Shown: positions 1 through 64,000 of the stretch, piece by piece
How the letters are laid out: each line of letters starts with the position of its first letter
How positions within the stretch are numbered: the first letter of the stretch is position 1
Assembly: GCA_021816865.1 (NCBI GenBank)
Contig: JAKAWX010000006.1
Coordinates: 62,001 to 126,000 of the forward strand
Reading direction: 5' to 3'
Origin: Thermoplasmata archaeon
GTDB taxonomy: Archaea; Thermoplasmatota; Thermoplasmata; Lutacidiplasmatales; UBA184
DNA: 64,000 nucleotides
Translations under genes and position numbers: made by a program
The notes under the pieces: model-generated
Database searches by the model: none
Told to the model about the DNA's origin: nothing
The model's input: the letters and a program-made list of their open reading frames with translations, nothing else

Positions 1-95
1 AGCTCCTGCGTGCCGAACAGCTCGCGCAGGCGCTCGTAGTCGATCCGGCCCTTCACCTCGTACGGCGTGACGACAAACTCCTCGGAACCCGGCAC
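1..95 (-). CDS. trpS: Tryptophanyl-tRNA synthetase, N-terminal fragment (continues beyond the window)
   Basis: Charges tRNA-Trp with tryptophan in the cytoplasm. Only the first 31 codons are present. They read MPGSEEFVVTPYEVKGRIDY followed by ERLRELFGTQE, which matches the characteristic start of archaeal TrpRS (EF-V-VTP-EV-G-IDY-L---FGT). The start is set as GTG at 95: an in-frame TAG lies at 113-111, and a GAGGT ribosome binding site lies at 107-103, seven bases before GTG. The gene follows the zinc-ribbon gene with a 15-base gap and is probably co-transcribed. The catalytic HIGH and KMSKS motifs lie outside the window, so the call rests on this N-terminal signature alone. Confidence 0.75.
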   Translation of the reverse strand, partial: MPGSEEFVVTPYEVKGRIDYERLRELFGTQE

Positions 96-110
96 GTCGC
101 AGACCTCGTA

Positions 111-419
111 CTAGCCTTCCGGAAAGGTGATCTTTGACAGGATCGCTTCGCGTTCGGCGAGGGGGACCCCGGCGCTCGAGAGGGCGTCGGCGACGCACGA
201 CCGGGAGTGCTCGAAATGGATCGAGTGCCCGCACGACGGGCAGGTCCCCCATCCCTGGATCAGCCCGCGCAGCCCTTCGCGGGACGTCGACGAATCCCGT
301 CGGGCGAACCGGTCCACGAGGATCGCGGCCCCGGTGGAGCTTTCGAGGCTTGTGAGCGGCACCCGCACGGGCGTGTTGCAGACCGGGCAACGGGCCGGGT
401 TCCGGCAGGTGCATGCCAT
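111..419 (-). CDS. Small zinc-ribbon protein upstream of trpS
   Basis: A 102-aa protein with two cysteine pairs that should bind one zinc: CPVC near residues 11-14 and CPSCGH near residues 60-65, plus an earlier CTC. No catalytic domain is visible, and the middle is charged and probably alpha/beta. The ATG at 419 is 31-35 bases downstream of an A/T-rich box (GCTTTTTAG, complement of 449-457), so the transcript may be nearly leaderless. It ends 15 bases before trpS in the same direction. I do not recognise a named family; a role in translation or RNA binding would be only a guess from the neighbour. Confidence 0.7.
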   Translation of the reverse strand: MACTCRNPARCPVCNTPVRVPLTSLESSTGAAILVDRFARRDSSTSREGLRGLIQGWGTCPSCGHSIHFEHSRSCVADALSSAGVPLAEREAILSKITFPEG

Positions 420-447
420 GGGCGCCCCGGGGTACCTGCCGCGGGGC

Positions 448-458
448 CCTAAAAAGCC
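448..458 (-). promoter_or_regulatory. TATA box for the zinc-ribbon/trpS unit
   Basis: The complement reads GCTTTTTAGGG, the only A/T run in the area, about 33 bases before the ATG at 419. This fits an archaeal TATA element. Confidence 0.5.
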
Positions 459-471
459 CGCCGTCCTCTCG

Positions 472-489
472 ACCTATACGTTCTATACC
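472..489 (+). promoter_or_regulatory. TATA box for the first winged-helix gene
   Basis: The sequence ctatacgttctatacc holds two overlapping TATA-like cores. The second is about 30 bases before the ATG at 515, consistent with leaderless transcription. It is back to back with the minus-strand promoter at 448-458. Confidence 0.5.
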
Positions 490-514
490 CCCCGGCACGC
501 TCGCGCACGGGACG

Positions 515-850
515 ATGGAGTCCCCGGCCGAGGCGGCCGCCACGCTCGGCGACGAGCTGCTCGCGATCCTCCGGCAGCTCAACCGGGCCGAGATGGAGGC
601 GACGGAGACCGGCGGCCTCGAGGTCGGCGAACTCCGGCACGCCCTCGTGCGCAGCGCCCACCCGACGCTCACGACCCCCGATGTCGAGCGCGCGGTGACC
701 GTGCTCGTGGGGAACGGCTACGCGAGGGAGCGGAACGACCCTACGTACGCGTGGGACCGAGGGCGGGTCCTCGGCACCCGATACGCGATCACGACGGAGG
801 GGAAGGCGTTCCTTCTCGCGCGCCTGGTCCGCCCGGACCGGGTCCGCTAG
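515..850 (+). CDS. Small winged-helix-like protein (paralogue 1)
   Basis: A 111-aa soluble protein without signal peptide or membrane segment. It opens with a helical stretch (LLAILRQLNRAEMEA) and ends with an R/K-rich strand-like segment (GTRYAITTEGKAFLLARL) typical of the wing and last helix of PadR/MarR-type winged helices. The next gene has the same plan, including the LNR and RY-IT--GK-FL signatures, so the two are tandem duplicates. ATG 515 was chosen over the upstream in-frame ATG at 413 because the TATA box at 472-489 would place the transcript start near 515. The regulatory target is unknown. Confidence 0.65.
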   Translation: MESPAEAAATLGDELLAILRQLNRAEMEATETGGLEVGELRHALVRSAHPTLTTPDVERAVTVLVGNGYARERNDPTYAWDRGRVLGTRYAITTEGKAFLLARLVRPDRVR

Positions 851-885
851 CGAGCGCCGGCGGGCGCCGGCCCGGCGCCGCGCAC

Positions 886-897
886 CGTTTTAAGTAG
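886..897 (+). promoter_or_regulatory. TATA box for the second winged-helix gene
   Basis: The sequence gttttaagtagg is centred about 25 bases before GTG 917. It is close to the element in front of rps15 (gttaagtaggg), so this looks like the local consensus promoter. Confidence 0.6.
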
Positions 898-916
898 GGG
901 AAGGCGGCGTAGTTGG

Positions 917-1258
917 GTGCGGATGCCGAGCGGTGACCGTCCCGACCCGGTTCGGGCGACCCTCGTCGCGGTCCTCCAGCAGCTCAACCGCGTCGAGTCG
1001 ATGCACGAAGGCAACGCGGCGGACCAGATGGTCGAGCTCCCCGACCTCGAACGCCTCCTCGGCCGGTTCTGGGCGATCGAGAACGATGGGGTCAAGATCC
1101 CGCTCGTGCTGGGGCTCCTCTTGCGCAACCGGCTGGTGGAGGCGGTCTCGAGTCCGCCCGCGGCCGGCCGCTCCCGGCGGTCCGTGCGCTACCGCATCAC
1201 CGCCGACGGCAAGCGGTTCCTGATCGAGGCACTGCAGAAGACCGACCGCATCGGATAG
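917..1258 (+). CDS. Small winged-helix-like protein (paralogue 2)
   Basis: A 113-aa paralogue of the preceding protein, sharing an N-terminal LNR helix and a C-terminal RYRITADGKRFLIEAL segment. It is probably a DNA- or protein-binding winged helix. The middle (DLERLLGRFWAIENDGVKIPLVLGLL) differs from paralogue 1, so specificities may have diverged. GTG 917 lies 25 bases from the TATA centre; the ATG at 923 is the alternative. It has its own promoter, so the pair is not an obligate operon. No ligand-binding domain is present. Confidence 0.62.
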   Translation: MRMPSGDRPDPVRATLVAVLQQLNRVESMHEGNAADQMVELPDLERLLGRFWAIENDGVKIPLVLGLLLRNRLVEAVSSPPAAGRSRRSVRYRITADGKRFLIEALQKTDRIG

Positions 1259-1309
1259 CGGGCCCCGGGAACGGGGCGGACGGTCGGCGAGCGGGAGCGC
1301 TTCTCACCA

Positions 1310-1321
1310 AAGTTAAGTAGG
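1310..1321 (+). promoter_or_regulatory. TATA box for the rps15 operon
   Basis: The sequence agttaagtaggg is centred about 28 bases upstream of the rps15 ATG at 1344, giving a leaderless or nearly leaderless mRNA. Confidence 0.6.
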
Positions 1322-1343
1322 GAACGCGAGTCCCCGCCCCGCC

Positions 1344-1799
1344 ATGTCTCGGGTCCACACCGGTCGCAAAGGGCGCGCCGGTTCGCACCGGCCGTACCCC
1401 CTCACGAAGCCCGAGTGGGTCACGGTCACCACCGAGGAAGCCGTCGAGACGGCGGTCCAGCTCGCGAAGGCCGGTCGACTGTCCGCCCAGGTGGGCCAAG
1501 TGCTCCGGGACTCCTACGGATTCCCGAGCGCCCGCGCGGTCACGGGCAAGCGGCTCGGTGCCCTGCTCGCCGAGAACGGCGTCCGCCCCGAGATCCCCGA
1601 GGACCTCCAGGCGCTCTTGAAGCGCGTGGTCCATCTCCAGGCCCACCTCAAGTCCCACCCGAAGGACCTTTCGAACCACCGGGGACTCTCGCTCATGGAG
1701 TCGAGGATCCGCCGACTCGCGCGCTACTACCGGCAGCGCCGACGGATCCCCGAGGACTGGCGGTACTCCGCCGCCAGTGCGGCGCTCCAGGTGGAGTGA
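1344..1799 (+). CDS. rps15: 30S ribosomal protein S15, archaeal type
   Basis: Component of the small ribosomal subunit that binds the central domain of 16S rRNA. The 151-aa protein has the archaeal/eukaryotic N-terminal extension (MSRVHTGRKGRAGSHRPYP, then a region like eukaryotic S13) followed by the universal S15 core. In that core the HLKSHPKDLSNHRGLSLMES segment and the arginine-rich YYRQRRRIPEDWRY segment are diagnostic. It is the first gene of an operon and overlaps the DHH nuclease gene as TGATG. This S15-RecJ linkage is common in archaea. Confidence 0.97.
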   Translation: MSRVHTGRKGRAGSHRPYPLTKPEWVTVTTEEAVETAVQLAKAGRLSAQVGQVLRDSYGFPSARAVTGKRLGALLAENGVRPEIPEDLQALLKRVVHLQAHLKSHPKDLSNHRGLSLMESRIRRLARYYRQRRRIPEDWRYSAASAALQVE

Positions 1800-3190
1800 T
1801 GCCCTCGGGTCCGGACGGGTTCGTTTCGGATCCTCGCTACCGAGAAGAGTTCGACCGCGCCCGGGCCCTCCTCCTCGGCCGTCCGGGTCGCTGGCGCGTC
1901 ATCTACCACTACGACGGGGACGGGATCGCGAGCGCGTCGTCCGCGGTGCGCGCTCTCGGCCGCCTCGGCTACCTCGTCCAGGCGACGGCCCTCCGCGGCG
2001 TCGAGCGGGAGCGGATGGCCGAGCTCGCCGCCCAGACCACGGGGCCGCTCCTCGTCGTCGACACGGGGGTGAGCTGGCTCGAGGTCTTCGCCCGCCACCG
2101 GCACCCGGTGGTCGTCCTCGACCACCATACGAGCCCCCCGGGGGCCGCCGCCGAGGCCCTCCCCGACCACGTGGCGGTCGTCAACCCGCTCGACTGGGGG
2201 GTCGACGGGATGCGCGAGATGTGCGCCGCGACCCTCACCTGGCTCTTCACGATCTTTATCGATCCCGTGAACTGGGACAATGCCCCCTGGGGCCTATCGG
2301 GCGCGATCGCCGACCGGCAGCACGTCGGCGGGTTCCACGGCCTGAACGCCCGACTCGTCGAAGAGGCCGTCCGCCGCTCGGTCATCGTCCGCCGCCCGGG
2401 GGTCGGTCTCTTCGGACCGACCGTCGGCGAGGCGCTCGCCTCGAGCATCGACCCGTTCTTCCGAGGTCTCTCGGGCCGACGGACCGAGGCGGAGGCGTTC
2501 GTGCGCGGGCTCGGCCTCGACCCCGCCCGTCGCCCGGTTGACCTCACGGAGGAGGAGACGGCGCGGCTCCTGCCGGCGCTCACCGCGCGGCTCTCGGCGG
2601 CGAAGATCGCTCCCGAGCTTTTGAGCGTCCTCGACCGCGAGCGATGGTTCGTCCCCGCGCTAGGCCTCGACGCGATCGAGGTCTCGAACCTGCAGAACGC
2701 CGCGGGCCGGGCCGGGACCCCGGGCGTCGGCGTCGCCTTCGCCCTCGGCGACCCCGACGCCGCCGGCCGGGTCCGCGCGGCGGAGGAGTCCTGGAGGTCG
2801 GGGATCCTCCGGGGCCTTCGCCGGGTGGAGGACGAGGGAGTTAATTCGATGCCGTTCCTGCGGTGGTTCGAGAGCCCCGACACCACGCTCGCGGGCACGC
2901 AGGCTGGACTCGCGATGAACTACCTCCTCCCGCCCGAGCTCCCCGTGTTCGTGTTCACCGAAGAGGGGTCCGAACCGACGAAGGTGAGCGCGCGCGGGAC
3001 GCAGCTCCAGGTCGAGCGCGGGCTCGACCTCGCGGCGGCGTGCCGGACGGGCGCCGAAGCGGTCGGCGGCGAAGGCGGAGGTCACCGGGTGGCGAGCGGG
3101 GCGACGATCCCCCCGGGCCGCCGTGCGGCGTTCCTCGAGGCGGTCCACCGTGTCCTCGCCGACCAGCTCGGGGCCGGAGGCCACCGGTGA
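1799..3190 (+). CDS. RecJ-like DHH-family phosphoesterase/nuclease (archaeal GAN type)
   Basis: A 463-aa DHH superfamily enzyme. Motif I is HYDGDG at residues 37-42 (consensus H-D-DG), a metal-binding DTG follows, and the signature LDHHT comes near residue 105; all are expected manganese ligands. A C-terminal DHHA1-like part is present. Archaeal relatives are single-stranded-DNA or RNA exonucleases, and one branch (GAN) binds GINS at the replication fork, which suits its position next to gyrA. The ATG at 1799 overlaps the rps15 stop (TGATG), and the stop overlaps gyrA as GTGA. An oligonucleotide or nanoRNA phosphodiesterase role cannot be excluded from sequence alone. Confidence 0.85.
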
Positions 3191-5868
3191 GCGCGACCCC
3201 GCCCGCGGCGGACGCGCCTCCCCCGCCCGCCGAGCGCGTGCGCGACCACCCGCTCGAGCGGGAGATGCACCGCTCGTACATCGACTACGCGATGAGCGTC
3301 ATCGTCGGGCGTGCCCTGCCCGACGCCCGGGACGGGCTCAAGCCGGTCCAGCGCCGGATCCTCTGGGCGATGTGGGAGAGCGGGGCGACCCACGACCGCC
3401 CGTACCGCAAGAGCGCCCGCACGGTCGGCGACGTCCTCGGCAAGTACCACCCCCACGGCGACATGGCCGTCTACGACGCCCTCGTGCGCATGGCGCAGAC
3501 GTTCAGCTTGCGCTACCCGTTGATCGACGGCCAGGGGAACTTCGGGTCGATCGACGGCGACGCCGCGGCCGCGATGCGCTACACCGAGGCGCGCCTGAGC
3601 GCGCTCGCCGAGGAGATCCTGCTCGACCTCGAGAAGGAAACGGTCGACTGGACCGACAACTTCGACGGCTCGCTGAAGCAGCCGCTCGTGCTCCCGTCGA
3701 AGGTCCCCGACCTTCTCGTGAACGGGTCGGCCGGGATCGCGGTCGGTATGGCGACCAACATGCCGCCGCACAACCTGGGCGAGGTCGTCGACGCGCTCCT
3801 CCTCCTCCTCCACCGGCCCGACACGTCGCTCGACGACCTGATGAAGGTCCTCCCCGGACCCGACTTCCCGACGGGGGGCTACCTCTCGAGCGACGGGATC
3901 CGCGAGGCGTACGAGACCGGCCGGGGAACATTGCACCTGCGCGGGAGCGCCGAGGTCCGGGAGCGCGGGGGCAAGGACGAGATCGTCATCACCGAGACCC
4001 CGTACGAGGTCAACAAGGCCGCCCTCCTCGAACTGATCGCCGACCTCGTCAAGTCGAAGCGGATCGACGGGATCACCGACCTGCGCGACGAGTCCGACCG
4101 GCACGGAACGAGCGTCGTCCTCGAGCTGCGCCGCGACGTCCCGAGCGAGATCGTGCTCAACCGGCTCTACGAGCACACGCCGCTCGAGACGAGCTTCGGC
4201 GTCATCAACCTCTGCCTGGTCGGCGACCGGCCCCGCGTCCTTCCGCTCAAGGAGCTCCTCCAGGTCCACCTCGACCATCGCCGGCGGGTCCTCACCCGAC
4301 GCACGAGCTTCGACCTGCGGAAGACCGAGGAGCGGCTCCACCTCCTCGAAGGGTTCCTCACCGCGATCGACCACATCGACGAGGTGATCCGGATCATCCG
4401 ACGCTCGCGCGACGCGCCGGCAGCGGAGACGAGCCTCATGGGGAAGTTCCTCCTGTCGAGCGAGCAGGCGAAGGCGATCCTCGACATGCGCCTCGCCCGG
4501 CTGACCGCGCTCGAGCGCGAGTCCGTCGAGAAGGAGAAGGCCGAGAAGGAGGCGCTCGCGAAGCGCCTCAAGGAGATCCTCGCGTCGCCGAAGCTCCTCG
4601 ACGGCCTCGTCGGCGACGAGCTCTCCGACCTCAAGGCCCGGTTCGGCGACGCGCGGCGCACGCGGATCGTCCCCGAGTTCACCGAACGCACGCTCGAGGA
4701 CCTCATCCCCGACACCGACGTGGTCGTCCTCGTCACGCGCGACGGCTACGTGAAGCGTTTGCCGCTCGACCAGTACCGCCGGCAGCGGCGCGGCGGCCGC
4801 GGCCTCGTCCAGATGGAGACCAAGGAGGAGGACTACGTCATCCGCACGTTCGTCACGCGGACGCACGACAACGTCCTCTTCTTCACGAACCTCGGACGCG
4901 TCTACCGGTTGAAGGCGTACGAGCTCCCCGAGGGGAGCCGGCACTCGAAGGGGAAGGCGATCATCAACCTCCTTCCGAAGCTCAAGGACGGCGAGCGCGC
5001 CCAGACGCTCCTCCCGTTGCGCGACCTCGCGACCGACGGCTCGCTCGTCTTCGCGACCCGACGCGGGGTCGTGAAGCGGACGACGCTCGACCAGTTCCAG
5101 AACATCCGCACGAGCGGCATCCAGGCGATCCTGCTCGACGAGGGCGACGAGCTCGTCGACGTCGCGCTCGTGACGGACGAGGCGACCGAGATCCTGCTCG
5201 CGACGCGCGCCGGCCAGCTCGTCCGCTTCCCGGTTGCCGAGGCCCGGCCGATGGGCCGCGCGACGTACGGCGTCATCGGCGTGCGCCTCTCGGCCGAGAA
5301 GGACGACCTCGTGGTCGCGATGTCGCCGGTGAGCCCGCGGTTCCCCACCCTCCTCTCGATCACGACCACGGGGTTCGGCAAGCGGAGCCCCACCGACGAC
5401 TACCGCCGGACGAAACGGGGCGCGAAGGGCGTACGGACGATCAAGACCGGGGGCCGCAACGGCTCGGTGGTCGCGGTCCTCCCGACGACCGACACGAGCG
5501 AGGTCCTCGTCACGACCCAGGGCGGGATCACGATCCGGATGGCGGTCCGGGGGATCCGCTCCCAGGCCCGCAACACGCTCGGGGTCCGGGTCATACGGCT
5601 CGACGAGGGGGACACGGTGCGCGACGCCGTGATCCTCGAGCCCGCGATCGAGACGATCGGCGAGGTCCCCTCCGCCGGACCGGACGACGCCGCACCGCCC
5701 CACGACACGGGGGCGGGGGCCGAGTCCGACGAGGGACCCGATGCGATGCCCGAGGCCGAGGGGGACGACGAGGACGAACCCGAGGACGTCCCCGACGAGG
5801 GCTCGACGGAGGAGGACGACGACGAGGACGGAGGGAAGGAAGGTGCGCCGTCGAGCGGCCCGAGGTAA
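3187..5868 (+). CDS. gyrA: DNA gyrase subunit A
   Basis: Breakage-reunion subunit of a type IIA topoisomerase that, with GyrB, introduces negative supercoils. The 893-aa protein has the winged-helix/tower domain with catalytic Tyr132 in AAMRYTE, then a six-bladed C-terminal wrapping domain. The GyrA box QRRGGRG at residues 533-539 distinguishes gyrase from topoisomerase IV. The final ~60 residues form a very acidic tail (runs of E and D), a feature thought to tune supercoiling in some gyrases. GTG 3187 has a GGAGG site at 3176-3180 and overlaps the upstream stop. Gyrase in archaea is of bacterial origin and fits Thermoplasmatota. gyrB is not in the window. Confidence 0.96.
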
Positions 5869-6028
5869 GACCGTCCTCCTCTGTCCGCAGTGCGGGTCGG
5901 CGAACATCGTCCTGGTCGCGGGCTCGATCACCGGTCAGGTCTACCACTGCCGCCAGTGCGACTACGTCGGCTCGCTCGTCTTCGAGACCGAGCTTCGCGA
6001 GGACGACCCGCCGAAGGACGCCCCGTAG
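5843..6028 (+). CDS. Small zinc-ribbon protein at the end of the gyrA operon
   Basis: A 61-aa protein with CPQCGS near residue 13 and CRQCDY near residue 35, a classic two-knuckle zinc ribbon as in TFIIS/TFB-like or ribosomal zinc ribbons. A basic N-terminus (VRRRAARGK) precedes it. GTG 5843 follows a purine-rich ribosome binding site (ggagggaagg) and overlaps the last 26 bases of gyrA, so translation is coupled. I do not recognise a named family; nucleic-acid binding is plausible. It is one of four small zinc-knuckle genes in this window. Confidence 0.72.
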
Positions 6029-6209
6029 GGCGACGGCACGCCCGGTGCGGACCGGGAACGACCCCGGCTTCGGGGGGGCGGGTCGGGCGAGCCGGCGCGA
6101 CCCGAGGTCCGCGCGCCCTGGGCCGACGGGTGCGACCCGGAAGCTCCCGTCCGGGCTGGACGGGGCCGGAGGACAGACGGCGAACCCCCGGCGGGGCCGG
6201 TCGCCGGGC

Positions 6210-7502
6210 CTAGTCGTCGGCCTCGAGGAACTCGGTCGGCGCGGGGCCGGACGGCGACCTCTCCGCAAGTCGGCGGGCGGCGGCGACCAGCGCGAGCGCG
6301 CGGACGGTCGGCGCCACGTCATGGCTCCGGACGAGCGCGACGCCCCGTTCGGTGGCCAGGACGGCCGCCGCCACTCCCGCCTCGAGACGGTCGAGAGGTC
6401 CCGCCCCCCCGAGCGTCCAGCCGAGGAACGACTTGCGGGACGCGCCGATCACGACCGGGTAGCCGAGCGAGCGGAGCTCGCCGACGTGGACGAGGAGCTC
6501 GAGGCTTTGCTCGGGCGACTTTCCGAACCCGAGCCCGGGATCGACGAGGATCTGCTCGGGGGCGATCCCGTCCTCTCGGGCGGTGTCGGTCGCCTCGGCG
6601 AGGTGTTCGAAGACCTCGCCGCGCAGGTCGGAGTAGTGGAGGTCGCTCTGCATCGTCGGGGGCGTCCCGCGCATGTGCATCACCACCACGCCGGCCCCGG
6701 TCCGCGCCACGACGCGGCGCATCGCCTCCGACCGCAGCCCCTCGACGTCGTTGATGAGGTCGGCGCCCGCGTCGACCGCCTTCGCCGCCACCTCGGCGTG
6801 GCGGGTGTCGACACTGATCGGGACCTCGAGGCGTCCCGCGAGGCCGGAGAGGACGGGCTCGAGTCGCGACCACTCGACGTCGGTCGAGACCGGGTCCGCG
6901 TGCGGTCGCGTCGACTCCGCGCCGACGTCGACGATCGAGGCGCCGGCCGCGACGTCCTCGACGGCCCGCGCGACCGCTGCGGCCGGGTCGAGGAACCGCC
7001 CGCCGTCGCTGAAAGAATCCGGCGTCACGTTGAGGACGCTCATCACCCGGGGTCGGTCGCCGACCACGAACCGCCGGTGCGCCCCCCGGACCTCGCGCGG
7101 CCCGCGGGCGACGTGCGCGCGCAGCGCGCGGTCGACCTCGTCGGCGATCTCGCGGAGGCGGAACGGCTGGCGGGCGAGCTTCGGCAGGAGGCGGCGGTAC
7201 TGGCCCCACGTCGCGAGGAGCACGACCGGGCTCTCCTCGACCGAGTGGTCCGCGACGCCGCGGGCGTGCGCCGCATCGCCGCCGACGGACAACAGCTCCT
7301 GCTTGAGGATCGGCGCCGCCTTGAGCGGCACGTGCGCGAGCCGGACCGGGAAGATCCGGCCCTTGCGGGTCATGATCCCGACGCCTTCGGGGTCGCTCTC
7401 GGTCCGCTCGATCTCGCGCGCGACCTCGTTGAGCGTTTCCGCGTCGAGCACCCGCGCCCGGTAGCGGTGGGCCGGTCGGTACGAATCGGGCGGGGTCCCC
7501 AC
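6210..7502 (-). CDS. folP: Dihydropteroate synthase with a long N-terminal extension
   Basis: Condenses a pterin diphosphate with an aminobenzoate-type substrate in folate or archaeal pterin cofactor synthesis. The TIM-barrel core begins at the NVTPDSFSDGG motif (residues 158-168) and continues with the ESTRP loop, DLINDVEG, MHMRG, DPGLGFGK and IGASRKSF motifs, all typical of DHPS. The first ~150 residues are an extra domain (LPKLARQPFRLREIADEVD) of a kind also found in some other archaeal DHPS proteins. GTG 7502 lies 29 bases from a TATA-like CCTTTTTGA. The gene is convergent with the gyrA operon across a 180-base gap in which I see nothing. The natural substrate in this organism is uncertain. 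Confidence 0.9.
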   Translation of the reverse strand: MGTPPDSYRPAHRYRARVLDAETLNEVAREIERTESDPEGVGIMTRKGRIFPVRLAHVPLKAAPILKQELLSVGGDAAHARGVADHSVEESPVVLLATWGQYRRLLPKLARQPFRLREIADEVDRALRAHVARGPREVRGAHRRFVVGDRPRVMSVLNVTPDSFSDGGRFLDPAAAVARAVEDVAAGASIVDVGAESTRPHADPVSTDVEWSRLEPVLSGLAGRLEVPISVDTRHAEVAAKAVDAGADLINDVEGLRSEAMRRVVARTGAGVVVMHMRGTPPTMQSDLHYSDLRGEVFEHLAEATDTAREDGIAPEQILVDPGLGFGKSPEQSLELLVHVGELRSLGYPVVIGASRKSFLGWTLGGAGPLDRLEAGVAAAVLATERGVALVRSHDVAPTVRALALVAAARRLAERSPSGPAPTEFLEADD

Positions 7503-7525
7503 GGTGCGGGCGATGCGGTCGGCTC

Positions 7526-7562
7526 GTCAAAAAGGCGCCGGGGCGGTCGGCAGGGTTTAGGC
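7526..7562. promoter_or_regulatory. Divergent promoters for folP and the P-loop kinase
   Basis: The minus-strand CGCCTTTTTGACG (7538-7526) is about 29 bases before the folP GTG. The plus-strand gggtttaggc (7554-7563) is about 23 bases before GTG 7580. The two TATA-like elements are back to back. Confidence 0.5.
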
Positions 7563-7579
7563 GCGCGGCGGACCTGACC

Positions 7580-8329
7580 GTGAGGGGGGCAGAGGTGGCC
7601 GACCGCGGGATCGTCGTCGCGATCGAAGGCGCGTCGGCGGCCGGAAAGAGCTCGGTCGTGCGCGCGGCCCGGGCGGCGTACGGCTGGAGCGCGCTCTCGG
7701 AGGCGTTCGAGCGGCTCGACCCGAGGCCGTCGCTCGCGTTCGCCTCGCCTCGCGCGCTCCTCGCGACCGAGCGCCGCCTTCTCCGGGAGGAGGGGCGCCG
7801 CTCCCGCGAGGCGAACCGCGAGCGCGCCCGAGGGGACGTCGTCGTCGCCGATACGGGCTTCTGGGGGCCGCTCACGTACACGGCGGGGCTGGTCGCGCTC
7901 GGCCTCGCCGAACGTTCCGTGCTGGCCGCGCTCGGGGAGGACGCGAGCGCGCGGGGCGCGCTCCCGTGCGTGCCGGACCTCGTTGTGTACCTCGACGCGA
8001 GCGCGACCGGGCGGCACGAGCGGGCGCGTCGGGACCGGGGCACCCATCCGGCCGCGCTCGAGCCCCGCCACGCCGCGGTCGGAGCGTTCGAACGCTCGTT
8101 CTTCGTCCGGACCGTCCCGCGCGTGCTCCCGGGAGCAATCCGGCGGATCCGGGCGGTCGGGTCCCCCGAGGAGCTCGCCGACCGCCTTCGCCGCGTCGTG
8201 GCCGACCTCCCCCGGGCCCCCGGCCCCTCGCCGGAGCCTCGGGCCGTCGCCCGCGCCGTCGTTTCGGCCCTTCTCGCCGCGACCGCCCGCTCCCGGGGGA
8301 CGGTCCCACGGGTCTCCCGCCACCGTTAA
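7580..8329 (+). CDS. P-loop kinase, thymidylate/deoxynucleoside-kinase-like
   Basis: A 249-aa cytoplasmic protein with a Walker A motif EGASAAGKSS near residues 15-24. An ADTGFWG segment follows at the substrate-binding position used by deoxynucleoside and thymidylate kinases, then a DLVVYLDAS strand and an arginine-rich lid (RHERARRDRG). A role phosphorylating a nucleotide or other small molecule is inferred from this fold. GTG 7580 fits the TATA box, but GTG 7595 behind the purine run aggggg is an alternative start. The alanine/proline-rich C-terminus after residue ~215 looks unstructured. Its TAA stop overlaps the promoter of lsm. Confidence 0.65.
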   Translation: MRGAEVADRGIVVAIEGASAAGKSSVVRAARAAYGWSALSEAFERLDPRPSLAFASPRALLATERRLLREEGRRSREANRERARGDVVVADTGFWGPLTYTAGLVALGLAERSVLAALGEDASARGALPCVPDLVVYLDASATGRHERARRDRGTHPAALEPRHAAVGAFERSFFVRTVPRVLPGAIRRIRAVGSPEELADRLRRVVADLPRAPGPSPEPRAVARAVVSALLAATARSRGTVPRVSRHR

Positions 8330-8334
8330 AAAGG
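8325..8334 (+). promoter_or_regulatory. TATA box for lsm-rpl37e, on the preceding stop codon
   Basis: The sequence cgttaaaaag includes the TAA stop of the kinase gene and lies about 32 bases before the lsm ATG at 8362. Confidence 0.55.
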
Positions 8335-8361
8335 CGGCCCGGCCTCCCCGGGACCCCTCGC

Positions 8362-8574
8362 ATGAAGCCGCTCGACGTGCTCCAGCAGAGCCTCCACAAG
8401 CGCGTTCTCGTGGAGATGCGCGGCGGACGCTCGTACCGCGGCGTCCTGGACGCGTACGACCAGCACCTCAACCTCGTCCTCTCCGCCGCCGAGGAGGTCG
8501 TGAAGGACGAGGTGACTCCCCACGCGGGGCTCACGCTCGTGCGGGGCGACTCCGTCGTCTACATCTCACCGTAG
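8362..8574 (+). CDS. Archaeal Sm-like RNA-binding protein (Lsm)
   Basis: A 70-aa Sm-fold protein expected to form a homo-heptameric ring that binds U-rich RNA. The Sm1 motif spans the segment [20 protein letters not shown] and the Sm2 motif is [11 protein letters not shown] at the C-terminus (consensus I/L-RG-N/D-V--I). The length is typical for archaeal SmAP1. The L37e gene follows after 13 bases, an arrangement widely conserved in archaea, so the two are probably co-transcribed with the ribosome-biogenesis genes. Confidence 0.95.
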
Positions 8575-8587
8575 GGAGGTCCAGGTC

Positions 8588-8749
8588 ATGGGAAAGGGTA
8601 CACCGTCGCGCCGGGGCGGAAAGATCGTCCACATCATCTGCCGGCGCTGCGGCCGCCACTCCTACCACCGCCAGAAGAACGTCTGCGCGTCGTGCGGGTT
8701 CGGCGACTCGCCGCGACGCCGCGGCTTCGAGTGGGCGAAACTTCGCTGA
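8588..8749 (+). CDS. rpl37e: 50S ribosomal protein L37e
   Basis: A 53-aa zinc-binding protein of the large ribosomal subunit, found only in archaea and eukaryotes. It starts [12 protein letters not shown] and carries [10 protein letters not shown] and CASCGFG, the four zinc-ligand cysteines in the usual spacing, followed by [11 protein letters not shown]. The ATG at 8588 has a gggaggt ribosome binding site eight bases upstream. The 3' three-quarters of the gene is overlapped on the opposite strand by the C-terminal reading frame of the DNA glycosylase. Confidence 0.97.
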
Positions 8750-9332
8750 ACGGGCCGACCGCCGGGGGCCTCGGCCGGGAGACCCACGGGCTCCCGACCA
8801 GGGCGAAGCGCAGCGGGCGATCCGCCGCGCGTCGGATCCCGACCCGCGGAGCCGCCGCGACGAGGACCGCGCCGCCCGGCCGGGCGAGCACCCGGAGGCG
8901 ACCACCGGTCACCGCGTCGACCCCGTCATCGGCGAGCGTGAGCCCGAGAACCCGGCAGAGGCGCCCGGGGCCGACCGGCCGCCCGAGCTCGGGCGAGAGG
9001 GGCGCGCCGGCCCGCAGGAGCACCGCCTCGCCCGGCCGGGTCACGAGGTTCGCGCAGACGACCTGGTGGATCCGGTAGACGTAGAGCGTTCCCGGGCGCT
9101 CGAACATCGAACGGTTCCTCTCGGTCGGCCCGCGGTAGGCGTGGTTGGCCGGGTCGTCGTGCACGTACGCTTCCGTCTCGACCAGTCGGACGGCCCGCTC
9201 CCGGCCGTCGTTGCCCACGACCACGACGGCGGCTCCGAGGAGCTCACGGGCGACCCGCTGTGTCGGGCGGTCGAAGAACGGCCGGGAGAGCCGACGGCCC
9301 TCCCGGAGCCTAGAGGAGCTGGCCTCGGTCAC
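8634..9332 (-). CDS. DNA-3-methyladenine glycosylase (AAG/Mpg family)
   Basis: Base-excision repair enzyme that removes alkylated purines. The 232-aa protein shows the family order: [15 protein letters not shown], then the [17 protein letters not shown] active-site region (catalytic Glu in VETEAY), [23 protein letters not shown] and [15 protein letters not shown] ending near SPWVSRPRP. Typical homologues stop there. Here the frame runs on for about 40 low-complexity arginine/serine residues antisense to rpl37e, so the tail is probably an accident of a stop-poor genome. GTG 9332 overlaps the end of the upstream M29-like gene by 23 bases. Confidence 0.9.
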
Positions 9333-10419
9333 AGAGCGGGGTCCCGTCGACGGCGACCGTCGCCTCGCCGATCGTGAGCCAGGAGAGGAAGCGGCAGCGG
9401 TTCCGCCCGCCGTACAGGTTGTTGCCCCCGACGGCGAGCGTCACGGCCCCCTCCTCCTGGTCCTCGGCCTGAGGAACGCCGCGCGCGAGCGCCCGGTTGA
9501 GCCCGAGCGAGAACAGCCCGACCGTTTCCCGGCCGCGCGGCGCCGCCGCGAACTCGCCCTCGAACGCCGTGCCGCCCTCGGCGTACCAGTAATTGCGCAG
9601 GCGACCGCCCTCGAACTCCCACTGTCCCCCCTCGACCCGCCCGCCATGGAGGAAGCTCGGACGGTTCGCGACGGCCGAGCCCACCGCCGACCGCTCGTCG
9701 ACCGCCACGACGACCGAGCCGGGCGGCGCCGCCGCAAGGTTGCGTCCGCAGCGAAGGTCCTCGCCGTCGACCGTGCCGTCGTCGACCCAAGGTCGGCGGC
9801 CGCGCAGGCGCAGGCGCACCTCGGTACCGTTCGCGGCCGTGACCGTGAGCTCCCGACCGCGGGCGAGCTTTCGGGCGATGCGCTCCCCGGCGGCCCGCAG
9901 GACGCCGTAGTCGGCCTCCGTGATCCCGCGGATCAGCTGACTGCGCCACATCGCCCCCGGCACCCCCCAGTGCTCCGCCTGGGCGTCGGAGGCGTACCCG
10001 AGGAGGCACCGGACGCCCCTCAATCCGGCGCTCCGTGCCCTCCGCAACCACTCGTCGTCCGAACCGAGGAACGGCGACAGGAGGTGGGGCGGGAGGGCAC
10101 GGAGCCGCGGCCGGTCGGAGGGGCCGGGAAAGTAGAGGAGCGCGTCGGCGCGGGAGAGCGCCGCACGGACCGGGCCGCCGGGCCGAGACCAGGGGGTCGC
10201 CGAGCGGGTCTGGTCGAGGCTGCGCCAGAACGCGGTCTCGTCCTCGAGGAGGACGAACGGGTGGGCGCCGAGGCGCCGCGCCTCGGCGACGCACGCCGCC
10301 GCCCAGGGGAGCGTGTGGTTCCAGCTCACGATCGCGAGGTGTTCGCCCCGGCGCAGACGAAGGGCGCTTCCGAGGAGCGCGCGAGCGACCGCGGGCGGGG
10401 TCGCCTCGTCGCCGGCCAT
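9310..10419 (-). CDS. M29-type aminopeptidase-like protein, metal site doubtful
   Basis: A 369-aa protein resembling aminopeptidase T/PepS (family M29). The N-terminal part (LRRGEHLAIVSWN, AEARRLGAHPFVLLED) matches the family's first domain. The C-terminal region has the order GLNRALARG, DQEEGAVTLAVGGNNLYGG and TVAVDG. In M29 enzymes an H-D pair binding the two metals normally follows the last glycine run; here that place reads FLSWLTIGEATV, with no histidine. It may therefore be a non-peptidase relative or have altered metal ligands. It has its own TATA box at 10443-10452 and continues into the glycosylase gene. Confidence 0.6.
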   Translation of the reverse strand: MAGDEATPPAVARALLGSALRLRRGEHLAIVSWNHTLPWAAACVAEARRLGAHPFVLLEDETAFWRSLDQTRSATPWSRPGGPVRAALSRADALLYFPGPSDRPRLRALPPHLLSPFLGSDDEWLRRARSAGLRGVRCLLGYASDAQAEHWGVPGAMWRSQLIRGITEADYGVLRAAGERIARKLARGRELTVTAANGTEVRLRLRGRRPWVDDGTVDGEDLRCGRNLAAAPPGSVVVAVDERSAVGSAVANRPSFLHGGRVEGGQWEFEGGRLRNYWYAEGGTAFEGEFAAAPRGRETVGLFSLGLNRALARGVPQAEDQEEGAVTLAVGGNNLYGGRNRCRFLSWLTIGEATVAVDGTPLCDRGQLL

Positions 10420-10442
10420 CGGAGGTACGAGGGGGGGCGCTC

Positions 10443-10452
10443 CGAATTAAGT
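10443..10452 (-). promoter_or_regulatory. TATA box for the M29-like gene, on the preceding stop codon
   Basis: The complement GACTTAATTCGG is about 28 bases before the ATG at 10419 and includes the TAA stop (10449-10447) of the glycosyltransferase-like gene. Confidence 0.55.
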
Positions 10453-11733
10453 CATCGAACCCGACCGCACCCGCTCGACGACCCGGGCGGCACCGGTCCC
10501 CTCGACCGCAAGAGCGCGCGCGACCGCGACCAGGAGGTCGCCGGCGTCGTCGTACGGCGGCCGGAACGCGGTGAGCGGCCGCCCGAGCGAGAACCTTCTC
10601 GCGCCGGCTTCGGGTCGGGCAGCCCGGCGGACGATGTCGGCGACCCGTCGGCCGGCCGCAAACGACCCGAGGTCACGGACGAGGTCGCGCGCCCCGCCCG
10701 CGCGCCGCGCCGCCGACAAGAGCGCGACGATCTTCTCGGGGCGATGGCGTCGGGCGCGAGACCCGATGCCGAGGAGACCGTTGAAGTAGAGGAACGGGCC
10801 CCCGAGCTCGAGCGCCTCGAGGAGCGTCCGGCTGCCCGTGACGATCCGCAGCTCCGCGGACGCGAACCGACGATGCCAGTCGGCCGGGGCGAGCGGGTCC
10901 GTCTCGAGCGTCCAGGCCCGGGAGGGCGGAACGCTCGGCCACGGTCGCGGCGACCGGACGTAGAGGCGGACGGGCGGGTCCGCGTCGGCGAGCCCGCGCA
11001 GCACCGCGGGGGCGAGACGTTCCGCGCTCGAGGGGCTCGCGTACCAGACCCATTCGCGGCGGCGACGGCCCGCGCGCACGGGCCGACGCCGGCGACGGTA
11101 GGTCCGCGGCCAGAGCGGGCCCGCCTGCACGGCCCGCGGGAACTCCCGGCCGAACCGGCGGCTCGGCGCGAACGTCGCGAAGAGCGAGAGCACGTTCGGT
11201 CGGGCGAACGCGCGGAACCGCTCGAACGCCTCCCGGTAGGTCTCGACCTCCCGTTCGTGCCGGGCCCCCCGGAGCCTCTCGGGGATCGTCCGCGTGGGCA
11301 CGCCGCCTTCGCGCCAGCGCTCGCGGGTCTCCTCGAGGCTCGTCAGCGTCCGGGCGAACTCCTCCAGGCTCGCGTGCAGCGTGCGCGCGGGCCCGTACGC
11401 CGCCTCGATCTCGCGGGCCTCGTCGGCCCACGGCCCGGCGCGGCCGAGAGGCCCGGGCCGGTACGGCGCGGCGCTCACCCCGAACGCCGGGGAGACGGTG
11501 AGCGCCGCCGAGGCGGACGGGACGACACGGTCGACCCGAGCGAGCGCCGGCCACGACCACGGCCCCTCGACCGAGGGCGGGAGGGACCGGCCCGCGGGGC
11601 GGTAGAGGCGGACGCGGAAGCCCGCCCCGGCGAGGCGGCGGCCGGCGGCGAGGACCTCCTCGATGTCGCCGAGCCCCCCGCCGACGACCGCGGGCAGGAG
11701 GTAGACGTCGACCCCCCGACCGTCCGCGGGCAT
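10447..11733 (-). CDS. Uncharacterised protein, possibly GT-B glycosyltransferase-like
   Basis: A 428-aa soluble protein that I cannot assign firmly. The N-terminal segment VYLLPAVVGGGLGDIEEVLAAG looks like the glycine-rich first strand-loop of a Rossmann fold in GT-B enzymes. Near residues 300-320, RIVTGSRTLLEALELGGPFLYF resembles the nucleotide-sugar site of MurG or UDP-GlcNAc 2-epimerase-like proteins (S--E----G-P). The centre is arginine-rich (TYRRRRRPVRAGRRRREW). No membrane segment is visible. The ATG at 11733 follows the GNAT stop by three bases, so the gene is coupled to the GNAT and HEAT-repeat genes. A sugar-transfer role is a weak inference. Confidence 0.5.
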   Translation of the reverse strand: MPADGRGVDVYLLPAVVGGGLGDIEEVLAAGRRLAGAGFRVRLYRPAGRSLPPSVEGPWSWPALARVDRVVPSASAALTVSPAFGVSAAPYRPGPLGRAGPWADEAREIEAAYGPARTLHASLEEFARTLTSLEETRERWREGGVPTRTIPERLRGARHEREVETYREAFERFRAFARPNVLSLFATFAPSRRFGREFPRAVQAGPLWPRTYRRRRRPVRAGRRRREWVWYASPSSAERLAPAVLRGLADADPPVRLYVRSPRPWPSVPPSRAWTLETDPLAPADWHRRFASAELRIVTGSRTLLEALELGGPFLYFNGLLGIGSRARRHRPEKIVALLSAARRAGGARDLVRDLGSFAAGRRVADIVRRAARPEAGARRFSLGRPLTAFRPPYDDAGDLLVAVARALAVEGTGAARVVERVRSGSMT

Positions 11734-11736
11734 TCC

Positions 11737-12678
11737 CTAGTCCGCGGTCCGGTAGAGCGTGAGCGACGGGATCGCTTCGCGGAAACCGGCGGCGGCGAGC
11801 GCGGCGCGTCCGCGCGCGTTCTCCGCCGGCGCCATCGCCATCACCCGCGGCGCGCGGCGGGCCGCGCACCAGCCGACGGCCGTCCGGACGAGGGCGGCCG
11901 CCGCCTCGGGCGGGACCGAGGCGTCGACGATCGGGTTCGACAGGTGGGCCGCTTCGGTCGCGGGCGATATCGACGCCGAGACCCACGCCGTCGGCCCCGA
12001 CGCGCCCTCGATCACCCACGCGGCGCTCTCGCTCGTCAACACGCGGTCGACGGTCGGCGAGCCGGCGATCTCCCGGGCCCCGGTCGGCAGGACGCGCTCG
12101 ATCTCGGGCGGTCGGCCGCGGCGGGCGACCTCCGCGAGGGCGGCGGCGTCGCGCGGGTGGAACGGTCGCAGGCCCGGGGGCGGCGCGCGGGCCGGTCCAG
12201 CCTCCGACGGCCGCTCGTGGACGAAGATCGCCGTCTCCCGCAGCGTGCGGTAGCCGAGCGAATCGTAGAGCGCCCGGGCCGGTCGGTTCGCCGTCAGGAC
12301 GTCGAGCACGATGTAGCGTCGGCCGCGGACGCGCGTCGCGTGGCGCGCCCGCTCGAGCAGCGCGCGGGCGTAGCCGCGGTGGCGGTACGACGGGTCGACC
12401 ACGACCATGCTGACGTACCCCGACGCGCCCGAGAAGGTGAGCAGGGTGGTCGCCACGGTCCGCCCGTCCGCCTCGATGACGAAAAAGCGGTAGACCGGAC
12501 GGCCGACGAGCCTCAGGAACCCGAGGACGAGGCGGGCCTGCCAGCGAAAGACCCGGCGCACGACCTCCGCGAACCCCTCGGGCCGGGTCCCGAGGATCGC
12601 TTCCTCCTCGGGGAAGTACTTCTTCAGGAACTCGAGGAGCCACGGGGCGTCGGCGGCCCGAAGGTCGCGGACCGTCAC
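11737..12678 (-). CDS. GNAT-family N-acetyltransferase, two-domain
   Basis: A 313-aa protein with two GNAT-like halves. The first has the acetyl-CoA binding signature VVVDPSYRHRGYARALLE near residues 92-110 (R/Q-x-x-G-x-G/A) and NRPARALYDSLGYR. The second half is more divergent but ends in the same way (ENARGRAALAAAGFREA). A substrate amine cannot be inferred. GTG 12678 overlaps the stop of the HEAT-repeat gene as GTGA, so the two are translationally coupled. Confidence 0.8.
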   Translation of the reverse strand: MTVRDLRAADAPWLLEFLKKYFPEEEAILGTRPEGFAEVVRRVFRWQARLVLGFLRLVGRPVYRFFVIEADGRTVATTLLTFSGASGYVSMVVVDPSYRHRGYARALLERARHATRVRGRRYIVLDVLTANRPARALYDSLGYRTLRETAIFVHERPSEAGPARAPPPGLRPFHPRDAAALAEVARRGRPPEIERVLPTGAREIAGSPTVDRVLTSESAAWVIEGASGPTAWVSASISPATEAAHLSNPIVDASVPPEAAAALVRTAVGWCAARRAPRVMAMAPAENARGRAALAAAGFREAIPSLTLYRTAD

Positions 12679-14177
12679 AGCTCCTCGTCGTCCCCCGACC
12701 CCGGTATCGCCGTCTCGAAGAGCGCGCGCACCGTCGTCGGCGAGCGCTCGAGCTCGATCTCGGGGAGCGGCAGGCGCGGCCGGCGCTCGAGGTCCTCCTC
12801 GCTCAGTCGCTCGCGCACGTCGAGGAGCGCGCGGTGGATGAGCGGGTCGCTCGCGCCGTGGGCCAGCCGGCCGAGGGCCTGGACGGTCGCGTCGAAGAGC
12901 CGGCTTTCGGCGTCGGAGACGAGCGCCGCGGGGTCGGTCGGCACGGCGAGCGGCGAGCGCTCCTCCGGGTTCGGGCGGTTCTCGTAGAGCAGGCGGACGA
13001 GCTCCTCGCGGGCCCCGTCATCGCCGAGGCGGCCGAGCGTCCAGACGGCCGCGAGGCGCACCTCCGCGGCCGGGTCGGCAAGCTCCTCCCGAACGCGCGG
13101 CGCCGCCTCGGTGAGCCCGAGGGCGCCGATCGCGTACGTCGCCCCGCGCCGGGGCCACGGGTGCTCGTCGCGCAGGAGCGCGAGGAGCGCGGGCAGGTCG
13201 TCGGCCGTGCCGACCGCGCCGAGCGCGGCCGCCGCGGCGCCGCGGACGGACCACGCGGGGTCGTTTAGGTGCGCGAGGGCCACCGAGCGCGCGGGCTCGG
13301 CGCGCATCTCCCCGAGCGCGTGGACCGCGCAGACCCGGACCCAGTGGGCGGGGCTCTTTGCCTCGAGGAGGAGGGCCGGGACCGCCGCGGGGTCCCCGAT
13401 CCGTCCGAGCGCGACCAGGACCGCGGGCTTCTCCCAGGTCTCGCGTCGCTCGAGGAGGGCAAGGAGGGGCGCGACGCTCGCGCGGTCGCGCGAGCGGCCG
13501 GCGACCACCGCCGCCGCGACCCGCACCCGGCGCGCCGGGTCGTGGAGGAGCGGACGAAGGCGGTCGAGCGCGGCGCCGCCCGCCGCGCGGCCGAGCCCGA
13601 GGACCGCCTCGCGGCGGACGCGGTCGTACGGGTCGGAGAGCAAGCCGTCGAGGAGCGCGAGCGCCGGCTCGGTGCCGATACGTCCGAGGGCGGTCGCGAC
13701 GGCCCGGCGCACTTCCCGATCGGGGTCGTACGCTCGGGGCGAGAGCGCGGGCAGCGACCGGGCGTCAGCGAACGTCGCGAGGGCGTACGCCGCCTTCGTG
13801 CGGACGGACGGCTCGGGGTCGACGAGCGCGTGCTCGACCGTCGGGCGGCTCTCGGACCGTCCGATCGCACCGAGCGCGTCCACGACCGACCCCCGGACGG
13901 CGGGGTCCGGGTCCTGCGCGGTCGCCGCGAGCGTCGAGCACGCCCGACCGTCCTTGAGGATCCCGAGGGCGATCGCCGCGGTCTGCCGCACGCCCGCGAC
14001 CGGGTCGCTCAGCGCGACCAGGAGCGGACCGAGGTCCGGCACGTACCCGCGAACGACGCTCGCCCGGATCGCCGCCGCCCTCGCCGAGGGGGACGGGACC
14101 GGGTCGCCGTCGGTCGGCTCCGTCCGAGGCGACCGCCGCGCCGCGGTCCGGCGGCCGGGAGGGGATCGTCGAGGCAC
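12675..14177 (-). CDS. HEAT-repeat (PBS-lyase-like) scaffold protein, paralogue 1
   Basis: A 500-aa protein made almost entirely of ~31-residue HEAT repeats of the pattern DP---VR--A--ALG-IG (roughly residues 50-410), a solenoid used for protein-protein contacts. The last ~90 residues differ (VSDAESRLFDATVQALGRLA, then an acidic end). No lyase residues can be identified, so a scaffold role is most likely. GTG 14177 is 27 bases from a TATA box overlapping the polymerase stop. A clear paralogue lies at 18637-20058 on the other side of the PolB2 cassette; both share HPWPRRG, VRVCAVH-L and EVRLAAVW-LGRLGD blocks. Confidence 0.85.
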   Translation of the reverse strand: MPRRSPPGRRTAARRSPRTEPTDGDPVPSPSARAAAIRASVVRGYVPDLGPLLVALSDPVAGVRQTAAIALGILKDGRACSTLAATAQDPDPAVRGSVVDALGAIGRSESRPTVEHALVDPEPSVRTKAAYALATFADARSLPALSPRAYDPDREVRRAVATALGRIGTEPALALLDGLLSDPYDRVRREAVLGLGRAAGGAALDRLRPLLHDPARRVRVAAAVVAGRSRDRASVAPLLALLERRETWEKPAVLVALGRIGDPAAVPALLLEAKSPAHWVRVCAVHALGEMRAEPARSVALAHLNDPAWSVRGAAAAALGAVGTADDLPALLALLRDEHPWPRRGATYAIGALGLTEAAPRVREELADPAAEVRLAAVWTLGRLGDDGAREELVRLLYENRPNPEERSPLAVPTDPAALVSDAESRLFDATVQALGRLAHGASDPLIHRALLDVRERLSEEDLERRPRLPLPEIELERSPTTVRALFETAIPGSGDDEEL

Positions 14178-14198
14178 GCGGCGTTCACAGCGGGAGGG

Positions 14199-14210
14199 GC
14201 TAAAAGCTCC
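14199..14210 (-). promoter_or_regulatory. TATA box for the HEAT-repeat gene, on the PolB2 stop codon
   Basis: The complement GAGCTTTTAGCC lies about 27 bases before GTG 14177 and contains the TAG stop (14202-14200) of the upstream polymerase gene. Confidence 0.5.
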
Positions 14211-16536
14211 GCTCGGGAGTGGGCCCGGTTCCGAGCGACGACTGGCCGACCTCCTCGGGCGAGCGGTACGTCTCCCGCCGGACCGGGCCGCCTGCGCCCC
14301 AGCGCTCGAGGAGCCCGGCCCGGTCGACCCCGAGCGGAGCGAGGAGGGTCTCGGCGGCCCGCGCGAGGAGGTCGAGGTAGGCGTCCGCGTCGTACCGCTC
14401 GTCGCCGTCGAGGAGTTCGGCCACCCGCACCCGGTGGCGGAACGAGCGGCTCTCCCGGTCGAGGAGGACGAAGCCGACGACCTCGCCGGCCCCCCGCCGG
14501 GCCCCGGCGGCCTCGAGCTGGCGAAGGGCCGCGACCGAATCGGTGAACGTGACGAACGCCTCGGGCGCCTGGCCGACCCGGTGGCGGATGACGAGCTCGT
14601 CGACCGGCCAGTCGCCGGCCTTCAGGCGCTCGGCGAAGAGGTCGGCCCGGGCGAGCACGCGCGGGAGGAGGGCGCGAAAGCTCCCGGCGTCGCGCGCCCG
14701 CCCGAAGAGCGCGAGCGTCTCCTCCTCGAAGCGCCGCACGAACGCGGTCGTGTCGTGACGGCGGCCGCCGATCCCCCGCAGCTTGTAGCGGCCGTCCTCG
14801 TAGAGCCCGTAGTAGCGGTTCGGGACCCCGAGCCCGTGCGTCACCGCCGGCAAGAAGACGATCCAGCGGTACCGTCCCTCGTAGCCGAGCGGAAGGTCGA
14901 ACCGCTCGCTCATGCGCGCGGCGAACGCCTCGGGGTCCGGCGGGCGGTCGGGGTCGCGGGGCCGCAGCCAGAGCGAGTCGACGATCCCGTGGACGACCGA
15001 GTAGCCGGCGGCCTCGGACGCCGGGACGAGCGCGGCGAGGAGGTCGCGGGCGTAGGCGTTGATCGCCTCGTGGCACTCGATCCGCCCGAAGCGGGCGTTG
15101 CGGTACCCCTGGTAGCCGAACGCCGTGACGAGGATCCACTTGAGCATCTTGACGCGACGGCGCAGGCGCGACGCCTCCTCCGCGTCGAGCCCGGGCCGCT
15201 CGAGCGCGGCCTTGTAGGCGAGCCGGCGCGCGATAAGGGGCGCGAGCGTCCGTGGGATGAGGCCGACCGTCCGCGTGCAGGACCGGTAGCCCAGCCCCGG
15301 GGCCCGCAGGGGGCTCGCGGGGCAGCACCGGCACTCGAGCGTCTCGGCCGAGAGGTTCTTGCGGACCATGATGTGCGGGTAGAGGCTCGCGAAGTCGAAC
15401 TCGTCGAGCCGGTCGTGGACGCCGACCGGCGGGAGGAAGATCACCCCGCCGCGGTCGGCCTCGACCAGCCGGTCCGCGCGCCGGAACCCCTCGGGGCGGT
15501 TCTTCTTCCACGGCACGTGGACGCCGAGCTCGAGCGCGTGCGCCATCTCCATCGCGGTGAAGCACGTTCCGGGCGACTGGCGCACGACCGTCTGGAGCGA
15601 GAGCCGGGAGAGGCGGGCGGCGTCGACGAGGCCGGCGACCTCGGCATCGTCGTAGAGGAACGAGTTCTCGCGGTCGATGTGAAAGCGCCCGGGCAAGGGG
15701 TAGGTCGCGGACCGGTAGAGGACCCGGCCGTACGACTCGAACGAGCGGGCCGGTCGGACCGGCCGGAACGCGACCCGCTCGCGACCGAGCGCGAATTCGG
15801 CGGGGGAGAGCCCGCACGCGGCCGCCCGCCGGTAGAGCCACGGGAGGTCGAACGCGTCCCCGCCCTGCGTCAGCAACAGGTCGGGGTCGCTGCGCGCGAG
15901 CTCGCCGACGAGCGCGCGGAGGACGTCCGGCTCGGGACCCTCGAACGTCACGTCGCCGAGACGGACCGAGCCGATCCGCCCGTCCGGCGGCGGGATGCGA
16001 CCCCGCCGCTCGCCCGCGATACGGACCTCGAGCCGGGCGACGGCGAGCGGCGGCGGCACGTAGTCGATCGTCTCGGGCGGCTCGGTCGCGACGAGGTCGC
16101 GGCCGCTCCCGACGACGGGAGCGAACGGGTAGAGCGCGTGGCCGAGGTGGTAGAGCTGCGGCGGCACGAGGTCGACGTCGTAGAGCGTGAACGCGGCGTA
16201 TCCCCCGAGCGCGTCGACCGTGCGGGCGAGGGCCCGCCGACCGGGGTTCGTGCTCGGCGTGACGGAGAGGAGCGGCCGCACCCGATGGTCGAAGAGCGAC
16301 GGACGTCCCGAGCCGAGGACGACCTCGTCGACCACCGGTAGCCCGGCGAGACGCCGGGCGAGGTCGGCGAGCTCGGCCCGGGGGCCGGTGACGAGGAACG
16401 GGGGACGGTACTCGACCGCGGTGCGTCGGACCCGTCCCGTCCGCCGCTCCTTCACCCAGAGGACGACCGAACGGCCGTCGTCGCTCTCGGTGATGTCGAG
16501 GAGCCAGCCGTCCGGGGACGACGAACGGCCGGTCAC
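14200..16536 (-). CDS. B-family DNA polymerase, PolB2-like, altered catalytic motifs
   Basis: A 778-aa family-B polymerase. Motif A is intact in shape (DFASLYP, D381). Motif B reads K466-WIL-VTAFG instead of K-xxx-NSxYG. Motif C reads GIVDS (I518, V519, D520) instead of GDTDS, so the first catalytic aspartate is missing. In the exonuclease region the DIE triad start reads RLE, while AFDLPWL of Exo II is kept. These losses match the archaeal PolB2 group, regarded as partly inactivated and linked to DNA damage handling. GTG 16536 overlaps the 71-aa gene as GTGA. The cassette order is RadA-like, small protein, polymerase. PolD at 55-58 kb is the likely replicase, so this protein has another job. 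Confidence 0.85.
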   Translation of the reverse strand: MTGRSSSPDGWLLDITESDDGRSVVLWVKERRTGRVRRTAVEYRPPFLVTGPRAELADLARRLAGLPVVDEVVLGSGRPSLFDHRVRPLLSVTPSTNPGRRALARTVDALGGYAAFTLYDVDLVPPQLYHLGHALYPFAPVVGSGRDLVATEPPETIDYVPPPLAVARLEVRIAGERRGRIPPPDGRIGSVRLGDVTFEGPEPDVLRALVGELARSDPDLLLTQGGDAFDLPWLYRRAAACGLSPAEFALGRERVAFRPVRPARSFESYGRVLYRSATYPLPGRFHIDRENSFLYDDAEVAGLVDAARLSRLSLQTVVRQSPGTCFTAMEMAHALELGVHVPWKKNRPEGFRRADRLVEADRGGVIFLPPVGVHDRLDEFDFASLYPHIMVRKNLSAETLECRCCPASPLRAPGLGYRSCTRTVGLIPRTLAPLIARRLAYKAALERPGLDAEEASRLRRRVKMLKWILVTAFGYQGYRNARFGRIECHEAINAYARDLLAALVPASEAAGYSVVHGIVDSLWLRPRDPDRPPDPEAFAARMSERFDLPLGYEGRYRWIVFLPAVTHGLGVPNRYYGLYEDGRYKLRGIGGRRHDTTAFVRRFEEETLALFGRARDAGSFRALLPRVLARADLFAERLKAGDWPVDELVIRHRVGQAPEAFVTFTDSVAALRQLEAAGARRGAGEVVGFVLLDRESRSFRHRVRVAELLDGDERYDADAYLDLLARAAETLLAPLGVDRAGLLERWGAGGPVRRETYRSPEEVGQSSLGTGPTPERSF

Positions 16537-16748
16537 ACGGGACGGCGGTCCGTCCGCTCCGCCGCGGCGGCCCTCAGCTGCGCGGCGAGGTCCGTGAGCA
16601 CGGAGAGGAGGATCGACTCGAGCAGGTCCGGGCTCCCGACGTACGTCGCCTGGGCGGCGTAGCGACGGGCGCCCGTGCGGACGAGCTCGAAGGCGGCCCG
16701 CTCCTCGGGCGTCGTGAGGAGCCGGGCGAACTCGTCCCACCGCTTCAT
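16533..16748 (-). CDS. 71-aa helical protein of the PolB2 cassette
   Basis: A small protein starting MKRWDEFARLLTTPEERAAF, all-helical in character with two predicted amphipathic helices (around residues 3-30 and 40-62) and a basic end. It has no cysteines and no membrane segment. ATG 16748 overlaps the stop of the RadA-like gene (ATGA) and its stop overlaps the polymerase start (GTGA), so all three proteins should be made together. That suggests a subunit or adaptor linking the other two. I do not recognise the family. GTG 16793 is an alternative start adding 15 residues. Confidence 0.75.
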   Translation of the reverse strand: MKRWDEFARLLTTPEERAAFELVRTGARRYAAQATYVGSPDLLESILLSVLTDLAAQLRAAAAERTDRRPV

Positions 16749-17629
16749 CCGTTCCTCGAGCGCCTGGCGGTAGGTCGGAGCGGTGCGTCCCACGCGATCA
16801 CCTCCCCGACGGAGCCTCCGCCGAACTCTTCGATCCCGCGCTGGCCGGTCGACCGCGCCACGAGGGTGGCGCGGGCGTTGTCCCGCAGCGCGCGCAGGCG
16901 GAGCGTGCCGGGGCCTCGCGCGAACGTGACGAGGTCGCACCACCGGGGACCCGCCTCGGCGAGCCCGGGAAAGCTCGCGACCCCGCCCGGCCCGAGCGTG
17001 AGGAGCAGCGGGACGCGGACCTCGCGCACGAGCTCGGCGAGCGTGCCGGCGAGGTGGCCAAGGAGCGCCGTACGCTCCTCGGCGGGGACCTCGGCATCGT
17101 TCGCGAAGAGCGCCGGCAGGTCGTGCCCGAGGAGCAGGCTCGGAGGATGCCGACGGGCCTCGACGGCCCACCCGTCGATGAGCGCGACCAGCTGGTACAC
17201 GGTGAACGCGCGGGCGAGCCGGATCCGCGCGAGCGTCGCGGTCGCGTCGACCCCGAACGCCCGCCCGAGCTCCCCGACGCGGTACGGGTGGAACCGGTTC
17301 GCCCCTTCGACGAGGGAGATCCGTCCCCCGGCCCGGGCGCTGCCGGCGTAGAGGAGCTCGAGGATCGGCTCGACGGCGGCCCGCGGGCCGGTCCAGATCG
17401 TGGCCTCGCCGGGAGAGAACCGACGGGCGAGCCAGGGAAAGAGCGCCGGCTCGCTCGGGAGGAGCGGGAGGGGACGGGCCCGACGGGGGCGGGACGACAG
17501 CCGGACCCCCGGAGGAAGCGACAACGGGATCGCGCACGGCTCCTCGGCGACGACACTCGGGTCGACCGGTTCGTCCTCGTCCGGCGCGAGCGAGAGCCCG
17601 GTGGAGATGCGAGCGGTGGTCAACGTCAT
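16745..17629 (-). CDS. RadA/RecA-fold protein without a Walker A lysine
   Basis: A 294-aa protein aligning with the RadA/RadB ATPase core. The strand-loop RISLVEGANRFHPYRVGELG corresponds to the RadA segment with consensus Y-DTE--FRPERI--IA. The following LARIRLARAFTVYQL matches VL-NI--ARAYN--HQ, and SLLLGHDLPALF sits at the Walker B position. The Walker A site reads WTGPRAAVEPIL and lacks the GKT/S, so ATP hydrolysis is unlikely. It is the first gene of the PolB2 cassette, with a TATA box about 32 bases upstream. A RecA-like partner beside an unusual polymerase recalls the bacterial ImuA-ImuB-DnaE2 mutasome; that comparison is inference. Confidence 0.78.
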   Translation of the reverse strand: MTLTTARISTGLSLAPDEDEPVDPSVVAEEPCAIPLSLPPGVRLSSRPRRARPLPLLPSEPALFPWLARRFSPGEATIWTGPRAAVEPILELLYAGSARAGGRISLVEGANRFHPYRVGELGRAFGVDATATLARIRLARAFTVYQLVALIDGWAVEARRHPPSLLLGHDLPALFANDAEVPAEERTALLGHLAGTLAELVREVRVPLLLTLGPGGVASFPGLAEAGPRWCDLVTFARGPGTLRLRALRDNARATLVARSTGQRGIEEFGGGSVGEVIAWDAPLRPTARRSRNG

Positions 17630-17655
17630 GGACCCCGGCTCGACGACCGCCGGAC

Positions 17656-17667
17656 CGCTCTAAAGCG
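17656..17667 (-). promoter_or_regulatory. TATA-like box for the PolB2 cassette
   Basis: The complement CCGCTTTAGAGC is centred about 32 bases before the ATG at 17629 and is the only A/T-rich element in the gap. I see no inverted repeat that would mark a damage-responsive operator. Confidence 0.45.
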
Positions 17668-17684
17668 GCCGCTCGGGAGGCGTT

Positions 17685-17711
17685 GAAACAGCCCCGAGAA
17701 CGGGGCGTTTC
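17685..17711. repeat. Inverted repeat / hairpin between DUF72 and the PolB2 cassette
   Basis: GAAAC-A-GCCCCG, a four-base loop, then CGGGGC-GTTTC: eleven base pairs with one bulged A. It lies 19 bases after the DUF72 stop and about 20 bases upstream of the cassette TATA box. It could be a 3'-end hairpin for the DUF72 transcript. No T-run follows on either strand, so a classical terminator is not supported. Confidence 0.5.
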
Positions 17712-17729
17712 CGGCGGCCGGTGCGGTCG

Positions 17730-18497
17730 CTACGGGGTCAGGCGGGACGTTCCGGGCGGAGGCGGGAGCCCGAGCTCCTCGGCGAGGGTCCGGCAGTTCG
17801 TCGCGGCGTCGCCCCGGAAGTGATTGTTGAAGAACCCGTAGATCGTGGCGACGTTCTCGGCGAGGGTGCGGATCCGCGGCACCCACGCGACGACCTCCTC
17901 GCGCGAGTAGAGGTAATCGTACCAGATCGGGCTCCCGTGCCCGTGCCAGCGGATGTAGGCGAACGGCGCGGTCACCTCGAGGGCGACCGGCAGGTGCGGC
18001 CCGTCGACGATCACGTGCGCGAGGCCGAACTCCCGCAAGAGCGCGTACGAGGCGGGAACGAGCCACGACCGCTCGCGAAACTCGACCGCGACCGGGAGGT
18101 CCCTCGGGAGCGTCTCGTAGAACCGACGCACGGTCGCCGCCTCGAAGGGCAGCGACGGCGGAAGCTGGAGGAGCGCCGCCGCGAACCGCCCCGCCTCGCG
18201 GATCGGCTTCAGCACCGAGAGGAACCGGCCGAGCTCTTCCTCGGTGCCGACCAGGCGGAGGTCGTGCGTGATCGATTGCGGGAACTTGGCCGCGAACCGG
18301 AACGCGCCGGGAGTCCGCCGCACCCAGGACGCGGCGACCGAAGGCGGGGGCAACCGGTAGAACGTCGAGTTGACCTCGACGATGGGGAAGATCTTCGCGT
18401 AGTAGTTGAGGCGGTCCGAGACCCGCCGTGGCGGATAGACACGGCCGACCCACTCCGGGTAGTCCCATCCGCTGGTCCCGAGCAGGATGTCGCTCAC
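17730..18497 (-). CDS. DUF72 family TIM-barrel protein
   Basis: A 255-aa DUF72 (YecE-like) protein. Family marks are GTSGWDYPEWVGRVYPP at the N-terminus, YAKIFPIVEVNSTFYRLP, FRFAAKFPQSITHD, VAVEFRERSW and YIRWHGHG, ending with IYGFFNNHFRGDAATNC. The fold is a TIM barrel and the biochemical function is not established; association with nucleic-acid or Fe-S metabolism has been suggested for the family. GTG 18497 has a TATA-like GATTAACC about 35 bases upstream. Its position next to a repair-type cassette may be meaningful but is not proof of a repair role. Confidence 0.9.
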   Translation of the reverse strand: MSDILLGTSGWDYPEWVGRVYPPRRVSDRLNYYAKIFPIVEVNSTFYRLPPPSVAASWVRRTPGAFRFAAKFPQSITHDLRLVGTEEELGRFLSVLKPIREAGRFAAALLQLPPSLPFEAATVRRFYETLPRDLPVAVEFRERSWLVPASYALLREFGLAHVIVDGPHLPVALEVTAPFAYIRWHGHGSPIWYDYLYSREEVVAWVPRIRTLAENVATIYGFFNNHFRGDAATNCRTLAEELGLPPPPGTSRLTP

Positions 18498-18636
18498 GTG
18501 CGGCCTTCGGACGGTAGGACCTCGGTCCGGTTAATCTCTCCGAGAGCCCCGAAACCGTGGTCCGGACCCCGGGTCCTCCGACGACCGACCGGGACTCGTC
18601 CGGGGGCCCGGGACCGCGCGGCGATATCGGCCGGGC

Positions 18637-20058
18637 CTACGACCTTCCGGGCGAGACAGGCCCCCGGCGCTCCCGGGCCCGTCGAAAGAGATCCCGCAGG
18701 GTCGCTCCCGACCCGTCGGCACCGAGCGGGCTCGGGAGGCGGGCCGGGCGGTCGAGCTCGCGGTCCGGCAGCTCCGCCTCGACCTCGCCCAGCGCGGCCC
18801 GAGCGGCGTTGCCGTCGGGACCGTCGGGAAGCGAACCGAGGGCGTCCACGAGAGCGTCGAACCACCGTGCGTCGGCGTCGGAAACGAGACGCACGGCCCC
18901 CTCGCCCTCCGAGAACGTAACGAGGGACCGCGCCGAGGGGGACCGGGTCGCGCGGAGGAGCGCGAGGAGGGGGGCCCGAGCCGTCGCATCCCCGAGCCGC
19001 CCAAGGGCCCAGACAGCGGCGAGGCGGACCTCGGGGTCCGGATCGTCGAGCGCCCGCCGGACCGCACGGGCGGCCCCGAGGATCCCGAGCTGCCCCAGGG
19101 CGTAGAGGCTCCCCCGGCGGGGCCAGGGATGCGGGTCCCCGAGCCGTCGGAGGAGCGCCCGCGCGTCGGCCCGCGTTCCGACCCGCCCGAGCGCGAGCGC
19201 GGCCGCCCCCCGGACGGCCCACGACGGGTCGGACAGTCTCGAGCGCGCCACGCCCCGCGACCGGGGGGACCGGGAGAGCGCGAGACCGTGGACGGCACAG
19301 ACCCGGACCGCGCTCATCGGGTCGCGGGAGGCGCGGACGAGCGCGGCCCCGCTCGCCCGCCCGCCGATCCGCCCGAGGGCGATCACGAGCGCCGGGCGCT
19401 CCCACGCTTCGGCACGGCGCAGGCGCTCGAGCAGCGCCGGAACGCTCGCCCGGTCCTTCCGTGCCCCGAGGACGACGGCGACCGCGATACGGACGCGGCG
19501 CGCCGGGTCCGCGAGCAGCCGTCGGACCGTCCGCGGCACGTCCGACGCTCCGCAGCGGTCGAGGGCGAGCACCGCCTCCCGGCGCACGCGGTCCGACTCG
19601 TCGTCGAGGGCCCGCACGAGCGCCGGCACGCCCGCCGGATCCCGGACGTGGCCGAGCGCGAGGGCGCACGCGTTGCGCACGAGCGCGCTCTCGTCCGCGG
19701 AAAGGCGCTCGGCGAGCCGCGGACCGGACCGCCGGTCGGCGAGACGGGAGAGGGCGTACGCCGCCTGCGCCCGCACGTGCGCGTTCGGGTCGCGCAGCGC
19801 TCGCTCGAGGGCCCCGCGGCTCCGCGGGTCGGCGATCGTCCCGAGCCCGGACGCAGCGCCGACCCGCACCCCGTGGTCGGGGTCGGCGAGCGCCCGCTCG
19901 AGCGGACGGCGCGCCCGCTCCCCCGCGACCGTGAGGAGCGAATGGACCGCCCGACGGCGGCCGAGGACGTCCGGACCGCGGAGCGCCGCGACGATCGTGT
20001 CGCGCGCCGCGTTCGGGGAGCGGGGCGAGAGGGGAGCCGTCCGACGACCTCGCGGCAC
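18637..20058 (-). CDS. HEAT-repeat (PBS-lyase-like) scaffold protein, paralogue 2
   Basis: A 473-aa HEAT-repeat solenoid, clearly homologous along its length to the protein at 12675-14177. Repeats run from about residue 25 to 370 (ADPDHGVRVGAASGLGTIAD, DPARRVRIAVAVVLGARKDR), followed by the same non-repeat C-terminal block (RLVSDADARWFDALVDALGSL). GTG 20058 was chosen because the encoded start VPRGRRT resembles MPRRSPPGRRT of the paralogue; the frame stays open upstream to 20268 but overlaps the ferredoxin gene there. No clear TATA box was found. Probably a protein-interaction scaffold. Confidence 0.8.
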   Translation of the reverse strand: MPRGRRTAPLSPRSPNAARDTIVAALRGPDVLGRRRAVHSLLTVAGERARRPLERALADPDHGVRVGAASGLGTIADPRSRGALERALRDPNAHVRAQAAYALSRLADRRSGPRLAERLSADESALVRNACALALGHVRDPAGVPALVRALDDESDRVRREAVLALDRCGASDVPRTVRRLLADPARRVRIAVAVVLGARKDRASVPALLERLRRAEAWERPALVIALGRIGGRASGAALVRASRDPMSAVRVCAVHGLALSRSPRSRGVARSRLSDPSWAVRGAAALALGRVGTRADARALLRRLGDPHPWPRRGSLYALGQLGILGAARAVRRALDDPDPEVRLAAVWALGRLGDATARAPLLALLRATRSPSARSLVTFSEGEGAVRLVSDADARWFDALVDALGSLPDGPDGNAARAALGEVEAELPDRELDRPARLPSPLGADGSGATLRDLFRRARERRGPVSPGRS

Positions 20059-20189
20059 GTGCCCCCCAGCCCTCGCGGGGCAAAGCCCTCGCGCACGACT
20101 CCTCCCGGGCGGGGGAGGCGGGGCCCCCGGCGCCGGGCGGGCCCGGTCGCCGTTCCGGGCGTCGTCCCCCCCTCCTCCGCCCGACGGCA

Positions 20190-20200
20190 AGCCATATAGA
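20190..20200 (+). promoter_or_regulatory. TATA box for the ferredoxin gene
   Basis: The sequence gccatatagag is a good archaeal TATA element, centred about 39 bases before the ATG at 20234, leaving a short leader that contains GAGG. Confidence 0.6.
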
Positions 20201-20233
20201 GGTCGACGACGAGTTCGTTGTGAGGCGATCCGG

Positions 20234-20512
20234 ATGGTCCTCGTCGACATCGATCTCGCCAAGTGCACCGGCTGTGCTCACTGCCGGGACGTCTGCCCGG
20301 TGAACGTTTTCGAGCTCAAGCCGCGCGACCAGTTTCCCGATCTGGTCGACGATCCCGCCGTCGGCGCGAAGTTCCAGTTCCGGGGCGAGAAGTCGGTCTC
20401 GGTGCACGGCCCCGACTGCATCGTCTGCGAGGCCTGCCTCTTCGAGTGCGAAGGGGAATGCATCCTGATCACGGACGACGAAGGGAACGTCCACAACTCG
20501 GTCTACAAGTGA
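20234..20512 (+). CDS. Ferredoxin, 2[4Fe-4S] type
   Basis: A 92-aa electron carrier. The first cluster motif is CTGCAHCRDVCP (residues 11-22). The second is CIVCEACLFECEGEC near residues 65-79, slightly expanded compared with C-x2-C-x2-C-x3-C. About 40 residues with a conserved DQFPDLVDDP stretch separate them, as in thermoplasmal and haloarchaeal-adjacent ferredoxins and in the ferredoxin-like domains of oxidoreductases. It is monocistronic with its own promoter. Likely partners are 2-oxoacid oxidoreductases, none of which is in this window. Confidence 0.85.
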   Translation: MVLVDIDLAKCTGCAHCRDVCPVNVFELKPRDQFPDLVDDPAVGAKFQFRGEKSVSVHGPDCIVCEACLFECEGECILITDDEGNVHNSVYK

Positions 20513-20570
20513 CCGTCCGCCCGAGGGCGTACGGCGCTCCCGGCGTCGGACCCCGCCGCCATCGGGGCAG

Positions 20571-20582
20571 GCGTTAAATAGG
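20571..20582 (+). promoter_or_regulatory. TATA box for the atpF-A-B-D-x-H-I operon
   Basis: The sequence gcgttaaatagg is centred about 28 bases before the atpF GTG at 20605, consistent with a leaderless first gene. Confidence 0.6.
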
Positions 20583-20604
20583 CCGGAACCCCGCCGACGG
20601 CGTC

Positions 20605-20943
20605 GTGCCCGAACCGTCGAAAGGTCCCGGTTCCACCGTCGTGCTCGGGGAGCGGGAGCTCGCGATCGGGTTCCGCCTGATCGGCCTCAAGGACGTGATC
20701 GAGGTGACGCCCGAGACCTCGGTTCAAGAGTTCCAGCGCGTGATGGGCGAGGGGCGCCACAGCCTGGTGATCGCGAGCCAGTCGATCCGCGCCCGCCTCT
20801 CCGAGGCCCAGCGCGCGAACGCCGACGCGTCCCTGCGACCGCTGACCGTCTTCGTCCCCACCCCCACGGGCGAGTTCGAGGTCGAGAGCATCAACGCGCT
20901 CGCGAAGCGGGTGCTCGGGGTCACGCTTTCCGTTCCGTCGTAG
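20605..20943 (+). CDS. atpF: A-type ATP synthase subunit F
   Basis: Central-stalk subunit of the A1 sector that fits into the A3B3 hexamer with subunit D. The 112-aa protein has the Rossmann-like F fold: [13 protein letters not shown] at the start, [10 protein letters not shown] in the middle, and [17 protein letters not shown] near the end where family members have a V-IP-P strand. First gene of the plus-strand ATP synthase operon; a GGAGG ribosome binding site follows its stop for atpA. GTG start. Confidence 0.9.
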
Positions 20944-20953
20944 GGAGGAGAAG

Positions 20954-22708
20954 ATGCCAGCGGTTATCGCACGGGTTTCCGGGCCGGTCGTCATCGCCGA
21001 GGGCCTCACCAACGCGAAGATGTACGATGTCGTCCGGGTGGGGGAGCTCGGACTCGTCGGGGAGATCATCCGCCTGGTCGGGGGGACCGCGACCGTCCAG
21101 GTCTACGAGGACACGACCGGGATCCGCCCGGGCGACCGGGTCGAGAACACCGGCCAGGCGCTCAGCGTCGAGCTCGGCCCGGGCCTTCTGAAATCGATCT
21201 ACGACGGCGTCCAGCGCCCGCTCGACGTGATCCAGAAGAGCGTCGGGGACTTCATCACGCGAGGGTTCGTCGCGGCGCCGCTCAACGAGACGACCCGCTG
21301 GGAGTTCGCCCAGGTCGCGAAGGTCGGGAGCGAGGTCGTCCCCGGGACGATCCTCGGGACCGTCCAGGAGACCCCGCTCATCCTGCACAAGATCATGGTG
21401 CCGCCGGGGGTCCGAGGGACCCTGACGAAGCTCGCGAGCGGCTCGTTCACCGTCCGCGACCCGATCGGCACGGTCTCCACGGCGGCCGGCCCGGTCCCGG
21501 TCTACCTGTCGCAGAAGTGGGTCGTGCGCGTCCCCCGGCCGGTCGCGCAGAAGCTTCCGCCCGACGTCCCGCTCGTGACGGGCCAGCGGGTCATCGACTC
21601 GTTCTTCCCCGTCGCGAAGGGCGGCACCGCGTGCATCCCGGGGCCGTTCGGGTCCGGTAAGACGGTCATTCAGCAGCAGCTCGCGAAGTGGGCCGACTCC
21701 GACATCGTCGTCTACGTCGGCTGCGGGGAGCGCGGCAACGAGATGACCGAGGTGCTCGCGACGTTCCCGAACCTCCAGGACCCGAAGTCGAAGCGCCCGC
21801 TCATGGAGCGGACGATCCTGATCGCGAACACGTCGAACATGCCGGTCGCGGCGCGCGAGGCGAGCGTCTACACCGGGATCACGATCGCGGAGTACTACCG
21901 CGACATGGGCTACGACGTCGCGCTGATGGCCGACTCGACCAGTCGGTGGGCCGAAGCGATGCGCGAGATCTCCGGACGCCTCGAGGAGATGCCGGGCGAG
22001 GAAGGGTATCCGGCCTACCTCGGCCGGCGCATCGCCGAGTTCTACGAGCGCGCCGGGCGGGTCGTGACGCTCTCGCCCGAGGGACGCACGGGGTCGGTCA
22101 CGGTCGTCGGGGCGGTCTCGCCACCCGGCGGCGACACCTCCGAGCCGGTGAGCCAGAACACCCTGAGGTCCGCGCGCGTCTTCTGGGCGCTCGACGCCTC
22201 GCTCGCGTCGCGTCGGCACTTCCCTTCGATCAACTGGTTGCAGAGCTACTCGCTCTACCTGAACGACCTCGAGCCCTGGTACCGCAAGGAGCTCTCGAAC
22301 GAGTTCGTCTCGTTCCGCCAGCGCGCGCTCGAGATCCTCCAAAAAGAGGCCGAGCTCCAGGAGATCGTCCAGCTCGTGGGGGTCGACGCCCTCCCCGAGC
22401 GGGAGAAGGCGACGCTCGATGTGGCCCGCATGATCCGCGAGGACTACCTCCAGCAGAGCGCGTACGACGAGGTCGACACCTACACCTCGATCCAGAAGCA
22501 GGTCCGGATGCTCGGCGCGATCCTCGCCTTCGGCGACCGGGAGCAGGACGCGATCTCGAAAGGAGCGACCGTCGCCCAGCTCCAGAAGCTGCCGGTCCGG
22601 ACGAAGCTCTCCCGGATGAAGTGGATCCCCGAGGCCGAGGCCGCGACCCAGTTCGACGCGCTCGCGCTCGAGATGGCCCAGGCCGTCGCCTCGGTGGGAG
22701 GGAGCTGA
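20954..22708 (+). CDS. atpA: A-type ATP synthase catalytic subunit A
   Basis: Catalytic nucleotide-binding subunit of the A1 head. The 584-aa protein carries the P-loop GPFGSGKT (residues 230-237), the GERGNE motif and the [19 protein letters not shown] signature, plus the non-homologous A-subunit insert after the N-terminal barrel. Length is normal and no intein is present, which is worth noting because archaeal atpA often hosts one at the P-loop. An agggaggag ribosome binding site precedes ATG 20954. The stop overlaps atpB as TGATG. Confidence 0.97.
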
Positions 22709-24138
22709 TGGCGGCGAAGGGTGCCGCCGCACCGAGGCGGTCCCCCGACGTTCCGGTCGACTACCGGACGATCGACCGGGTCTCGGGCCCCCTCTTGTTC
22801 GTGCGCGACGTCGCGAACGCCGCCTACGGCGAGATCGTCGAGATCGCGCTGCCGAACGGCGAGCGCCGCCAGGGCCAGGTCCTCGACTCCCGCCGGGGCC
22901 TCGCGATCGTCCAGGTCTTCGGCCCCACGATGGGGATCAACGTCGAACAGACGAGCGTGAAGTTCCTCGGCGAGGTCGCGACCTTGAGCGTCTCCGACGA
23001 GCTGCTCGGCCGCGTCTTCAACGGGCTGGGGGAGCCCCGCGACGGCGGACCGAAGATCGTGAGCGACACCCGGCTCGAGATCGTCGGGAACGCGATGAAC
23101 CCGTACTCGCGCGAGGAGCCGAGCGAGTTCATCCAGACGGGGATCTCGACGATCGACGTCAACAACACCCTGGTCCGTGGCCAGAAGCTCCCGATCTTCT
23201 CGGCGGCGGGGCTGCCGCACAACCAGATCGCCGCCCAGATCGTGCGGCAGGCGAAGCTCCGGGACTCCTCCGAAGGGTTCGCGGTCGTCTTCGCGGCGAT
23301 GGGGATCACGAGCGAGGAGGCGAACTACTTCCTGAAGGAGTTCGAATCGACCGGGGCGCTCGAGCGCGCGGTCGTCTTCCTGAACCTCTCCTCGGACCCG
23401 TCGATGGAACGCGTCGTGACACCGCGCATGGCGCTCACCGCGGCCGAGTACCTCGCCTACGAGAAGGACCTCCACGTCCTGGTCGTCCTCACCGACATGA
23501 CGAGCTACTGCGAGGCGCTGCGCGAGGTCTCGGCGGCGCGCGAGGAGGTCCCGGGCCGCCGCGGCTACCCGGGGTACCTCTACACCGACCTCGCGACGAT
23601 CTACGAGCGGGCCGGAAAGATCCACGGCCGCAAGGGGTCGATCACCCAGCTCCCGATCCTGACGATGCCGGCGGACGACGTCACGCACCCGATCCCGGAC
23701 CTCACCGGCTACATCACCGAGGGGCAGGTCTACGTGAGCCGCGAACTCCAGCGCAAGGGGATCTACCCGCCGATCGACGTCCTGCCGAGCCTCTCGCGCC
23801 TGATGGGCCTCGGGATCGGCAAGGGCCGCACCCGGGAGGACCACCGCGGCGTCTCCGACCAACTGTTCGCCGCCTACGCGACGGGGAAGGACCAGCGGGC
23901 CCTCTCGGCGATCGTCGGCGAGGAAGCGCTCAGCGCGACCGACCGGCTCTACCTGCGGGCCGCCGACCGCTACGAGAAGGAGTTCGTCAACCAGCGGCCC
24001 GACGAGGACCGGACGATCGATCAGAGCCTCGCGATCTCGTGGGACATCCTCTCGGACTTCCCCGACTCCGAGCTCAAGCGGATCCGGCCCGAGTTCATCG
24101 AGAAGTTCCGCGCGCACCCCCCGCACGCGGAGAGCTAG
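22708..24138 (+). CDS. atpB: A-type ATP synthase regulatory subunit B
   Basis: Non-catalytic nucleotide-binding partner of subunit A in the A3B3 hexamer. The 476-aa protein has no P-loop, as expected; GLPHN replaces it. It shows [44 protein letters not shown] and the [19 protein letters not shown] region typical of B subunits. The ATG start is defined by the TGATG junction with atpA, and an in-frame extension upstream is only the shadow of atpA. Coupled translation helps keep the 1:1 ratio with A. Confidence 0.97.
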
Positions 24139-24158
24139 GGAGACGAAGGAGACCCGCC

Positions 24159-24803
24159 GTGGCTCTCGAGAACGTCCGACCGACCCGACTCGAACTTCTG
24201 CGGACGCGCCGCCGCATCGCGGTCGCGAAGCGGGGGCTCAACCTGCTCAAACTGAAGCGGTCGGCGCTGATCGCGGAGTTCTTCTCCCTCTCGCGCGAGG
24301 CGCTGCGCCTGCGCGGCGACCTCCGCACGCGGATCTCGCGCGGCTACGAGTCGATCCGCAACGCCGAAATGATGGAGGGGCCGACCCGGCTCGAGAACAT
24401 CTCGATGCTCTTGCCCGACGTGCGCCCGGTCGGGGTGTCGACCAAGAACGTCATGGGCGTTCGCACCCCGCGCGTCGACCGGGGCGGCTACACCGCGACC
24501 GAGTCGGCCGCGCTCCTCGATCTCCCGACGAGCGTGCAGGAGGCGATCCGCCACTTCCAGGGGATCTACCAGGTCGTCCTCGACATCGCGGAGAAGGAGA
24601 ACGCGTTGCGTCGGCTCCTCAGGGAGATCGAGAAGACCAAGCGCCGGGCGAGCGCGATCGAGAACGTCCTGATCCCGCGGCTCCAGGCGACGGTCCGTTA
24701 CATCAAGTTCCGCTTCGACGAGCTCGAGCGGGACGCGTTCAGCATGCTGAAGACCGTGAAGCGCAAGATGGAACAGGAGGGCGAAGGTGTCGCCGCGGCC
24801 TAG
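24159..24803 (+). CDS. atpD: A-type ATP synthase subunit D
   Basis: Central rotor shaft of the A1 sector. The 214-aa protein is a long antiparallel coiled coil: N-terminal VRPTRLELLRTRRRIAVAKR and C-terminal VRYIKFRFDELERDAFSMLK are the classic D-subunit ends. GTG 24159 follows an agggagacgaaggag ribosome binding site, 21 bases after the atpB stop. Its last 17 bases overlap the start of the 41-aa membrane protein gene. Confidence 0.93.
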   Translation: MALENVRPTRLELLRTRRRIAVAKRGLNLLKLKRSALIAEFFSLSREALRLRGDLRTRISRGYESIRNAEMMEGPTRLENISMLLPDVRPVGVSTKNVMGVRTPRVDRGGYTATESAALLDLPTSVQEAIRHFQGIYQVVLDIAEKENALRRLLREIEKTKRRASAIENVLIPRLQATVRYIKFRFDELERDAFSMLKTVKRKMEQEGEGVAAA

Positions 24804-24912
24804 CGCGGTCCGGCGGTTCACCGCCGTCTGGATCGTGAGCGCGGCGCTCAAGCTCGCGGCCCTCGCCGTCTTCCTCTACCTCGTCGTCCGGCTCTACGGA
24901 GGTTCCCCATGA
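24787..24912 (+). CDS. 41-aa single-span membrane protein inside the ATP synthase operon
   Basis: A short reading frame from GTG 24787 to TGA 24910-24912 encoding a basic N-terminus (VSPRPSAVRRFTAV) and one transmembrane helix (about residues 15-37, rich in L, A, V). It starts inside the end of atpD behind an aggagggcgaag ribosome binding site (24775-24786) and its stop overlaps the atpH start as ATGA, so it is coupled on both sides. Methanosarcina operons also carry a small gene (ahaG) after atpD; whether this is its equivalent is inference. Positive charges before the helix suggest the N-terminus stays inside. It may be an accessory or assembly subunit. Confidence 0.65.
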   Translation: MSPRPSAVRRFTAVWIVSAALKLAALAVFLYLVVRLYGGSP

Positions 24913-25274
24913 GCACCCCGATCGCGGCGCGGACCGGTCCCGACACCGACACGATCGACGCCCTCAAGCGGATCAAGGCGGCCGAGGCCGAATGGGACGC
25001 GAAGGTCGCCGCCGCGCGCGCGAGCGCCGAAGCGACGCTGAAGGCGGCCCGCGAGGCGACGGAGCGCGCGATCGTCGACGCCCGCGCGAGCGCGGACGCC
25101 GAGCGCCAGCGCGCGGTCGAGAACGCCCGGGCGATGGCCGACCTCGAGGCCCGTGCGATCGTCGCGGACGGGGAGCGCGCGGCCCGGTCCGCGGCCGACG
25201 GCGCGGGCAAGCGCCCGGCCGACCGCAAGGACGAGATCCTCGCCGCCCTCCTCGGACGGTTCGCGGGCGAGTAG
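24909..25274 (+). CDS. atpH: A-type ATP synthase peripheral stalk subunit H
   Basis: Forms the right-handed coiled-coil peripheral stalk with subunit E, linking the A1 head to subunit I. The 121-aa protein is nearly all helix, with ALKRIKAAEAEWDAKVAAAR at the start of a continuous heptad/hendecad array rich in A, E, R and D. Low sequence identity is normal for this subunit; identification rests on size, coiled-coil character and position between D and I. Confidence 0.82.
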   Translation: MSTPIAARTGPDTDTIDALKRIKAAEAEWDAKVAAARASAEATLKAAREATERAIVDARASADAERQRAVENARAMADLEARAIVADGERAARSAADGAGKRPADRKDEILAALLGRFAGE

Positions 25275-25311
25275 CGAACCGACCTCGGACGAGGAGCAGA
25301 CGGAGGAACCG

Positions 25312-27306
25312 ATGGCGCTACGGCCGACCCCGATGGCCAAGGTCGGGCTCATCGGCCTGAGGGCCGACGAGGAGAAGGTCCTCACCGTCCTCCACGACCT
25401 GCGGGTCGCCCAGGTCGAGCCGCTCGCTCCCGAGACGATGGCGATGCTCGCGCCCGAGCGCGGTTCCGAGACCTTGCGTCGGGTCGGCGACGAGACGCTG
25501 CGCTTCCGCGGCCTCCTGAGCGCCCTCCCCCGCGGCGGACCCGCCGTTCCCCGGCGGTTCAACTCCCTCTCCGAGATCCTCGCGGCGACCGAGACGATCC
25601 CGATCGACGCCGAGGTCGGCGAACTGAAGCGCGAGGACGACCGTCTCCTCACCGAGAAGAAGGCGAACGACGACACGATCGACCTCCTCGGGAACCTCGG
25701 GTTCTACCCCGACCGCCTCGAGTACCTCCACTCCGCGAGCTATCTCACCTTCTACGGCGAGTCGTCCGCCGAGTCGCTCGCCGCCCTCGAGGCGGCGCTT
25801 CCCCCCGAGGCGGACGCGCGGCTCGTTCGCGGGCCCGCGGGGGAGACGGTTCGCTTCCTCGTCATCACCCGACCCGCCGGCGCCGAGGCGCTCGGGCGGA
25901 TCGCCCAGAGCCGCGGCGTCCGCCTCGCCGCGGTACCGGCGCTCTCGCGCACCGCGACCGAGGAGCTCTCCGACCTGCGCACGCGCGTCGGCGAGATCGT
26001 CGCCCGCCGCCGCGAGATCGCGGCCCGCCTCGAGGCGATCGCGCGCGAGTGGTACCCGACCCTGGCCGCGATCGACGAAGCGCTCGAGATCGAGAACCGC
26101 AAGAGCGAGGTCCTCGCCAAGCTCGGCGCGAGCGCGAGGGCGTTCGCGCTCGAGGCGTGGGTCCCGCGCCGCGACGTCGAGCGCTTGAAGTCGGTCGTGA
26201 GCGGGGCGACCGACGGCCGGACGTACTTCTACGAGGTCCCGACCCACGAGGAGCCGCCGACCCTGATGAACAACCCCGCCGGGGTCCGCCGGTTCGAGTT
26301 CTTCGTGCGGTTCTACTCGCTCCCCCAGGCGACCGAGTGGGACCCGACGCTCGTCTTCTCGATCGCCTTCCCGATCTTCTTCGGGTTCATGCTCGGCGAC
26401 TGGGGGTACGGCCTCGTCATCCTCCTCGTCTCGCTCTGGATGATCCGTGGCTTTCCCGGCGCGCGCTACCTCCCGAAGGCCGGCCGCAATTTCGTGAAAC
26501 TGATCATGGGGCCGAAGGGCATGCAGCAGCTGGCGTACGCCCTCCTTCCCGGCTGCGGACTCGCGATCGCCATCGGGCTCTACACGGACGCGTTCTTCGG
26601 GGCGCCCGTCCTCGCCCGGTTCGGCTACGCGACGCCGGCCGACCCCTTGCACCACGTGGGCTCCCTCCTCCTCCTCGCGGGGTACGTGGGGCTCGGGATG
26701 GTCGTCCTCGGCTTCGGCTTCGGCGTGCTCAAGGAGTACTTCCACCACCACCTCCGCGCGGCGTTCGGCAAGATGGGCGGCATCCTGTTCGCGTTCGGGG
26801 TCGCGTTCTTCGGGCTCGCGTTGATCCACCGCCAGATCGCGATCCCCGGCAACCCGTGGGTCGACCTCTACCTCGGCCTCATGGTCGGCGGGCTCGTCCT
26901 CCTCGTCGGCGGCGAGGGCCTCCAGATGGGCATGATGGGGCTCATCGAGGTCGTGAGCCACATCCTCTCCTACACGCGGCTCGTCGGGATCCTGCTCGCG
27001 AGCGTCGTGCTCGCGCTCGTGATCAACACGATCGGCAGCGGGCTCGCCTACGGCGGCACGGCGGTCGGGATCGTCGCCGGGCTCGCCATCCTCGTCATCG
27101 GCCAGACGTTCAACGTGATCCTCGGCGTCTTCGAGCCCGGTATCCAGGGGGCACGGCTGATCTTCGTCGAGTACTTCTCGAAGTTCTACTCGGGCAACGG
27201 ACGGCCGTTCCGGCCGTTCGGCGCGCCCCGCCGCCACACGGTCTCGCCCCTCGTCGCGGAGGAGCCCGGGGTCGCGGGACCGATCGTCCGGGCGCCCGAG
27301 GCGTGA
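25312..27306 (+). CDS. atpI: A-type ATP synthase membrane subunit I (a-subunit)
   Basis: Stator membrane subunit carrying the ion half-channels. The 664-aa protein has a cytoplasmic N-terminal half (residues ~1-330) with coiled coils, then about eight transmembrane helices from FSIAFPIFFGFMLGDWGYGL onward. Family marks include FGFMLGDWGYG, SYTRLVGILLASVVLA with the essential channel arginine, and LVIGQTFNVILGVFEPGIQGARL followed by VEYFSKFYSGNG. ATG 25312 has a GGAGG site six bases upstream. The gene ends 32 bases from the converging atpC stop. Confidence 0.95.
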   Translation: MALRPTPMAKVGLIGLRADEEKVLTVLHDLRVAQVEPLAPETMAMLAPERGSETLRRVGDETLRFRGLLSALPRGGPAVPRRFNSLSEILAATETIPIDAEVGELKREDDRLLTEKKANDDTIDLLGNLGFYPDRLEYLHSASYLTFYGESSAESLAALEAALPPEADARLVRGPAGETVRFLVITRPAGAEALGRIAQSRGVRLAAVPALSRTATEELSDLRTRVGEIVARRREIAARLEAIAREWYPTLAAIDEALEIENRKSEVLAKLGASARAFALEAWVPRRDVERLKSVVSGATDGRTYFYEVPTHEEPPTLMNNPAGVRRFEFFVRFYSLPQATEWDPTLVFSIAFPIFFGFMLGDWGYGLVILLVSLWMIRGFPGARYLPKAGRNFVKLIMGPKGMQQLAYALLPGCGLAIAIGLYTDAFFGAPVLARFGYATPADPLHHVGSLLLLAGYVGLGMVVLGFGFGVLKEYFHHHLRAAFGKMGGILFAFGVAFFGLALIHRQIAIPGNPWVDLYLGLMVGGLVLLVGGEGLQMGMMGLIEVVSHILSYTRLVGILLASVVLALVINTIGSGLAYGGTAVGIVAGLAILVIGQTFNVILGVFEPGIQGARLIFVEYFSKFYSGNGRPFRPFGAPRRHTVSPLVAEEPGVAGPIVRAPEA

Positions 27307-27338
27307 GCCTTTCCCGCGGGCCCGGCCCGGAACTTCCG

Positions 27339-28415
27339 CTACAGGCGGGGGGCGACCAAGAGCGGAGTGAGGCGTTCGGGAGCGAATCCGTAGAGTCGCC
27401 CGAAGACGATGCGGCGGAGGTCCGCCCGCTCGATCTCCGAGAGCACGAGGTAGGCGAAGATCACCGACAGGGAGAGCGGGTAGGTCCGCAGGCGCTTCAG
27501 CTCGGCGAGCGTCCGGTCGCGCTCGAGCGCCACCTCGTAGCCCGTGAGGCTCCCCCCCTCCGCGTACCCGGCGTTCCCTTCCGTGACGGAAGGGAAGCGG
27601 CCGGCGAGGCGCTCGGCCAGGTCGGGGACGCTGCGCGCCGAATAGAGGTCCGGCGCCTGACCGCGGGTCAGCGTCCCGCCGTCGAGCCATCGGTCGCTCA
27701 CCGCGTCCAGCGGGAGGTCGGCGCCCTTCCCCTTGAGGAGGAGGAGGCTGTTGCGCACGTCGATCTCGCTCTGGAGGAGCGCGCGGACGACCCACTCGTC
27801 GCCCTGGAAGAACCGCGCCGCCTCGAGCACCGAGCGGTAGTACTGGCGGTCGAGCGCCTGGAGGACCGGGAAGATGTCGTGCGTGCGCTCGAACGCTTCG
27901 AGGAACGGGAGGATCGTCGCGCCGTAGCCGTGCCGGACGAGCGCGCGGACCGTCGCCTCGAGGGTCGGCTGGCCGAGGAGGATCCGAAAGTCGTCGAGCG
28001 TCATCACGCCCGCGTAAAGCCCCGCGGGGATCTCGCGGCTCGAGACGAGGTGGTCCTCGGTCTCGGTGATCGTGCGGCCGAGCGCCTTCGCCGAGAGGAT
28101 CATCTCGATGTTCTGGATGTCCCACCGGCCGAGGTACGCCGCGACGACCGCCCGGCCGGCGAACGGCGTGGCCTCGTACGCGCGGCGGTTCCGCCGCACG
28201 AACGCCCGGTTCACGGCGACCTCGACCAGCGCCGCGCCCGAGTGGGTCGCGCGGGCCCGGGCGAGGTCGGCGCCGTACGGCGTGGTCTCCAGGAGCTTCG
28301 CGAGGTCGTTCGCGTCCTTCGCCGCGACGAGCGCGGGGTAGAGGTCGCGGGGGAGGAAGGTCGAAAAGTCGGGCTTGAGGCGTCCGAGCGCGCTCGCGTA
28401 CGGGGAGCCCGCCAT
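27339..28415 (-). CDS. atpC: A-type ATP synthase subunit C
   Basis: Funnel-like socket that connects the central shaft to the membrane rotor ring. The 358-aa protein has three helical repeats; recognisable features are the YLGRWDIQNIEMILSAKALG segment and the C-terminal SVIFAYLVLSEIERADLRRI followed by an RLYGF-PE end, both conserved in archaeal C subunits. Last gene of the minus-strand K-E-C unit, ATG start with ggggatt purines upstream, 12 bases after the atpE stop. It converges on atpI. Confidence 0.93.
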   Translation of the reverse strand: MAGSPYASALGRLKPDFSTFLPRDLYPALVAAKDANDLAKLLETTPYGADLARARATHSGAALVEVAVNRAFVRRNRRAYEATPFAGRAVVAAYLGRWDIQNIEMILSAKALGRTITETEDHLVSSREIPAGLYAGVMTLDDFRILLGQPTLEATVRALVRHGYGATILPFLEAFERTHDIFPVLQALDRQYYRSVLEAARFFQGDEWVVRALLQSEIDVRNSLLLLKGKGADLPLDAVSDRWLDGGTLTRGQAPDLYSARSVPDLAERLAGRFPSVTEGNAGYAEGGSLTGYEVALERDRTLAELKRLRTYPLSLSVIFAYLVLSEIERADLRRIVFGRLYGFAPERLTPLLVAPRL

Positions 28416-28427
28416 CCGAATCCCCTC

Positions 28428-28979
28428 TTAGGCGAGGAGCTCGCGGACCCGGTCCTCGCGCAGGCGCAAAAGCTCGTCGAACGACAGGTTGAGGCGACGC
28501 GCCCCGTCGGTCGTCTCCGCGACCAGGCCCCCGAGGATCGGTCGCGGGGTCGGGTCGAACGCCTTCCCCGCGACCTTCGCGAGGAGGGTCGCGTCCTCGG
28601 CGCGGCCGCTCACGCGCAGCTGCTTGCCGAGCGACTCGGTCGCGGTAGCGTACATGCGCTTGAGGACCGCCGGGTAGGCGGACGACTCGGCGAACTCCGT
28701 CAGGAGCGCCCGGGTCGCCTCGATCGCCCCCGCGAGGCGCTTCTCCCGGGCCTCGTACAGCATCTTCCTCGACTGGAGATGGGCCGCCGCGAGGCGTTGG
28801 GCGCGCTCGCGCGCGGAGTCGGTCGCGATCCCCCGGGCCGATTGGGCCCGGATCTCGGAGACCTTGCGCGCCCGGTCCTCGGCGATCCGGGCCTCCTCCG
28901 CGGCGCGGGAGCGCTCGATCGCGTCCAGCTCCGACTGGCCGTGCCGGCGGATCTCCTCCACCAGGTTCTCGAGGGTCAT
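28428..28979 (-). CDS. atpE: A-type ATP synthase peripheral stalk subunit E
   Basis: Peripheral-stalk partner of H, capping the A1 head. The 183-aa protein begins MTLENLVEEIRRHGQSELDA, then a long charged helix, and ends in a globular domain (PTPRPILGGLVAETTDGARR, LNLSFDELLRLREDRVRELL), the standard E-subunit layout including the GG-V--- motif. ATG 28979 was chosen; the frame is open further upstream through atpK, but the start fits the family and the 25-base gap. Second gene of K-E-C. Confidence 0.92.
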   Translation of the reverse strand: MTLENLVEEIRRHGQSELDAIERSRAAEEARIAEDRARKVSEIRAQSARGIATDSARERAQRLAAAHLQSRKMLYEAREKRLAGAIEATRALLTEFAESSAYPAVLKRMYATATESLGKQLRVSGRAEDATLLAKVAGKAFDPTPRPILGGLVAETTDGARRLNLSFDELLRLREDRVRELLA

Positions 28980-29004
28980 GGCGGTGGACGGGGCGATCCC
29001 CGCC

Positions 29005-29223
29005 CTAGATGACCCCGAGCAGGAGGATGATCCCCAAGACGAACCCGATGATCCAGAGGGTCTCGGGGATGACGAAGAAGAACAGGACCTGACCGAACTT
29101 CTCGGGCTTCTCCGCGATGATCCCCATGCCGGCCGCGCCGATGCCGGACTGGGCCATACCCGTCCCGATGAGTCCCCCGGCGATCGCGATCCCGGCGGCG
29201 AGCGATGCGTAGACGTCCACCAT
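29005..29223 (-). CDS. atpK: A-type ATP synthase proteolipid subunit K (c-ring)
   Basis: Rotor-ring subunit that carries the translocated ion. The 72-aa protein is a single two-helix hairpin: helix 1 (YASLAAGIAIAGGLIGTG) and helix 2 with the ion-binding glutamate E54 in FVIPETLWI. Gln25 in helix 1 (GMAQSG) could be a sodium ligand, but the coupling ion cannot be settled here. The loop IAEKPEKFGQ is typical of archaeal c-subunits. It has the strongest TATA box in the window, fitting the high copy number needed for a ring. First gene of the K-E-C unit. Confidence 0.95.
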   Translation of the reverse strand: MVDVYASLAAGIAIAGGLIGTGMAQSGIGAAGMGIIAEKPEKFGQVLFFFVIPETLWIIGFVLGIILLLGVI

Positions 29224-29249
29224 GGGCCAACCGGGCGGCCGAGCAAGGT

Positions 29250-29262
29250 CGGGTATATAACC
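29250..29262 (-). promoter_or_regulatory. Strong TATA box for the atpK-E-C operon
   Basis: The complement GGTTATATACCC is a near-perfect archaeal TATA element, centred about 33 bases before the atpK ATG at 29223. Confidence 0.75.
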
Positions 29263-29347
29263 GAACCCTCCGCCGGGGACCGTCACCGGCCGATAGTAAA
29301 CGGTCGGCCCGACCCGGGGGTCCGAGCGGGCGGAGCCGGGGGCCGGA

Positions 29348-29824
29348 CTAGCCCGCGTCCTCCCCGTCGGCCGAGCCGTCGGGATCGGCGTCGTGCGCGG
29401 GGGCTCGGGCGAGGGCGATCGCCCCGGCCCACGCGATCCAGCCGAAGGCGTCCGCGGTCGCGCAGACGACGCAGAGCGCGCCGATCTCGACCAGCTGGAC
29501 GTAGAGGAAGTAGAGCGAGAACGCGACGCCCGCGGTCGTCACCGCGAGGAGCGCGTACGCGTAGCGGCGGTCGCGCGGCCAGCGCTCGGCGAGCCCCGCG
29601 ACGACGAGGATCAGGACGAATCCCCCGACCCCCCACAGGAAGTCGGGGAGGCCGAGCGTCGTCGTCCGACCGCTCACGTCGACCGTGGCGCACGAGAAGA
29701 ACGAGGAGATCGTGCACAGGCGCCTCAGGGACGCCTCGTAGTACTCGAGCGCCGCGAAGATCGAGACGATGAGACCGACCCCGCCGGCGAGATAGACGAG
29801 CGAACGGACCGACCGGATGCGCAT
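29348..29824 (-). CDS. VKOR-family disulfide-forming membrane protein
   Basis: A 158-aa four-helix membrane protein of the vitamin K epoxide reductase family, which passes electrons from a thioredoxin-like partner to quinone to make disulfides outside the membrane. After helix 1 comes the cysteine loop LCTISSFFSCATVDVSG, then G-P--WG-GGF, and the active-site CVVC motif sits at the start of helix 4 (GALCVVCATADAFGW). ATG 29824 is 13 bases after the stop of the DUF929 gene, so the two form an operon. The acidic tail (DPDGSADGEDAG) should be cytoplasmic. Confidence 0.9.
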   Translation of the reverse strand: MRIRSVRSLVYLAGGVGLIVSIFAALEYYEASLRRLCTISSFFSCATVDVSGRTTTLGLPDFLWGVGGFVLILVVAGLAERWPRDRRYAYALLAVTTAGVAFSLYFLYVQLVEIGALCVVCATADAFGWIAWAGAIALARAPAHDADPDGSADGEDAG

Positions 29825-29837
29825 CGAGCCTCCGCGG

Positions 29838-30995
29838 CTAGTGGATCTGGGCGAGGTCGCCCGAGACCGCGTTCTCCGTGGCGGTCGTCCAGTGGTACTG
29901 GGCCGCGAGAGCGGAGACGGTCTCACCGGACGCCTTCGCCATGTAGGCCATGACCCACCACGCCGCGCCCTGGACGACCGTCCAGGGCGTGCCGGTCTCG
30001 GTGTAGACGGATTGGAGGACGGCCGACGCGCCGCTGCCCGCGTAGTTCTGGAGATACGCCGGGTTGACGAGCGTCGCGCCCCCGTGGACGTACTGGCCGT
30101 TCACCACGAGGAACGGGATCGAACCGCCCGAGTAGGTGTTGAGGTAGGCCTGCTGGACGCAGTTCGAGGTCGCCGGGACCGAGCCGTCGTTCCCCGAGGT
30201 GTCCTCGTTGACCTGGAACACGGCGTTCGTGGACGTCATCTGGACGTTCGCGAGGACCATCTCGGGCGTGCTCGGATAGACGTCCCCGGCGCTCGAGTAG
30301 CCCGTGTAATTGCCGGTGATCGAACCGAACTCGATCAGGGCTTTCCATATCGCCCAGCTGCTCGCCGAACAGTACGGGCACCAGGTCGCGCCGTAGTAGT
30401 AGACGACGGGACGGCCCTGGTCGTGCCACGCCGGCACGGAGAACGAGGTCCAGCCCGAGGGCTGGCTCGTCCCGGCCGAGGGGGGCGGGAGGTACGGACA
30501 GCCGAAGAAGAGCGCGGCGCCGAGGGCGATCACCGCCGACACGACGAGACCCACGACGACCCCCACGACGACCGTCGACCGGAACACCTTCGTCCACCGG
30601 GACCCGCTCGAGCGCCAGAGGCCGAAGACGAGGAGGAACGCCGCGACCACGAGGACGAGGGCGAGGTACGGTATCGCGGGTACCAGCAGGCCCGCCTGCG
30701 CCGGGTCGAGGTAGGCGACCGCGAACCAGACCCCGAAGATCGGGGTGAGGAGGTAGCCCACCCGGACGAGGGACCACCGGCGTTCGCGCACCTCCGCCGC
30801 CTTCTTGGCGGCGGCCGGTGAGGCTGGCTCCTGCCGGCGCTGCCGCGACCGCTGGCGGTGGTAGAGCGCCCGAAGGGCCCGGCCGGGCTCGCGCACCGAG
30901 GCCTCGGGGTGGAACCCCACCTTGGCGTCCGACGCGATCCGCTCCCAGTCCCATCCTTTGGAGCGAAGCTCGTCGACACGATCCCAGTCGACCAC
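29838..30995 (-). CDS. DUF929-type membrane-anchored thioredoxin-like protein
   Basis: A 385-aa protein. Residues 1-70 are a charged cytoplasmic region (VDWDRVDELRSKGWDWERIA). Three hydrophobic helices follow (about residues 76-160), and then an extracytoplasmic thioredoxin-like domain with ATWCPYCSASSW as redox centre. The arrangement and the GSIPFLVVNGQYVHGGA region match DUF929, known mainly from Sulfolobales and Thermoplasmatales. Placed directly before VKOR, it is the likely disulfide donor to secreted proteins, reoxidised by VKOR; that pairing is inference from operon and motifs. GTG start at 30995. Confidence 0.83.
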   Translation of the reverse strand: MVDWDRVDELRSKGWDWERIASDAKVGFHPEASVREPGRALRALYHRQRSRQRRQEPASPAAAKKAAEVRERRWSLVRVGYLLTPIFGVWFAVAYLDPAQAGLLVPAIPYLALVLVVAAFLLVFGLWRSSGSRWTKVFRSTVVVGVVVGLVVSAVIALGAALFFGCPYLPPPSAGTSQPSGWTSFSVPAWHDQGRPVVYYYGATWCPYCSASSWAIWKALIEFGSITGNYTGYSSAGDVYPSTPEMVLANVQMTSTNAVFQVNEDTSGNDGSVPATSNCVQQAYLNTYSGGSIPFLVVNGQYVHGGATLVNPAYLQNYAGSGASAVLQSVYTETGTPWTVVQGAAWWVMAYMAKASGETVSALAAQYHWTTATENAVSGDLAQIH

Positions 30996-31117
30996 GGGAG
31001 CGCGAACCCTGAGCCCCTTTTCCTCTTTTTGCCTCCCCGACGCCTTCCCGAAGCCGCGCGGCGAGAGCCGCCGGGCGACCCCCGACCTTTTTCCCCCCGA
31101 GAAGGTGCGGAGGGCCG

Positions 31118-32020
31118 ATGCGCCTCACTTTCCTCGGAACGGCCGGTTCCTGGCCGACGAAAGAGCGCTCGGCGAGCGCGATCGCGCTCGACCTCGAGCG
31201 GGAGCTCCTCCTTCTCGACTGCGGGGAGGGGACCCAGCGGCAGTTCTTCCAGTCGAGCGCCTCGTTCATGCGCGTGCGCCGGATCTTCCTCACGCACTTC
31301 CACGGCGACCACTTCCTCGGGCTCCCCGGTCTCATCCAGAGCATGTGCCTGAACCACCGGACCGAGCCGCTCGACATCTACGGGCCGCCCGATTCCGAGG
31401 AGATGGTCGGTCGCGCGCTCGGGATGGGCTACTTCACGCTCCGCTTTCCGGTCGAGGTCCACCCGCTCGCGCCCGGCGCGACCGTCGAGCTCGACGGGTA
31501 CTCGGTCCGCACGGCCCACGCCGAGCATCCGGTCCCCGCCCTCGCCTACCGGATCGAGGAGGGCCCGAAGCGCGGTCGGTTCGACGGCGTCCTCGCCCGC
31601 GCGCTCGGCATCCACGGCGCCGACTTCGCCCGGCTCGAGAACGGCGAGGCGGTTCGGGTCGGCGCCCGGGTCGTCCACCCGTCCGACGTGATGGGGCCGT
31701 CGCGGCCGGGCCGGTCGGTCGTCTACTCCGGGGACACCTCTCCGTCGGACGACATTCGCCGCCTCGCCCACCGGGCGACCGTCCTCGTCCACGAGTCGAC
31801 GACCGCGACGGAGCTCGAGAGCCAGGCGAACGAGTGGGGCCACTCGTCGGCCCGCCAGGCCGCCGAACTCGCGCTCTCGGCGGAGGTCGGGGCGCTCTTC
31901 CTCACGCACTTCTCCGCCCGCTACAAGGAGCTCGAGCCGCTCGAGGCGGAGGCGCGCGCCGTGTTCGCCACGGCGAAGACGGCGAGGGACCTCCTCGACC
32001 ACGCGATCCTCCAGCCATGA
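31118..32020 (+). CDS. rnz: Ribonuclease Z (tRNA 3' endonuclease)
   Basis: Metallo-beta-lactamase nuclease that trims tRNA 3' trailers so CCA can be added, consistent with the CCA-less tRNA gene in this window. The 300-aa protein starts MRLTFLGTAGSWPT and shows the zinc site THFHGDHFLGL, then SGDTSP, the exosite-like region, HEST and LTHFSARY, in the normal order for the short form. ATG 31118 has ggtgcggaggg upstream. The stop overlaps hutI as ATGA, an uncommon partner. Confidence 0.94.
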   Translation: MRLTFLGTAGSWPTKERSASAIALDLERELLLLDCGEGTQRQFFQSSASFMRVRRIFLTHFHGDHFLGLPGLIQSMCLNHRTEPLDIYGPPDSEEMVGRALGMGYFTLRFPVEVHPLAPGATVELDGYSVRTAHAEHPVPALAYRIEEGPKRGRFDGVLARALGIHGADFARLENGEAVRVGARVVHPSDVMGPSRPGRSVVYSGDTSPSDDIRRLAHRATVLVHESTTATELESQANEWGHSSARQAAELALSAEVGALFLTHFSARYKELEPLEAEARAVFATAKTARDLLDHAILQP

Positions 32021-33288
32021 TCGCGGCCGAGCTCGTCGTCACGAACCTGGCCGAGGTCGTGACGCTCGCCGAGGGCCCGACACCGCGGGTCGGCGAGGCG
32101 ATGGGACGCCTCGGCCGGATCCCCGACGGAGCGCTCGCCGTCGCGGACGGTCGGGTCGCGTGGGTCGGTCCGGAGCGCGCGCTCGGCCGCGAGGTGCGGC
32201 TGCGCTCGGGCGGCGAGCGCGTCGACGGACGGGAGGGGATCCTCGTCCCCGGATTCGTCGACGCGCACACGCACGCGCTCTTCGCCGGGGACCGCGCGTC
32301 CGAGCTCCCGCTCAAGATCGCGGGCGCGACGTACGCCGAGGTCGCCCGCCGCGGCGGCGGACTCTATTCGACGGTCCGGGCCACGCGCCGGGCGAGCGCG
32401 GCGGAGCTCCTCGACCCGACCGCGGCGCGCCTCGCTCGGGCCGCGGCGTGGGGGAGCACCTCGCTCGAAGTGAAGTCGGGGTACGCCCTCGACCACGACG
32501 GCGAGCTCCGGCTGCTCCGGCTCATCCCCCGCCTCGCCCGACGCACCGGGCTCCGGCTCGTCGCCACCTACCTCGGGGCGCACGCTGTCGCCCCCGAGTA
32601 CCGAGGTCGCCCGGACGCCTACGTCGACCGGATCGTTCGTCGCACGCTCCCGGCGGTCGCTCGCGAGCATCTCGCCGCCTTCTGCGACGTCTTCTGCGAG
32701 CCGGGGTTCTTCACGCCCGTCCAGTCGGAACGGATCCTCCGCGCGGCGATGGCGCTCGGGCTCGGCGTCAAGGTCCACGCGGACGAGTTCGTACTCTCGG
32801 GAGGGGCGCGGCTCGCCGCCCGCCTCAAGGCGCGCTCCGCCGAGCACCTCCTCGCGTCGACGGCCGCCGACCGCTCGCGTCTCGCCCGCGCCGGCGTCAC
32901 GGCGGTCCTCCTTCCCCTCACCGCGTTCGCGTCGAACCCCTCCCGACGCAGTCCCGGTCGGGAAATGGTCGACGCGGGCGTGCCGGTCGCGCTGGGCACC
33001 GACTGCTCACCGAACTCCTGGGTCGAAGGAATGCCTCTCGTCCTCGCGCACGCGGTCCACGGGGCGCGGCTCACGCCGGCGGAGGCGCTCACCGCGGCGA
33101 CCGTCAACGCGGCCCACGCGGTCGGCCTCGAGGACGCCGGGACGATCGACGTCGGCCGCCCCGCCGATTTCTCGCTCTTCGCGCTCCCGTCGGCGGACCA
33201 TCTCGGCTACCGCTTCGACGCGATCCCGACGCGCGTTTACCGTCAGGGAAAACCGGTTTCTTCGGCGGAACTCCGTCAGTACATCTAA
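32017..33288 (+). CDS. hutI: Imidazolonepropionase
   Basis: Third enzyme of histidine degradation, hydrolysing imidazolonepropionate to formiminoglutamate. The 423-aa amidohydrolase has the metal-binding HxH in PGFVDAHTHALFAGDR, the substrate segment GGGLYSTVRATR, SLEVKSGYALD, HADEF and ALGTDCSPNSW. ATG 32017 overlaps the RNase Z stop. The other hut genes (hutH, hutU) are not here. The TAA stop lies inside the promoter of the next gene. Its presence suggests amino-acid catabolism, in line with a heterotrophic thermoplasmatote. Confidence 0.95.
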   Translation: MIAAELVVTNLAEVVTLAEGPTPRVGEAMGRLGRIPDGALAVADGRVAWVGPERALGREVRLRSGGERVDGREGILVPGFVDAHTHALFAGDRASELPLKIAGATYAEVARRGGGLYSTVRATRRASAAELLDPTAARLARAAAWGSTSLEVKSGYALDHDGELRLLRLIPRLARRTGLRLVATYLGAHAVAPEYRGRPDAYVDRIVRRTLPAVAREHLAAFCDVFCEPGFFTPVQSERILRAAMALGLGVKVHADEFVLSGGARLAARLKARSAEHLLASTAADRSRLARAGVTAVLLPLTAFASNPSRRSPGREMVDAGVPVALGTDCSPNSWVEGMPLVLAHAVHGARLTPAEALTAATVNAAHAVGLEDAGTIDVGRPADFSLFALPSADHLGYRFDAIPTRVYRQGKPVSSAELRQYI

Positions 33289-33294
33289 ATAGGG
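33282..33294 (+). promoter_or_regulatory. TATA box for the 71-aa repeat protein, on the hutI stop codon
   Basis: The sequence catctaaatagg contains the hutI TAA stop and is centred about 40 bases before ATG 33328, leaving a short leader with a GAGGT site. Confidence 0.6.
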
Positions 33295-33327
33295 GCGCCT
33301 TCCTTCTCGCCGGTCGAGGTCGCCAAA

Positions 33328-33543
33328 ATGGCGGAGCGTGTAGGCAAGGAACAGATCAAGCGCGAGAAGGGATACCTGTACTACCTCGGCAAGGACGGGT
33401 ACCTCTGGAAGACCCCCACGAAGCTCAACAAGTCCGGCAAGAAGGGCCGCGTCGGGACGGAGAAGGTCACCCGCCAGGACGGCTACATGTACTTCCTGGA
33501 CAAGAAGGGCTTCGTCTCTCGCGCCAAGATGAAGAACGCCTAG
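33328..33543 (+). CDS. 71-aa lysine-rich protein with two internal repeats
   Basis: A small basic protein (MAERVGKEQIKREKG) made of two similar halves: YLYYLGKDGYLWKTPTK and YMYFLDKKGFVSRAKMK, each a likely beta-hairpin of pattern Y-Y-L-KDGY--K. No cysteines and no membrane segment. Codon choice is notably rich in AAG and AAC compared with neighbours, and it has a good promoter and ribosome binding site, which suggests strong expression. Possibly a nucleic-acid-binding or chromatin-associated protein, judged only from charge and size. I do not recognise a named family. Confidence 0.78.
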   Translation: MAERVGKEQIKREKGYLYYLGKDGYLWKTPTKLNKSGKKGRVGTEKVTRQDGYMYFLDKKGFVSRAKMKNA

Positions 33544-33618
33544 ACTGCGTTCACTCCTTCCGGGGGACCTCGATCCGAGGCCCCCCTCCCAATTTTCCGT
33601 TTCTCCCACGAGCGTAGT

Positions 33619-33629
33619 TCGTTATACTC
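33619..33629 (+). promoter_or_regulatory. TATA box for the 49-aa zinc-ribbon gene
   Basis: The sequence tcgttatactc is centred about 32 bases before ATG 33657, the usual spacing here. Confidence 0.55.
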
Positions 33630-33656
33630 GCCGGCGTTCGTGGTCGTGTCCGGAAC

Positions 33657-33806
33657 ATGGTCTGCCGCAACGACCCCGACGATCCGAGGAAATGCGAGCG
33701 ATGCGGAGCGTTCCTCTGGGTCGCCGAGGAGGGGCTCTACTGCGGGGATTGTGGGGTCGTGATGCCGTGCACGATGCGGCTCCTGCCGCCCCCACCCTCC
33801 GCGTAG
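33657..33806 (+). CDS. 49-aa zinc-ribbon protein
   Basis: A short reading frame from ATG 33657 to TAG 33804-33806. The protein starts MVCRNDPDDPRKCERCGAFL and has a second knuckle LYCGDCGVVMPC, so CERCG and CGDCG give four well-spaced zinc ligands, with two extra cysteines. A TATA box lies at the expected distance. The size and motif resemble small stand-alone zinc ribbons common in archaea. Function unknown. The proline-rich tail (LLPPPPSA) is probably disordered. Confidence 0.6.
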   Translation: MVCRNDPDDPRKCERCGAFLWVAEEGLYCGDCGVVMPCTMRLLPPPPSA

Positions 33807-34189
33807 CGGCTCACCGGGTCCCCCGCGCCGCGACCGGTAGGGGCACCCGGGCGCGACGAAGAACGTGGCGGGGACGACCTCGACGGCGATCGCCCGAGGG
33901 CGCCGCCGCCCCGACGATCCCGACCCGGGCGGTCGACCGCGAGACCCCGAGGACGAGGGAAGGAGGAGCCGGGCGGCGGGTCGCACCTCGGGGACGCGGC
34001 CACGGACGCGTCCCCCCGCGTGGCCCCGCCGCGACGTCCGGACGCCGGTGCGACGTTTCGGCCCGGCGCCCGCGGGCGCCGGCGCGACGCCCGTGCGCTC
34101 GAACTCGCAAACGCTCTAACCAAGGAACGCGTTGAGCGCTTCGGACGACGCCGGTTTGCACGTTCCGCGGGGTCGTCGAACCGAGCAAC
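33807..34189. other. 383-base gap without a recognisable gene
   Basis: GC-rich sequence with open frames on both strands but none that looks like a protein: composition is arginine/proline-rich and I find no motif or ribosome binding site. I looked for tRNA, SRP RNA and RNase P signatures and found none. A TATA-like run on the complement (34199-34188, AGTATAAGG) could drive a minus-strand RNA into this gap, but this is unsupported. Confidence 0.4.
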
Positions 34190-34393
34190 CTTATACTGGG
34201 GGACTGTAGGCGGCGCCGGAGGGTTTTCGAGGTGTCTCGAGCGACACAATCCGCGTCGTCGATCGCGGTCTTTCGGCAAGAAACGGCCTCCTCCCGAGGG
34301 CGTTTCAGCGACCGGCGGTCGACCGATTAGGTCGCTCGCAGTAGGGGCTATCTGCACCCGAGACGTCCTCGGTTTCCCTCAGGAGTGAGCCCG
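34187..34393 (+). promoter_or_regulatory. Promoter and long leader of the ribonucleotide reductase gene
   Basis: A clear TATA element (accttatactgg, 34188-34199) lies about 200 bases before the nrdJ start, predicting a leader of about 170 bases, unusual in a window of mostly leaderless genes. A weaker A/T patch (ggctatctgc, 34347-34356) could be a second promoter close to the gene. The leader contains a small stem (TGTC-TCGAGC-GACA) and ends with the ribosome binding site aggag at 34381-34385. I see no B12-box-like sequence, so a cobalamin riboswitch is not supported by eye. Confidence 0.5.
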
Positions 34394-37186
34394 ATGGCTG
34401 TGTCCAAAAAGCGCGCCGTTCCCGTGTCGGAGGAGTCGCCCGGTCGGGCGGCCGTCCGTATCGGGCGCGAACCGATTCCCGTTCCCCGTCTCGTGCCGCG
34501 CGGCAAGACCGCGTTCGACACCGTCCAGTGGCGGAGCCACGATGCGGTGATCAAGAACGCCGAAGGCAAGGTGATCTTCGAGCAGAAGGGCATCCACGCC
34601 CCCGCCTCCTGGTCGGAGACGAGCGTCAACATCGCCGCGTCGAAGTACTTCCGCATCCTTCAGGGGCGCCGCGAGAGCTCGATCGACGGGATGATCCGGC
34701 GCGTCTGCCACTGGATCGCCCAGCGCGGCGTCGAGCTCGGATACCTCGACACCGCCGACGAGGCGACGACCCTCGAGGAGAGCCTCTCCTACCTCATGGT
34801 CCAGCAGATGGCGGCGTTCAACAGCCCCGTCTGGTTCAACGTGGGGGTCCGCGAGCCCCCGCAGTGCTCCGCGTGCTTCATCCAGTCGGTCGCCGACGAC
34901 ATGGACTCGATCCTCGGCCTCGCGACCAGCGAGGGCCGTCTCTTCAAAGGCGGCAGCGGGACGGGGACGAACCTCTCCGCGCTGCGCGGGAGCCACGAGA
35001 AGCTCGCCGGCGGCGGGATCGCCTCGGGGCCAGTGTCGTTCATGCGCGCCTTCGATGCGCTCGCCGGCGTCATCAAATCCGGCGGGACGACCCGACGCGC
35101 GGCCAAGATGGTCATCCTCAACATGGACCATCCGGACGTGGTCGACTTCATCGAGTGCAAGGTCCGCGAGGAGGACAAGGCGCTCGCGCTCATCCGCGAG
35201 GGCTACTCGTCGAACTTCGACGGCACCGACCCCGACTCGGCCTACGCGTCGATCGCCTACCAGAACGCGAACCACTCGGTGCGGGTCCCGGACGCGTTCA
35301 TGGACGCGGTCGTGCGCGACGGCGAGTGGAAGACGTACAACCGGACCGACCACTCGGTCGCGGGGACGTTCCGCGCCCGCGAGCTCTGGCGCAAGCTCGC
35401 CTACGCCGCCTGGCGCTGCGGGGACCCCGGCGTCCAGTTCGACGATGTCACGAACGACTGGCACACCTCGCCGAACTCGGGCCGGATCAATGCCTCGAAC
35501 CCGTGCAGCGAGTACCTGTTCCTCGACGACTCGGCGTGCAACCTCGCGTCGATCAACCTCATGAAGTTCCTCGACGCGAAGGGCCAGCTCGACGTCGAGT
35601 TCTTCCGCCAGGCGACGCGCACGATGGTCCTTGCGATGGAGATCCTCGTCGACGCGTCGAGCTACCCGACCGCGCCGATCGCCCAGAACTCCCACGACTA
35701 CCGGCCGCTCGGGCTCGGCTACGCCAACCTCGGCGCCCTGCTCATGCACTACGGCCTCGCCTACGACTCCGACGAGGGACGCACCCTCGCCGCCGGGGTC
35801 TCGGCGTTCCTCTCGGCCGAGGGGTACCACATGTCGAGCGAGGTCGCGAAGCGGATGGGGTCGTTCGCGGGGTTCGAGAAGAACCGCGCCCCGATGCTCC
35901 GCGTGATGGGCAAGCACGCGAAGGCCGCGGAGCGGATCGCGCTCAACGACCCGCGCCTCTCCGCCCTCGTCCGCGCGTCGGTCGACCGGTGGCACGACAC
36001 GGTGAAGGCCGGCGAGCTGTGGGGGTACCGCAACGCCCAGATCTCGGTCATCGCCCCGACGGGGACGATCGGGCTCCTCATGGGCTGCGACACCCTCGGT
36101 CTCGAGCCGGAGCTCTCGCTCGTCAAGACGAAGAACCTGGTCGGCGGCGGCGTCCTGAGGATGGTCAACCGCACGGTCCCGGACGGACTCGCCGCGCTCG
36201 GCTACTCGACCGACGAGATCCGCGCGATCACCGAGCACCTCGAGAAGAACGGGACCGTCGAGGGAGCGCCCGGGCTCGCGCCCGAGGACCTCGCGGTGTT
36301 CGACTGCGCGCTCGCCCCCGCGGGCGGGACCCGGACGATCCCGCCGATGGGCCACCTGAAGATGCTCGGCGCCGTCCAGCCGTTCCTCTCGGGAGGCGCG
36401 TCGAAGACGATCAACCTCCCGAACGACGCGACGGTCGAGGACATCGAGAAGATCTACACCGAGGCCTGGCACCTCGGGATCAAGTCGGTCGCGCTCTACC
36501 GGGACGGCTGCAAGGCTTCCCAGCCGTTCGAGACCGGCAAGGGTCGCTCCGGCGCGCCGGTCGGGCCGCGCGGCCCCGCGCGCGAGCGCCTGCCCGACGA
36601 GCGCAAGGCTGTGACGCACCACTTCTCGGTGGGCGGCCACGACGGCTACGTTACGGTCGGCCTCTACCCCGACGGGCGCGTCGGCGAGCTCTTCTTCCGC
36701 GTCACGAAAGAAGGGTCTACGGTCAACGGTCTCATGGACTCGCTCGGGATCTCGATGTCGATGGCGCTCCAGCACGGGGTGCCGCTCAAGGACCTTGTGC
36801 GCAAGCTCGCGCACCTGCGCTTCGAGCCGGCGGGGGCGACCAACAACCCGAAGATCCGCTTCGCGAAGTCGATCCCCGACTACGTCGCCCGGTGGCTCGC
36901 GCTCGAGTTCCTCACCGAGGAGGAGCGCCGCGCGATCGGCCTCGAGGGCCCGGCCGAGGGGAACGGGAACGGCCACGCGCCGTCGCCCGCCCCGAAGGCG
37001 TCCGCGCCCGCGAGCCAGACCGTGAAGTTCGAGACCCGGCCGCTCGACGCGTTCGGCCCGGACGCGGCGGTGGGAGGGTCGACGAGCGAGGATGCGCCGA
37101 GCTGCGCCGTCTGCGGCGGGATCATGGTCCGATCGGGAACGTGCTACGCGTGCACGGTCTGCGGGTCGACGAGCGGGTGCTCGTAA
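34394..37186 (+). CDS. nrdJ: Adenosylcobalamin-dependent (class II) ribonucleotide reductase
   Basis: Makes deoxyribonucleotides with a B12 cofactor instead of a diiron centre. The 930-aa protein has the N-terminal QWRSHDAVI, the FNSPVWFNVG segment, CSACFIQSV with the first redox cysteine, SGGTTRRAAKM, the radical site NPCSE (N369, C371, E373), then the PTGTIGLLMGCDT loop, and a C-terminal zinc-ribbon (CAVCGG, CYACTVCG). Length is typical of the long NrdJ form. ATG 34394 is eight bases from AGGAG; GTG 34385 is an alternative adding three residues. The gene implies B12 synthesis or uptake elsewhere. Confidence 0.97.
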   Translation: MAVSKKRAVPVSEESPGRAAVRIGREPIPVPRLVPRGKTAFDTVQWRSHDAVIKNAEGKVIFEQKGIHAPASWSETSVNIAASKYFRILQGRRESSIDGMIRRVCHWIAQRGVELGYLDTADEATTLEESLSYLMVQQMAAFNSPVWFNVGVREPPQCSACFIQSVADDMDSILGLATSEGRLFKGGSGTGTNLSALRGSHEKLAGGGIASGPVSFMRAFDALAGVIKSGGTTRRAAKMVILNMDHPDVVDFIECKVREEDKALALIREGYSSNFDGTDPDSAYASIAYQNANHSVRVPDAFMDAVVRDGEWKTYNRTDHSVAGTFRARELWRKLAYAAWRCGDPGVQFDDVTNDWHTSPNSGRINASNPCSEYLFLDDSACNLASINLMKFLDAKGQLDVEFFRQATRTMVLAMEILVDASSYPTAPIAQNSHDYRPLGLGYANLGALLMHYGLAYDSDEGRTLAAGVSAFLSAEGYHMSSEVAKRMGSFAGFEKNRAPMLRVMGKHAKAAERIALNDPRLSALVRASVDRWHDTVKAGELWGYRNAQISVIAPTGTIGLLMGCDTLGLEPELSLVKTKNLVGGGVLRMVNRTVPDGLAALGYSTDEIRAITEHLEKNGTVEGAPGLAPEDLAVFDCALAPAGGTRTIPPMGHLKMLGAVQPFLSGGASKTINLPNDATVEDIEKIYTEAWHLGIKSVALYRDGCKASQPFETGKGRSGAPVGPRGPARERLPDERKAVTHHFSVGGHDGYVTVGLYPDGRVGELFFRVTKEGSTVNGLMDSLGISMSMALQHGVPLKDLVRKLAHLRFEPAGATNNPKIRFAKSIPDYVARWLALEFLTEEERRAIGLEGPAEGNGNGHAPSPAPKASAPASQTVKFETRPLDAFGPDAAVGGSTSEDAPSCAVCGGIMVRSGTCYACTVCGSTSGCS

Positions 37187-37202
37187 GCCGTCCGACGCCG
37201 AT

Positions 37203-38819
37203 CTACGGGTCGATCGGCGCGGCGCTCGCCGGGGTCGCCTCGTCCGGTGCCCCACCGGCCGCCCGGCCCGGCGCCGCGTCCGAGCGCACGCCGTCCGCGC
37301 TGTAGCGGAAGTTCCGTAGGCCGAGCGACAGGAGGAACCCGACGGCCGAGACGAGCGCGGTCAGGCCGAAGACGACGGCGTACCCCGTGTTGGCGTACAC
37401 CGAGATCGGCGGCACGGGCGGCGGGGCGACCCGGACGGTCGTCAGGTAGCTCGCGATCACGGTCGTCGCGACGACCGGTCCGACCGCGCTCCCGAGGTTG
37501 CGGAACGTCTGGTTCATACCGGTCTGGATCCCGAGCTCCTTCGGGGAGACCGACAGCACGATCACGTTCGACATCGCGATGAGGACGCCGACGTTGCCGA
37601 CCATCACGGGGATCATCAGCACGATCGTCTCGAGGACCGTCGCGTGGACGAACGCGAGCGCGAACGCGCCGAGCCCCATCACGGCGAAGCCGAGCTGCAT
37701 CACCGGCTTCGGACCGAGGCGCGAGACCCCGCGTCCGAGCAGCGGGCCGAACGCGAGCATCGAGAGCGCCGACGGGAGCGCGACCAGGCCGAACTGGAAC
37801 TCGCTCAGGCCGAAGCCGGGCGAGAACGGGTACTCGGTGAGGACGGTGACGGTCACGAAGATGAGGAACATCGCCGACCCGACGAAGAGGCCGTTGACGT
37901 TCGAGATCCAGACGTTGCGCTGCCGCAGCGCCGCGAAGGAGACGACCGGCGCGGTCGCGCGCGGCTCCCAGACGAGGAAGAAAAGGGCGCCCGCCGCGGC
38001 GAGAGCGAGGAACTGCGGAACGCCCCAAGGCACGGCCCCGACGGCGATCGCGCGCACGTTCGTCCACCCCCACGCGGACGCCTCCGTGATCCCGAGCATC
38101 AGCATCGCGAGCGCGAAGCCGAGGAGCGCGATCCCGGGAAGGTCGATCGGACGCGCCTCGCGGTGCGGCGATTCCCGGGCGATGAGGTAGGTGAGGACGA
38201 ACAGGACGACCGCGACCGGGATGACCGTGTGGTAGGTGAGCTGCCAGCCGTACATCTGCGCCACGTAGCCACCGCCCGCGAGGCCGAGCGCGGCGCCGGC
38301 CGCGAACATCGCCGAGACGACCCCCTGGGCCTGCCCGACCCGCGCCGGCGGGAACACTTCGGGGATCATCGCGAACGCGAGCGGGAACATCGCCATCCCG
38401 ACGCCCTGGAGCGCCCGCACGCCGATGAGGAGGTAGATCTGGTCCGCCCGGGAGACGCCGAGAAGGTCGCCGAGGTTCGGCGTGAACCCGGCGATGCTGA
38501 CCGCCGCGGCGTAGACGCCCATCACGAGGAGCAGCATCCGCTTCTTGCCGTACTTGTCGCCGAGCTTGCCGAAGACCGGCGTCGCGACGGTGCCGACGAG
38601 CAGGTACGCCGAGAGGATCCAGGCGATCGTCGTCACGGGGGGTCCGTCGAAGAACGTCGCGAACTGCTTGAACGCCGGGAGAACCATCGTCTCGACGTAG
38701 GTGACCATGAGCGCCATCCCGGCGAGCACGGCGAGGAGCGCGCTCGCGGCCCTCGGGTCGAACGCGGTGCCCGCGGCGGTCCGGACGCCGGCGGCGGGCG
38801 CGGCGGGCGTCCCGCTCAC
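37203..38819 (-). CDS. MFS multidrug transporter, 14-helix DHA2 type
   Basis: A 538-aa membrane protein of the EmrB/QacA family, a drug:proton antiporter. About fourteen hydrophobic helices are visible. Motif A reads GKLGDKYGKKRMLLL between helices 2 and 3, and the motif C-like AAGAALGLAGGGYVAQMYGW lies in the region of helix 5, which is typical of exporters. GTG 38819 overlaps the MarR stop as GTGA, so regulator and pump form an operon. The substrate is unknown. Confidence 0.88.
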   Translation of the reverse strand: MSGTPAAPAAGVRTAAGTAFDPRAASALLAVLAGMALMVTYVETMVLPAFKQFATFFDGPPVTTIAWILSAYLLVGTVATPVFGKLGDKYGKKRMLLLVMGVYAAAVSIAGFTPNLGDLLGVSRADQIYLLIGVRALQGVGMAMFPLAFAMIPEVFPPARVGQAQGVVSAMFAAGAALGLAGGGYVAQMYGWQLTYHTVIPVAVVLFVLTYLIARESPHREARPIDLPGIALLGFALAMLMLGITEASAWGWTNVRAIAVGAVPWGVPQFLALAAAGALFFLVWEPRATAPVVSFAALRQRNVWISNVNGLFVGSAMFLIFVTVTVLTEYPFSPGFGLSEFQFGLVALPSALSMLAFGPLLGRGVSRLGPKPVMQLGFAVMGLGAFALAFVHATVLETIVLMIPVMVGNVGVLIAMSNVIVLSVSPKELGIQTGMNQTFRNLGSAVGPVVATTVIASYLTTVRVAPPPVPPISVYANTGYAVVFGLTALVSAVGFLLSLGLRNFRYSADGVRSDAAPGRAAGGAPDEATPASAAPIDP

Positions 38820-39301
38820 GGGGCCTCCCGCGCGACGGGCGCGGTCCCCTTGAGGCGCCGGGTGGCCTCGCCCAGGAGGCGCGTGACCGTCCGGACCTCG
38901 GACGGGGGGACGCCGGCGAACGCGGCGTCCAGCGTCGCGTCGAACCGACCGAGGACGCGGGCGACGACGCGCCGGCCGCGCGGCGTCACCGTGAGCACGA
39001 CCGCGCGCCGGTCGGCCTCGGAGCGCGCGCGTCGGACGAGTCCGTCCTCGACCAGCTGGTCGACGCACGCGGTGACGCTCGGCATCGTCACCGAGAGCCG
39101 GCGGGCGATCTCGGTGGCGCGGCCCGACCCCGTGTCGCTCAACCGGTAGAGGGCCCAGAACGTCCCGTGGGTGAGGCCTTCGGCCTCGAGCTCGGGCGTG
39201 ATCCGCGCGAGCACCGCGTGGGTCGCGTCGTGGAGGACGCCGAGAAGCTCGCGCGCGGGCCCGGCGGCGGTGCGGGATGCGGCGGACGAGGAAGGCGCCA
39301 T
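38816..39301 (-). CDS. MarR-family transcriptional regulator
   Basis: A 161-aa winged-helix repressor. The DNA-binding region spans ATEIARRLSVTMPSVTACVDQLVEDGLVRR (residues ~62-92), followed by the wing RSEADRRAVVLTVTPRGRRV with the family's D-R motif. It is the first gene of an operon with the MFS pump and probably represses it until an inhibitory compound binds. The upstream region at 39320-39350 is A/T-rich with a direct repeat that could be its operator. Confidence 0.9.
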   Translation of the reverse strand: MAPSSSAASRTAAGPARELLGVLHDATHAVLARITPELEAEGLTHGTFWALYRLSDTGSGRATEIARRLSVTMPSVTACVDQLVEDGLVRRARSEADRRAVVLTVTPRGRRVVARVLGRFDATLDAAFAGVPPSEVRTVTRLLGEATRRLKGTAPVAREAP

Positions 39302-39319
39302 GGGCCCCGATTATTTCGG

Positions 39320-39350
39320 GCGCTAAACTATTAGGCTATTTAACTATACA
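39320..39350 (-). promoter_or_regulatory. marR-MFS promoter with repeated AACTAT elements
   Basis: The most A/T-rich stretch in this part of the window. AACTAT occurs at 39326-39331 and 39342-39347, 16 bases apart, with TATA-like sequence on the complement (TATAGTTAAATAGCC). The repeats lie 25-46 bases before the marR ATG, overlapping where TBP and the autorepressor would bind. Assigning them as MarR sites is inference. Confidence 0.45.
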
Positions 39351-39364
39351 GGCCGCCCCGCGGC

Positions 39365-39760
39365 TCAGCGAAGGGCGTAGCGCGCGAGCTCGACCAGGTC
39401 GGGGAGGCCGAGGTCGCCCGCCGACGGCGCGCGGCCCCACGTCGCGCGGATCGCTCCCGCCGGGAAGGCGGGGTCGTCGCCCGCGGACCGGGGCTCGAGC
39501 GAGGTCGGCGGACCGCGGCGGTCGACCTCGAGCAGGAGGACGAGGGCCCCGACGGGACCCGACTCGACCTCGACGCCCCCGTCGGACTCGGACCCCCAGG
39601 TCTCGATGCGGGCCTCCTCGTCGTGGAGGTGGGCGATGCGCGCCGTCCGGCCTTTCGTCCGCCGGGGCGCCCCGGGGGCCCGGCGCCAGGCGATCGCCGC
39701 CCCCGCCTCGATAAGGCGGGTCCGGAGGCCGCGGTCGACCTCGAGCCGGCCCGGGGTCAC
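39365..39760 (-). CDS. Uncharacterised 131-aa protein coupled to TIGR02757
   Basis: A soluble protein starting VTPGRLEVDRGLRTRLIEAG. Its centre has a strand-rich look (GRTARIAHLHDEEARIETW, GALVLLLEVDRRG) and it ends LPDLVELARYALR. No cysteine or obvious catalytic motif. GTG 39760 overlaps the stop of the TIGR02757 gene as GTGA, so it is co-translated with that protein and may act with it. I do not recognise a family. The marR promoter region follows directly. Confidence 0.65.
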   Translation of the reverse strand: MTPGRLEVDRGLRTRLIEAGAAIAWRRAPGAPRRTKGRTARIAHLHDEEARIETWGSESDGGVEVESGPVGALVLLLEVDRRGPPTSLEPRSAGDDPAFPAGAIRATWGRAPSAGDLGLPDLVELARYALR

Positions 39761-40626
39761 CCGGCCGCCCCCCTGCCCCGCCAGAGCCGGCAGTCGGGGC
39801 GGACCGAACACGGCCCGCAGACGGCGAGGTCGCGGCGCTTCGGGCAGTCGCCCGAGATGCCCGTGTGGCAGAGGACGAAATCGAACTTCACCGGATCGAT
39901 CGGGTCGATCCGCCGGAGCGCCTCGCTCACCTCCTCGACCGCAGCCCACGAGCGGCTGCGCCGGGCAGTGAGGCCGAGGTGGTAGGCGATCCAGTGGACG
40001 TGCTGGTCGAGCGGGACCATGAGGGCCCCGGTCGGCACGCGTCGCCACGTGCCGAGGTCGGGAGCGCGGTCGCGGACCATCCAGCGGACGAAGAGCGTGA
40101 GACGCTTGCAGGCCCCCGGCGCGGCGTCGAGCGGGCTCGGGAAGAGCTCGCGGTAGCCGGCGGGAGCGCGCCCGCGTCCCCGTAACGTCCGCGCGAGGGC
40201 GTCGAGGCCTCCCGCGAACCCGTTCCCCTCCCAACCCGTGAGGAACGCCGACTCGAGCGTCCGGTGGTCGGCGTAGTAGCGCGTCAGGACCGCGGCGAGG
40301 TGGTTCAACTGGTCGCCGCGGATCCATCGGTGGCGGAACGGCCGCAGGCGGGCGGCGCGCTCGGCCGCCCACGCCGGGTCCACGAGCCGACCGACGTCGC
40401 CGTGCGCGACCTCCGCGAGGCGGTCGATCGCACCGCGGATCGCGGTCGTGTTCCCGACCGCGAGCGTGGCGGCGAAGATCCCGGCCACCTCGGCCCGGCG
40501 ATCGTCCCACGCGAGCGGTCGGACGACGGAGATCGGGTCGTCGGCGAGCGAACGGTCGAACGGGAAGCGCGCGTAGAGCTCGCGCAAGTGCTGCGGGAAC
40601 TCCGGGGTCGGGCGGTGCACGCGCAC
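39757..40626 (-). CDS. TIGR02757 (DUF2400) family protein with a C-terminal cysteine cluster
   Basis: A 289-aa protein of the TIGR02757 family. Marks are PLAWDDRRAEVAGIFAATLAVGN near residue 38, NRLAEVA, LNHLAAVL, the ACKRLTLFVRWMVRDRAPDLG segment, PLDQHVHWIAYHLGL, and the end HTGISGDCPKRRD. The C-terminus has Cys-X8-Cys-X2-Cys-X5-Cys, similar to the [4Fe-4S] loop of endonuclease III-type glycosylases (C-X6-C-X2-C-X5-C), and the preceding helices recall that fold. A nucleic-acid role is plausible but not shown for the family. GTG 40626 lies 24 bases from a TATA-like CCGTAAATG. Confidence 0.82.
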   Translation of the reverse strand: MRVHRPTPEFPQHLRELYARFPFDRSLADDPISVVRPLAWDDRRAEVAGIFAATLAVGNTTAIRGAIDRLAEVAHGDVGRLVDPAWAAERAARLRPFRHRWIRGDQLNHLAAVLTRYYADHRTLESAFLTGWEGNGFAGGLDALARTLRGRGRAPAGYRELFPSPLDAAPGACKRLTLFVRWMVRDRAPDLGTWRRVPTGALMVPLDQHVHWIAYHLGLTARRSRSWAAVEEVSEALRRIDPIDPVKFDFVLCHTGISGDCPKRRDLAVCGPCSVRPDCRLWRGRGAAG

Positions 40627-40718
40627 GCCCCCCAGGACCGCGCGCGCGCATTTACGGTTGGGGGGCGAGAGGGGTTCCGGCCGGCTCCGCTAACTAGGTC
40701 GGGGGCTTCTCGCGGTCC

Positions 40719-41516
40719 ATGGCGCCGGGACCCATCGAGGTCCGGCCGACGATCGACCGGGCGTGGCTGGAGCGAGCGGCCGCGCAGGACCCGGTCGCCC
40801 ACGCGTTCGCGCTGTGGGACCTCGAGCGCAACCCGGGCCGGATCCGCATCTTCTCGGCGATGGACGGGGACCGGACGCTCGGGTACCTCCTCGTCTGGCT
40901 CGGTCATCCCCGGGCGACCGTCGTCCACTGGGTCGGCACGACGCCCGAGACCCGGGCGCTCGCCGCCGCACTCCCGTCTCGGCCGCTGGTCGCGATCGTC
41001 CCGGAGGAGGCGGAGTCGGTGGTCACCGAGGCGCGCGGACCCGCCCGCCGCTACACCGTGCTCGTGATGGAGCGGCCCGCGACTCCGCCGCCGGTACCCC
41101 CGGCCGTCCCGGGGACCGTCCGGACTCTCGAGCGCTCGGACGTCCCCCTGCTCTCCGAGTGGGCCCGGCGGCAGTCCGACCCGGTCGTCGCGGAGTACCC
41201 GTTCCTCGACCCCGACGAGGAGCTCACCTGGGGCGCCTTCGACGGGCCGAAGCTGGTCGGTGTCGTCCACGCCGAGGTGCGTCGCCCCGGCCTCTGGGTC
41301 CTCGGTGGGGTCTACGTCGAGCCGGAGGCGCGCCGCCGGGGCCGGGGACGCGAGCTGATCGCGGCGGCCCTCGCCGCGAGCGCCCGGGCGGACGTGCGGG
41401 TCGCGCTCTTCGTCCGCGAGGACCGTACCGAGGCCCGCACGCTCTACGAAGCCGCCGGCTTCCGCCCCGCCGGGCGGCGGGTCTGGCTCGACCTCGGGGC
41501 CGGCTTGAGCCCGTGA
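40719..41516 (+). CDS. GNAT-family N-acetyltransferase
   Basis: A 265-aa protein with a divergent N-terminal half (residues 1-125, itself GNAT-like) and a clear C-terminal GNAT domain. The acetyl-CoA loop is VEPEARRRGRGRELIAAAL near residues 203-221, and EARTLYEAAGFRPAGRRVWL is the usual beta6-alpha4 ending. The substrate is unknown. ATG 40719 is followed downstream by polX in the same direction after a 43-base gap, with cctaagg as a possible TATA-like patch for polX. Confidence 0.82.
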   Translation: MAPGPIEVRPTIDRAWLERAAAQDPVAHAFALWDLERNPGRIRIFSAMDGDRTLGYLLVWLGHPRATVVHWVGTTPETRALAAALPSRPLVAIVPEEAESVVTEARGPARRYTVLVMERPATPPPVPPAVPGTVRTLERSDVPLLSEWARRQSDPVVAEYPFLDPDEELTWGAFDGPKLVGVVHAEVRRPGLWVLGGVYVEPEARRRGRGRELIAAALAASARADVRVALFVREDRTEARTLYEAAGFRPAGRRVWLDLGAGLSP

Positions 41517-41559
41517 CCGGACCCCAACCCCTAAGGCGCGGCCGGCCTGCCGGGAAGCG

Positions 41560-43224
41560 ATGCCCTCGAACGCCGGGGCGGCCGAGGCCTTCCGAGAGAT
41601 CGCGGACCTGCTCGACGTCCTCGGGGAGCGGTTCAAGCCCGAGGCGTACCGGCGGGCGGCCCGGTCGATCGAGACGCTGACGGAGGAGCTCGCCGCGGTC
41701 GCGGCCCGAAACGAGCTGCGATCGATCCCCGGGGTCGGCGACGCCATCGCGGAGAAGATCCGAGAGTACCTCGCGACCGGCTCGATCCCCTACCTCGAGC
41801 GCCTGCGCCACGACGTCCCCGCGGGGGTCGTCGCGATGATGCGACTTTCCGGCCTCGGGCCGAAGACCGCGCGCCGGTTCTGGGTGGATCTCGGGATCGA
41901 GGGTCCGAGCGCGCTCGCGGCCGCGATCGACGCGGGTCGCCTCGACGGCGTGAAGGGGTTCGGTCCGAAGAAGATCGCCCAGGTCCGCTCGGCCGTCGAG
42001 TCGGCTCGGATCGCCCCGGCGACCGGGCCGGGCCGCGCCCCGATCGAGGAGGTCTACCCGGTCGCCGAGCGGATCGTGAACGCGCTGCGGGCGCGCGCCC
42101 CCGCCGACCGCGTCGAGGCCGCGGGGAGCTTCCGCCGGCGACGCGAGACGGTCGGCGACCTCGACGTCCTCGTCTCCTCGACGGAGCCCGAAGCGGTCTT
42201 CGACGCGTTCAGCGCCCTCCCCGAGGTCCGCGAGGTCCGGCTTCGCGGGGGCACGAAGGAGACCGTCGTCCTATCGACCGGTCTCCAGGTCGACCTGCGC
42301 GTGGTCGAGCCCGCGGCGTTCGGGGCGGCGCTCCAGTACTTCACGGGGTCGAAGGACCACAATGTCCACCTCCGCTCGATCGCCCGCGACCGCGGGCTCA
42401 AGGTCAACGAGTACGGGGTCTACCGCGGCGACGAGCGCGTCGCCGGGCGGACCGAGGAGGAGGTCTACGCGGCGCTCGGACTCGCGTGGGTCCCGCCCGA
42501 GGTCCGCGAGGACCAGGGCGAGGTCGAGGCGGCGGCGAAGGGCCGGGCGTTCCCCCGGCTGGTGGACGACCACGACCTCACGGGGGACCTCCACGTGCAC
42601 CTGCCCGAGGCGGCGGACGCGGCCGACGTCGACCGCCTGCGGGCGGCCGCCCGGGCACGAGGCGTGACCTCGCTCGGCGTGGTCGTCGGGGGCGTGCGCG
42701 CCGACGGCTCGACGTTCGTCCTGGCGGTCGACGCGCGCGCCCGGCTCGACGCCCGCGAAGGGAGGTCGGCGGGGGTCTGGCGGGCGGTCGAGACCGGTCC
42801 GACAGGATTGCCTCCGCCGCTTCGGGGCCTCGAGCACGACTACCGCATCGTTCGGCCGACGCGGGACGCCCCGGATCCGGCTCCGCTCGCTCCCGGAGCT
42901 CCCGTCCTCCTGGTCGCCCACCTCGGAGGGGGGGGAGAGGAGGGGGTAGGTCGCGTCCGCCGCTGGGTCGAATGGGCCCGGGAGGTCGGGGCCGCGGTCG
43001 AGGTCGGGCCGGGACCCGAACGGCTCGACGCGACGTGGGCCCGTCTCGCCCGGGCCACCGGGGTACCGCTCGCGCTGCCGAGGGGACTCACCGGGCCGAC
43101 GGACGACCCGACCGCCCCGATCGCCCTCGGGTTCGCCCGACGGGCCGGAGCCGAGCCTCGGGACGTTCGGGTCGCTCCACCGAAGCGGGCGGAGCCGCGT
43201 CGGCGGCCTACCGGGTCGCCCTGA
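41560..43224 (+). CDS. polX: DNA polymerase X with a degenerate PHP domain
   Basis: A repair polymerase of the Pol beta superfamily. The 554-aa protein has an N-terminal 8-kDa-like domain with two helix-hairpin-helix motifs (SIPGVGDAIAEKI, LSGLGPKTARRF), the palm catalytic acids D200/D202 in VGDLDVL and D245 in QVDLRVV, and the YFTGSKDHNVHLR segment. The C-terminal PHP domain starts normally (DLHVH, residues 343-347). It then lacks the TDH and later metal ligands: VTSLGVVVGG stands where Y-AITDHS is expected. The 3'-5' exonuclease or AP-endonuclease activity of that domain is probably lost. The gene end overlaps the zinc-finger gene by 17 bases. Confidence 0.92.
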   Translation: MPSNAGAAEAFREIADLLDVLGERFKPEAYRRAARSIETLTEELAAVAARNELRSIPGVGDAIAEKIREYLATGSIPYLERLRHDVPAGVVAMMRLSGLGPKTARRFWVDLGIEGPSALAAAIDAGRLDGVKGFGPKKIAQVRSAVESARIAPATGPGRAPIEEVYPVAERIVNALRARAPADRVEAAGSFRRRRETVGDLDVLVSSTEPEAVFDAFSALPEVREVRLRGGTKETVVLSTGLQVDLRVVEPAAFGAALQYFTGSKDHNVHLRSIARDRGLKVNEYGVYRGDERVAGRTEEEVYAALGLAWVPPEVREDQGEVEAAAKGRAFPRLVDDHDLTGDLHVHLPEAADAADVDRLRAAARARGVTSLGVVVGGVRADGSTFVLAVDARARLDAREGRSAGVWRAVETGPTGLPPPLRGLEHDYRIVRPTRDAPDPAPLAPGAPVLLVAHLGGGGEEGVGRVRRWVEWAREVGAAVEVGPGPERLDATWARLARATGVPLALPRGLTGPTDDPTAPIALGFARRAGAEPRDVRVAPPKRAEPRRRPTGSP

Positions 43225-43558
43225 GGCCGCCCGGAGCTCCCGAGCGGGCGCCGGAGATCGAGAGCGACGAGCCCGAGGCGGAGGCGTGGCGCTGGCAGCT
43301 CGCGCACCGGTGCGCGGTGGGGTCGAGGCCGTGGCGCCAGTAGCAGTCGGTGCAGAGCGGGCGGCCGCATCCCCAGCAGAGCGGGGTCGTCGCCCGGGGG
43401 GCGACGGGCGCGGCGCAGTTGACGCACGCCCCCGGCGTGCCGGCCGGGTGGGCCCGGAAGGCGGGGGGCTCGGGAAGGCGGGAGCTCCGCCGAGGGTCGA
43501 CCGCCGGGGCGAGGGGACGGGTCGGTCCCGCCGGTGGAGCGCGTGCCCGGATCGCCAT
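43208..43558 (-). CDS. Small zinc-finger protein (treble-clef-like cysteine array)
   Basis: A 116-aa protein with eight cysteines and a histidine in the order CVNC, CWGCGRPLCTDC, HRCASC between residues ~45 and ~90, likely binding two zincs in a cross-brace or double-ribbon fold. The N-terminal 40 residues are proline/arginine-rich and the C-terminus overlaps polX on the other strand. ATG 43558 is 30 bases from a CTAAAAAGG box. No RING or B-box signature is complete enough to name. Function unknown. Confidence 0.65.
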   Translation of the reverse strand: MAIRARAPPAGPTRPLAPAVDPRRSSRLPEPPAFRAHPAGTPGACVNCAAPVAPRATTPLCWGCGRPLCTDCYWRHGLDPTAHRCASCQRHASASGSSLSISGARSGAPGGLRATR

Positions 43559-43581
43559 GGTCGGCCGGGAGACGCCTCCCC

Positions 43582-43611
43582 CCCTTTTTAGCCCTAGGTC
43601 CCGTTTAGGGG
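43582..43611. promoter_or_regulatory. Back-to-back promoters for the zinc-finger and small membrane protein genes
   Basis: The complement CTAAAAAGGGG (43592-43582) is about 30 bases before the ATG at 43558. The plus-strand ccgtttaggg (43601-43610) would start a transcript near 43633, giving a short leader before GTG 43664. Confidence 0.55.
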
Positions 43612-43663
43612 GAGTTCCCTTGGACCGGGAGGTTCATGTACCGCGGCGGCGGGAAGGGCTCCC

Positions 43664-44038
43664 GTGTCCGACGGACGCGCATACCCCCGTCCCTACGTCC
43701 GGCCGCCCCCGGCCCGCCCGGTGCGGGTCGCCGAGGAGCGGGCCGAGCGGTCGAACGCGGCGGTCCCGGTGGCGGTCGTCCTGGTCCTCCTCGGGTTCTA
43801 CCTCGCCCGATACTCGATCCTCGCCCCGGCGGCCCTCGGCCTCGTGCTCCTTTTCTCGGGGGGGTCGTTCCTCTCCGCCCGCCTGAACCCGCTCAGCCCG
43901 CACTTCTACCTCACGCGCAAGCCGTCGTGGCTCGCGGTCGCCGTCGTGCTCCTGGGCGGCCTCGGGCTCTTCTACTACGCCTACACGCTCTTCGTGGCGC
44001 ACGCGGGGCCGTTCGTCCCGGGCATCCCGGGGCTCTAG
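43664..44038 (+). CDS. Small membrane protein, three predicted helices
   Basis: A 124-aa protein with a proline/arginine-rich cytoplasmic start (residues 1-32) followed by hydrophobic segments VPVAVVLVLLGFYLARY, ILAPAALGLVLLFSG and LAVAVVLLGGLGLFYYAYTLF. No charged residue pattern suggests transport. GTG 43664 follows the ribosome binding site gggaagg. Converges on nadA with a 16-base gap. I do not recognise the family. Confidence 0.68.
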   Translation: MSDGRAYPRPYVRPPPARPVRVAEERAERSNAAVPVAVVLVLLGFYLARYSILAPAALGLVLLFSGGSFLSARLNPLSPHFYLTRKPSWLAVAVVLLGGLGLFYYAYTLFVAHAGPFVPGIPGL

Positions 44039-44054
44039 GGCGCCCGGCGCGGGC

Positions 44055-44960
44055 CTACGCCGCGACCATCCGCTCGAGCGACCGGCGGGCGCGGTCGGCC
44101 GTCTCGCTCGGGACGTCGATCACGTACCGCCGCTCGGCGAGCGAGTCGCGCACGTCCGCGAGGCTGATCTCCTTCATGAACGGACAGATCGCGCCCCCGT
44201 CGATCGGGGAGAACCGGGTCGAGGGGTTGAGCCGGCGCATCCGGTGGAGGATCCCGACCTCCGTCGCGACCAGGACCTCGGGCGCGCGGGTCTCCTCGGC
44301 GAACCGGATCATCCCGTCGGTCGAGAGGACGCGGTCGACGTGGGGCAGCGCCTGGCTCGCGCACCCGCATTCGGGGTGCGCGATGAGCGGGGCGCCGGGA
44401 TGCTCGGCCCGGGCCCGCGCGAGGACGTCCGGCGACAGCTTCGCATGGACCGGGCAGTCGCCGACCCACAGGTGCATCGTGCGGCCGGTCCGCTTGCGGA
44501 CGTACTCGCCGAGGAACATGTCGGGCAGGAAGAGGATCTCCCGGTCGGCCGGCACCTGCTCGACGACCTTGATCGCGTTCGAGCTCGTGCAGCAGTAGTC
44601 GGCCTCCGCCTTCACCTCGGCGCTCGTGTTGATGTAGGCGACCACGACCGCCCCCGGGTGGGCGGCCTTCCAGTCGCGCAGCTGCTCGGCCGTGATGGCG
44701 TCGGCGAGCGCGCATCCCGCTTTCAGGTCGGGCAGGAGCACCGTCCGCGTCGGGTTCAGGATCTTGGCCGTCTCGGCCATGAAGCGCACGCCGGCAAACA
44801 CGATCACCGAGCGGTCCGACTCCATCGCCTTGCGCGCGAGGTAGAGCGAGTCCCCGACGAAGTCGGCGACGTCCTGCACGTCCGCCCGCTGGTAGTTGTG
44901 CGCGAGCAGGACCGCGTCCCGCTCGTCCTTCAGACGGAGCACGTCCGCCTCGAGCGACAT
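44055..44960 (-). CDS. nadA: Quinolinate synthase A
   Basis: [4Fe-4S] enzyme that condenses iminoaspartate with dihydroxyacetone phosphate to quinolinate in NAD synthesis. The 301-aa protein shows AHNYQRADVQDVADFVGDS, FAGVRFMAETAKILNP, and the cluster cysteines in KAGCALAD, AHPECGC and AICPFMKEI, with the YINTSAEVKA-AD region between them. ATG 44960 was preferred to an upstream TTG; a TATA-like GCTTAAGAC (44992-45001), inside the end of nadC, could drive separate expression. nadC is directly upstream. No nadB is present, so iminoaspartate may come from an aspartate dehydrogenase, as in other archaea. Confidence 0.95.
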   Translation of the reverse strand: MSLEADVLRLKDERDAVLLAHNYQRADVQDVADFVGDSLYLARKAMESDRSVIVFAGVRFMAETAKILNPTRTVLLPDLKAGCALADAITAEQLRDWKAAHPGAVVVAYINTSAEVKAEADYCCTSSNAIKVVEQVPADREILFLPDMFLGEYVRKRTGRTMHLWVGDCPVHAKLSPDVLARARAEHPGAPLIAHPECGCASQALPHVDRVLSTDGMIRFAEETRAPEVLVATEVGILHRMRRLNPSTRFSPIDGGAICPFMKEISLADVRDSLAERRYVIDVPSETADRARRSLERMVAA

Positions 44961-44976
44961 GTCGGACCGACCCGGA

Positions 44977-45858
44977 CTAGTCGACAAGCCGTCTTAAGCG
45001 GCCGGGACGCACGGTGAGGTGGAACGGGAGCGCCGGCGCGGAGTGGGTGAGGGCGCCCAAGCTCACCGCGTCCGCGCCCACCGCGCGGTAGCGTCGCACG
45101 GTCCCGGGCGTGATCCCCCCCGAGAGCTCGACCCAATGCCCCCGTCGCACGTTCGCCGCCTCGAGCGCGCGAACGATCGCGCGCGCCGGACCGGGACCGG
45201 TATTGTCGAGGAGGAGGGAGTCGGCCCCGGCCCGGATCGCCGCGAGCGCCTGCCGGGCCGTGCGGACCTCGACCTGGACGGGAAGCCGCGAGGGGGTCCG
45301 CGCGCGCGCCCGCCGGATCGCAACGGCGAGCGGGACGAGGGCGAGGTGGTTGTTCTTGATGAGGACGCCGTCGGAGAGGTCGCGACGGTGGGGGTGACCG
45401 CCGCCGTGGACGACCGCCGCCTTCTCGAGGTCGCGCAACCCGGGGGTCGTCTTGCGGGTCGCCCAGACCTCGAGGCGGGGGCGGCTCCCGCGGGTCCCTT
45501 CGACCGCGCGGGCCGTGGCGCTCGCGACGCCGCTCAGGTGCATCAGGAAGTTGAGGACCGTCCGCTCGATGGCGAGGATCGCCCGCGCGTCGCCCCGCAG
45601 GCGGGCGACGAGGGTGCCCCGCCGGACGCGGGTGCCGTCCCGGGCCGCGAAGGCGACCTCGAGCGACCGGGCGCGCGCGGCGGCTCGGAGCGCCTCCGTC
45701 CCGGACAGCACGCCGGTCCCCTGGGCGGTCACGGTCGCCTCGACCACGACCCGGCCCGGGAGGATTGCCCGGGTCGTCCGGTCGCGCGCGGCCCGGTCCT
45801 CGGCGAGGGCGCGGCGGACGGCCGCGTCCGCCCCGGGGACCCGACGCCTAGGCCGCAT
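44977..45858 (-). CDS. nadC: Nicotinate-nucleotide pyrophosphorylase (quinolinate phosphoribosyltransferase)
   Basis: Converts quinolinate and PRPP to nicotinate mononucleotide, the step after NadA. The 293-aa protein has the N-terminal alpha/beta sandwich (EATVTAQGTGVLSGTEAL) and the barrel with LNFLMHLSGVAS, the catalytic ATRKTTPGLRDLEKAAVVHGGG region, KNNHLALV, LPVQVEVRT, LLLDNTGP and ELSGGIT, all standard QPRTase motifs. ATG 45858 overlaps the end of the TPR ATPase gene by 11 bases, so three genes form one unit: ATPase, nadC, nadA. Confidence 0.95.
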   Translation of the reverse strand: MRPRRRVPGADAAVRRALAEDRAARDRTTRAILPGRVVVEATVTAQGTGVLSGTEALRAAARARSLEVAFAARDGTRVRRGTLVARLRGDARAILAIERTVLNFLMHLSGVASATARAVEGTRGSRPRLEVWATRKTTPGLRDLEKAAVVHGGGHPHRRDLSDGVLIKNNHLALVPLAVAIRRARARTPSRLPVQVEVRTARQALAAIRAGADSLLLDNTGPGPARAIVRALEAANVRRGHWVELSGGITPGTVRRYRAVGADAVSLGALTHSAPALPFHLTVRPGRLRRLVD

Positions 45859-48232
45859 CGTTCGTCGCCCCCTTCTCGAGGAGCGCCGCGCGCAGCCGCT
45901 CGAAGTCGAGCGCCACGTCCGGACGCAGCGCCGGCAGGTTCTGCCGCTCGAGCTCGGTGATCCGCCGCTGGGCACTGGCCCGGTCGCCGCGCGCGTACGA
46001 CAGCTGGGCGAGCCGCAGCACGACGTCGACCTCGTCCGCCGGAGCCTTCAGCTCGCGGACGAGGCGGTAGGCGTCGAGGAGGTCCGCCTCGGCCCGGTCG
46101 TACTCGCCGCGGTCGAGCTCGATCTTCCCCTGGACGATCATCGACTGGACGAGACCGAACCGGTCCCCGATCCGTTCGAGGATCTCGCGCGAGCGGCGCG
46201 TGTGGTCCGCCGCCTCCTTGAGGCGCCCGGCCTCGCGGAGGACGTCGGCCGAGTTGAAGAGGGCCCAGCCGACCCGGCGGAGGTCGTGGCCTTTCTCGGC
46301 CAGGCGGATCGCCTCGGTGAACTCCGCGATCGCCTCGACGAACCGCGGCGTCGCCGACGTCGTCCCCGCGAGCACCACGCCGAGGAACAGGTGCGCTTGC
46401 GCCGCCTCGCGCACGTCCCCGAGCCGCTCGAGGCGGCGCGCCGCGTCCTGCGCCTCGGCGAGAGCGCCCTCCGCCTGGCCCATCATCGCGAGGACGTTCG
46501 CCCGGCGCGCCTCCCCGAGCGCGATCGCGCGCTCGTTGCCGGCTTCGCGGGCGAGGCGCAGCTCCTCGGTGTGCTCGGCGAGCGATTCCGCGTACTGGCC
46601 CTCGTAGTAGAGGGCCTCCCCGCGCAGGTTGTGGACGCGCAGGCGGACGAGCGGGTGGGCGGAGAGGTCGATCGTCGCGAGCACGCGGCCGGTCGCCTCC
46701 TCGGCGGCCCGCCACTCCCCCTGGTCGGTGAGCACGCGCGCGAGGTAGAGCTCGAGGAGCGCGCGGAGGTGCGGGGCGAGGCGCGACGCGACGTCGGCCC
46801 GTTCGCGGAAGTCGCGCAGCATCGCTTCCGCTTCCTTGAGCGCGCCCGCGTGGTCGACCTGACGGGCGAGCTCGAGGACGAGTTCCGTCTCCCCGTCGAG
46901 GTCGTCCGACCGCACGCGGCGGTGGCTGTCGAGGGCGCGGGCGTAGTGCTCGCGCGCGACCTCGGGCGCGCTCGCCCGGTCGGCGATCTCCGCGGCGGCC
47001 CGGTTGTACAGGAGCGCCCGATCGTCGACACGACCGAGGTAGAAATGGCGGGCGAGCGCGTAGATCGTCACCGTGTCGGCGCTCCCGGTCGACTCGAGGG
47101 CCTCGCCGGCCCGGCGGTGCAGCACGCGACGGCGGCTCTCGGTCAGGCGGTCGTAGACGCCCTCGCGGAGCCGGTCGTCGGCGAACGCGAGCCGCTCCTC
47201 GGGCCGCTCGAGAAGGACGCCGTGGCCCACGAGACGGTCGACGATCTCGGCGAGCCGCTCCTCGTCCTCCCCGCTCGCGGAGAGGAGGAGGGCGAAGGGG
47301 AACTCCGGACCGAGCACCGAGGCGACCGCGACCGTCCGTTCCTCCGCCTCGTCGAAGGTCGGTACGACCCCCGGAGGCCCGGCGGCGCCCACCGCCGGGG
47401 CCGACCGACCCGGCGTCCCTCGGTCGAGCTGGTCGAGGAGGAGCGGGTTCCCGCCGGTCTCGGAGAAGCGGCGCTGGACCTCCTCGTCCGAGAGCGACCG
47501 GTGGGGGTCGCGCCATCGGAGGTAGTCGTGGACCTCCGCGGAGGAGAACGGGCGCAGGGTGACCCGACGCGCGCGGGTCGCGCGCTCGAACGCCTCGAGG
47601 CGCGCGCGACGCGACGCCGTCATCGAATCGAACGGGCGGGCGGTCGCGAGGACCCAGAGCGGCCGGTTCGTGAGCTGGCGGACGAGGAACTCGACCGCCT
47701 CGAGGGACGGTTCGTCGCCCCGCTGGAGGTCCTCGAGGACGAGGACCGTCGGTCCGCGGCGGGTGAACTCGAGGAACTGCTCGGTGATCCCCGCCCAGAG
47801 CGGCTCGCGGCCCGGCTCGCCGCGCTCGTCCGCCTCGCCGAGGGCGGAGAGCAGGCGCTCCTCGATCCGCACCGGCGCCCCGTCGTGGAGCCGGGGCGCG
47901 AACCCGATCAGGACCTCGCCGGGGCCGCCGTCCGAAACGCCCGTCTCCCGCGGGTCGGGCTCGGGGCGGGCGCTCTCGAGCGCCGAGCGGATCAGGGCGA
48001 ACGGCGGCGGCGCGTCGAGCGCGGGCGCCCGCCCGAAAAGGACCTGGGCGCCGCGGACGCGCACGGTGCGCACGAGCTCCTCGACGAGGGTCGACTTGCC
48101 GATCCCGGTGGCGCCGACCAGGAGCGTGACCCCTCCGCTGCCTGCCCGCGCGTCCTCGAACCGTCGGTAGAGGGCCTCGACCGTCTCCGTCCGGCCGACG
48201 AACGGGCGACCGTTCCCGGCTTCGGCCGCCAT
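45848..48232 (-). CDS. STAND-type AAA ATPase with TPR repeats
   Basis: A 794-aa predicted signalling ATPase. The N-terminal domain has FVGRTETVEAL, Walker A GATGIGKST (residues ~38-46), Walker B TVLVLEDLQRGDEPS and the sensor VLATARP, as in the MalT/AfsR/COG3899 group. A winged-helix-like linker follows. The second half (from about residue 400) is a TPR solenoid with repeats such as ALYYEGQYAESLAEHTEELR and ALFNSADVLREAGRLKEAAD. Unlike MalT there is no C-terminal HTH, so output must be through partner proteins. ATG 48232 has a TATA box on the gcvT stop. Coupling to nadC is odd and may be accidental. Confidence 0.8.
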   Translation of the reverse strand: MAAEAGNGRPFVGRTETVEALYRRFEDARAGSGGVTLLVGATGIGKSTLVEELVRTVRVRGAQVLFGRAPALDAPPPFALIRSALESARPEPDPRETGVSDGGPGEVLIGFAPRLHDGAPVRIEERLLSALGEADERGEPGREPLWAGITEQFLEFTRRGPTVLVLEDLQRGDEPSLEAVEFLVRQLTNRPLWVLATARPFDSMTASRRARLEAFERATRARRVTLRPFSSAEVHDYLRWRDPHRSLSDEEVQRRFSETGGNPLLLDQLDRGTPGRSAPAVGAAGPPGVVPTFDEAEERTVAVASVLGPEFPFALLLSASGEDEERLAEIVDRLVGHGVLLERPEERLAFADDRLREGVYDRLTESRRRVLHRRAGEALESTGSADTVTIYALARHFYLGRVDDRALLYNRAAAEIADRASAPEVAREHYARALDSHRRVRSDDLDGETELVLELARQVDHAGALKEAEAMLRDFRERADVASRLAPHLRALLELYLARVLTDQGEWRAAEEATGRVLATIDLSAHPLVRLRVHNLRGEALYYEGQYAESLAEHTEELRLAREAGNERAIALGEARRANVLAMMGQAEGALAEAQDAARRLERLGDVREAAQAHLFLGVVLAGTTSATPRFVEAIAEFTEAIRLAEKGHDLRRVGWALFNSADVLREAGRLKEAADHTRRSREILERIGDRFGLVQSMIVQGKIELDRGEYDRAEADLLDAYRLVRELKAPADEVDVVLRLAQLSYARGDRASAQRRITELERQNLPALRPDVALDFERLRAALLEKGATNDAA

Positions 48233-48260
48233 CGCCTGTCCGACGTAGATGGGAGGGTCC

Positions 48261-48271
48261 GACTATTTACG
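48261..48271 (-). promoter_or_regulatory. TATA box for the TPR ATPase unit, on the gcvT stop codon
   Basis: The complement CGTAAATAGTC includes the gcvT TAA stop (48269-48267) and is centred about 34 bases before ATG 48232. Confidence 0.55.
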
Positions 48272-49454
48272 CTCGCGTCGCGGTCGCCCTCACGAACGGG
48301 AGCGCGACGACCCGACCCGCGACCTCGTGACCCCGGATCTCGAGCGCGACCGGGGTGCCGACGGCCGCGAGCGCGAGCGGAAGGTAGGCGAGCGCGATGC
48401 CGTGCCCGAGCGTCGGCGAGAGTCCGCCGCTCGTCGCCTCGGCCACGACCGCCCCGTTCGAGCGCACCGGGGTCCCGTGGCGCGGGATCGCGCCCGGCGC
48501 CTCGACCGAGATCCCCGAGAGGCGGACCGCCGGACCGTCGGTCCGTTCCTTCTCGAGCGCCGGGCGCCCGACGAACAGGTGGTCGAAGTCGACGAACCGG
48601 TCCTGCGCCGCCTCGAGGGGCGTCCGGTCGCGGTGGAACTCCTGGCCCGAGAGGAGATAGCCCTTCTCGAGCCGCAGCGTGTCGCGGGCGCCGAGGCCGC
48701 ACGGCGCGACCCCCGCGGCGAGCAGACGCTCGGCGAGCGCGTCGGCGTCCTCGCCTCGGACGAACAGTTCGTACCCGAGCTCTCCCGTGTACCCGGTCCG
48801 GCTCACGAGGACGGTCTCGGCGAGGGCGTCCGGGAACGGCCGGTCGAGCGCTCCCGCCGGCTCCCCCGCCCCCGGCCGGGAGGGGAAGAACGCCGCCCGG
48901 TAGAACCCAAGTCCTCCGAGCGACCAGCCGAAGAGCCCCTCGAGCACGGCGCGGCTCTTCGGCCCCTGGAGCGCGAGGAGCGCGACCGTGTCGTTCCACC
49001 GCGAGATCCTCGTGTCGGGCCCGCGGTGATGGCGGAGGATCTCCTCGATCTCGTCCGCGCGGCCGGCGTTGGGGACCGCGAGGAATCGCTGGCCCGGTCC
49101 CTCCTCGCGGTCGAGACGGTTCACGAGGAGGTCGTCGACGATGTGGCCCGACGACTCGAGCAGGAACGTGTAGCGGACCTGGCCCGGGGCGAGGGAGGGG
49201 ACGTTCGCCGTCGTGCGCCGGGCGAGGAGGGCGCCCGCGTGTCCCCCCTCGACCGAGAGGATCCCCATGTGCGAGACGTCGAAGAGGCCGGCCGAGGACC
49301 GAACGGCCCGGTGCTCGGCGAGGATGCTCGTGTAGTAGAGCGGCATCTCCCAGCCGGCGAACGGGACGAGGCGCCCGCCGTGGCGGCGGTGGTACTCGTA
49401 GAGCGGAGTTCGGCGGAGCGGGACGGAGGGCCCGGCGGGTGGGGGTTCGTTCAT
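48267..49454 (-). CDS. gcvT: Aminomethyltransferase (glycine cleavage T protein)
   Basis: Transfers the aminomethyl carbon of glycine to tetrahydrofolate or an archaeal pterin. The 395-aa protein has RRTPLYEYHRRHGGRLVPFAGWEMP, SSAGLFDVSHMG, VSRTGYTGELGYELF and the pocket motif GLGARDTLRLEKGYLL, so it looks like a true GcvT, not a sarcosine-oxidase-like relative. It is the last gene of a five-gene operon, overlapping purP as ATGA. gcvH, gcvP and lpd are not in the window; the linkage to purine genes suggests a one-carbon connection. Confidence 0.92.
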   Translation of the reverse strand: MNEPPPAGPSVPLRRTPLYEYHRRHGGRLVPFAGWEMPLYYTSILAEHRAVRSSAGLFDVSHMGILSVEGGHAGALLARRTTANVPSLAPGQVRYTFLLESSGHIVDDLLVNRLDREEGPGQRFLAVPNAGRADEIEEILRHHRGPDTRISRWNDTVALLALQGPKSRAVLEGLFGWSLGGLGFYRAAFFPSRPGAGEPAGALDRPFPDALAETVLVSRTGYTGELGYELFVRGEDADALAERLLAAGVAPCGLGARDTLRLEKGYLLSGQEFHRDRTPLEAAQDRFVDFDHLFVGRPALEKERTDGPAVRLSGISVEAPGAIPRHGTPVRSNGAVVAEATSGGLSPTLGHGIALAYLPLALAAVGTPVALEIRGHEVAGRVVALPFVRATATRA

Positions 49455-50608
49455 GTGACGATCTCCTTCAGTCGGCCGTCATCGACCCCGCGACGGATCT
49501 CGAGCGCGATCCGCCGCCCCGTGCTCATCGGGGTGCGCCAGAGCGCGTTGCCGTACGGGTGGCCGAGAGCGAGGTGGATGTTGGTACCGCCGCCGATGCG
49601 CGCCGCGACGTCGAAGACCGTGGGATGACCGTCCCGATCGAGGCACGTCTGCAGGCAGAACGGTCCGAGGATCCCGGGCGCATAGTGCTCGCGGGCCGCG
49701 TTCACGAACTTCTCCCCGAGGCGGAAGACCTCCTCGAGGATCGACTCGCGCACGGTCAGCGTCCCGTGCCCGACGACCGTGTACTCGGGGATGCGGGCCG
49801 CCTCCGAAAGCTCGAGCTGCTCGGCCGCCGGAAGGCGTACGAGGCCGTCGAGCGTGCTCTCGCGCCGCTCGTCGACGCCGAGGAGCTCGAGGCCCTCCTC
49901 CCGCGGCACGAGCGGCGAGAAGAAGAAGTTGAAGTTGAAGACCGGCCCCAAGATGTACTCCTCGATCCGGGCGGTCGCGAGGTCGTCCGCGGTGATCGTC
50001 CCGCGCGCGATCAGGTGAGCGCTCTTGCGGCGGTACTCCTCCGGGCTCGATACGGTGAAGAACCCGCGCTCGAGCCGGCGGGTCGCGTGCGGTAGCTTCA
50101 CGATCGCGAGCCCGTCGATCGCGTCGGGGCCCTCGACCGCGTGCGGGATCGGGATTCCGGCCCGGTCGAGGAGGGTGTAGTAATTCTCCCGCTCGGTACG
50201 TTCCTCGATCCGCAGGAGGTTGCGCGATCCGACGATCGGTACGCGGAACTCGTCCTCGATCGCCGACAGCGCGACGTAGGAGCTGAGCGCGCGATTCGGG
50301 ACGAGCAGCACGCCGTGGGTGCGCAGCCGTTCCTGGGTCCCGGCCGCCACGACGTCCGAGAAGCGGGGGAACGTCCAGACGTCGTCGACGCACCCGCGCC
50401 GTCGGCCCCCGCCGTGGCCGCGCACGGTCCGGAAGTACTTCGCGTACGTCGCCTCCCGTCCCGCCTGGGCGAGGACGAGGCTCGAGAGGCCCTCGGTGAC
50501 CGCACCGTCCGCGATGTCGAGCGCCGAGTGGGACCCGATGGTCCCCACGACCGGGGTCCGCGGGTACTCCTCGAGGAGGGAGCGGATCTCACCGACCGGG
50601 ATCGTCAT
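49451..50608 (-). CDS. purP: Formate-dependent FAICAR synthetase, archaeal purine pathway
   Basis: ATP-grasp enzyme making FAICAR from AICAR, formate and ATP, the archaeal replacement for the folate-dependent PurH step. The 385-aa protein has TIGSHSALDIADGA near residue 22, VPNRALSSYVALSAIE, KLPHATRRLERGFF, EEYILGPVFNFNFFFSP, GTLTVRESILEEVF and CLDRDGHPTVFDVAARIGGG, which closely match PurP. Spacing to the hydroxylase large subunit gene is 15 bases, and it overlaps gcvT. This puts purine synthesis and a purine-type hydroxylase on one transcript. Confidence 0.94.
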   Translation of the reverse strand: MTIPVGEIRSLLEEYPRTPVVGTIGSHSALDIADGAVTEGLSSLVLAQAGREATYAKYFRTVRGHGGGRRRGCVDDVWTFPRFSDVVAAGTQERLRTHGVLLVPNRALSSYVALSAIEDEFRVPIVGSRNLLRIEERTERENYYTLLDRAGIPIPHAVEGPDAIDGLAIVKLPHATRRLERGFFTVSSPEEYRRKSAHLIARGTITADDLATARIEEYILGPVFNFNFFFSPLVPREEGLELLGVDERRESTLDGLVRLPAAEQLELSEAARIPEYTVVGHGTLTVRESILEEVFRLGEKFVNAAREHYAPGILGPFCLQTCLDRDGHPTVFDVAARIGGGTNIHLALGHPYGNALWRTPMSTGRRIALEIRRGVDDGRLKEIVT

Positions 50609-50623
50609 CGTCGGAGGGCACGG

Positions 50624-52831
50624 TCAGTGGGGCTTAACGGCTCGGGCCACCCGCTCGGGAGTGAGGGGAAGCTCGGTGACGTGGCCGCCGCCCGCGGCCC
50701 GGACCGCGGAGGCGATTGCGGCGGGCACGGGGATGATCGGGGGCTCCCCGAGACCCTTCGCGCCGAACGGTCCCGCGCCGGCATGCCCCGAGACGAACGT
50801 CACCTCGAGGGGCGGCACCTCGCCGAGCGTGGGGATCCGGTAGTCGACCAGGCCCGCATTCTCGAGACGAGCGTCGTCCGACCAGATCGCCTCCTCGGTG
50901 AGCGCGGTGCCGATCCCCATCGCCACCCCGCCCTCGACCTGGGCGCGGGCACTGGCCGCGTCGACGACCGTCCCGACGTCGTGGAACGCCGCGTAGCGCA
51001 CGAGGCGCACGGTCCCGGTCTCCGGGTCGACCGCGACCTCGGCGACGTGCGCCGCGCCGGTGAAATCGGTGTACGCGTAGAACGTTCCGTCGAGCACGAG
51101 GCTCTCGTCGATCGTTCCGCCGCGACCGTAGTGCTTTCCCTCCGCCTCGAGCCCGCCGGCCTCGCGCTCCGCGTCGGTGAGGAGCTCGGCGATCGGTCGC
51201 TCGGTCGACCCGACGCGGACGACGATCTCGTCGTTCTCGACCGCGAGCGTCGGAGGACCCGCCCCGCCGACGCGCTCGGCGAGCCTTCCGAGCAGCGTGA
51301 CGAGCGCCTCGTCGACGGCCCGGCCGAGGGCCCCGACCGTTCGGCTCCCGAAGACGCCCGAGTCGAACGGTGCGTGGGCGGTGTCCTCGTACGCGACCCG
51401 GATCCGCTCGCGCGGCAGGCCGCTGCGGCGCTCGGCGACCGCCGCGAGCCCGACGATCACGCTCCCGCTCCCGATCTCGCGCTCTCCCTGGACGATCGTG
51501 AGGTCGGTCGGCGAGAGCCGGAGGCGGGCCTCGCCGCCGGCGCCGGTGCCGGTCGACCAGAAGCCCACGCCGACGCCGACCCCGTGGCCCGGCGGGGCCT
51601 CGCGCGTCCACCGGGCGGCGGTCTCGCGGGCGCGCCCGAGCGCCTCGCCGAGCCCGAACGGGAGGACGCGCTGGCCGAACGGCGTCGAGTCCCCTTCGCG
51701 CCAGAGGTGGTCGGACTTGAAGGCGAGCGGGTCGACCCCGAGCCGATGCGCGACCTCCTCGAGGTGCGACTCGACCGCGAACGCGCACTGGGGCGCGAAC
51801 GGAGCCCGATGGGGACCGAACGGCGGCTTGTTCGTCCGCACGGCGTATCCCTCGACCTCGAACGCCGGGGTCCGGTACGGCCCGAGCAGGAACCCGATCG
51901 AGTAGCCGGTCGCGAAGTCGCGGCCGGGAAGCGACGTGCCGACGTCGAGAAGGAGACGGACCCGTCGCGCGGAGATCTGCCCGCTGCGCACCGCGGTCTC
52001 GAGGCGGACGACCGAGGGCAGCGTGGTGCGTCCGAGGAGGAACTCCTCCCGGTACGTGAGCGCGAGGCGGACGGGGCGCCTCGCCTCGCGCGAGAGGAGG
52101 AGGGCGTACGGCTCGAGGAGCGAAGCCCCCTTCCCGCCGAAGCCGCCACCGACCCAAGTACCGTCGACGACGATCGAGGATTCGGGAACTCCGAGGATCG
52201 ACGCGGTGTCCTCCCGGACGCCGAACGGGCTCTGCGTCGACGTGTGGACCGTCCAACGGTCGTCGCGCACGTCGGCGACGCACGCGTGCGGCTCGAGCGC
52301 GACCTGGTGGACGCTCGCCGTGCGGTACGTCTCCCGGACGACGAGCTCCGCCTCCCGGAACGCCGCCTCGACGTCCCCCTTGCGGGCGCGGACGTGGGCC
52401 GCGACGTGCGGCGATCGGCCTGCCTCGGACCCGGGCCAGTCAGGAAAGATGCTCTCGAGGCTCGCGAGCGCCTCGAGCTCGTCGACCGCGACCGTCACGG
52501 CGCGGGCCGCCGCGCGCGCCCGCTCGAGCGTCGGGGCCGCGACCGCCGCCACCGGCTGGTGGCGATAGGTGACCGCGTCGCGGGGGAACGCGGGCCGTTC
52601 GGCGTCGCCCGAGAGCCCACCGGTGAGCCGGGCGAGGTCGGCGTGGCCGACCGCTACGACCCCCTCGAGCGCCCGGGCGCCGGCGAGGTCGACCGAGCGG
52701 ATCCGACCGTGCGCGACCGGCGCGAGCACGAGCGCGCCCCAGAGCATCCCCGGAAGCTCGAGGTCGGTGGCGAACACCGCCCGTCCCGCGGCCTTGAGCG
52801 CCGCGTCGGGGCGCGGGGGCGCAACGCTCAC
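50624..52831 (-). CDS. Molybdenum hydroxylase large (molybdopterin) subunit, xanthine dehydrogenase family
   Basis: Catalytic subunit of a three-subunit xanthine dehydrogenase/CO dehydrogenase-type enzyme. The 735-aa protein has the domain start ALKAAGRAVFATDLELPGML, the molybdopterin loops TQSPFGVRE and WVGGGFGGKGASLLEPYA, and near the C-terminus GPFGAKGLGEPP containing the conserved catalytic glutamate. CoxL's AYRCSFR signature of true CO dehydrogenase is absent; the equivalent region reads GPHRAPFAPQ. The substrate may be a purine or another aromatic heterocycle or an aldehyde. GTG 52831 overlaps the small-subunit stop. Confidence 0.9.
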   Translation of the reverse strand: MSVAPPRPDAALKAAGRAVFATDLELPGMLWGALVLAPVAHGRIRSVDLAGARALEGVVAVGHADLARLTGGLSGDAERPAFPRDAVTYRHQPVAAVAAPTLERARAAARAVTVAVDELEALASLESIFPDWPGSEAGRSPHVAAHVRARKGDVEAAFREAELVVRETYRTASVHQVALEPHACVADVRDDRWTVHTSTQSPFGVREDTASILGVPESSIVVDGTWVGGGFGGKGASLLEPYALLLSREARRPVRLALTYREEFLLGRTTLPSVVRLETAVRSGQISARRVRLLLDVGTSLPGRDFATGYSIGFLLGPYRTPAFEVEGYAVRTNKPPFGPHRAPFAPQCAFAVESHLEEVAHRLGVDPLAFKSDHLWREGDSTPFGQRVLPFGLGEALGRARETAARWTREAPPGHGVGVGVGFWSTGTGAGGEARLRLSPTDLTIVQGEREIGSGSVIVGLAAVAERRSGLPRERIRVAYEDTAHAPFDSGVFGSRTVGALGRAVDEALVTLLGRLAERVGGAGPPTLAVENDEIVVRVGSTERPIAELLTDAEREAGGLEAEGKHYGRGGTIDESLVLDGTFYAYTDFTGAAHVAEVAVDPETGTVRLVRYAAFHDVGTVVDAASARAQVEGGVAMGIGTALTEEAIWSDDARLENAGLVDYRIPTLGEVPPLEVTFVSGHAGAGPFGAKGLGEPPIIPVPAAIASAVRAAGGGHVTELPLTPERVARAVKPH

Positions 52832-53304
52832 GGACGCTCCTGTCGAGCGAGCGCGGCGGCGCGAACGATCGCGGCGTATCCCGTGCACCGGCAGAGGTTC
52901 CCCCCGAGGTCCTCGAGGAGCTCGTCGAACGACGAGGCCCGCTCGCGTTCCGCGAGAAGCCCGGTGAGCGCCATCACGAACCCGGGCGTGCAGTAGCCGC
53001 ACTGGAGCGCGCCGGTCCGCTCGAACGCCGAGCGGACGGTCCGGCCGAGCGGGTCGACATCGATCCCTTCGATCGTCGTCACCGAGCGCCCGGCGAGCTC
53101 GTGCGCGAGCGCGAGGCAGGAGAGCGTGCTCTGGCGGTCGACGAGGACCGTGCACGCGCCGCACCCGCCGGTCCGACACCCCTCCTTCGTTCCGCGGAGC
53201 CCGAGGCGCCAACGCAGGGTGTCGAGGAGGCGCTCGTCGCTCGGTACGCCGTCGAGGACGACCTCACGGCCGTTGACCGAGAGCCGCAGGGACCCGTCGC
53301 TCAT
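52828..53304 (-). CDS. Molybdenum hydroxylase small (2x[2Fe-2S]) subunit
   Basis: Electron-transfer subunit. The 158-aa protein has the plant-type [2Fe-2S] motif GCRTGGCGACTVLVD with a further cysteine in TLSCLAL, and the C-terminal helical-bundle cluster QCGYCTPGF plus NLCRCTGY, as in CoxS and XdhC-type subunits. Length is typical. The ATG at 53304 overlaps the FAD subunit stop as ATGA, and its own stop overlaps the large subunit start, so M-S-L are tightly coupled. Confidence 0.95.
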   Translation of the reverse strand: MSDGSLRLSVNGREVVLDGVPSDERLLDTLRWRLGLRGTKEGCRTGGCGACTVLVDRQSTLSCLALAHELAGRSVTTIEGIDVDPLGRTVRSAFERTGALQCGYCTPGFVMALTGLLAERERASSFDELLEDLGGNLCRCTGYAAIVRAAALARQERP

Positions 53305-54149
53305 GGGGCCCTCGGCGACGGAACGGCCGCCCTGACGGCCCGGACGAACAGCGGGCGGACGAGCTGGCGGCGGTACTCTTCCGACGCCCGACGGTCGGCG
53401 ACGATCGGCGCGTTTCGCGCGAGGAGAGCGGCCGCGCGAGCGAGCGACGCGTCGGTCGGGTACGGGGCGTCGAGCTCGGCCTCCGCGGGCGGAAGGCGGA
53501 CCGGTCGGGGCGGAAAGCCGGCGATCGCGACCCTCCACCTCCCGTCGGTCGGGGAAAGCGCGACCGCGACCGCGAGGTGGGAGATGTCGTGGAACGGGCG
53601 CACGCGCTGCCAGAGGTAGGCCGACGGCCGGGCCTCAGGGAACCGGACCGAGCGGATCAGCTCCGCCGGGCCCCGGGCGGTCTTCCGCGACCCCTCGATG
53701 AACCGGTCGACGGAGACGGTGCGCTCGCCCTCGGGGCCGACGAGGTCGACCTCCGCGTCGAGCGCGAGGAGCATCGGCACGAGGTCCGAGGCGGGCGCGG
53801 CGCGGCCGAGGTTCCCGCCGAGCGTGGCGCGGTGGCGCAGCGCGACGCTCCCGACCGCCCGCACGGCATGGTAGAGCCCGGGGAGGCGGAGGCGCACGTC
53901 GGGGTCGTTCTCGAGGCTTCTCAGCGGAAGCGTGCTCCCGACCGTCAGGGTCGCGCCGCTCCATTCGAGCGTGCGCCACGGCAACCGGCGCAAGGAGAGG
54001 ACGGTCCGCGGCCGGGTGCGCTGGGCCTCGATGTCGAAGAGGAGGTCCGTCCCGCCGGCGAGCACCGCGACCTCCTCACCGGGTCCTTCGCGAAGGCGGG
54101 CGATCGCCTCCTCGGGCGTCGCGGGCGTGACGAGGGCGAACGGAGCCAT
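53301..54149 (-). CDS. Molybdenum hydroxylase medium (FAD) subunit
   Basis: Passes electrons from the Fe-S subunit through FAD to an acceptor. The 282-aa protein has the FAD-binding segments VAVLAGGTDLLFD (pattern AGGTDL) near residue 30 and LRHRATLGGNLGRAAPASDL (pattern -TLGGN---A-P--D), as in CoxM/XdhB. ATG 54149 was chosen because a TATA-like CGCTATCCCC lies about 31 bases upstream; an in-frame extension to 54254 overlaps the divergent gene. First gene of the operon M-S-L-purP-gcvT. Confidence 0.93.
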   Translation of the reverse strand: MAPFALVTPATPEEAIARLREGPGEEVAVLAGGTDLLFDIEAQRTRPRTVLSLRRLPWRTLEWSGATLTVGSTLPLRSLENDPDVRLRLPGLYHAVRAVGSVALRHRATLGGNLGRAAPASDLVPMLLALDAEVDLVGPEGERTVSVDRFIEGSRKTARGPAELIRSVRFPEARPSAYLWQRVRPFHDISHLAVAVALSPTDGRWRVAIAGFPPRPVRLPPAEAELDAPYPTDASLARAAALLARNAPIVADRRASEEYRRQLVRPLFVRAVRAAVPSPRAP

Positions 54150-54174
54150 GAACGGGACGTTAGCGCACCGTCGG

Positions 54175-54225
54175 GGGATAGCGTTTCGCGCCGGAGTCGC
54201 GCGGGCGGCGACCTCTTTTTTATCC
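54175..54225. promoter_or_regulatory. Divergent promoters between the hydroxylase operon and the winged-helix gene
   Basis: Minus strand: ACGCTATCCCC (54186-54176), about 31 bases before the ATG at 54149. Plus strand: ctcttttttatcc (54213-54225), about 34 bases before the ATG at 54253, followed by the purine run gaggagagg as a possible ribosome binding site. Confidence 0.5.
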
Positions 54226-54252
54226 GAGGAGAGGCTCTGGCAAGCGAGCGGC

Positions 54253-54768
54253 ATGCCATTCGAACTCGCGTTGCGTTACGCGACGCCTCTCACCCCGATC
54301 GCGGACCTCGACGAGGTCCTCCGGGAGTTCCTCCGCCTCGTGGGGTACCTGCCCGAGGGCGAGGAGGGGCGCGGCTCGGAGGGGCCGGTCGCGCAGAGCC
54401 TCGCCTACCGGCTCGTCCACGACTGCTTTCTGAGGGACACGGCGCGGCCGTGGTACGTCGAGGAGCTGACGGCGGTGCTTCGCACCTCGAAGCCGACCGT
54501 CTATCGGCACATCAACAAGCTCAAGGCGCTCGACCTCCTCGAGGAGGTCGGAGGAGCTGCCGATGGGAAGGGCCGCAAGGGCTACCGCCTGCGCTACGGG
54601 AACCTCGCGCGCGCGTGGGACTTCACCGAGGCGAACGCCCAGAACGCGCTCCGACGGTACCGGGAGACGGTGAATCACTTGCAGACGTTGATAGAGAAGA
54701 GGGCGAGCGAGCCTGCGACGAAGGTCGTCCCGAGCCCGCGCGTGGTCCGCGGCGCGGGGGCGCGATGA
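54253..54768 (+). CDS. Winged-helix transcriptional regulator
   Basis: A 171-aa protein. The DNA-binding HTH is PWYVEELTAVLRTSKPTVYRHINKLKALDLLEEV (residues ~75-108), followed by a basic wing GKGRKGYRLRYGNLARAW and a C-terminal helix (YRETVNHLQTLIEKRAS) that could mediate dimerisation. It is divergent from the molybdenum hydroxylase operon and might regulate it, but it is coupled (ATGA) to a small beta-barrel-like protein. The presence of a phosphorylation or ligand domain is not evident. Target unknown. Confidence 0.78.
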   Translation: MPFELALRYATPLTPIADLDEVLREFLRLVGYLPEGEEGRGSEGPVAQSLAYRLVHDCFLRDTARPWYVEELTAVLRTSKPTVYRHINKLKALDLLEEVGGAADGKGRKGYRLRYGNLARAWDFTEANAQNALRRYRETVNHLQTLIEKRASEPATKVVPSPRVVRGAGAR

Positions 54769-55070
54769 CCGCGGCGGGTCCCGCGGCGAAACGGCCGCCG
54801 ATCGCGCTCACGCCCGGGTCGCAGATCCGCGTCCGCTCCGCCGGGCCCGACGACGAGGCGATCGTGTCGACCGGCGTCTTCCGCGGCCTCGTCTCGATCG
54901 GCGGCGACAACGCGCTCGCGGTCGAGCTCGACGGCTCGGACGGCGACGAGAAGGGCCGCATCCGGATCGTCCCCGTTCCCGCGCTCCTCGCGATCGACAT
55001 CCTCGAGGCCGCGAAGGCCGAAGAGGAGAAGCGGAACGAGCCCTCGCAGGCGCCCGGTTACTTCCGCTAG
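54765..55070 (+). CDS. Small beta-barrel-like protein coupled to the winged-helix regulator
   Basis: A 101-aa protein with a short disordered start, then a strand-rich core: SQIRVRSAGPDDEAIVSTGVF, RGLVSIGGDNALAVELDG, KGRIRIVPVPALLAIDILE. The order resembles a small Sm/SH3-like barrel (G-V-S-G-D-LAVEL then RI-IVP), and a helix ends it. ATG 54765 overlaps the regulator stop as ATGA, so the two are made together and may form a complex. I do not recognise a named family. Confidence 0.68.
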   Translation: MTAAGPAAKRPPIALTPGSQIRVRSAGPDDEAIVSTGVFRGLVSIGGDNALAVELDGSDGDEKGRIRIVPVPALLAIDILEAAKAEEEKRNEPSQAPGYFR

Positions 55071-55084
55071 CGTCGGACCGGGCA

Positions 55085-55185
55085 CGGGCTTGCTGGGAGT
55101 TCCGCCGCGGGTCGTGTCCGCGATTTCGAACCCAGGTCGTTGGCTTCGAAGGCCAACAGGATAGTCCAGACTACCCCACAAGCCC
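55085..55185 (-). tRNA. tRNA-Arg (anticodon TCG) with an intron in the T-loop
   Basis: Reads CGA arginine codons. Folding by eye gives a 7-bp acceptor stem (GGGCTTG with CAAGCCC), T8-G9, D-arm with A14, G18-G19 and A20 (an arginine identity base), a 5-bp anticodon stem TTGGC/GCCAA with loop CTTCGAA (anticodon at 55149-55147), and a 5-bp T-stem CTGGG/CCCAG. The T-loop is interrupted after TTCGAA by 26 bases, so the mature RNA would be 75 nt with loop TTCGAAT and discriminator G73. No CCA is encoded. A TATA box (CCAAATAGG, 55218-55210) is 28 bases upstream. Convergent with the small beta-barrel gene and upstream of the PolD gene's 3' end. Confidence 0.9.
55099..55124 (-). other. 26-nt tRNA intron at position 59/60
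   Basis: Sequence between T-loop A59 and T60. It contains a 5-bp helix CGCGG (55122-55118) with CCGCG (55110-55106), and a 3-base GCG bulge on the 3' side followed by GAAC that can pair with exon GTTC. This is compatible with a relaxed bulge-helix-bulge for the archaeal splicing endonuclease. A one-base shift (58/59) also gives a 7-nt loop. Confidence 0.75.
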
Positions 55186-55207
55186 GCGACCGGCGCTACG
55201 CGAGCGG

Positions 55208-55218
55208 GCCTATTTGGT
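55208..55218 (-). promoter_or_regulatory. TATA box for tRNA-Arg
   Basis: The complement ACCAAATAGGC is centred about 28 bases before the 5' end of the tRNA, the distance expected for a transcript starting at or just before it. Confidence 0.6.
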
Positions 55219-55269
55219 CGTTCCGAGGCCCGGAACCGTCCGCGACCTTCCCGGAGCCGTCCCGGGCGC

Positions 55270-58200
55270 CTACGGGGCCGTCGCGGCGGGATCCGGCCGG
55301 AACCGGTCGAGGGTCGTCTGCGCGGTGGAGCCCGGGAAGAGCGTCGCGATCGAGTCGGAGAGGAGCTGGATGCGCTGGCGGACGTACGGCGTGATCCCGT
55401 CGATCTCGCCGAGGCGCTGGGCGAGCGGGAGGTACTTGCGGACCGACGCTTCGTAGACGGTGGAGAGGAGCTCGCCCTCGCACCGGCCCCCGCCCGGACG
55501 CTCGGCTCCGCACCGGCCCGAGAGCGGCGGTCGCCGGTGGGAGGTGGCGCACTCCTTGCAACGGAAGCGTTGGGTCGCGAAGCTCTTCAGGTTGCCCATC
55601 ACGTCCGGCAAGAAGTGGGCGTTCAGCACGAGCGTGACCGCCTGCGCGACGTCGACCGCCCGGATCTGCGTCGCGAGGACGACGGAGCGCTCGACCATGT
55701 CGGTCATCGACCGGCCGTCCCGGTACGCGGAACGGACCGGACCCCCCGCGATGTGGGCGGTGTCGTGGCTGAACCCGTACCCCGAGAGCGCCGCCGGCCC
55801 GCCGAGGCGGTGGCCGACCAGGTCGAGGAGCGGCTCGACCTCCTTCGCCGGTCGTCGCGCCGCCGCGGCGCGGTAGAGCGCGAGCGGGTACCGGGCCGAC
55901 ACATCGACGTTGTGCGCCTCCTTGTCGACCTCGGTCGCCTCGAGGCGGGTCGTGAGGACGAGCGGCTTGTCCATGAGCGCGCCGCGGCTCTCGGGCAGGT
56001 ACGCGCGCGAGAAGTTGAGGAGGGCGTCGAGGAGCAGCGTCACCGAATCCTCGTCCCCGTCGCAGTTCCGGCGCTTTGCGGCGTGAAAGACGGGGACGGC
56101 GAAGCACGCCTCGGCTTCGGTGAACCCGAGGAGGCGTCCCGCGACGCCGCCCGACGTGTGGGGGGCGAGCGCGACCACGAGGTGACCGACCAGGTCCGCG
56201 GGCCGCTCGGCGCGGTAGAACGGGTCGAGGTTGTACAGGCGCACGAGCTCGTCGTCGACGAACTGGGCGAGGTGGGTGAGGTACTCCCCGCACGAGCGCG
56301 CGACGATCAGGTCCTGGGGGGCGAGCTCGACGAGCTGGTCGCTCCCGACGAGCGGGGCCCCGGTCCAATCGCGGTCGTAGCCGAGGCGGCGAAGCGTCTC
56401 GAGGTCGGTCCCGATCTCGCTCGGCCGGAAGTGGGTGAGGGGAAGGTCGGTGAGGTCGAAGCGGGCCGTGCCGTCCTGGTAGACCGAGACGGAGTGGGAC
56501 GCCCGCAGGATCCCCTTCTCGATCGGCTCGGGGACCTTCCCGGGCGACGTGAGCCCCTTGACGCCCTTCACGACCGGCACTTTTCCGAGGTGCAGGCGCG
56601 ACAGGGCGTCGCTCCACAGGCGCGCGACGGGGAGCGGCTCCCGGGTCACCGTGCCCGTCGGCTCGGTGTGGGACCCGCAGGGGCACCGCATCCAGACGGT
56701 CGTCCGGTGGCACGCCGGGCACGCGCGCACGCCGAGGTCGACCGGCGTTCCCTCGCGCATCGTGCGCCGCGCCGCCTCGGGCAGGGAGCGGGTCGGACCG
56801 CCGGCCGCCCCGACGGGGAAGAGGCCGTGGACGTTCGGCTGCATCGTCCGCTGGTACGCCTTCTCCGGGCGGCCGACGCGGCCTCCGACCCGGGAGGGTC
56901 CGCGCGCGCGGACGGGGACGCCCGAGAGCCGACTGACGTACTCGAGCGGGTCGGACTCGGCCGGGTCGAGCGCCGCCCGCCGCACCAGCGCCGTGCCGTC
57001 GACGTCAAGCCCGAGCCCACCGGCGAGCGCGGCGCTCGGGTCCGGCTCGCCCCGCAGGCGGTCCGGCGCGGTCGGTGCGAAGAGGAAACCGAGCCGCACA
57101 AGCGTCTCGCGCCACGAGGGGTCGGCGGGGAGCTCGAGGGCTCCCGAGACGAAGCGACCGGTCCGCTCGACGAACTCCGAGAGCGCCCGGATCTCGGTGC
57201 TCGAGAGGTCGTGCCAGAACAGGAGCCAGCGGGGAGCGAGCGGGACGCCGTACCGTCGCGAGAGGTCGACCGCGTCGGCGTAGGAGAGGTCCGCCGCCGC
57301 GGTCGCCGGGTCCACGCCCGCCTCCGAGAGCTCGGCGGAGTGCCAATCGGGGGCGTAGGCCCCCGGGACCAGCGCCCGGTTGTTCTCGAGGAACTCCCCG
57401 AACGAGACGAGGATCTCCCCCAGGTCGACGATCCGACGGACCCGGGGCCGCAGCGCCTCGGCCCGCTCGGCATCGTGGACCGCGGTCACAGTGCCGTCGT
57501 CGAGCTCGACGATAGGGCCTTCGACCGTGTCGCATACGCCCATCGCCGTCGCCTTGCCGGGGTACTCGAGCTTCACCTGGGTGCCGATCGCGACGAAGTG
57601 CTGGAGGATCACCATCGTCGCCGGATTGACGGCGCACGCGGCGAGCCCGGTCGTGCGCGCTCGGCCGTAGACGAGGCGGAAACCGCCCGGCTGGTTGGGA
57701 TGGGCGAGTACGGGCCGACCGCCGACCGAGTCCTGAAGGTACTTCGGGGTGCGCGAGTCCTCCTCGTCGGTGGCGTGGTGGCCGAGCTCGGCGAGGAACT
57801 CCCAGCCGTCGAGGCCGAGCTTCTCCACGACCTTTCTCAGTTTCGCGGCCTTCTGACAGAGTCCCTCGGCGATCACGAGGCACGCCCCCCCGCGGATCCC
57901 GTTCGTCGGAACGCGGGGAAGATTACGGAAGGCGCTCACTTCGGCGTCGCCCTCGGTCGACTCGCCCGAGATCGCGACCGGAACGTTCCGGACGACCAGC
58001 TCGACTTCCTCGGCCGTCGGGACGTACTGGAGGTGCTGATGGTACTTGTAGAGCGGGATCTCCTCCTTGTACCGTTCGACCTCCGCCGGTTCCGGGCGGA
58101 ACCGGGCCAGACCGAGGTCGCGCCGCACGATGTCGGCGAGAAGGACGCTGAGCGCCTGGGCGGTGCCGCCGGCCGCGCGGATCGGACCGGCGTAGTAGAG

Positions 58201-58602
58201 CTCGATGTACGGCGCCCGGTCCGGCCCCTCCCGGATATGAACTTCGGCGAGACCCTCGAGCGGCGCGACGAGGATCCCCTCGGTCAGGATCGCGAGGCCG
58301 ACCCGCAGCGCCGCGTCGACGCGGGGCGCGAGCTCGCGGCCGCGGGCGGGGTCGCTCGCGAGGCGACGGGCGATCGTGACGGCCACCTCCTCGCGCGGCA
58401 TCCGGGCCGCGAGCGACCGGATCTCGTTCGAGATCCCCTCGATCCCGAGGTGGGCGAGGAGCTTCTCGACGCGCATCGCCATGTCCTGCGCCCTCGGGAT
58501 CTCGGGGACGAGCTCGGGGTCGAGGCCCTCCCGGCGCGCGCGCTCGGCGACCGCGTACGCACGGTCGACCTCCGCCTCGAGCGTGCGAAAATACGATTCC
58601 AC
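55270..58602 (-). CDS. polC: DNA polymerase D large subunit DP2
   Basis: Catalytic subunit of the euryarchaeal replicative polymerase PolD. The 1110-aa protein begins VESYFRTLEAEVDRAYAVAE and includes YAGPIRAAGGTAQALSVL, the KEEIPLYKYHQHLQYVP segment, GESTEGDAEVSAFRNL, and zinc sites CPACHRTTVWMRCPCG and FRCKECATSH. The invariant catalytic aspartate motif is NCDGDEDS (residues 846-853). No intein interrupts it, although this motif region often carries one in archaea. GTG 58602 is leaderless relative to a TATA box at 58625-58636. The small subunit DP1 is not here. Confidence 0.97.
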   Translation of the reverse strand: MESYFRTLEAEVDRAYAVAERARREGLDPELVPEIPRAQDMAMRVEKLLAHLGIEGISNEIRSLAARMPREEVAVTIARRLASDPARGRELAPRVDAALRVGLAILTEGILVAPLEGLAEVHIREGPDRAPYIELYYAGPIRAAGGTAQALSVLLADIVRRDLGLARFRPEPAEVERYKEEIPLYKYHQHLQYVPTAEEVELVVRNVPVAISGESTEGDAEVSAFRNLPRVPTNGIRGGACLVIAEGLCQKAAKLRKVVEKLGLDGWEFLAELGHHATDEEDSRTPKYLQDSVGGRPVLAHPNQPGGFRLVYGRARTTGLAACAVNPATMVILQHFVAIGTQVKLEYPGKATAMGVCDTVEGPIVELDDGTVTAVHDAERAEALRPRVRRIVDLGEILVSFGEFLENNRALVPGAYAPDWHSAELSEAGVDPATAAADLSYADAVDLSRRYGVPLAPRWLLFWHDLSSTEIRALSEFVERTGRFVSGALELPADPSWRETLVRLGFLFAPTAPDRLRGEPDPSAALAGGLGLDVDGTALVRRAALDPAESDPLEYVSRLSGVPVRARGPSRVGGRVGRPEKAYQRTMQPNVHGLFPVGAAGGPTRSLPEAARRTMREGTPVDLGVRACPACHRTTVWMRCPCGSHTEPTGTVTREPLPVARLWSDALSRLHLGKVPVVKGVKGLTSPGKVPEPIEKGILRASHSVSVYQDGTARFDLTDLPLTHFRPSEIGTDLETLRRLGYDRDWTGAPLVGSDQLVELAPQDLIVARSCGEYLTHLAQFVDDELVRLYNLDPFYRAERPADLVGHLVVALAPHTSGGVAGRLLGFTEAEACFAVPVFHAAKRRNCDGDEDSVTLLLDALLNFSRAYLPESRGALMDKPLVLTTRLEATEVDKEAHNVDVSARYPLALYRAAAARRPAKEVEPLLDLVGHRLGGPAALSGYGFSHDTAHIAGGPVRSAYRDGRSMTDMVERSVVLATQIRAVDVAQAVTLVLNAHFLPDVMGNLKSFATQRFRCKECATSHRRPPLSGRCGAERPGGGRCEGELLSTVYEASVRKYLPLAQRLGEIDGITPYVRQRIQLLSDSIATLFPGSTAQTTLDRFRPDPAATAP

Positions 58603-58624
58603 GGTCCGAGCGAGACCGTCCGAG

Positions 58625-58636
58625 GTCTTAAGGGTC
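58625..58636 (-). promoter_or_regulatory. TATA box for the PolD large subunit
   Basis: The complement ACCCTTAAGACC is centred about 28 bases before GTG 58602. Confidence 0.55.
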
Positions 58637-58745
58637 TGTCGAACCCGACGGCCGGTGCGGCGCGCGCGAGCTCGCTCGCGACGGGCCGGCCCGTACCCGA
58701 TCGGTCGGCGGTGTGTGCCGTTGGGACCCCGCGAGCGGACGCACG

Positions 58746-59474
58746 CTATCCGTCTCCCCCGGCGCCCGGCCCGGCCGCGGGGAGAAGGTCCGCGAAGACG
58801 AAACCGTCCCGCTCCATGACCTCGCCGACCCGGACCGGCACCGCGTGCCCGAACATCGGACCGTCGCTCACGAAGGTGTGGAACTCCCCGCGTTCCCCGC
58901 ACGGGTCGACGTCCGCCGGGAGCGCGGCGAGGAGCGACGCGTCGAACGGGCGACCCGCGAACGAGCGGTCGAGCTTCCGCGGGTCCACGCACGCCAAGCG
59001 GGCGCGCACGCCGGCGTCGATCATCTCACGGGCGAGGGGTCCGGTCTTCCGGCCCCAGAGCGGGAAGAGACACTCCATACCGGCCTCGCGCATGCGGCTC
59101 TCCCGGTACGCCCGCACCTCCTCGAGGAAGAGGTCGCCGAAGGCCACGCGACCGATCCCACGCCCCCGCAATTCGGCGAGGACCGCCCCCATCTCTCGCT
59201 CGTAGACCTCGTTCGGGCACGGGTAGGGAAGGCGCACGCGGTAGAGCGGGAGGCCGGCGGCGTCGGCCTGACGTTCGAGCAGCTCCTCGCGGACCCCGTG
59301 CATCGAGACCCGGGAGAACGCGTCGGTGACGGTCGTCAGGAGCCCGACGACGTCAACGTGGAATTCCCGACGCAGGACGTGAAGCGCGTACGCCGAGTCC
59401 TTCCCGCTGCTCCAGGAGAGCACGACCGGAGGCGATGAGCCCCGGGACGCGGGCGACTCCGTCGTCACGGTCAC
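58746..59474 (-). CDS. PP-loop ATP pyrophosphatase, diphthine-ammonia-ligase (Dph6) type
   Basis: A 242-aa enzyme of the adenine-nucleotide alpha-hydrolase superfamily. The PP-loop is SWSSGKDSAYALHVL near residues 20-34; further marks are VSMHGVREELLERQA, LPLYRVRLPYPCPNEVYE, FGDLFLEEVRAYRE, PLWGRKT, and GERGEFHTFV near the end. These match the DUF71/TIGR00290 group, whose eukaryotic member completes diphthamide on elongation factor 2. That modification is universal in archaea, so this is the likely role. GTG 59474 precedes the DODA-type gene's stop region by 16 bases, same strand. Confidence 0.87.
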   Translation of the reverse strand: MTVTTESPASRGSSPPVVLSWSSGKDSAYALHVLRREFHVDVVGLLTTVTDAFSRVSMHGVREELLERQADAAGLPLYRVRLPYPCPNEVYEREMGAVLAELRGRGIGRVAFGDLFLEEVRAYRESRMREAGMECLFPLWGRKTGPLAREMIDAGVRARLACVDPRKLDRSFAGRPFDASLLAALPADVDPCGERGEFHTFVSDGPMFGHAVPVRVGEVMERDGFVFADLLPAAGPGAGGDG

Positions 59475-59490
59475 GACATCCCGGGAACCG

Positions 59491-60354
59491 TCAGCCGCTT
59501 AGGTTCTCTTCGGTTCGAGCGACGCCCGGCCCCGGAGCCCGCACCCCCGCGGCCGACTGGGGGATGAACTCGATCGTCGTGAGGCTGAACGCCCCGAACG
59601 AGAGCTCCGAGCTCACCCGTCGCCCCCGGACCGTCTTCCCGACCGCGCCGAGGAGCGTGAACAGGGGCCCGAGGTCCCCTTCGGGCTGGGCAAGGCGCCA
59701 CTTCCGCCGGTCGAACGCGGCGAGTCCCGGCGGATCGAGGGCGAGGACACGGTCGACGATCTCCGCCTCGATCCTCTCTCCTTCCGGCCAAGGAGCGTGC
59801 GGGTCCTGGCCCATCCGACCGAAGTTGTGGAGGATCGAACCCGTGGCGACGAACACCGCGCGAAGCTCGGGGTCCTCGAGCACCGATCGCATCGACGCAC
59901 CCCAGCGCACGTGGAGGGCCGGATCGTCCGGACGGATCGAGACCGGGACCACCGGCACCCGGGCTCCGGGGAGGAGGTGCATTAGCGGCGCCCATGCGCC
60001 GTGATCGAGGCCCCACTCGGTCGTCCCCTCGACCCGGATCCCGGACCGCTCGCCGCTCTCCACGAGTCGGGCGGCGAAAGGGGGGCTTCCGGGAGGCGCG
60101 TATCGGACCTCGGAGAGGGCGGGCGGGAACCCCGAGAAATCGTAGACCTGGCGCGGATGCGGGTCGATGCTCACCCGGAACCCGTCGGCCGTCACCCAGT
60201 GGGGACTCGAGACCACGACGACGTCGGGGCGGAACCGCTCGAGCACCCGGAGGTCCCGGAGCGAGCGGACGGCGTCCCGGCCGACTCCCCCGAAGGCGTC
60301 GGGCGCGATCAGGAACGGCGCGTTCGGAACGTACGCGGCGAAGACGAGCGTCAT
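59491..60354 (-). CDS. Class III extradiol dioxygenase, DODA/LigB type
   Basis: A 287-aa protein of the LigB superfamily. It starts MTLVFAAYVPNAPFL and has SSPHWVT (metal His), the DODA-like segment TTEWGLDHGAWAPLMHL with a second His, VVPVSI and ATGSILHNFG. Non-haem iron ring cleavage of a catechol-type substrate is the family's typical reaction, but archaeal members are uncharacterised and another group of this fold (MEMO-like) has no known reaction. ATG 60354 was chosen; the frame stays open to 60426. Probably co-transcribed with the Dph6-type gene. Confidence 0.78.
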   Translation of the reverse strand: MTLVFAAYVPNAPFLIAPDAFGGVGRDAVRSLRDLRVLERFRPDVVVVSSPHWVTADGFRVSIDPHPRQVYDFSGFPPALSEVRYAPPGSPPFAARLVESGERSGIRVEGTTEWGLDHGAWAPLMHLLPGARVPVVPVSIRPDDPALHVRWGASMRSVLEDPELRAVFVATGSILHNFGRMGQDPHAPWPEGERIEAEIVDRVLALDPPGLAAFDRRKWRLAQPEGDLGPLFTLLGAVGKTVRGRRVSSELSFGAFSLTTIEFIPQSAAGVRAPGPGVARTEENLSG

Positions 60355-60678
60355 CGAGACGGACCCTCGCGATACCGGTCGCCCTGGGACGGTATAGGTG
60401 TTCTCCTCGGAGGGGGCCGTCGGCAACCCCCCCGCCCCTCCTGGGCTCGTCCTCCACCCGGGACGGCCTCCCCGGGACGGTCGGCCCGCGAGGGCTCGGC
60501 GAACCGGGCCTTCGCCGTTCGGGCGTCCGTCGAGGAACGAGCCGAGGTTTGCGCGCGCGAACGTTCCGACGCGGTGATACCGCGTGGGCCGACGGGGGCG
60601 GTAAGGACCGCGGCGTTCGAGCGCCCGGCGCCGCAGCTGAGCTGCCTCGGACCGGTCCTCCGTCCGCGTCCGAGACGG
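60355..60678. other. 324-base gap between the HD gene and the dioxygenase gene
   Basis: No convincing gene. On the minus strand CTATACCGTC (about 60402-60392) and GGTATCGC (60383-60376) are the TATA-like candidates for the dioxygenase gene. The rest is GC-rich, with the short palindrome GGTGATACC-like cgcggtgataccgcg at 60570-60584 (CGCGGT-GAT-ACCGCG, 6 bp), which could be a protein site or chance. Confidence 0.4.
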
Positions 60679-61317
60679 TCACCCTCGCGAGCTCTTCCGA
60701 GACCGACGGGAACGGGTCCCGCGATCCAGGTGCGCCACGACGAGGCGTTCGGCCGCGGCCAGGGTCCTCGCGAGCCCCGCCGGGGGAGGATCGGCCCGGC
60801 CTCGGAGGACGAGAGCCCGCAACAGACGGCGGGACTGCTCACGGAACGCGCGGCGCTTTCCGGCGCTCCAGCCCGCGTTCGAGCTGTCCCGGAGGTTGTC
60901 CGTCCGGTCCGCCAGCTTCACGAGCACGGCCGGCCACGACATCGTGCGAATCGCGCGCACGAGGGCCCGGGTCTTGAGCGAATCCGGAACTTCGGGTCCG
61001 TGGAGGGCGGGCGGGAGGGTCAGCTCCACCACGAGGCTCGTCACGAGCGGTCCGAACCTCCGACGCAGCGCGCCGGAGGTGCGGGGCGTGTCCTCGAGAA
61101 CGTCGTGCAGGACCCCGGCCGCGAGGATCGCCGGGTCCGTCACGCCGAGTTCGGTCGAGAGGATGCGCAGGACCGCGACCGGGTGAACGATGTACGGCGT
61201 CCGTCGGTCCTTGCGGAGCTGGGATCCGTGCGCGGCGAGGGAAAACGCGATGGCCGCGACGACCGTGTCAGGCCCCCCGCGAGGGGTCGGGGTCCGACCG
61301 CGACCTCCTCGCGCCAT
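60679..61317 (-). CDS. HD-domain hydrolase, SpoT/MESH1-like
   Basis: A 212-aa stand-alone HD protein. Motifs follow the RelA/SpoT hydrolase domain: AAHGSQLRKDRRTPYIVHPVAV (first metal His in the HP box), VLHDVLEDT (HD pair) and VLVKLADRTDNLRDSS with the late metal aspartate. There is no synthetase, TGS or ACT domain. In animals and bacteria such small proteins hydrolyse ppGpp or NADPH phosphate; the substrate in archaea is not established. ATG 61317 sits 29 bases from a TATA box (CGTTATTCC), so it was preferred to GTG 61326. The C-terminus is arginine/serine-rich. Confidence 0.83.
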   Translation of the reverse strand: MARGGRGRTPTPRGGPDTVVAAIAFSLAAHGSQLRKDRRTPYIVHPVAVLRILSTELGVTDPAILAAGVLHDVLEDTPRTSGALRRRFGPLVTSLVVELTLPPALHGPEVPDSLKTRALVRAIRTMSWPAVLVKLADRTDNLRDSSNAGWSAGKRRAFREQSRRLLRALVLRGRADPPPAGLARTLAAAERLVVAHLDRGTRSRRSRKSSRG

Positions 61318-61340
61318 CGCTCCCACCGGGCGCCGCGGCG

Positions 61341-61351
61341 GAATAACGTTG
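61341..61351 (-). promoter_or_regulatory. TATA box for the HD-domain gene
   Basis: The complement ACGTTATTCCG is centred about 29 bases before ATG 61317, predicting a leaderless mRNA. Confidence 0.55.
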
Positions 61352-61442
61352 CCGTGGCCCGCGCAAAGCGGAACCTAGGTTCCCCCGCTCGAAGCCCTGG
61401 CGAAACGCGCCGGCGGCCCCGACGTTCGACACGCCTTACGAC

Positions 61443-61564
61443 CGCCCTTATGCGGCGGTGGGGACTACTCCCGGCCGAGCCCCGAGGGGTCGCGAACGTG
61501 ATCCGGTCGAGCACCCGAGCTCCCGACCACGACCCGTGGAGTCCGAGGGGCGGGTGACTCGCAC
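61443..61564 (+). promoter_or_regulatory. Possible promoter and leader of the ABC transporter operon
   Basis: The only A/T-rich element before the operon is cgcccttatgcgg (61444-61456), 116 bases upstream of GTG 61565, implying a leader of about 90 bases. Within it GGAGTC (61531-61536) and GACTC (61556-61560) can pair. I see no known riboswitch. Confidence 0.35.
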
Positions 61565-62497
61565 GTGTCGGAGGAGCTCTTCCGGGTCGAGGCGGTCACG
61601 AAACGTTTCGGTCCGGTCGAGGCGATCTCGAACCTGTCGGTGGCCCTGCGCCCCGGAACGATCGGGCTGGTGGGCCCGAACGGCGCCGGCAAGACGACGC
61701 TGATCCGGATGCTCATGGGCCTACTGGCGCCGGACTCGGGCGCGCTCTCCGTGCTCGGCTTCGACGCGGCCCGGGAGCCGCTGCGGGTGAGGGAGCGCGT
61801 CGGCTACATGCCCGAGCACGACTGCCTGATGCCCGACCTGACCGGGATCGGGTTCGTCGCGTACATGGGCCAAGTCAGCGGTCTTCCGCGCGAGGTCGCG
61901 ATGAGCCGGGCCCACGACGTGCTCGAGTTCGTCGGCCTCGCGGAGCAACGGTACCGCCGCATCGGAGAGTACTCGGTCGGGATGCGCCAGCGGGTCAAGC
62001 TCGCGCAGGCGATCGTGCACGACCCCGAGCTCTGCTTCCTCGACGAACCGACCTCGGGTCTCGACCCTCACGGACGGGAGGAGATGCTGAACCTCCTGCG
62101 GTCCCTCTCGAAGCTCGGCCACCGGAGTTTCGTCCTCTCCACGCACCTCCTCCCCGACACCGAGCGCCTCTGCGACCAGATGCTCCTGCTCGACAGCGGC
62201 CGTAAGCTCGCCGCCGGGTCGGTCTCCGACCTGCTTTCCGGCCACAACTCCGAGACCGTCGTGCGGGTCAAGGGCGACGCGGCCCCGTTCCTGGCCGCCC
62301 TCTCCTCCAAGGGCCTCGAGCCCCGGTGGGAGGAGGGAGAGGTCCGGGTGACCCTGCGGGACGGGGAGACCCGGCCGGTCTTCGAAGCGGCGGTCGAGAG
62401 CGGGGTCGAGCTCCGGCACCTTGGGCGGTCGACCGCCACGATCGAGGAGCTCTTCCTCGCGCGCGTCCGCGAGGAAGGGACGCGGAGAGCCCCGTGA
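61565..62497 (+). CDS. ABC transporter ATP-binding protein
   Basis: A 310-aa ATPase of the CcmA/DrrA-like exporter class. Walker A GPNGAGKTT (residues ~39-47), Q-loop region RVGYMPEHDCL, signature YSVGMRQRVKLAQAI, Walker B LCFLDEPTSGLD and the switch histidine in STHLLPD are all present. The C-terminal 80 residues are the usual accessory domain of this class. GTG 61565 lies 116 bases from the nearest TATA. The stop overlaps the permease start as GTGA. Confidence 0.93.
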   Translation: MSEELFRVEAVTKRFGPVEAISNLSVALRPGTIGLVGPNGAGKTTLIRMLMGLLAPDSGALSVLGFDAAREPLRVRERVGYMPEHDCLMPDLTGIGFVAYMGQVSGLPREVAMSRAHDVLEFVGLAEQRYRRIGEYSVGMRQRVKLAQAIVHDPELCFLDEPTSGLDPHGREEMLNLLRSLSKLGHRSFVLSTHLLPDTERLCDQMLLLDSGRKLAAGSVSDLLSGHNSETVVRVKGDAAPFLAALSSKGLEPRWEEGEVRVTLRDGETRPVFEAAVESGVELRHLGRSTATIEELFLARVREEGTRRAP

Positions 62498-63321
62498 CGA
62501 TCAGCGCTCCTCGCTACGGGTCGACCTCCTCCGAACGTCTCGGTCGGACCCGACGGGTCCTCGCGATCGTTCGCCGGGAGCTCCGACGCCGGGCGGGCTG
62601 GGGAACGGTTGCCGCGGTCGCCCTCGCGTTCGTCAGCGTCGCCGCGGTGGTGATCGTCGACGCGGAGTTCGCTTCGCTCACCCGCACGCTCCGCCTGACC
62701 ACGCTCGAGGCGCCGTTCGAGTCCCCGATCTGGCCGCTCCTCCTTCTCCTGGTCGCGACGTCCGCCGGCGCGGGCGCGCTGGCCGAGGACGCGGGGAACC
62801 GCTCGATCGTCCTCTACCTCTCCCGACCGATCCGCCTCCTCGACTACGTCGGCGCGAAGGCGATCGCCTGCGGGACCTGGATCCTGATCGCGGCCGCGGG
62901 CCCCCCGCTGACCGCGGTGCTGATCCTGACGCTCCTCGGCGTGGTCCCGACCTCGATCGCGGTCTCCGCGGCCCTCGGCTACCTCGCGGTCGGTCTCCTC
63001 GCCACGATCTTCCTGACGGGCGTCGCGCTCTCGCTCTCCTCGCTGACGTCACGCCCGCTCTACGCCGGCGTCGGGATCTTCGGGGTCGTCCTGTCGCTCT
63101 TCATCGGCGCGGCCGCCGTCGCGGCGATCACCGGCAATCTCTACGTCCCCTACGCGAGCCCGGTGACGCTGTTGCGCAGCGTCGGTATCGGGGTCTTCGG
63201 CGGACCGTCGACGCCCGAGACGGACCCGGCCACTTCGGCGGCGGTGCTCGCGATCGCGGGCGCGGTCCTCGGGGCGTTCGCGGCTTGGCGGGCCTCGCGG
63301 GTCGAGGTGGTGAGCGAATGA
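62494..63321 (+). CDS. ABC transporter permease, ABC-2 type
   Basis: A 275-aa membrane protein with about six hydrophobic helices (for example VAAVALAFVSVAAVVIV, IWPLLLLLVATSAGAGAL and GYLAVGLLATIFLTGVAL). The conserved ABC-2 element EDAGNRSIVLYLSRPIRLLDYVGAK follows helix 2. Flanked by two ATP-binding genes with GTGA and ATGA overlaps, so one permease is probably served by a heterodimeric ATPase pair. Substrate unknown; the class exports drugs, lipids or peptides. Confidence 0.88.
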   Translation: MTISAPRYGSTSSERLGRTRRVLAIVRRELRRRAGWGTVAAVALAFVSVAAVVIVDAEFASLTRTLRLTTLEAPFESPIWPLLLLLVATSAGAGALAEDAGNRSIVLYLSRPIRLLDYVGAKAIACGTWILIAAAGPPLTAVLILTLLGVVPTSIAVSAALGYLAVGLLATIFLTGVALSLSSLTSRPLYAGVGIFGVVLSLFIGAAAVAAITGNLYVPYASPVTLLRSVGIGVFGGPSTPETDPATSAAVLAIAGAVLGAFAAWRASRVEVVSE

Positions 63322-64000
63322 CCACCGGGGTCGTCGAGGCCCAAGAGCTCACGAAGCGTTACGGCGAGGTCCTCGGACTGAACCGGTTCACGTCCTCGAT
63401 CACCGGAGGGATCACCGGCCTCGTCGGCCCGAACGGCGCCGGGAAGTCCACCCTGTTCCGTCTGCTCGCGGGCCAGCTCAAGGCCGATGCCGGGACGCTC
63501 ACGCTCCTCGGGCACCCGGCCTGGGGGGAGGGAGAGTTCCGCCGGCATGTCGGCTACTGCCCCGAGCACAGCGCGCTCTACGAAGGGCTCACGGGGGAGG
63601 CGTTCGTCACGACGCTGCTGCGCGTCGACGGCTTCTCCCGCGCCGAGGCGGAGGAGCGCGCCCTCCGGGCGATCGAGACCGTCGGGCTCACGGAGGCGCG
63701 CGGCCGTCGCCTTCGCACGTACAGCAAGGGGATGCGGCAACGGGTCAAGATCGCCCAGTCGATCGCCCACGACCCCGAGCTCATCCTCCTCGACGAGCCG
63801 CTCAACGGCGTCGACCCCGTGGGGCGATCGACGCTCACCGAGCTCCTCGAGACCCTGCAGAAGGCCGGACGTCACATCGTCGTGAGCTCGCACGTTCTCT
63901 ACGAGGTCGAACGCCTCACCGACCAGATCATCATGATCTCGAACGGCCGAGCGCTCGCCCAGGGCGACCTTCACCGGATCCGCGCCCTCATCGACGCGCA
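63318..64000 (+). CDS. ABC transporter ATP-binding protein, C-terminus beyond the window
   Basis: A second ATPase of the same operon, at least 227 aa, open at the window end. It has TKRYGEVLGLNRF, Walker A GPNGAGKST, GYCPEHSALYEGLTG, the signature YSKGMRQRVKIAQSI, Walker B LILLDEPLNGVDP and the switch histidine SSHVLYE. ATG 63318 overlaps the permease stop (ATGA). It is about as similar to the first ATPase as paralogues of one transporter usually are, supporting a heterodimer. Confidence 0.92.
   Translation, partial: MTTGVVEAQELTKRYGEVLGLNRFTSSITGGITGLVGPNGAGKSTLFRLLAGQLKADAGTLTLLGHPAWGEGEFRRHVGYCPEHSALYEGLTGEAFVTTLLRVDGFSRAEAEERALRAIETVGLTEARGRRLRTYSKGMRQRVKIAQSIAHDPELILLDEPLNGVDPVGRSTLTELLETLQKAGRHIVVSSHVLYEVERLTDQIIMISNGRALAQGDLHRIRALIDA

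Follow-up and report, generated by a model that had tools for sequence, protein, structure and literature searches.

An archaeal PolB2 mutasome operon with a candidate operator shared with ribonucleotide reductase and a candidate metal site in its polymerase

Three overlapping minus-strand genes at positions 14200-17629 of the window, i.e., the whole stretch of 64,000 nucleotides that was analysed, form a PolB2 "mutasome" operon, in the order iRadA, PPB2, PolB2, in an archaeon of the Lutacidiplasmatales (Thermoplasmata). It very probably encodes an archaeal PolB2 translesion synthesis complex. The cassette is of an already known kind: the operon was known by 2014 and was modelled in 2025 (PMC11791011), and earlier papers describe the PolB2 group with its degenerate RadA and propose a bypass complex (PMC4104785, PMC11791011). 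The original prediction assigned the polymerase correctly to this published family, and its bypass-complex idea agrees with the same work. The interest of the cassette rests on a promoter repeat, common to the cassette and a ribonucleotide reductase (RNR) gene, and on a cysteine motif in the polymerase, neither of which was found in print.

Organization of the cassette

The genes of the cassette and the gene directly upstream are the following.
14200..16536, minus strand: PolB2, a 778-aa B-family DNA polymerase that starts with GTG at the GTGA join
16533..16793, minus strand: PPB2 (arCOG07300-like), 86 aa from the corrected start at GTG 16793, N-terminus MGRTAPTYR
16745..17629, minus strand: iRadA, the first cassette gene, 294 aa, an inactive member of the Rad51/RadA family
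17730..18497, minus strand: DUF72 protein (DUF72 E 1.4e-63), directly upstream of the cassette

The three overlapping genes and the join of PPB2 and PolB2 at GTGA are confirmed. The small protein, originally read as 71 aa with an ATGA join, had been mis-started. Translation from GTG 16793 gives 86 aa with an MGRT arm, and PPB2 therefore overlaps iRadA by 49 nt (16745-16793), without an ATGA join; the overlap has the same length in 54 of the 69 named loci measured. The published hallmark of PPB2 is an MGRT motif with Arg at positions 3 and 9 (PMC11791011), and the corrected protein has the N-terminal MGRT, Arg3 and Arg9. Across 27 aligned rows, window included, M1-T4, P6, T7 and Y8 are invariant and R9 nearly so.

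Linkage in relatives had been set beforehand as a point on which the prediction could fall, and it holds: of the 73 named loci that have at least 1.4 kb upstream, 66 have iRadA, PPB2 and PolB2 contiguous, three more have the partners within the fetched 5 kb and four are without one or both. Where the PolB2 match is strong, PPB2 is present in 37/40 genomes, compared to 0/21 of the other genomes. Among the 62 named loci that have 3.1 kb or more of upstream DNA, 37 show a DUF72 gene upstream in the same orientation, and the gene is thus not universal; published work names DUF72 as a frequent polB2 neighbour. The host is a soil archaeon, a high-GC member of the Thermoplasmata, with a genome assembly that is 83% complete.

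iRadA was originally described as a RecA-fold partner without GKT, which the searches support. Its Pfam Rad51 match (E 1.8e-4, 21.3 bits) lies just under the cut-off of 22, its best solved chain is DMC1 (E 4e-5), and its AF2 model (pLDDT 83.5) has DMC1 as best Foldseek match (E 3.7e-12). None of 72 iRadA stretches, that of the window among them, contains the P-loop (Walker A) triplet GK[T/S]; a GR[T/S]- or GK[T/S]-like triplet is found somewhere in 21 of them, and all 21 are GR[T/S]. The N-terminal helical domain is missing, with no predicted helices in residues 1-60 and a mean pLDDT below 65 over residues 1-50.

Comparison with known systems

The PolB2 mutasome of Sulfolobus islandicus (Dpo2, PPB2/arCOG07300, iRadA) consists of the same three families. 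It is likewise reported to have a one-Asp motif C with His (HxxxD), lost proofreading, an MGRT arm and a RadA without ATPase residues. The cassette described here differs in its high-GC Thermoplasmata host, its 49-nt iRadA/PPB2 overlap, its promoter element and the length of its polymerase, which is 778 aa compared to 555 aa for Dpo2. Haloarchaeal plasmids carry Cdc6-(iRadA)-PPB2-PolB2, with the same gene order and MGRT arm and with PolB2 proteins that are 33-35% identical to the one here; their neighbour is Cdc6/Orc1 rather than DUF72. The gene at the place of iRadA in these loci matches Rad51 over the cut-off in L115 and weakly in L112 and L114.

It is highly improbable that the cassette works like the bacterial ImuA-ImuB-DnaE2 system, with iRadA as the equivalent of ImuA. 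One operon does hold a RecA-fold partner, a small partner and a specialised polymerase, but this polymerase belongs to family B. ImuB is Y-like and DnaE2 belongs to family C, and none of the three genes matches either of them. The comparison, drawn in the original prediction, stands as a loose analogy only, and the published, closer architectural parallel is E. coli Pol V (UmuD'2-UmuC-RecA), which also combines a specialised polymerase, a small partner arm and a RecA-family subunit (PMC11791011). Pol V differs in having a Y-family polymerase, an active RecA and a different small subunit, and family searches of the cassette did not show a Y-family UmuC with UmuD' and RecA.

The polymerase site

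Two motif sites of PolB2 have the following positions.
15394..15396, minus strand: codon of motif A Asp381, invariant in the 31-row and 10-row alignments
14974..14991, minus strand: motif C HGIVDS (residues 516-521), with I518 in place of the first Asp and D520 retained

PolB2 matches Pfam DNA_pol_B (E 5e-15) and an NCBIfam type B polymerase subfamily (E 1e-121, under the curated cut-off of that model), and Foldseek matches of its AF2 model (pLDDT 86.5) are archaeal family B polymerases. Alignment confirms that D381 belongs to motif A, that GIVDS stands for GDTDS and that VTAFG stands for NSxYG. The motifs of replicative PolB (PolB1/PolB3), YGDTDS and NSxYG, are thus not matched, whereas a separate PolB in the same genome (L002) has NSFYG as motif B. 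D381 (motif A), K466 (motif B) and D520 (motif C) are invariant in a 31-row alignment and in a more diverse 10-row alignment, a comparison that took in Thermoplasmata, haloarchaeal and phage PolB2. The acidic pair of Exo I is absent in an alignment to 5mdn, and the Pfam exonuclease domain reaches only E 0.095. Asp288, of a possible D(K/R) loop motif, is invariant; here it is followed by R, and the next residue varies among relatives. No clear clamp-binding motif was seen in PolB2, the C-terminus of which has QSSL without aromatic residues. In a search of viral contigs with the PolB2 profile, none of 24 pattern stretches was confirmed.

The loss of the first Asp of motif C and the absent Exo I motif would fit the proposal, first made in 2008 (PMC2527604), that PolB2 is catalytically dead and a structural subunit in the replication machinery. 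This is very unlikely, as a purely structural role would not need D381, K466 and D520 to be invariant over Thermoplasmata, haloarchaeal and phage PolB2. Moreover, Dpo2 of Sulfolobus, which lacks the same motif C Asp, is reported to incorporate nucleotides as actively as the replicase and to act as an extender (PMC8764526). Dpo2 is also described as damage-inducible and as the sole source of targeted mutagenesis (PMC7390963). The "lost catalytic residues" of the original prediction thus hold for the first Asp of motif C in the aligned sequence, though folding may bring another Asp near, but the wording is too strong for a protein that keeps D381, K466 and D520. Because the residues that should bind the metals are kept and Dpo2 is an active extender, neither a weakened polymerase nor a structural complex is favoured. 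Judged from its residues, the polymerase site is altered yet probably working. No biochemistry on any Thermoplasmata PolB2 was found in the literature.

As a translesion synthesis complex, the cassette would act as follows. PolB2, without proofreading and with an altered site, would be active and carry on synthesis from primer ends beyond lesions and mismatches. iRadA, a Rad51 core minus the ATP-binding loop, is expected to dock on a loop of PolB2 as RadA does on RadA, and PPB2, a small protein that would form the helical trimer typical of its family, would reach with its MGRT arm into the cleft between the two, so that the three proteins would bind one another. The cassette was also considered as a replacement for Y-family polymerases. 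This was rejected since a DinB-type match (IMS family) is present in the own genome and, with this one counted, in 28 of the 61 genomes searched.

A conserved cysteine motif after motif A

A further site lies in the catalytic core.
15277..15333, minus strand: C402-x-C404-C405-x14-C420, candidate metal site, pattern conserved in PolB2

The pattern CxC[CH]x12-16C starts 21 residues past the motif A Asp and is present in all PolB2 examined (80/80 from Thermoplasmata, 12/12 haloarchaeal and 2/2 phage), and absent from the other PolB of the same genome (L002). It is a candidate metal site. A metal could help to explain why Dpo2 is poorly active when made in E. coli and robust when made in Sulfolobus.

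Disulfides are a possible alternative, to which we give somewhat less than even weight. C405 and C420 align with both Cys of the KOD-type enzyme 8s84, and a disulfide has been proposed for conserved palm Cys of KOD-type enzymes (PMC6051491); that these are the same two Cys is our own reading. The authors of the Sulfolobus Dpo2 work also discuss disulfides among its 7 Cys. However, the third position is His in 12/12 haloarchaeal PolB2, which makes a disulfide impossible there while His is a common metal ligand, and the pattern is kept across hosts from soils and salterns. A metal site can be compared with CysX of eukaryotic Pol epsilon; both presumably lie soon after motif A. CysX, a [4Fe-4S] site, is likewise a four-Cys site in a family B catalytic domain and is reported to be required for DNA binding and activity (PMC9581978). 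It sits at the base of the P-domain, whereas no P-domain was seen in PolB2 here.

A promoter repeat shared with ribonucleotide reductase

The following elements were found upstream of the cassette and at a second place in the window.
17685..17711, minus strand: inverted repeat GAAAC-N17-GTTTC, candidate operator, upstream of iRadA
17658..17665, minus strand: TATA-like box CTTTAGAG, separated by 19 nt from the repeat, with the ATG of iRadA following after 28 nt
34280..34306, plus strand: second copy of the inverted repeat, before the RNR gene
34394..37186, plus strand: vitamin B12-dependent RNR (NF005122, 1245.6 bits, over cut-off), putative co-regulated gene

Of the 55 closer loci, 53 have the pattern G(A/G)AAC-N14-18-GTT(T/C)C ahead of the cassette. 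Among 70 cassette upstream regions, 15 lie beyond approximately 60% PolB2 identity, and the repeat is present in just 2 of the 15. Its distance to the TATA-like box, which would be a promoter element, is conserved in relatives (18-20 nt). The RNR copy is the only other GRAACN{14,18}GTTTCA match in the own genome. An inverted-repeat finder returned it (arms 11 nt, 91%) and did not report the cassette copy; the arms pair at 10/11 positions in the former and 8/11 in the latter. With a slightly stricter pattern than at the cassette, the repeat precedes the B12-dependent RNR in 23 of 30 same-genus loci, which are those returned from 37 genomes with an RNR match. Of the seven that fail, four (L206, L207, L219, L224) have by eye GGAAC...GTTCC, which would make 27/30, and L212, L213 and L221 have no repeat even by eye.

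Not all sites adjoin these two genes. Of 83 matches to the full promoter pattern, 35 are close to neither RNR nor any listed PolB2 place (the latter leaving out genomes G061-G064, where no PolB2 search was made), compared to 12 for a backward control, and part of the 35 therefore exceeds chance. Some are cassette-like, with second iRadA genes in L182 and L193. Forty fetched regions around sites comprise 15 with RNR, 3 with iRadA and 22 with neither adjoining. An HxlR-type gene (Pfam E 9e-22 in L166, other loci by eye) and a 796-aa frame without a Pfam match lie near some sites; the sites are inconsistent, and a third regulon member is not claimed. Reading an AACG-CGTTC core as an SOS box was dropped for the longer repeat once diverged relatives were seen; with one mismatch, the short pattern is frequent and occurs 19 times in the window against 7.3 expected.

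The repeat common to the cassette and RNR is a candidate shared stress operator. It would respond to damage or replication stress and raise dNTP supply and lesion bypass together. That it is instead a cell-cycle or dNTP-level operator is less likely. In favour of this alternative, RNR is one of the two targets of the repeat, and S. islandicus without PolB2 is reported to survive hydroxyurea unchanged (PMC8100216), from which it follows that a tie of PolB2 to replication stress is not general. The other target, however, is a lesion-bypass cassette, the Sulfolobus relatives of which are damage-induced (PMC7390963). The damage-response element A(N)TTTC of Sulfolobus likewise lies upstream of BRE/TATA in damage genes (PMC5817253, PMC9738581), and the half-site GTTTC is close to it. 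That element is reported as a non-palindromic hexamer at -44 to -39, whereas the stress operator proposed here would be an inverted repeat of 24-28 nt, 18-20 nt upstream of the TATA-like box.

Bacterial SOS or NrdR control was rejected, as neither LexA nor NrdR had a match in the own genome (83% complete), while each search matched 9/14 control genomes. Orc1/Cdc6, with one match over the cut-off and weak ones, stays for that reason a candidate only as regulator of the repeat.

Implications

As a tentative wider reading, the Lutacidiplasmatales may have an SOS-like two-unit regulon without LexA, in which one inverted-repeat operator, at a matched distance from the TATA-like box, controls the PolB2 mutasome and the B12-dependent RNR, together with a conserved Cys4/Cys3His metal site in the PolB2 core. 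A PolB2 mutasome in a high-GC euryarchaeal order runs counter to simply equating PolB2 with low-GC genomes, with which it is reported to correlate in Crenarchaeota. If confirmed, the metal site would add a new property to the catalytic core of PolB2, with consequences for the way in which the recombinant protein has to be produced. The shared repeat would offer a handle on damage or replication-stress control in an archaeal order where, in the one genome searched, neither LexA nor NrdR was found, and it points to two genes and a single DNA element as targets for tests.

Composition of the cassette

The gene coordinates place three genes in a cassette on the minus strand, as had been claimed:

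17629-16745, minus strand: iRadA, RadA-like protein of 294 aa (gene call)
between iRadA and PolB2, minus strand, GTG start at 16793: PPB2, small gene, N-terminus MGRTAPTYR
16536-14200, minus strand: PolB2, family B polymerase of 778 aa (gene call)

Passages of earlier papers describe the operon (PMC4104785) and the polymerase family (PMC2527604), model the PolB2 complex and report DUF72 as one neighbor of PolB2 (both PMC11791011). The cassette is therefore of a known kind, of which this is a new member. A DUF72 gene lies just upstream here. HEAT-repeat proteins stand on both sides of the DUF72-iRadA-PPB2-PolB2 block:

12675-14177, minus strand: HEAT-repeat protein (HEAT_2, E 2e-87)
18637-20268, minus strand: HEAT-repeat protein (HEAT_2, E 1e-58)

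The RadA-like protein matches Rad51 weakly on sequence and clearly on the fold predicted for it, which has 629 PDB matches at E < 0.001, with DMC1 the best. The noted absence of GKT holds, GK[T/S] being absent from all 72 iRadA stretches read. A Pfam search with the small protein was empty. Its proposed length of 71 aa had to be revised, as that start truncates the MGRT arm, the PPB2 signature in the relevant passages of PMC11791011; starting at GTG 16793 restores MGRTAPTYR. Over 27 aligned rows, M1-T4, P6, T7 and Y8 never vary and R9 almost never does. A script searching specifically for an in-frame [M/V/L]GRT start found one in 74 of 75 PPB2 matches.

PolB2 active site and cysteine motif

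PolB2 matches DNA_pol_B at E 5e-15 and an exonuclease domain merely at E 0.095 (Pfam); every type B polymerase family that it matches in NCBIfam falls under its cut-off. The best 50 Foldseek hits of its AF2 model (pLDDT 86.5) are archaeal family B polymerases and engineered forms. In the alignment with the solved PolB 5mdn, no Exo I acidic motif is found and GIVDS sits over GDTDS without a gap, in a turn that the model places between strands 512-518 and 521-526. At the sequence level the substitution stands, the first Asp of motif C being Ile or Leu throughout a 31-row alignment. The original prediction of lost catalytic residues goes too far: D381, K466 and D520 (motif A, motif B and second motif C Asp) are invariant across the 31 rows, and also in 10 rows including haloarchaeal and Leptospira phage members. 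Passages of PMC8764526 state that the second motif C Asp holds metal, and that Sulfolobus Dpo2, lacking the first Asp, equals the replicase in nucleotide incorporation activity.

Twenty-one residues past the motif A Asp, a C-x-C-C-x14-C run is present in 80/80 Thermoplasmata PolB2 (79 loci plus the window). It reads C-x-C-H...C in 12/12 haloarchaeal PolB2 and C-x-C-C...C in 2/2 phage proteins, with the last Cys after 12-16 residues. Four haloarchaeal and both phage proteins had been fetched before the motif was noticed; the other eight haloarchaeal proteins were fetched as its test, out of 104 matching plasmid records. The other PolB of the same genome lacks it. C405 and C420 align with the two Cys of 8s84. 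Cysteine, zinc and metal terms are absent from PMC8721586 and from the available part of PMC11791011, as is any cysteine or metal remark from the four PolB2 passages of PMC7776575. According to excerpts of PMC7544198, CysX is restricted to Pol epsilon, and metal-binding domains went undetected in archaeal PolBs until the C-terminal ones of that paper. Disulfides are discussed in parts of PMC8764526 and PMC7390963, and passages of PMC8100216 name iron-sulfur for primase only. No further prior notice of the motif appeared among the literature matches listed. We lean towards a metal-binding role for the motif, as a putative Zn or Fe-S site.

Linkage and distribution

The prediction had been made dependent on the genes being linked in relatives, and in most they are. 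Upstream DNA of at least 1.4 kb was available for 73 of 79 named relative loci; 66 of the 73 carry a contiguous triple, three have a triple within the fetched 5 kb and four lack one or both partners. Of 61 genomes searched, 40 match PolB2 strongly (E < 1e-30), and 37 of the 40 have PPB2; in the other three the PolB2 matches are partial only. PPB2 without PolB2 occurs in none of the 61. The three genomes of another family in the order lack PPB2 and have just weak polymerase matches, so the distribution is patchy outside the genus.

The genome (1.54 Mb, 83% complete) belongs to a GC-rich group. The window has 72.9% GC. Among named matches the nearest is a MAG of Thermoplasmata (L032, 99%); UBA184 and AcS/SubAcS genomes also match, and passages of PMC9287336 assign these to the order Lutacidiplasmatales, which has about 65-70% GC in table rows of that paper. 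In Crenarchaeota, PolB2 is tied to low GC, with two named exceptions (PMC7390963, in part). Because of the GC of the order and the strong PolB2 match in 32/37 same-genus genomes, this link does not extend to Lutacidiplasmatales. A text search of the accessible part of PMC9287336 gave no mention of DNA polymerase or PolB.

Haloarchaeal plasmids show the order Cdc6 gene, gene at the iRadA place, PPB2, PolB2. The Rad51 match of the second gene is above cut-off in one plasmid locus (L115, matched by the iRadA profile at 96%) and under it in two (L112, L114). In Leptospira phages, a related polymerase is preceded by an unannotated MGRT reading frame. In one (L116:3023-3307) this frame has 94 aa, the record annotating a shorter gene only; it has no real Pfam match and looks like an unannotated PPB2. 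Window PPB2 is matched by PHROG 30126 (E 7e-4) and window iRadA by PHROG 16666 (E 5e-5), both families of unknown function.

A promoter repeat shared with ribonucleotide reductase

Cassette promoters were compared in 70 loci with 320 nt ahead of the conserved iRadA start. In 53 of the 55 closer loci (those whose PolB2 is at least about 60% identical, the window among them), a G(A/G)AAC-N14-18-GTT(T/C)C repeat of 24-28 nt occurs; CTTTAGAG or CTTAAG-like boxes usually come 18-20 nt after it. None of 20000 random window pieces matches, pieces touching the two known sites being skipped yet kept in the denominator. In the whole genome, GRAACN{14,18}GTTTCA matches twice, at the cassette and here:

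34280-34307: second repeat copy (GRAACN{14,18}GTTTCA match), with its end 86 nt upstream of the start codon (ATG) of the B12-dependent ribonucleotide reductase (RNR)

Across 41 same-genus genomes this pattern gives 131 matches vs 14 for a backward control. Of 40 repeat regions fetched, 15 have RNR 86-104 nt away, three have iRadA and 22 neither. Conversely, 23/30 RNR loci carry the repeat (GRAAC...GTTTC or GAAAC...GTTYC), starting 112-135 nt ahead of the gene. Adding a TATA-like box leaves 83 matches vs 12 in the control; RNR accounts for 25 of the 83 (in 22 genomes) and the cassette for 23 (in 23 genomes), with 35 elsewhere. LexA and NrdR are unmatched in the 83% complete genome, and a literature search combining repeat, RNR and cassette terms found no paper.

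Upstream of iRadA, three more distant relatives (L105, L106, L108) carry an exact ACTTTC some 20 nt ahead of a TTTATA box; this hexamer has the form of the Sulfolobus damage element A(N)TTTC. Palindromic sites of the same form as the repeat adjoin an HxlR-type regulator gene in L166 (by Pfam) and in L194, L195, L170 and L191 (by eye), and in two genomes such a site precedes, by about 110 nt, a 796-aa frame that has no Pfam match. An iRadA-like gene with the repeat lies on a contig apart from the main cassette in two genomes (L182 in G006, L193 in G030), possibly as a second cassette or through mixed bins. In L026/L075 and L177 (G028), PolB2 is separate and iRadA-PPB2 lies on another contig, with the repeat.

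Proposed working

In the likeliest scheme, damage or fork stalling would lead a regulator to act at the repeat, which would raise RNR and the mutasome together. Raised RNR would increase dNTPs, and PolB2, held in a putative complex by iRadA and the PPB2 arm, would extend ends beyond the lesion.
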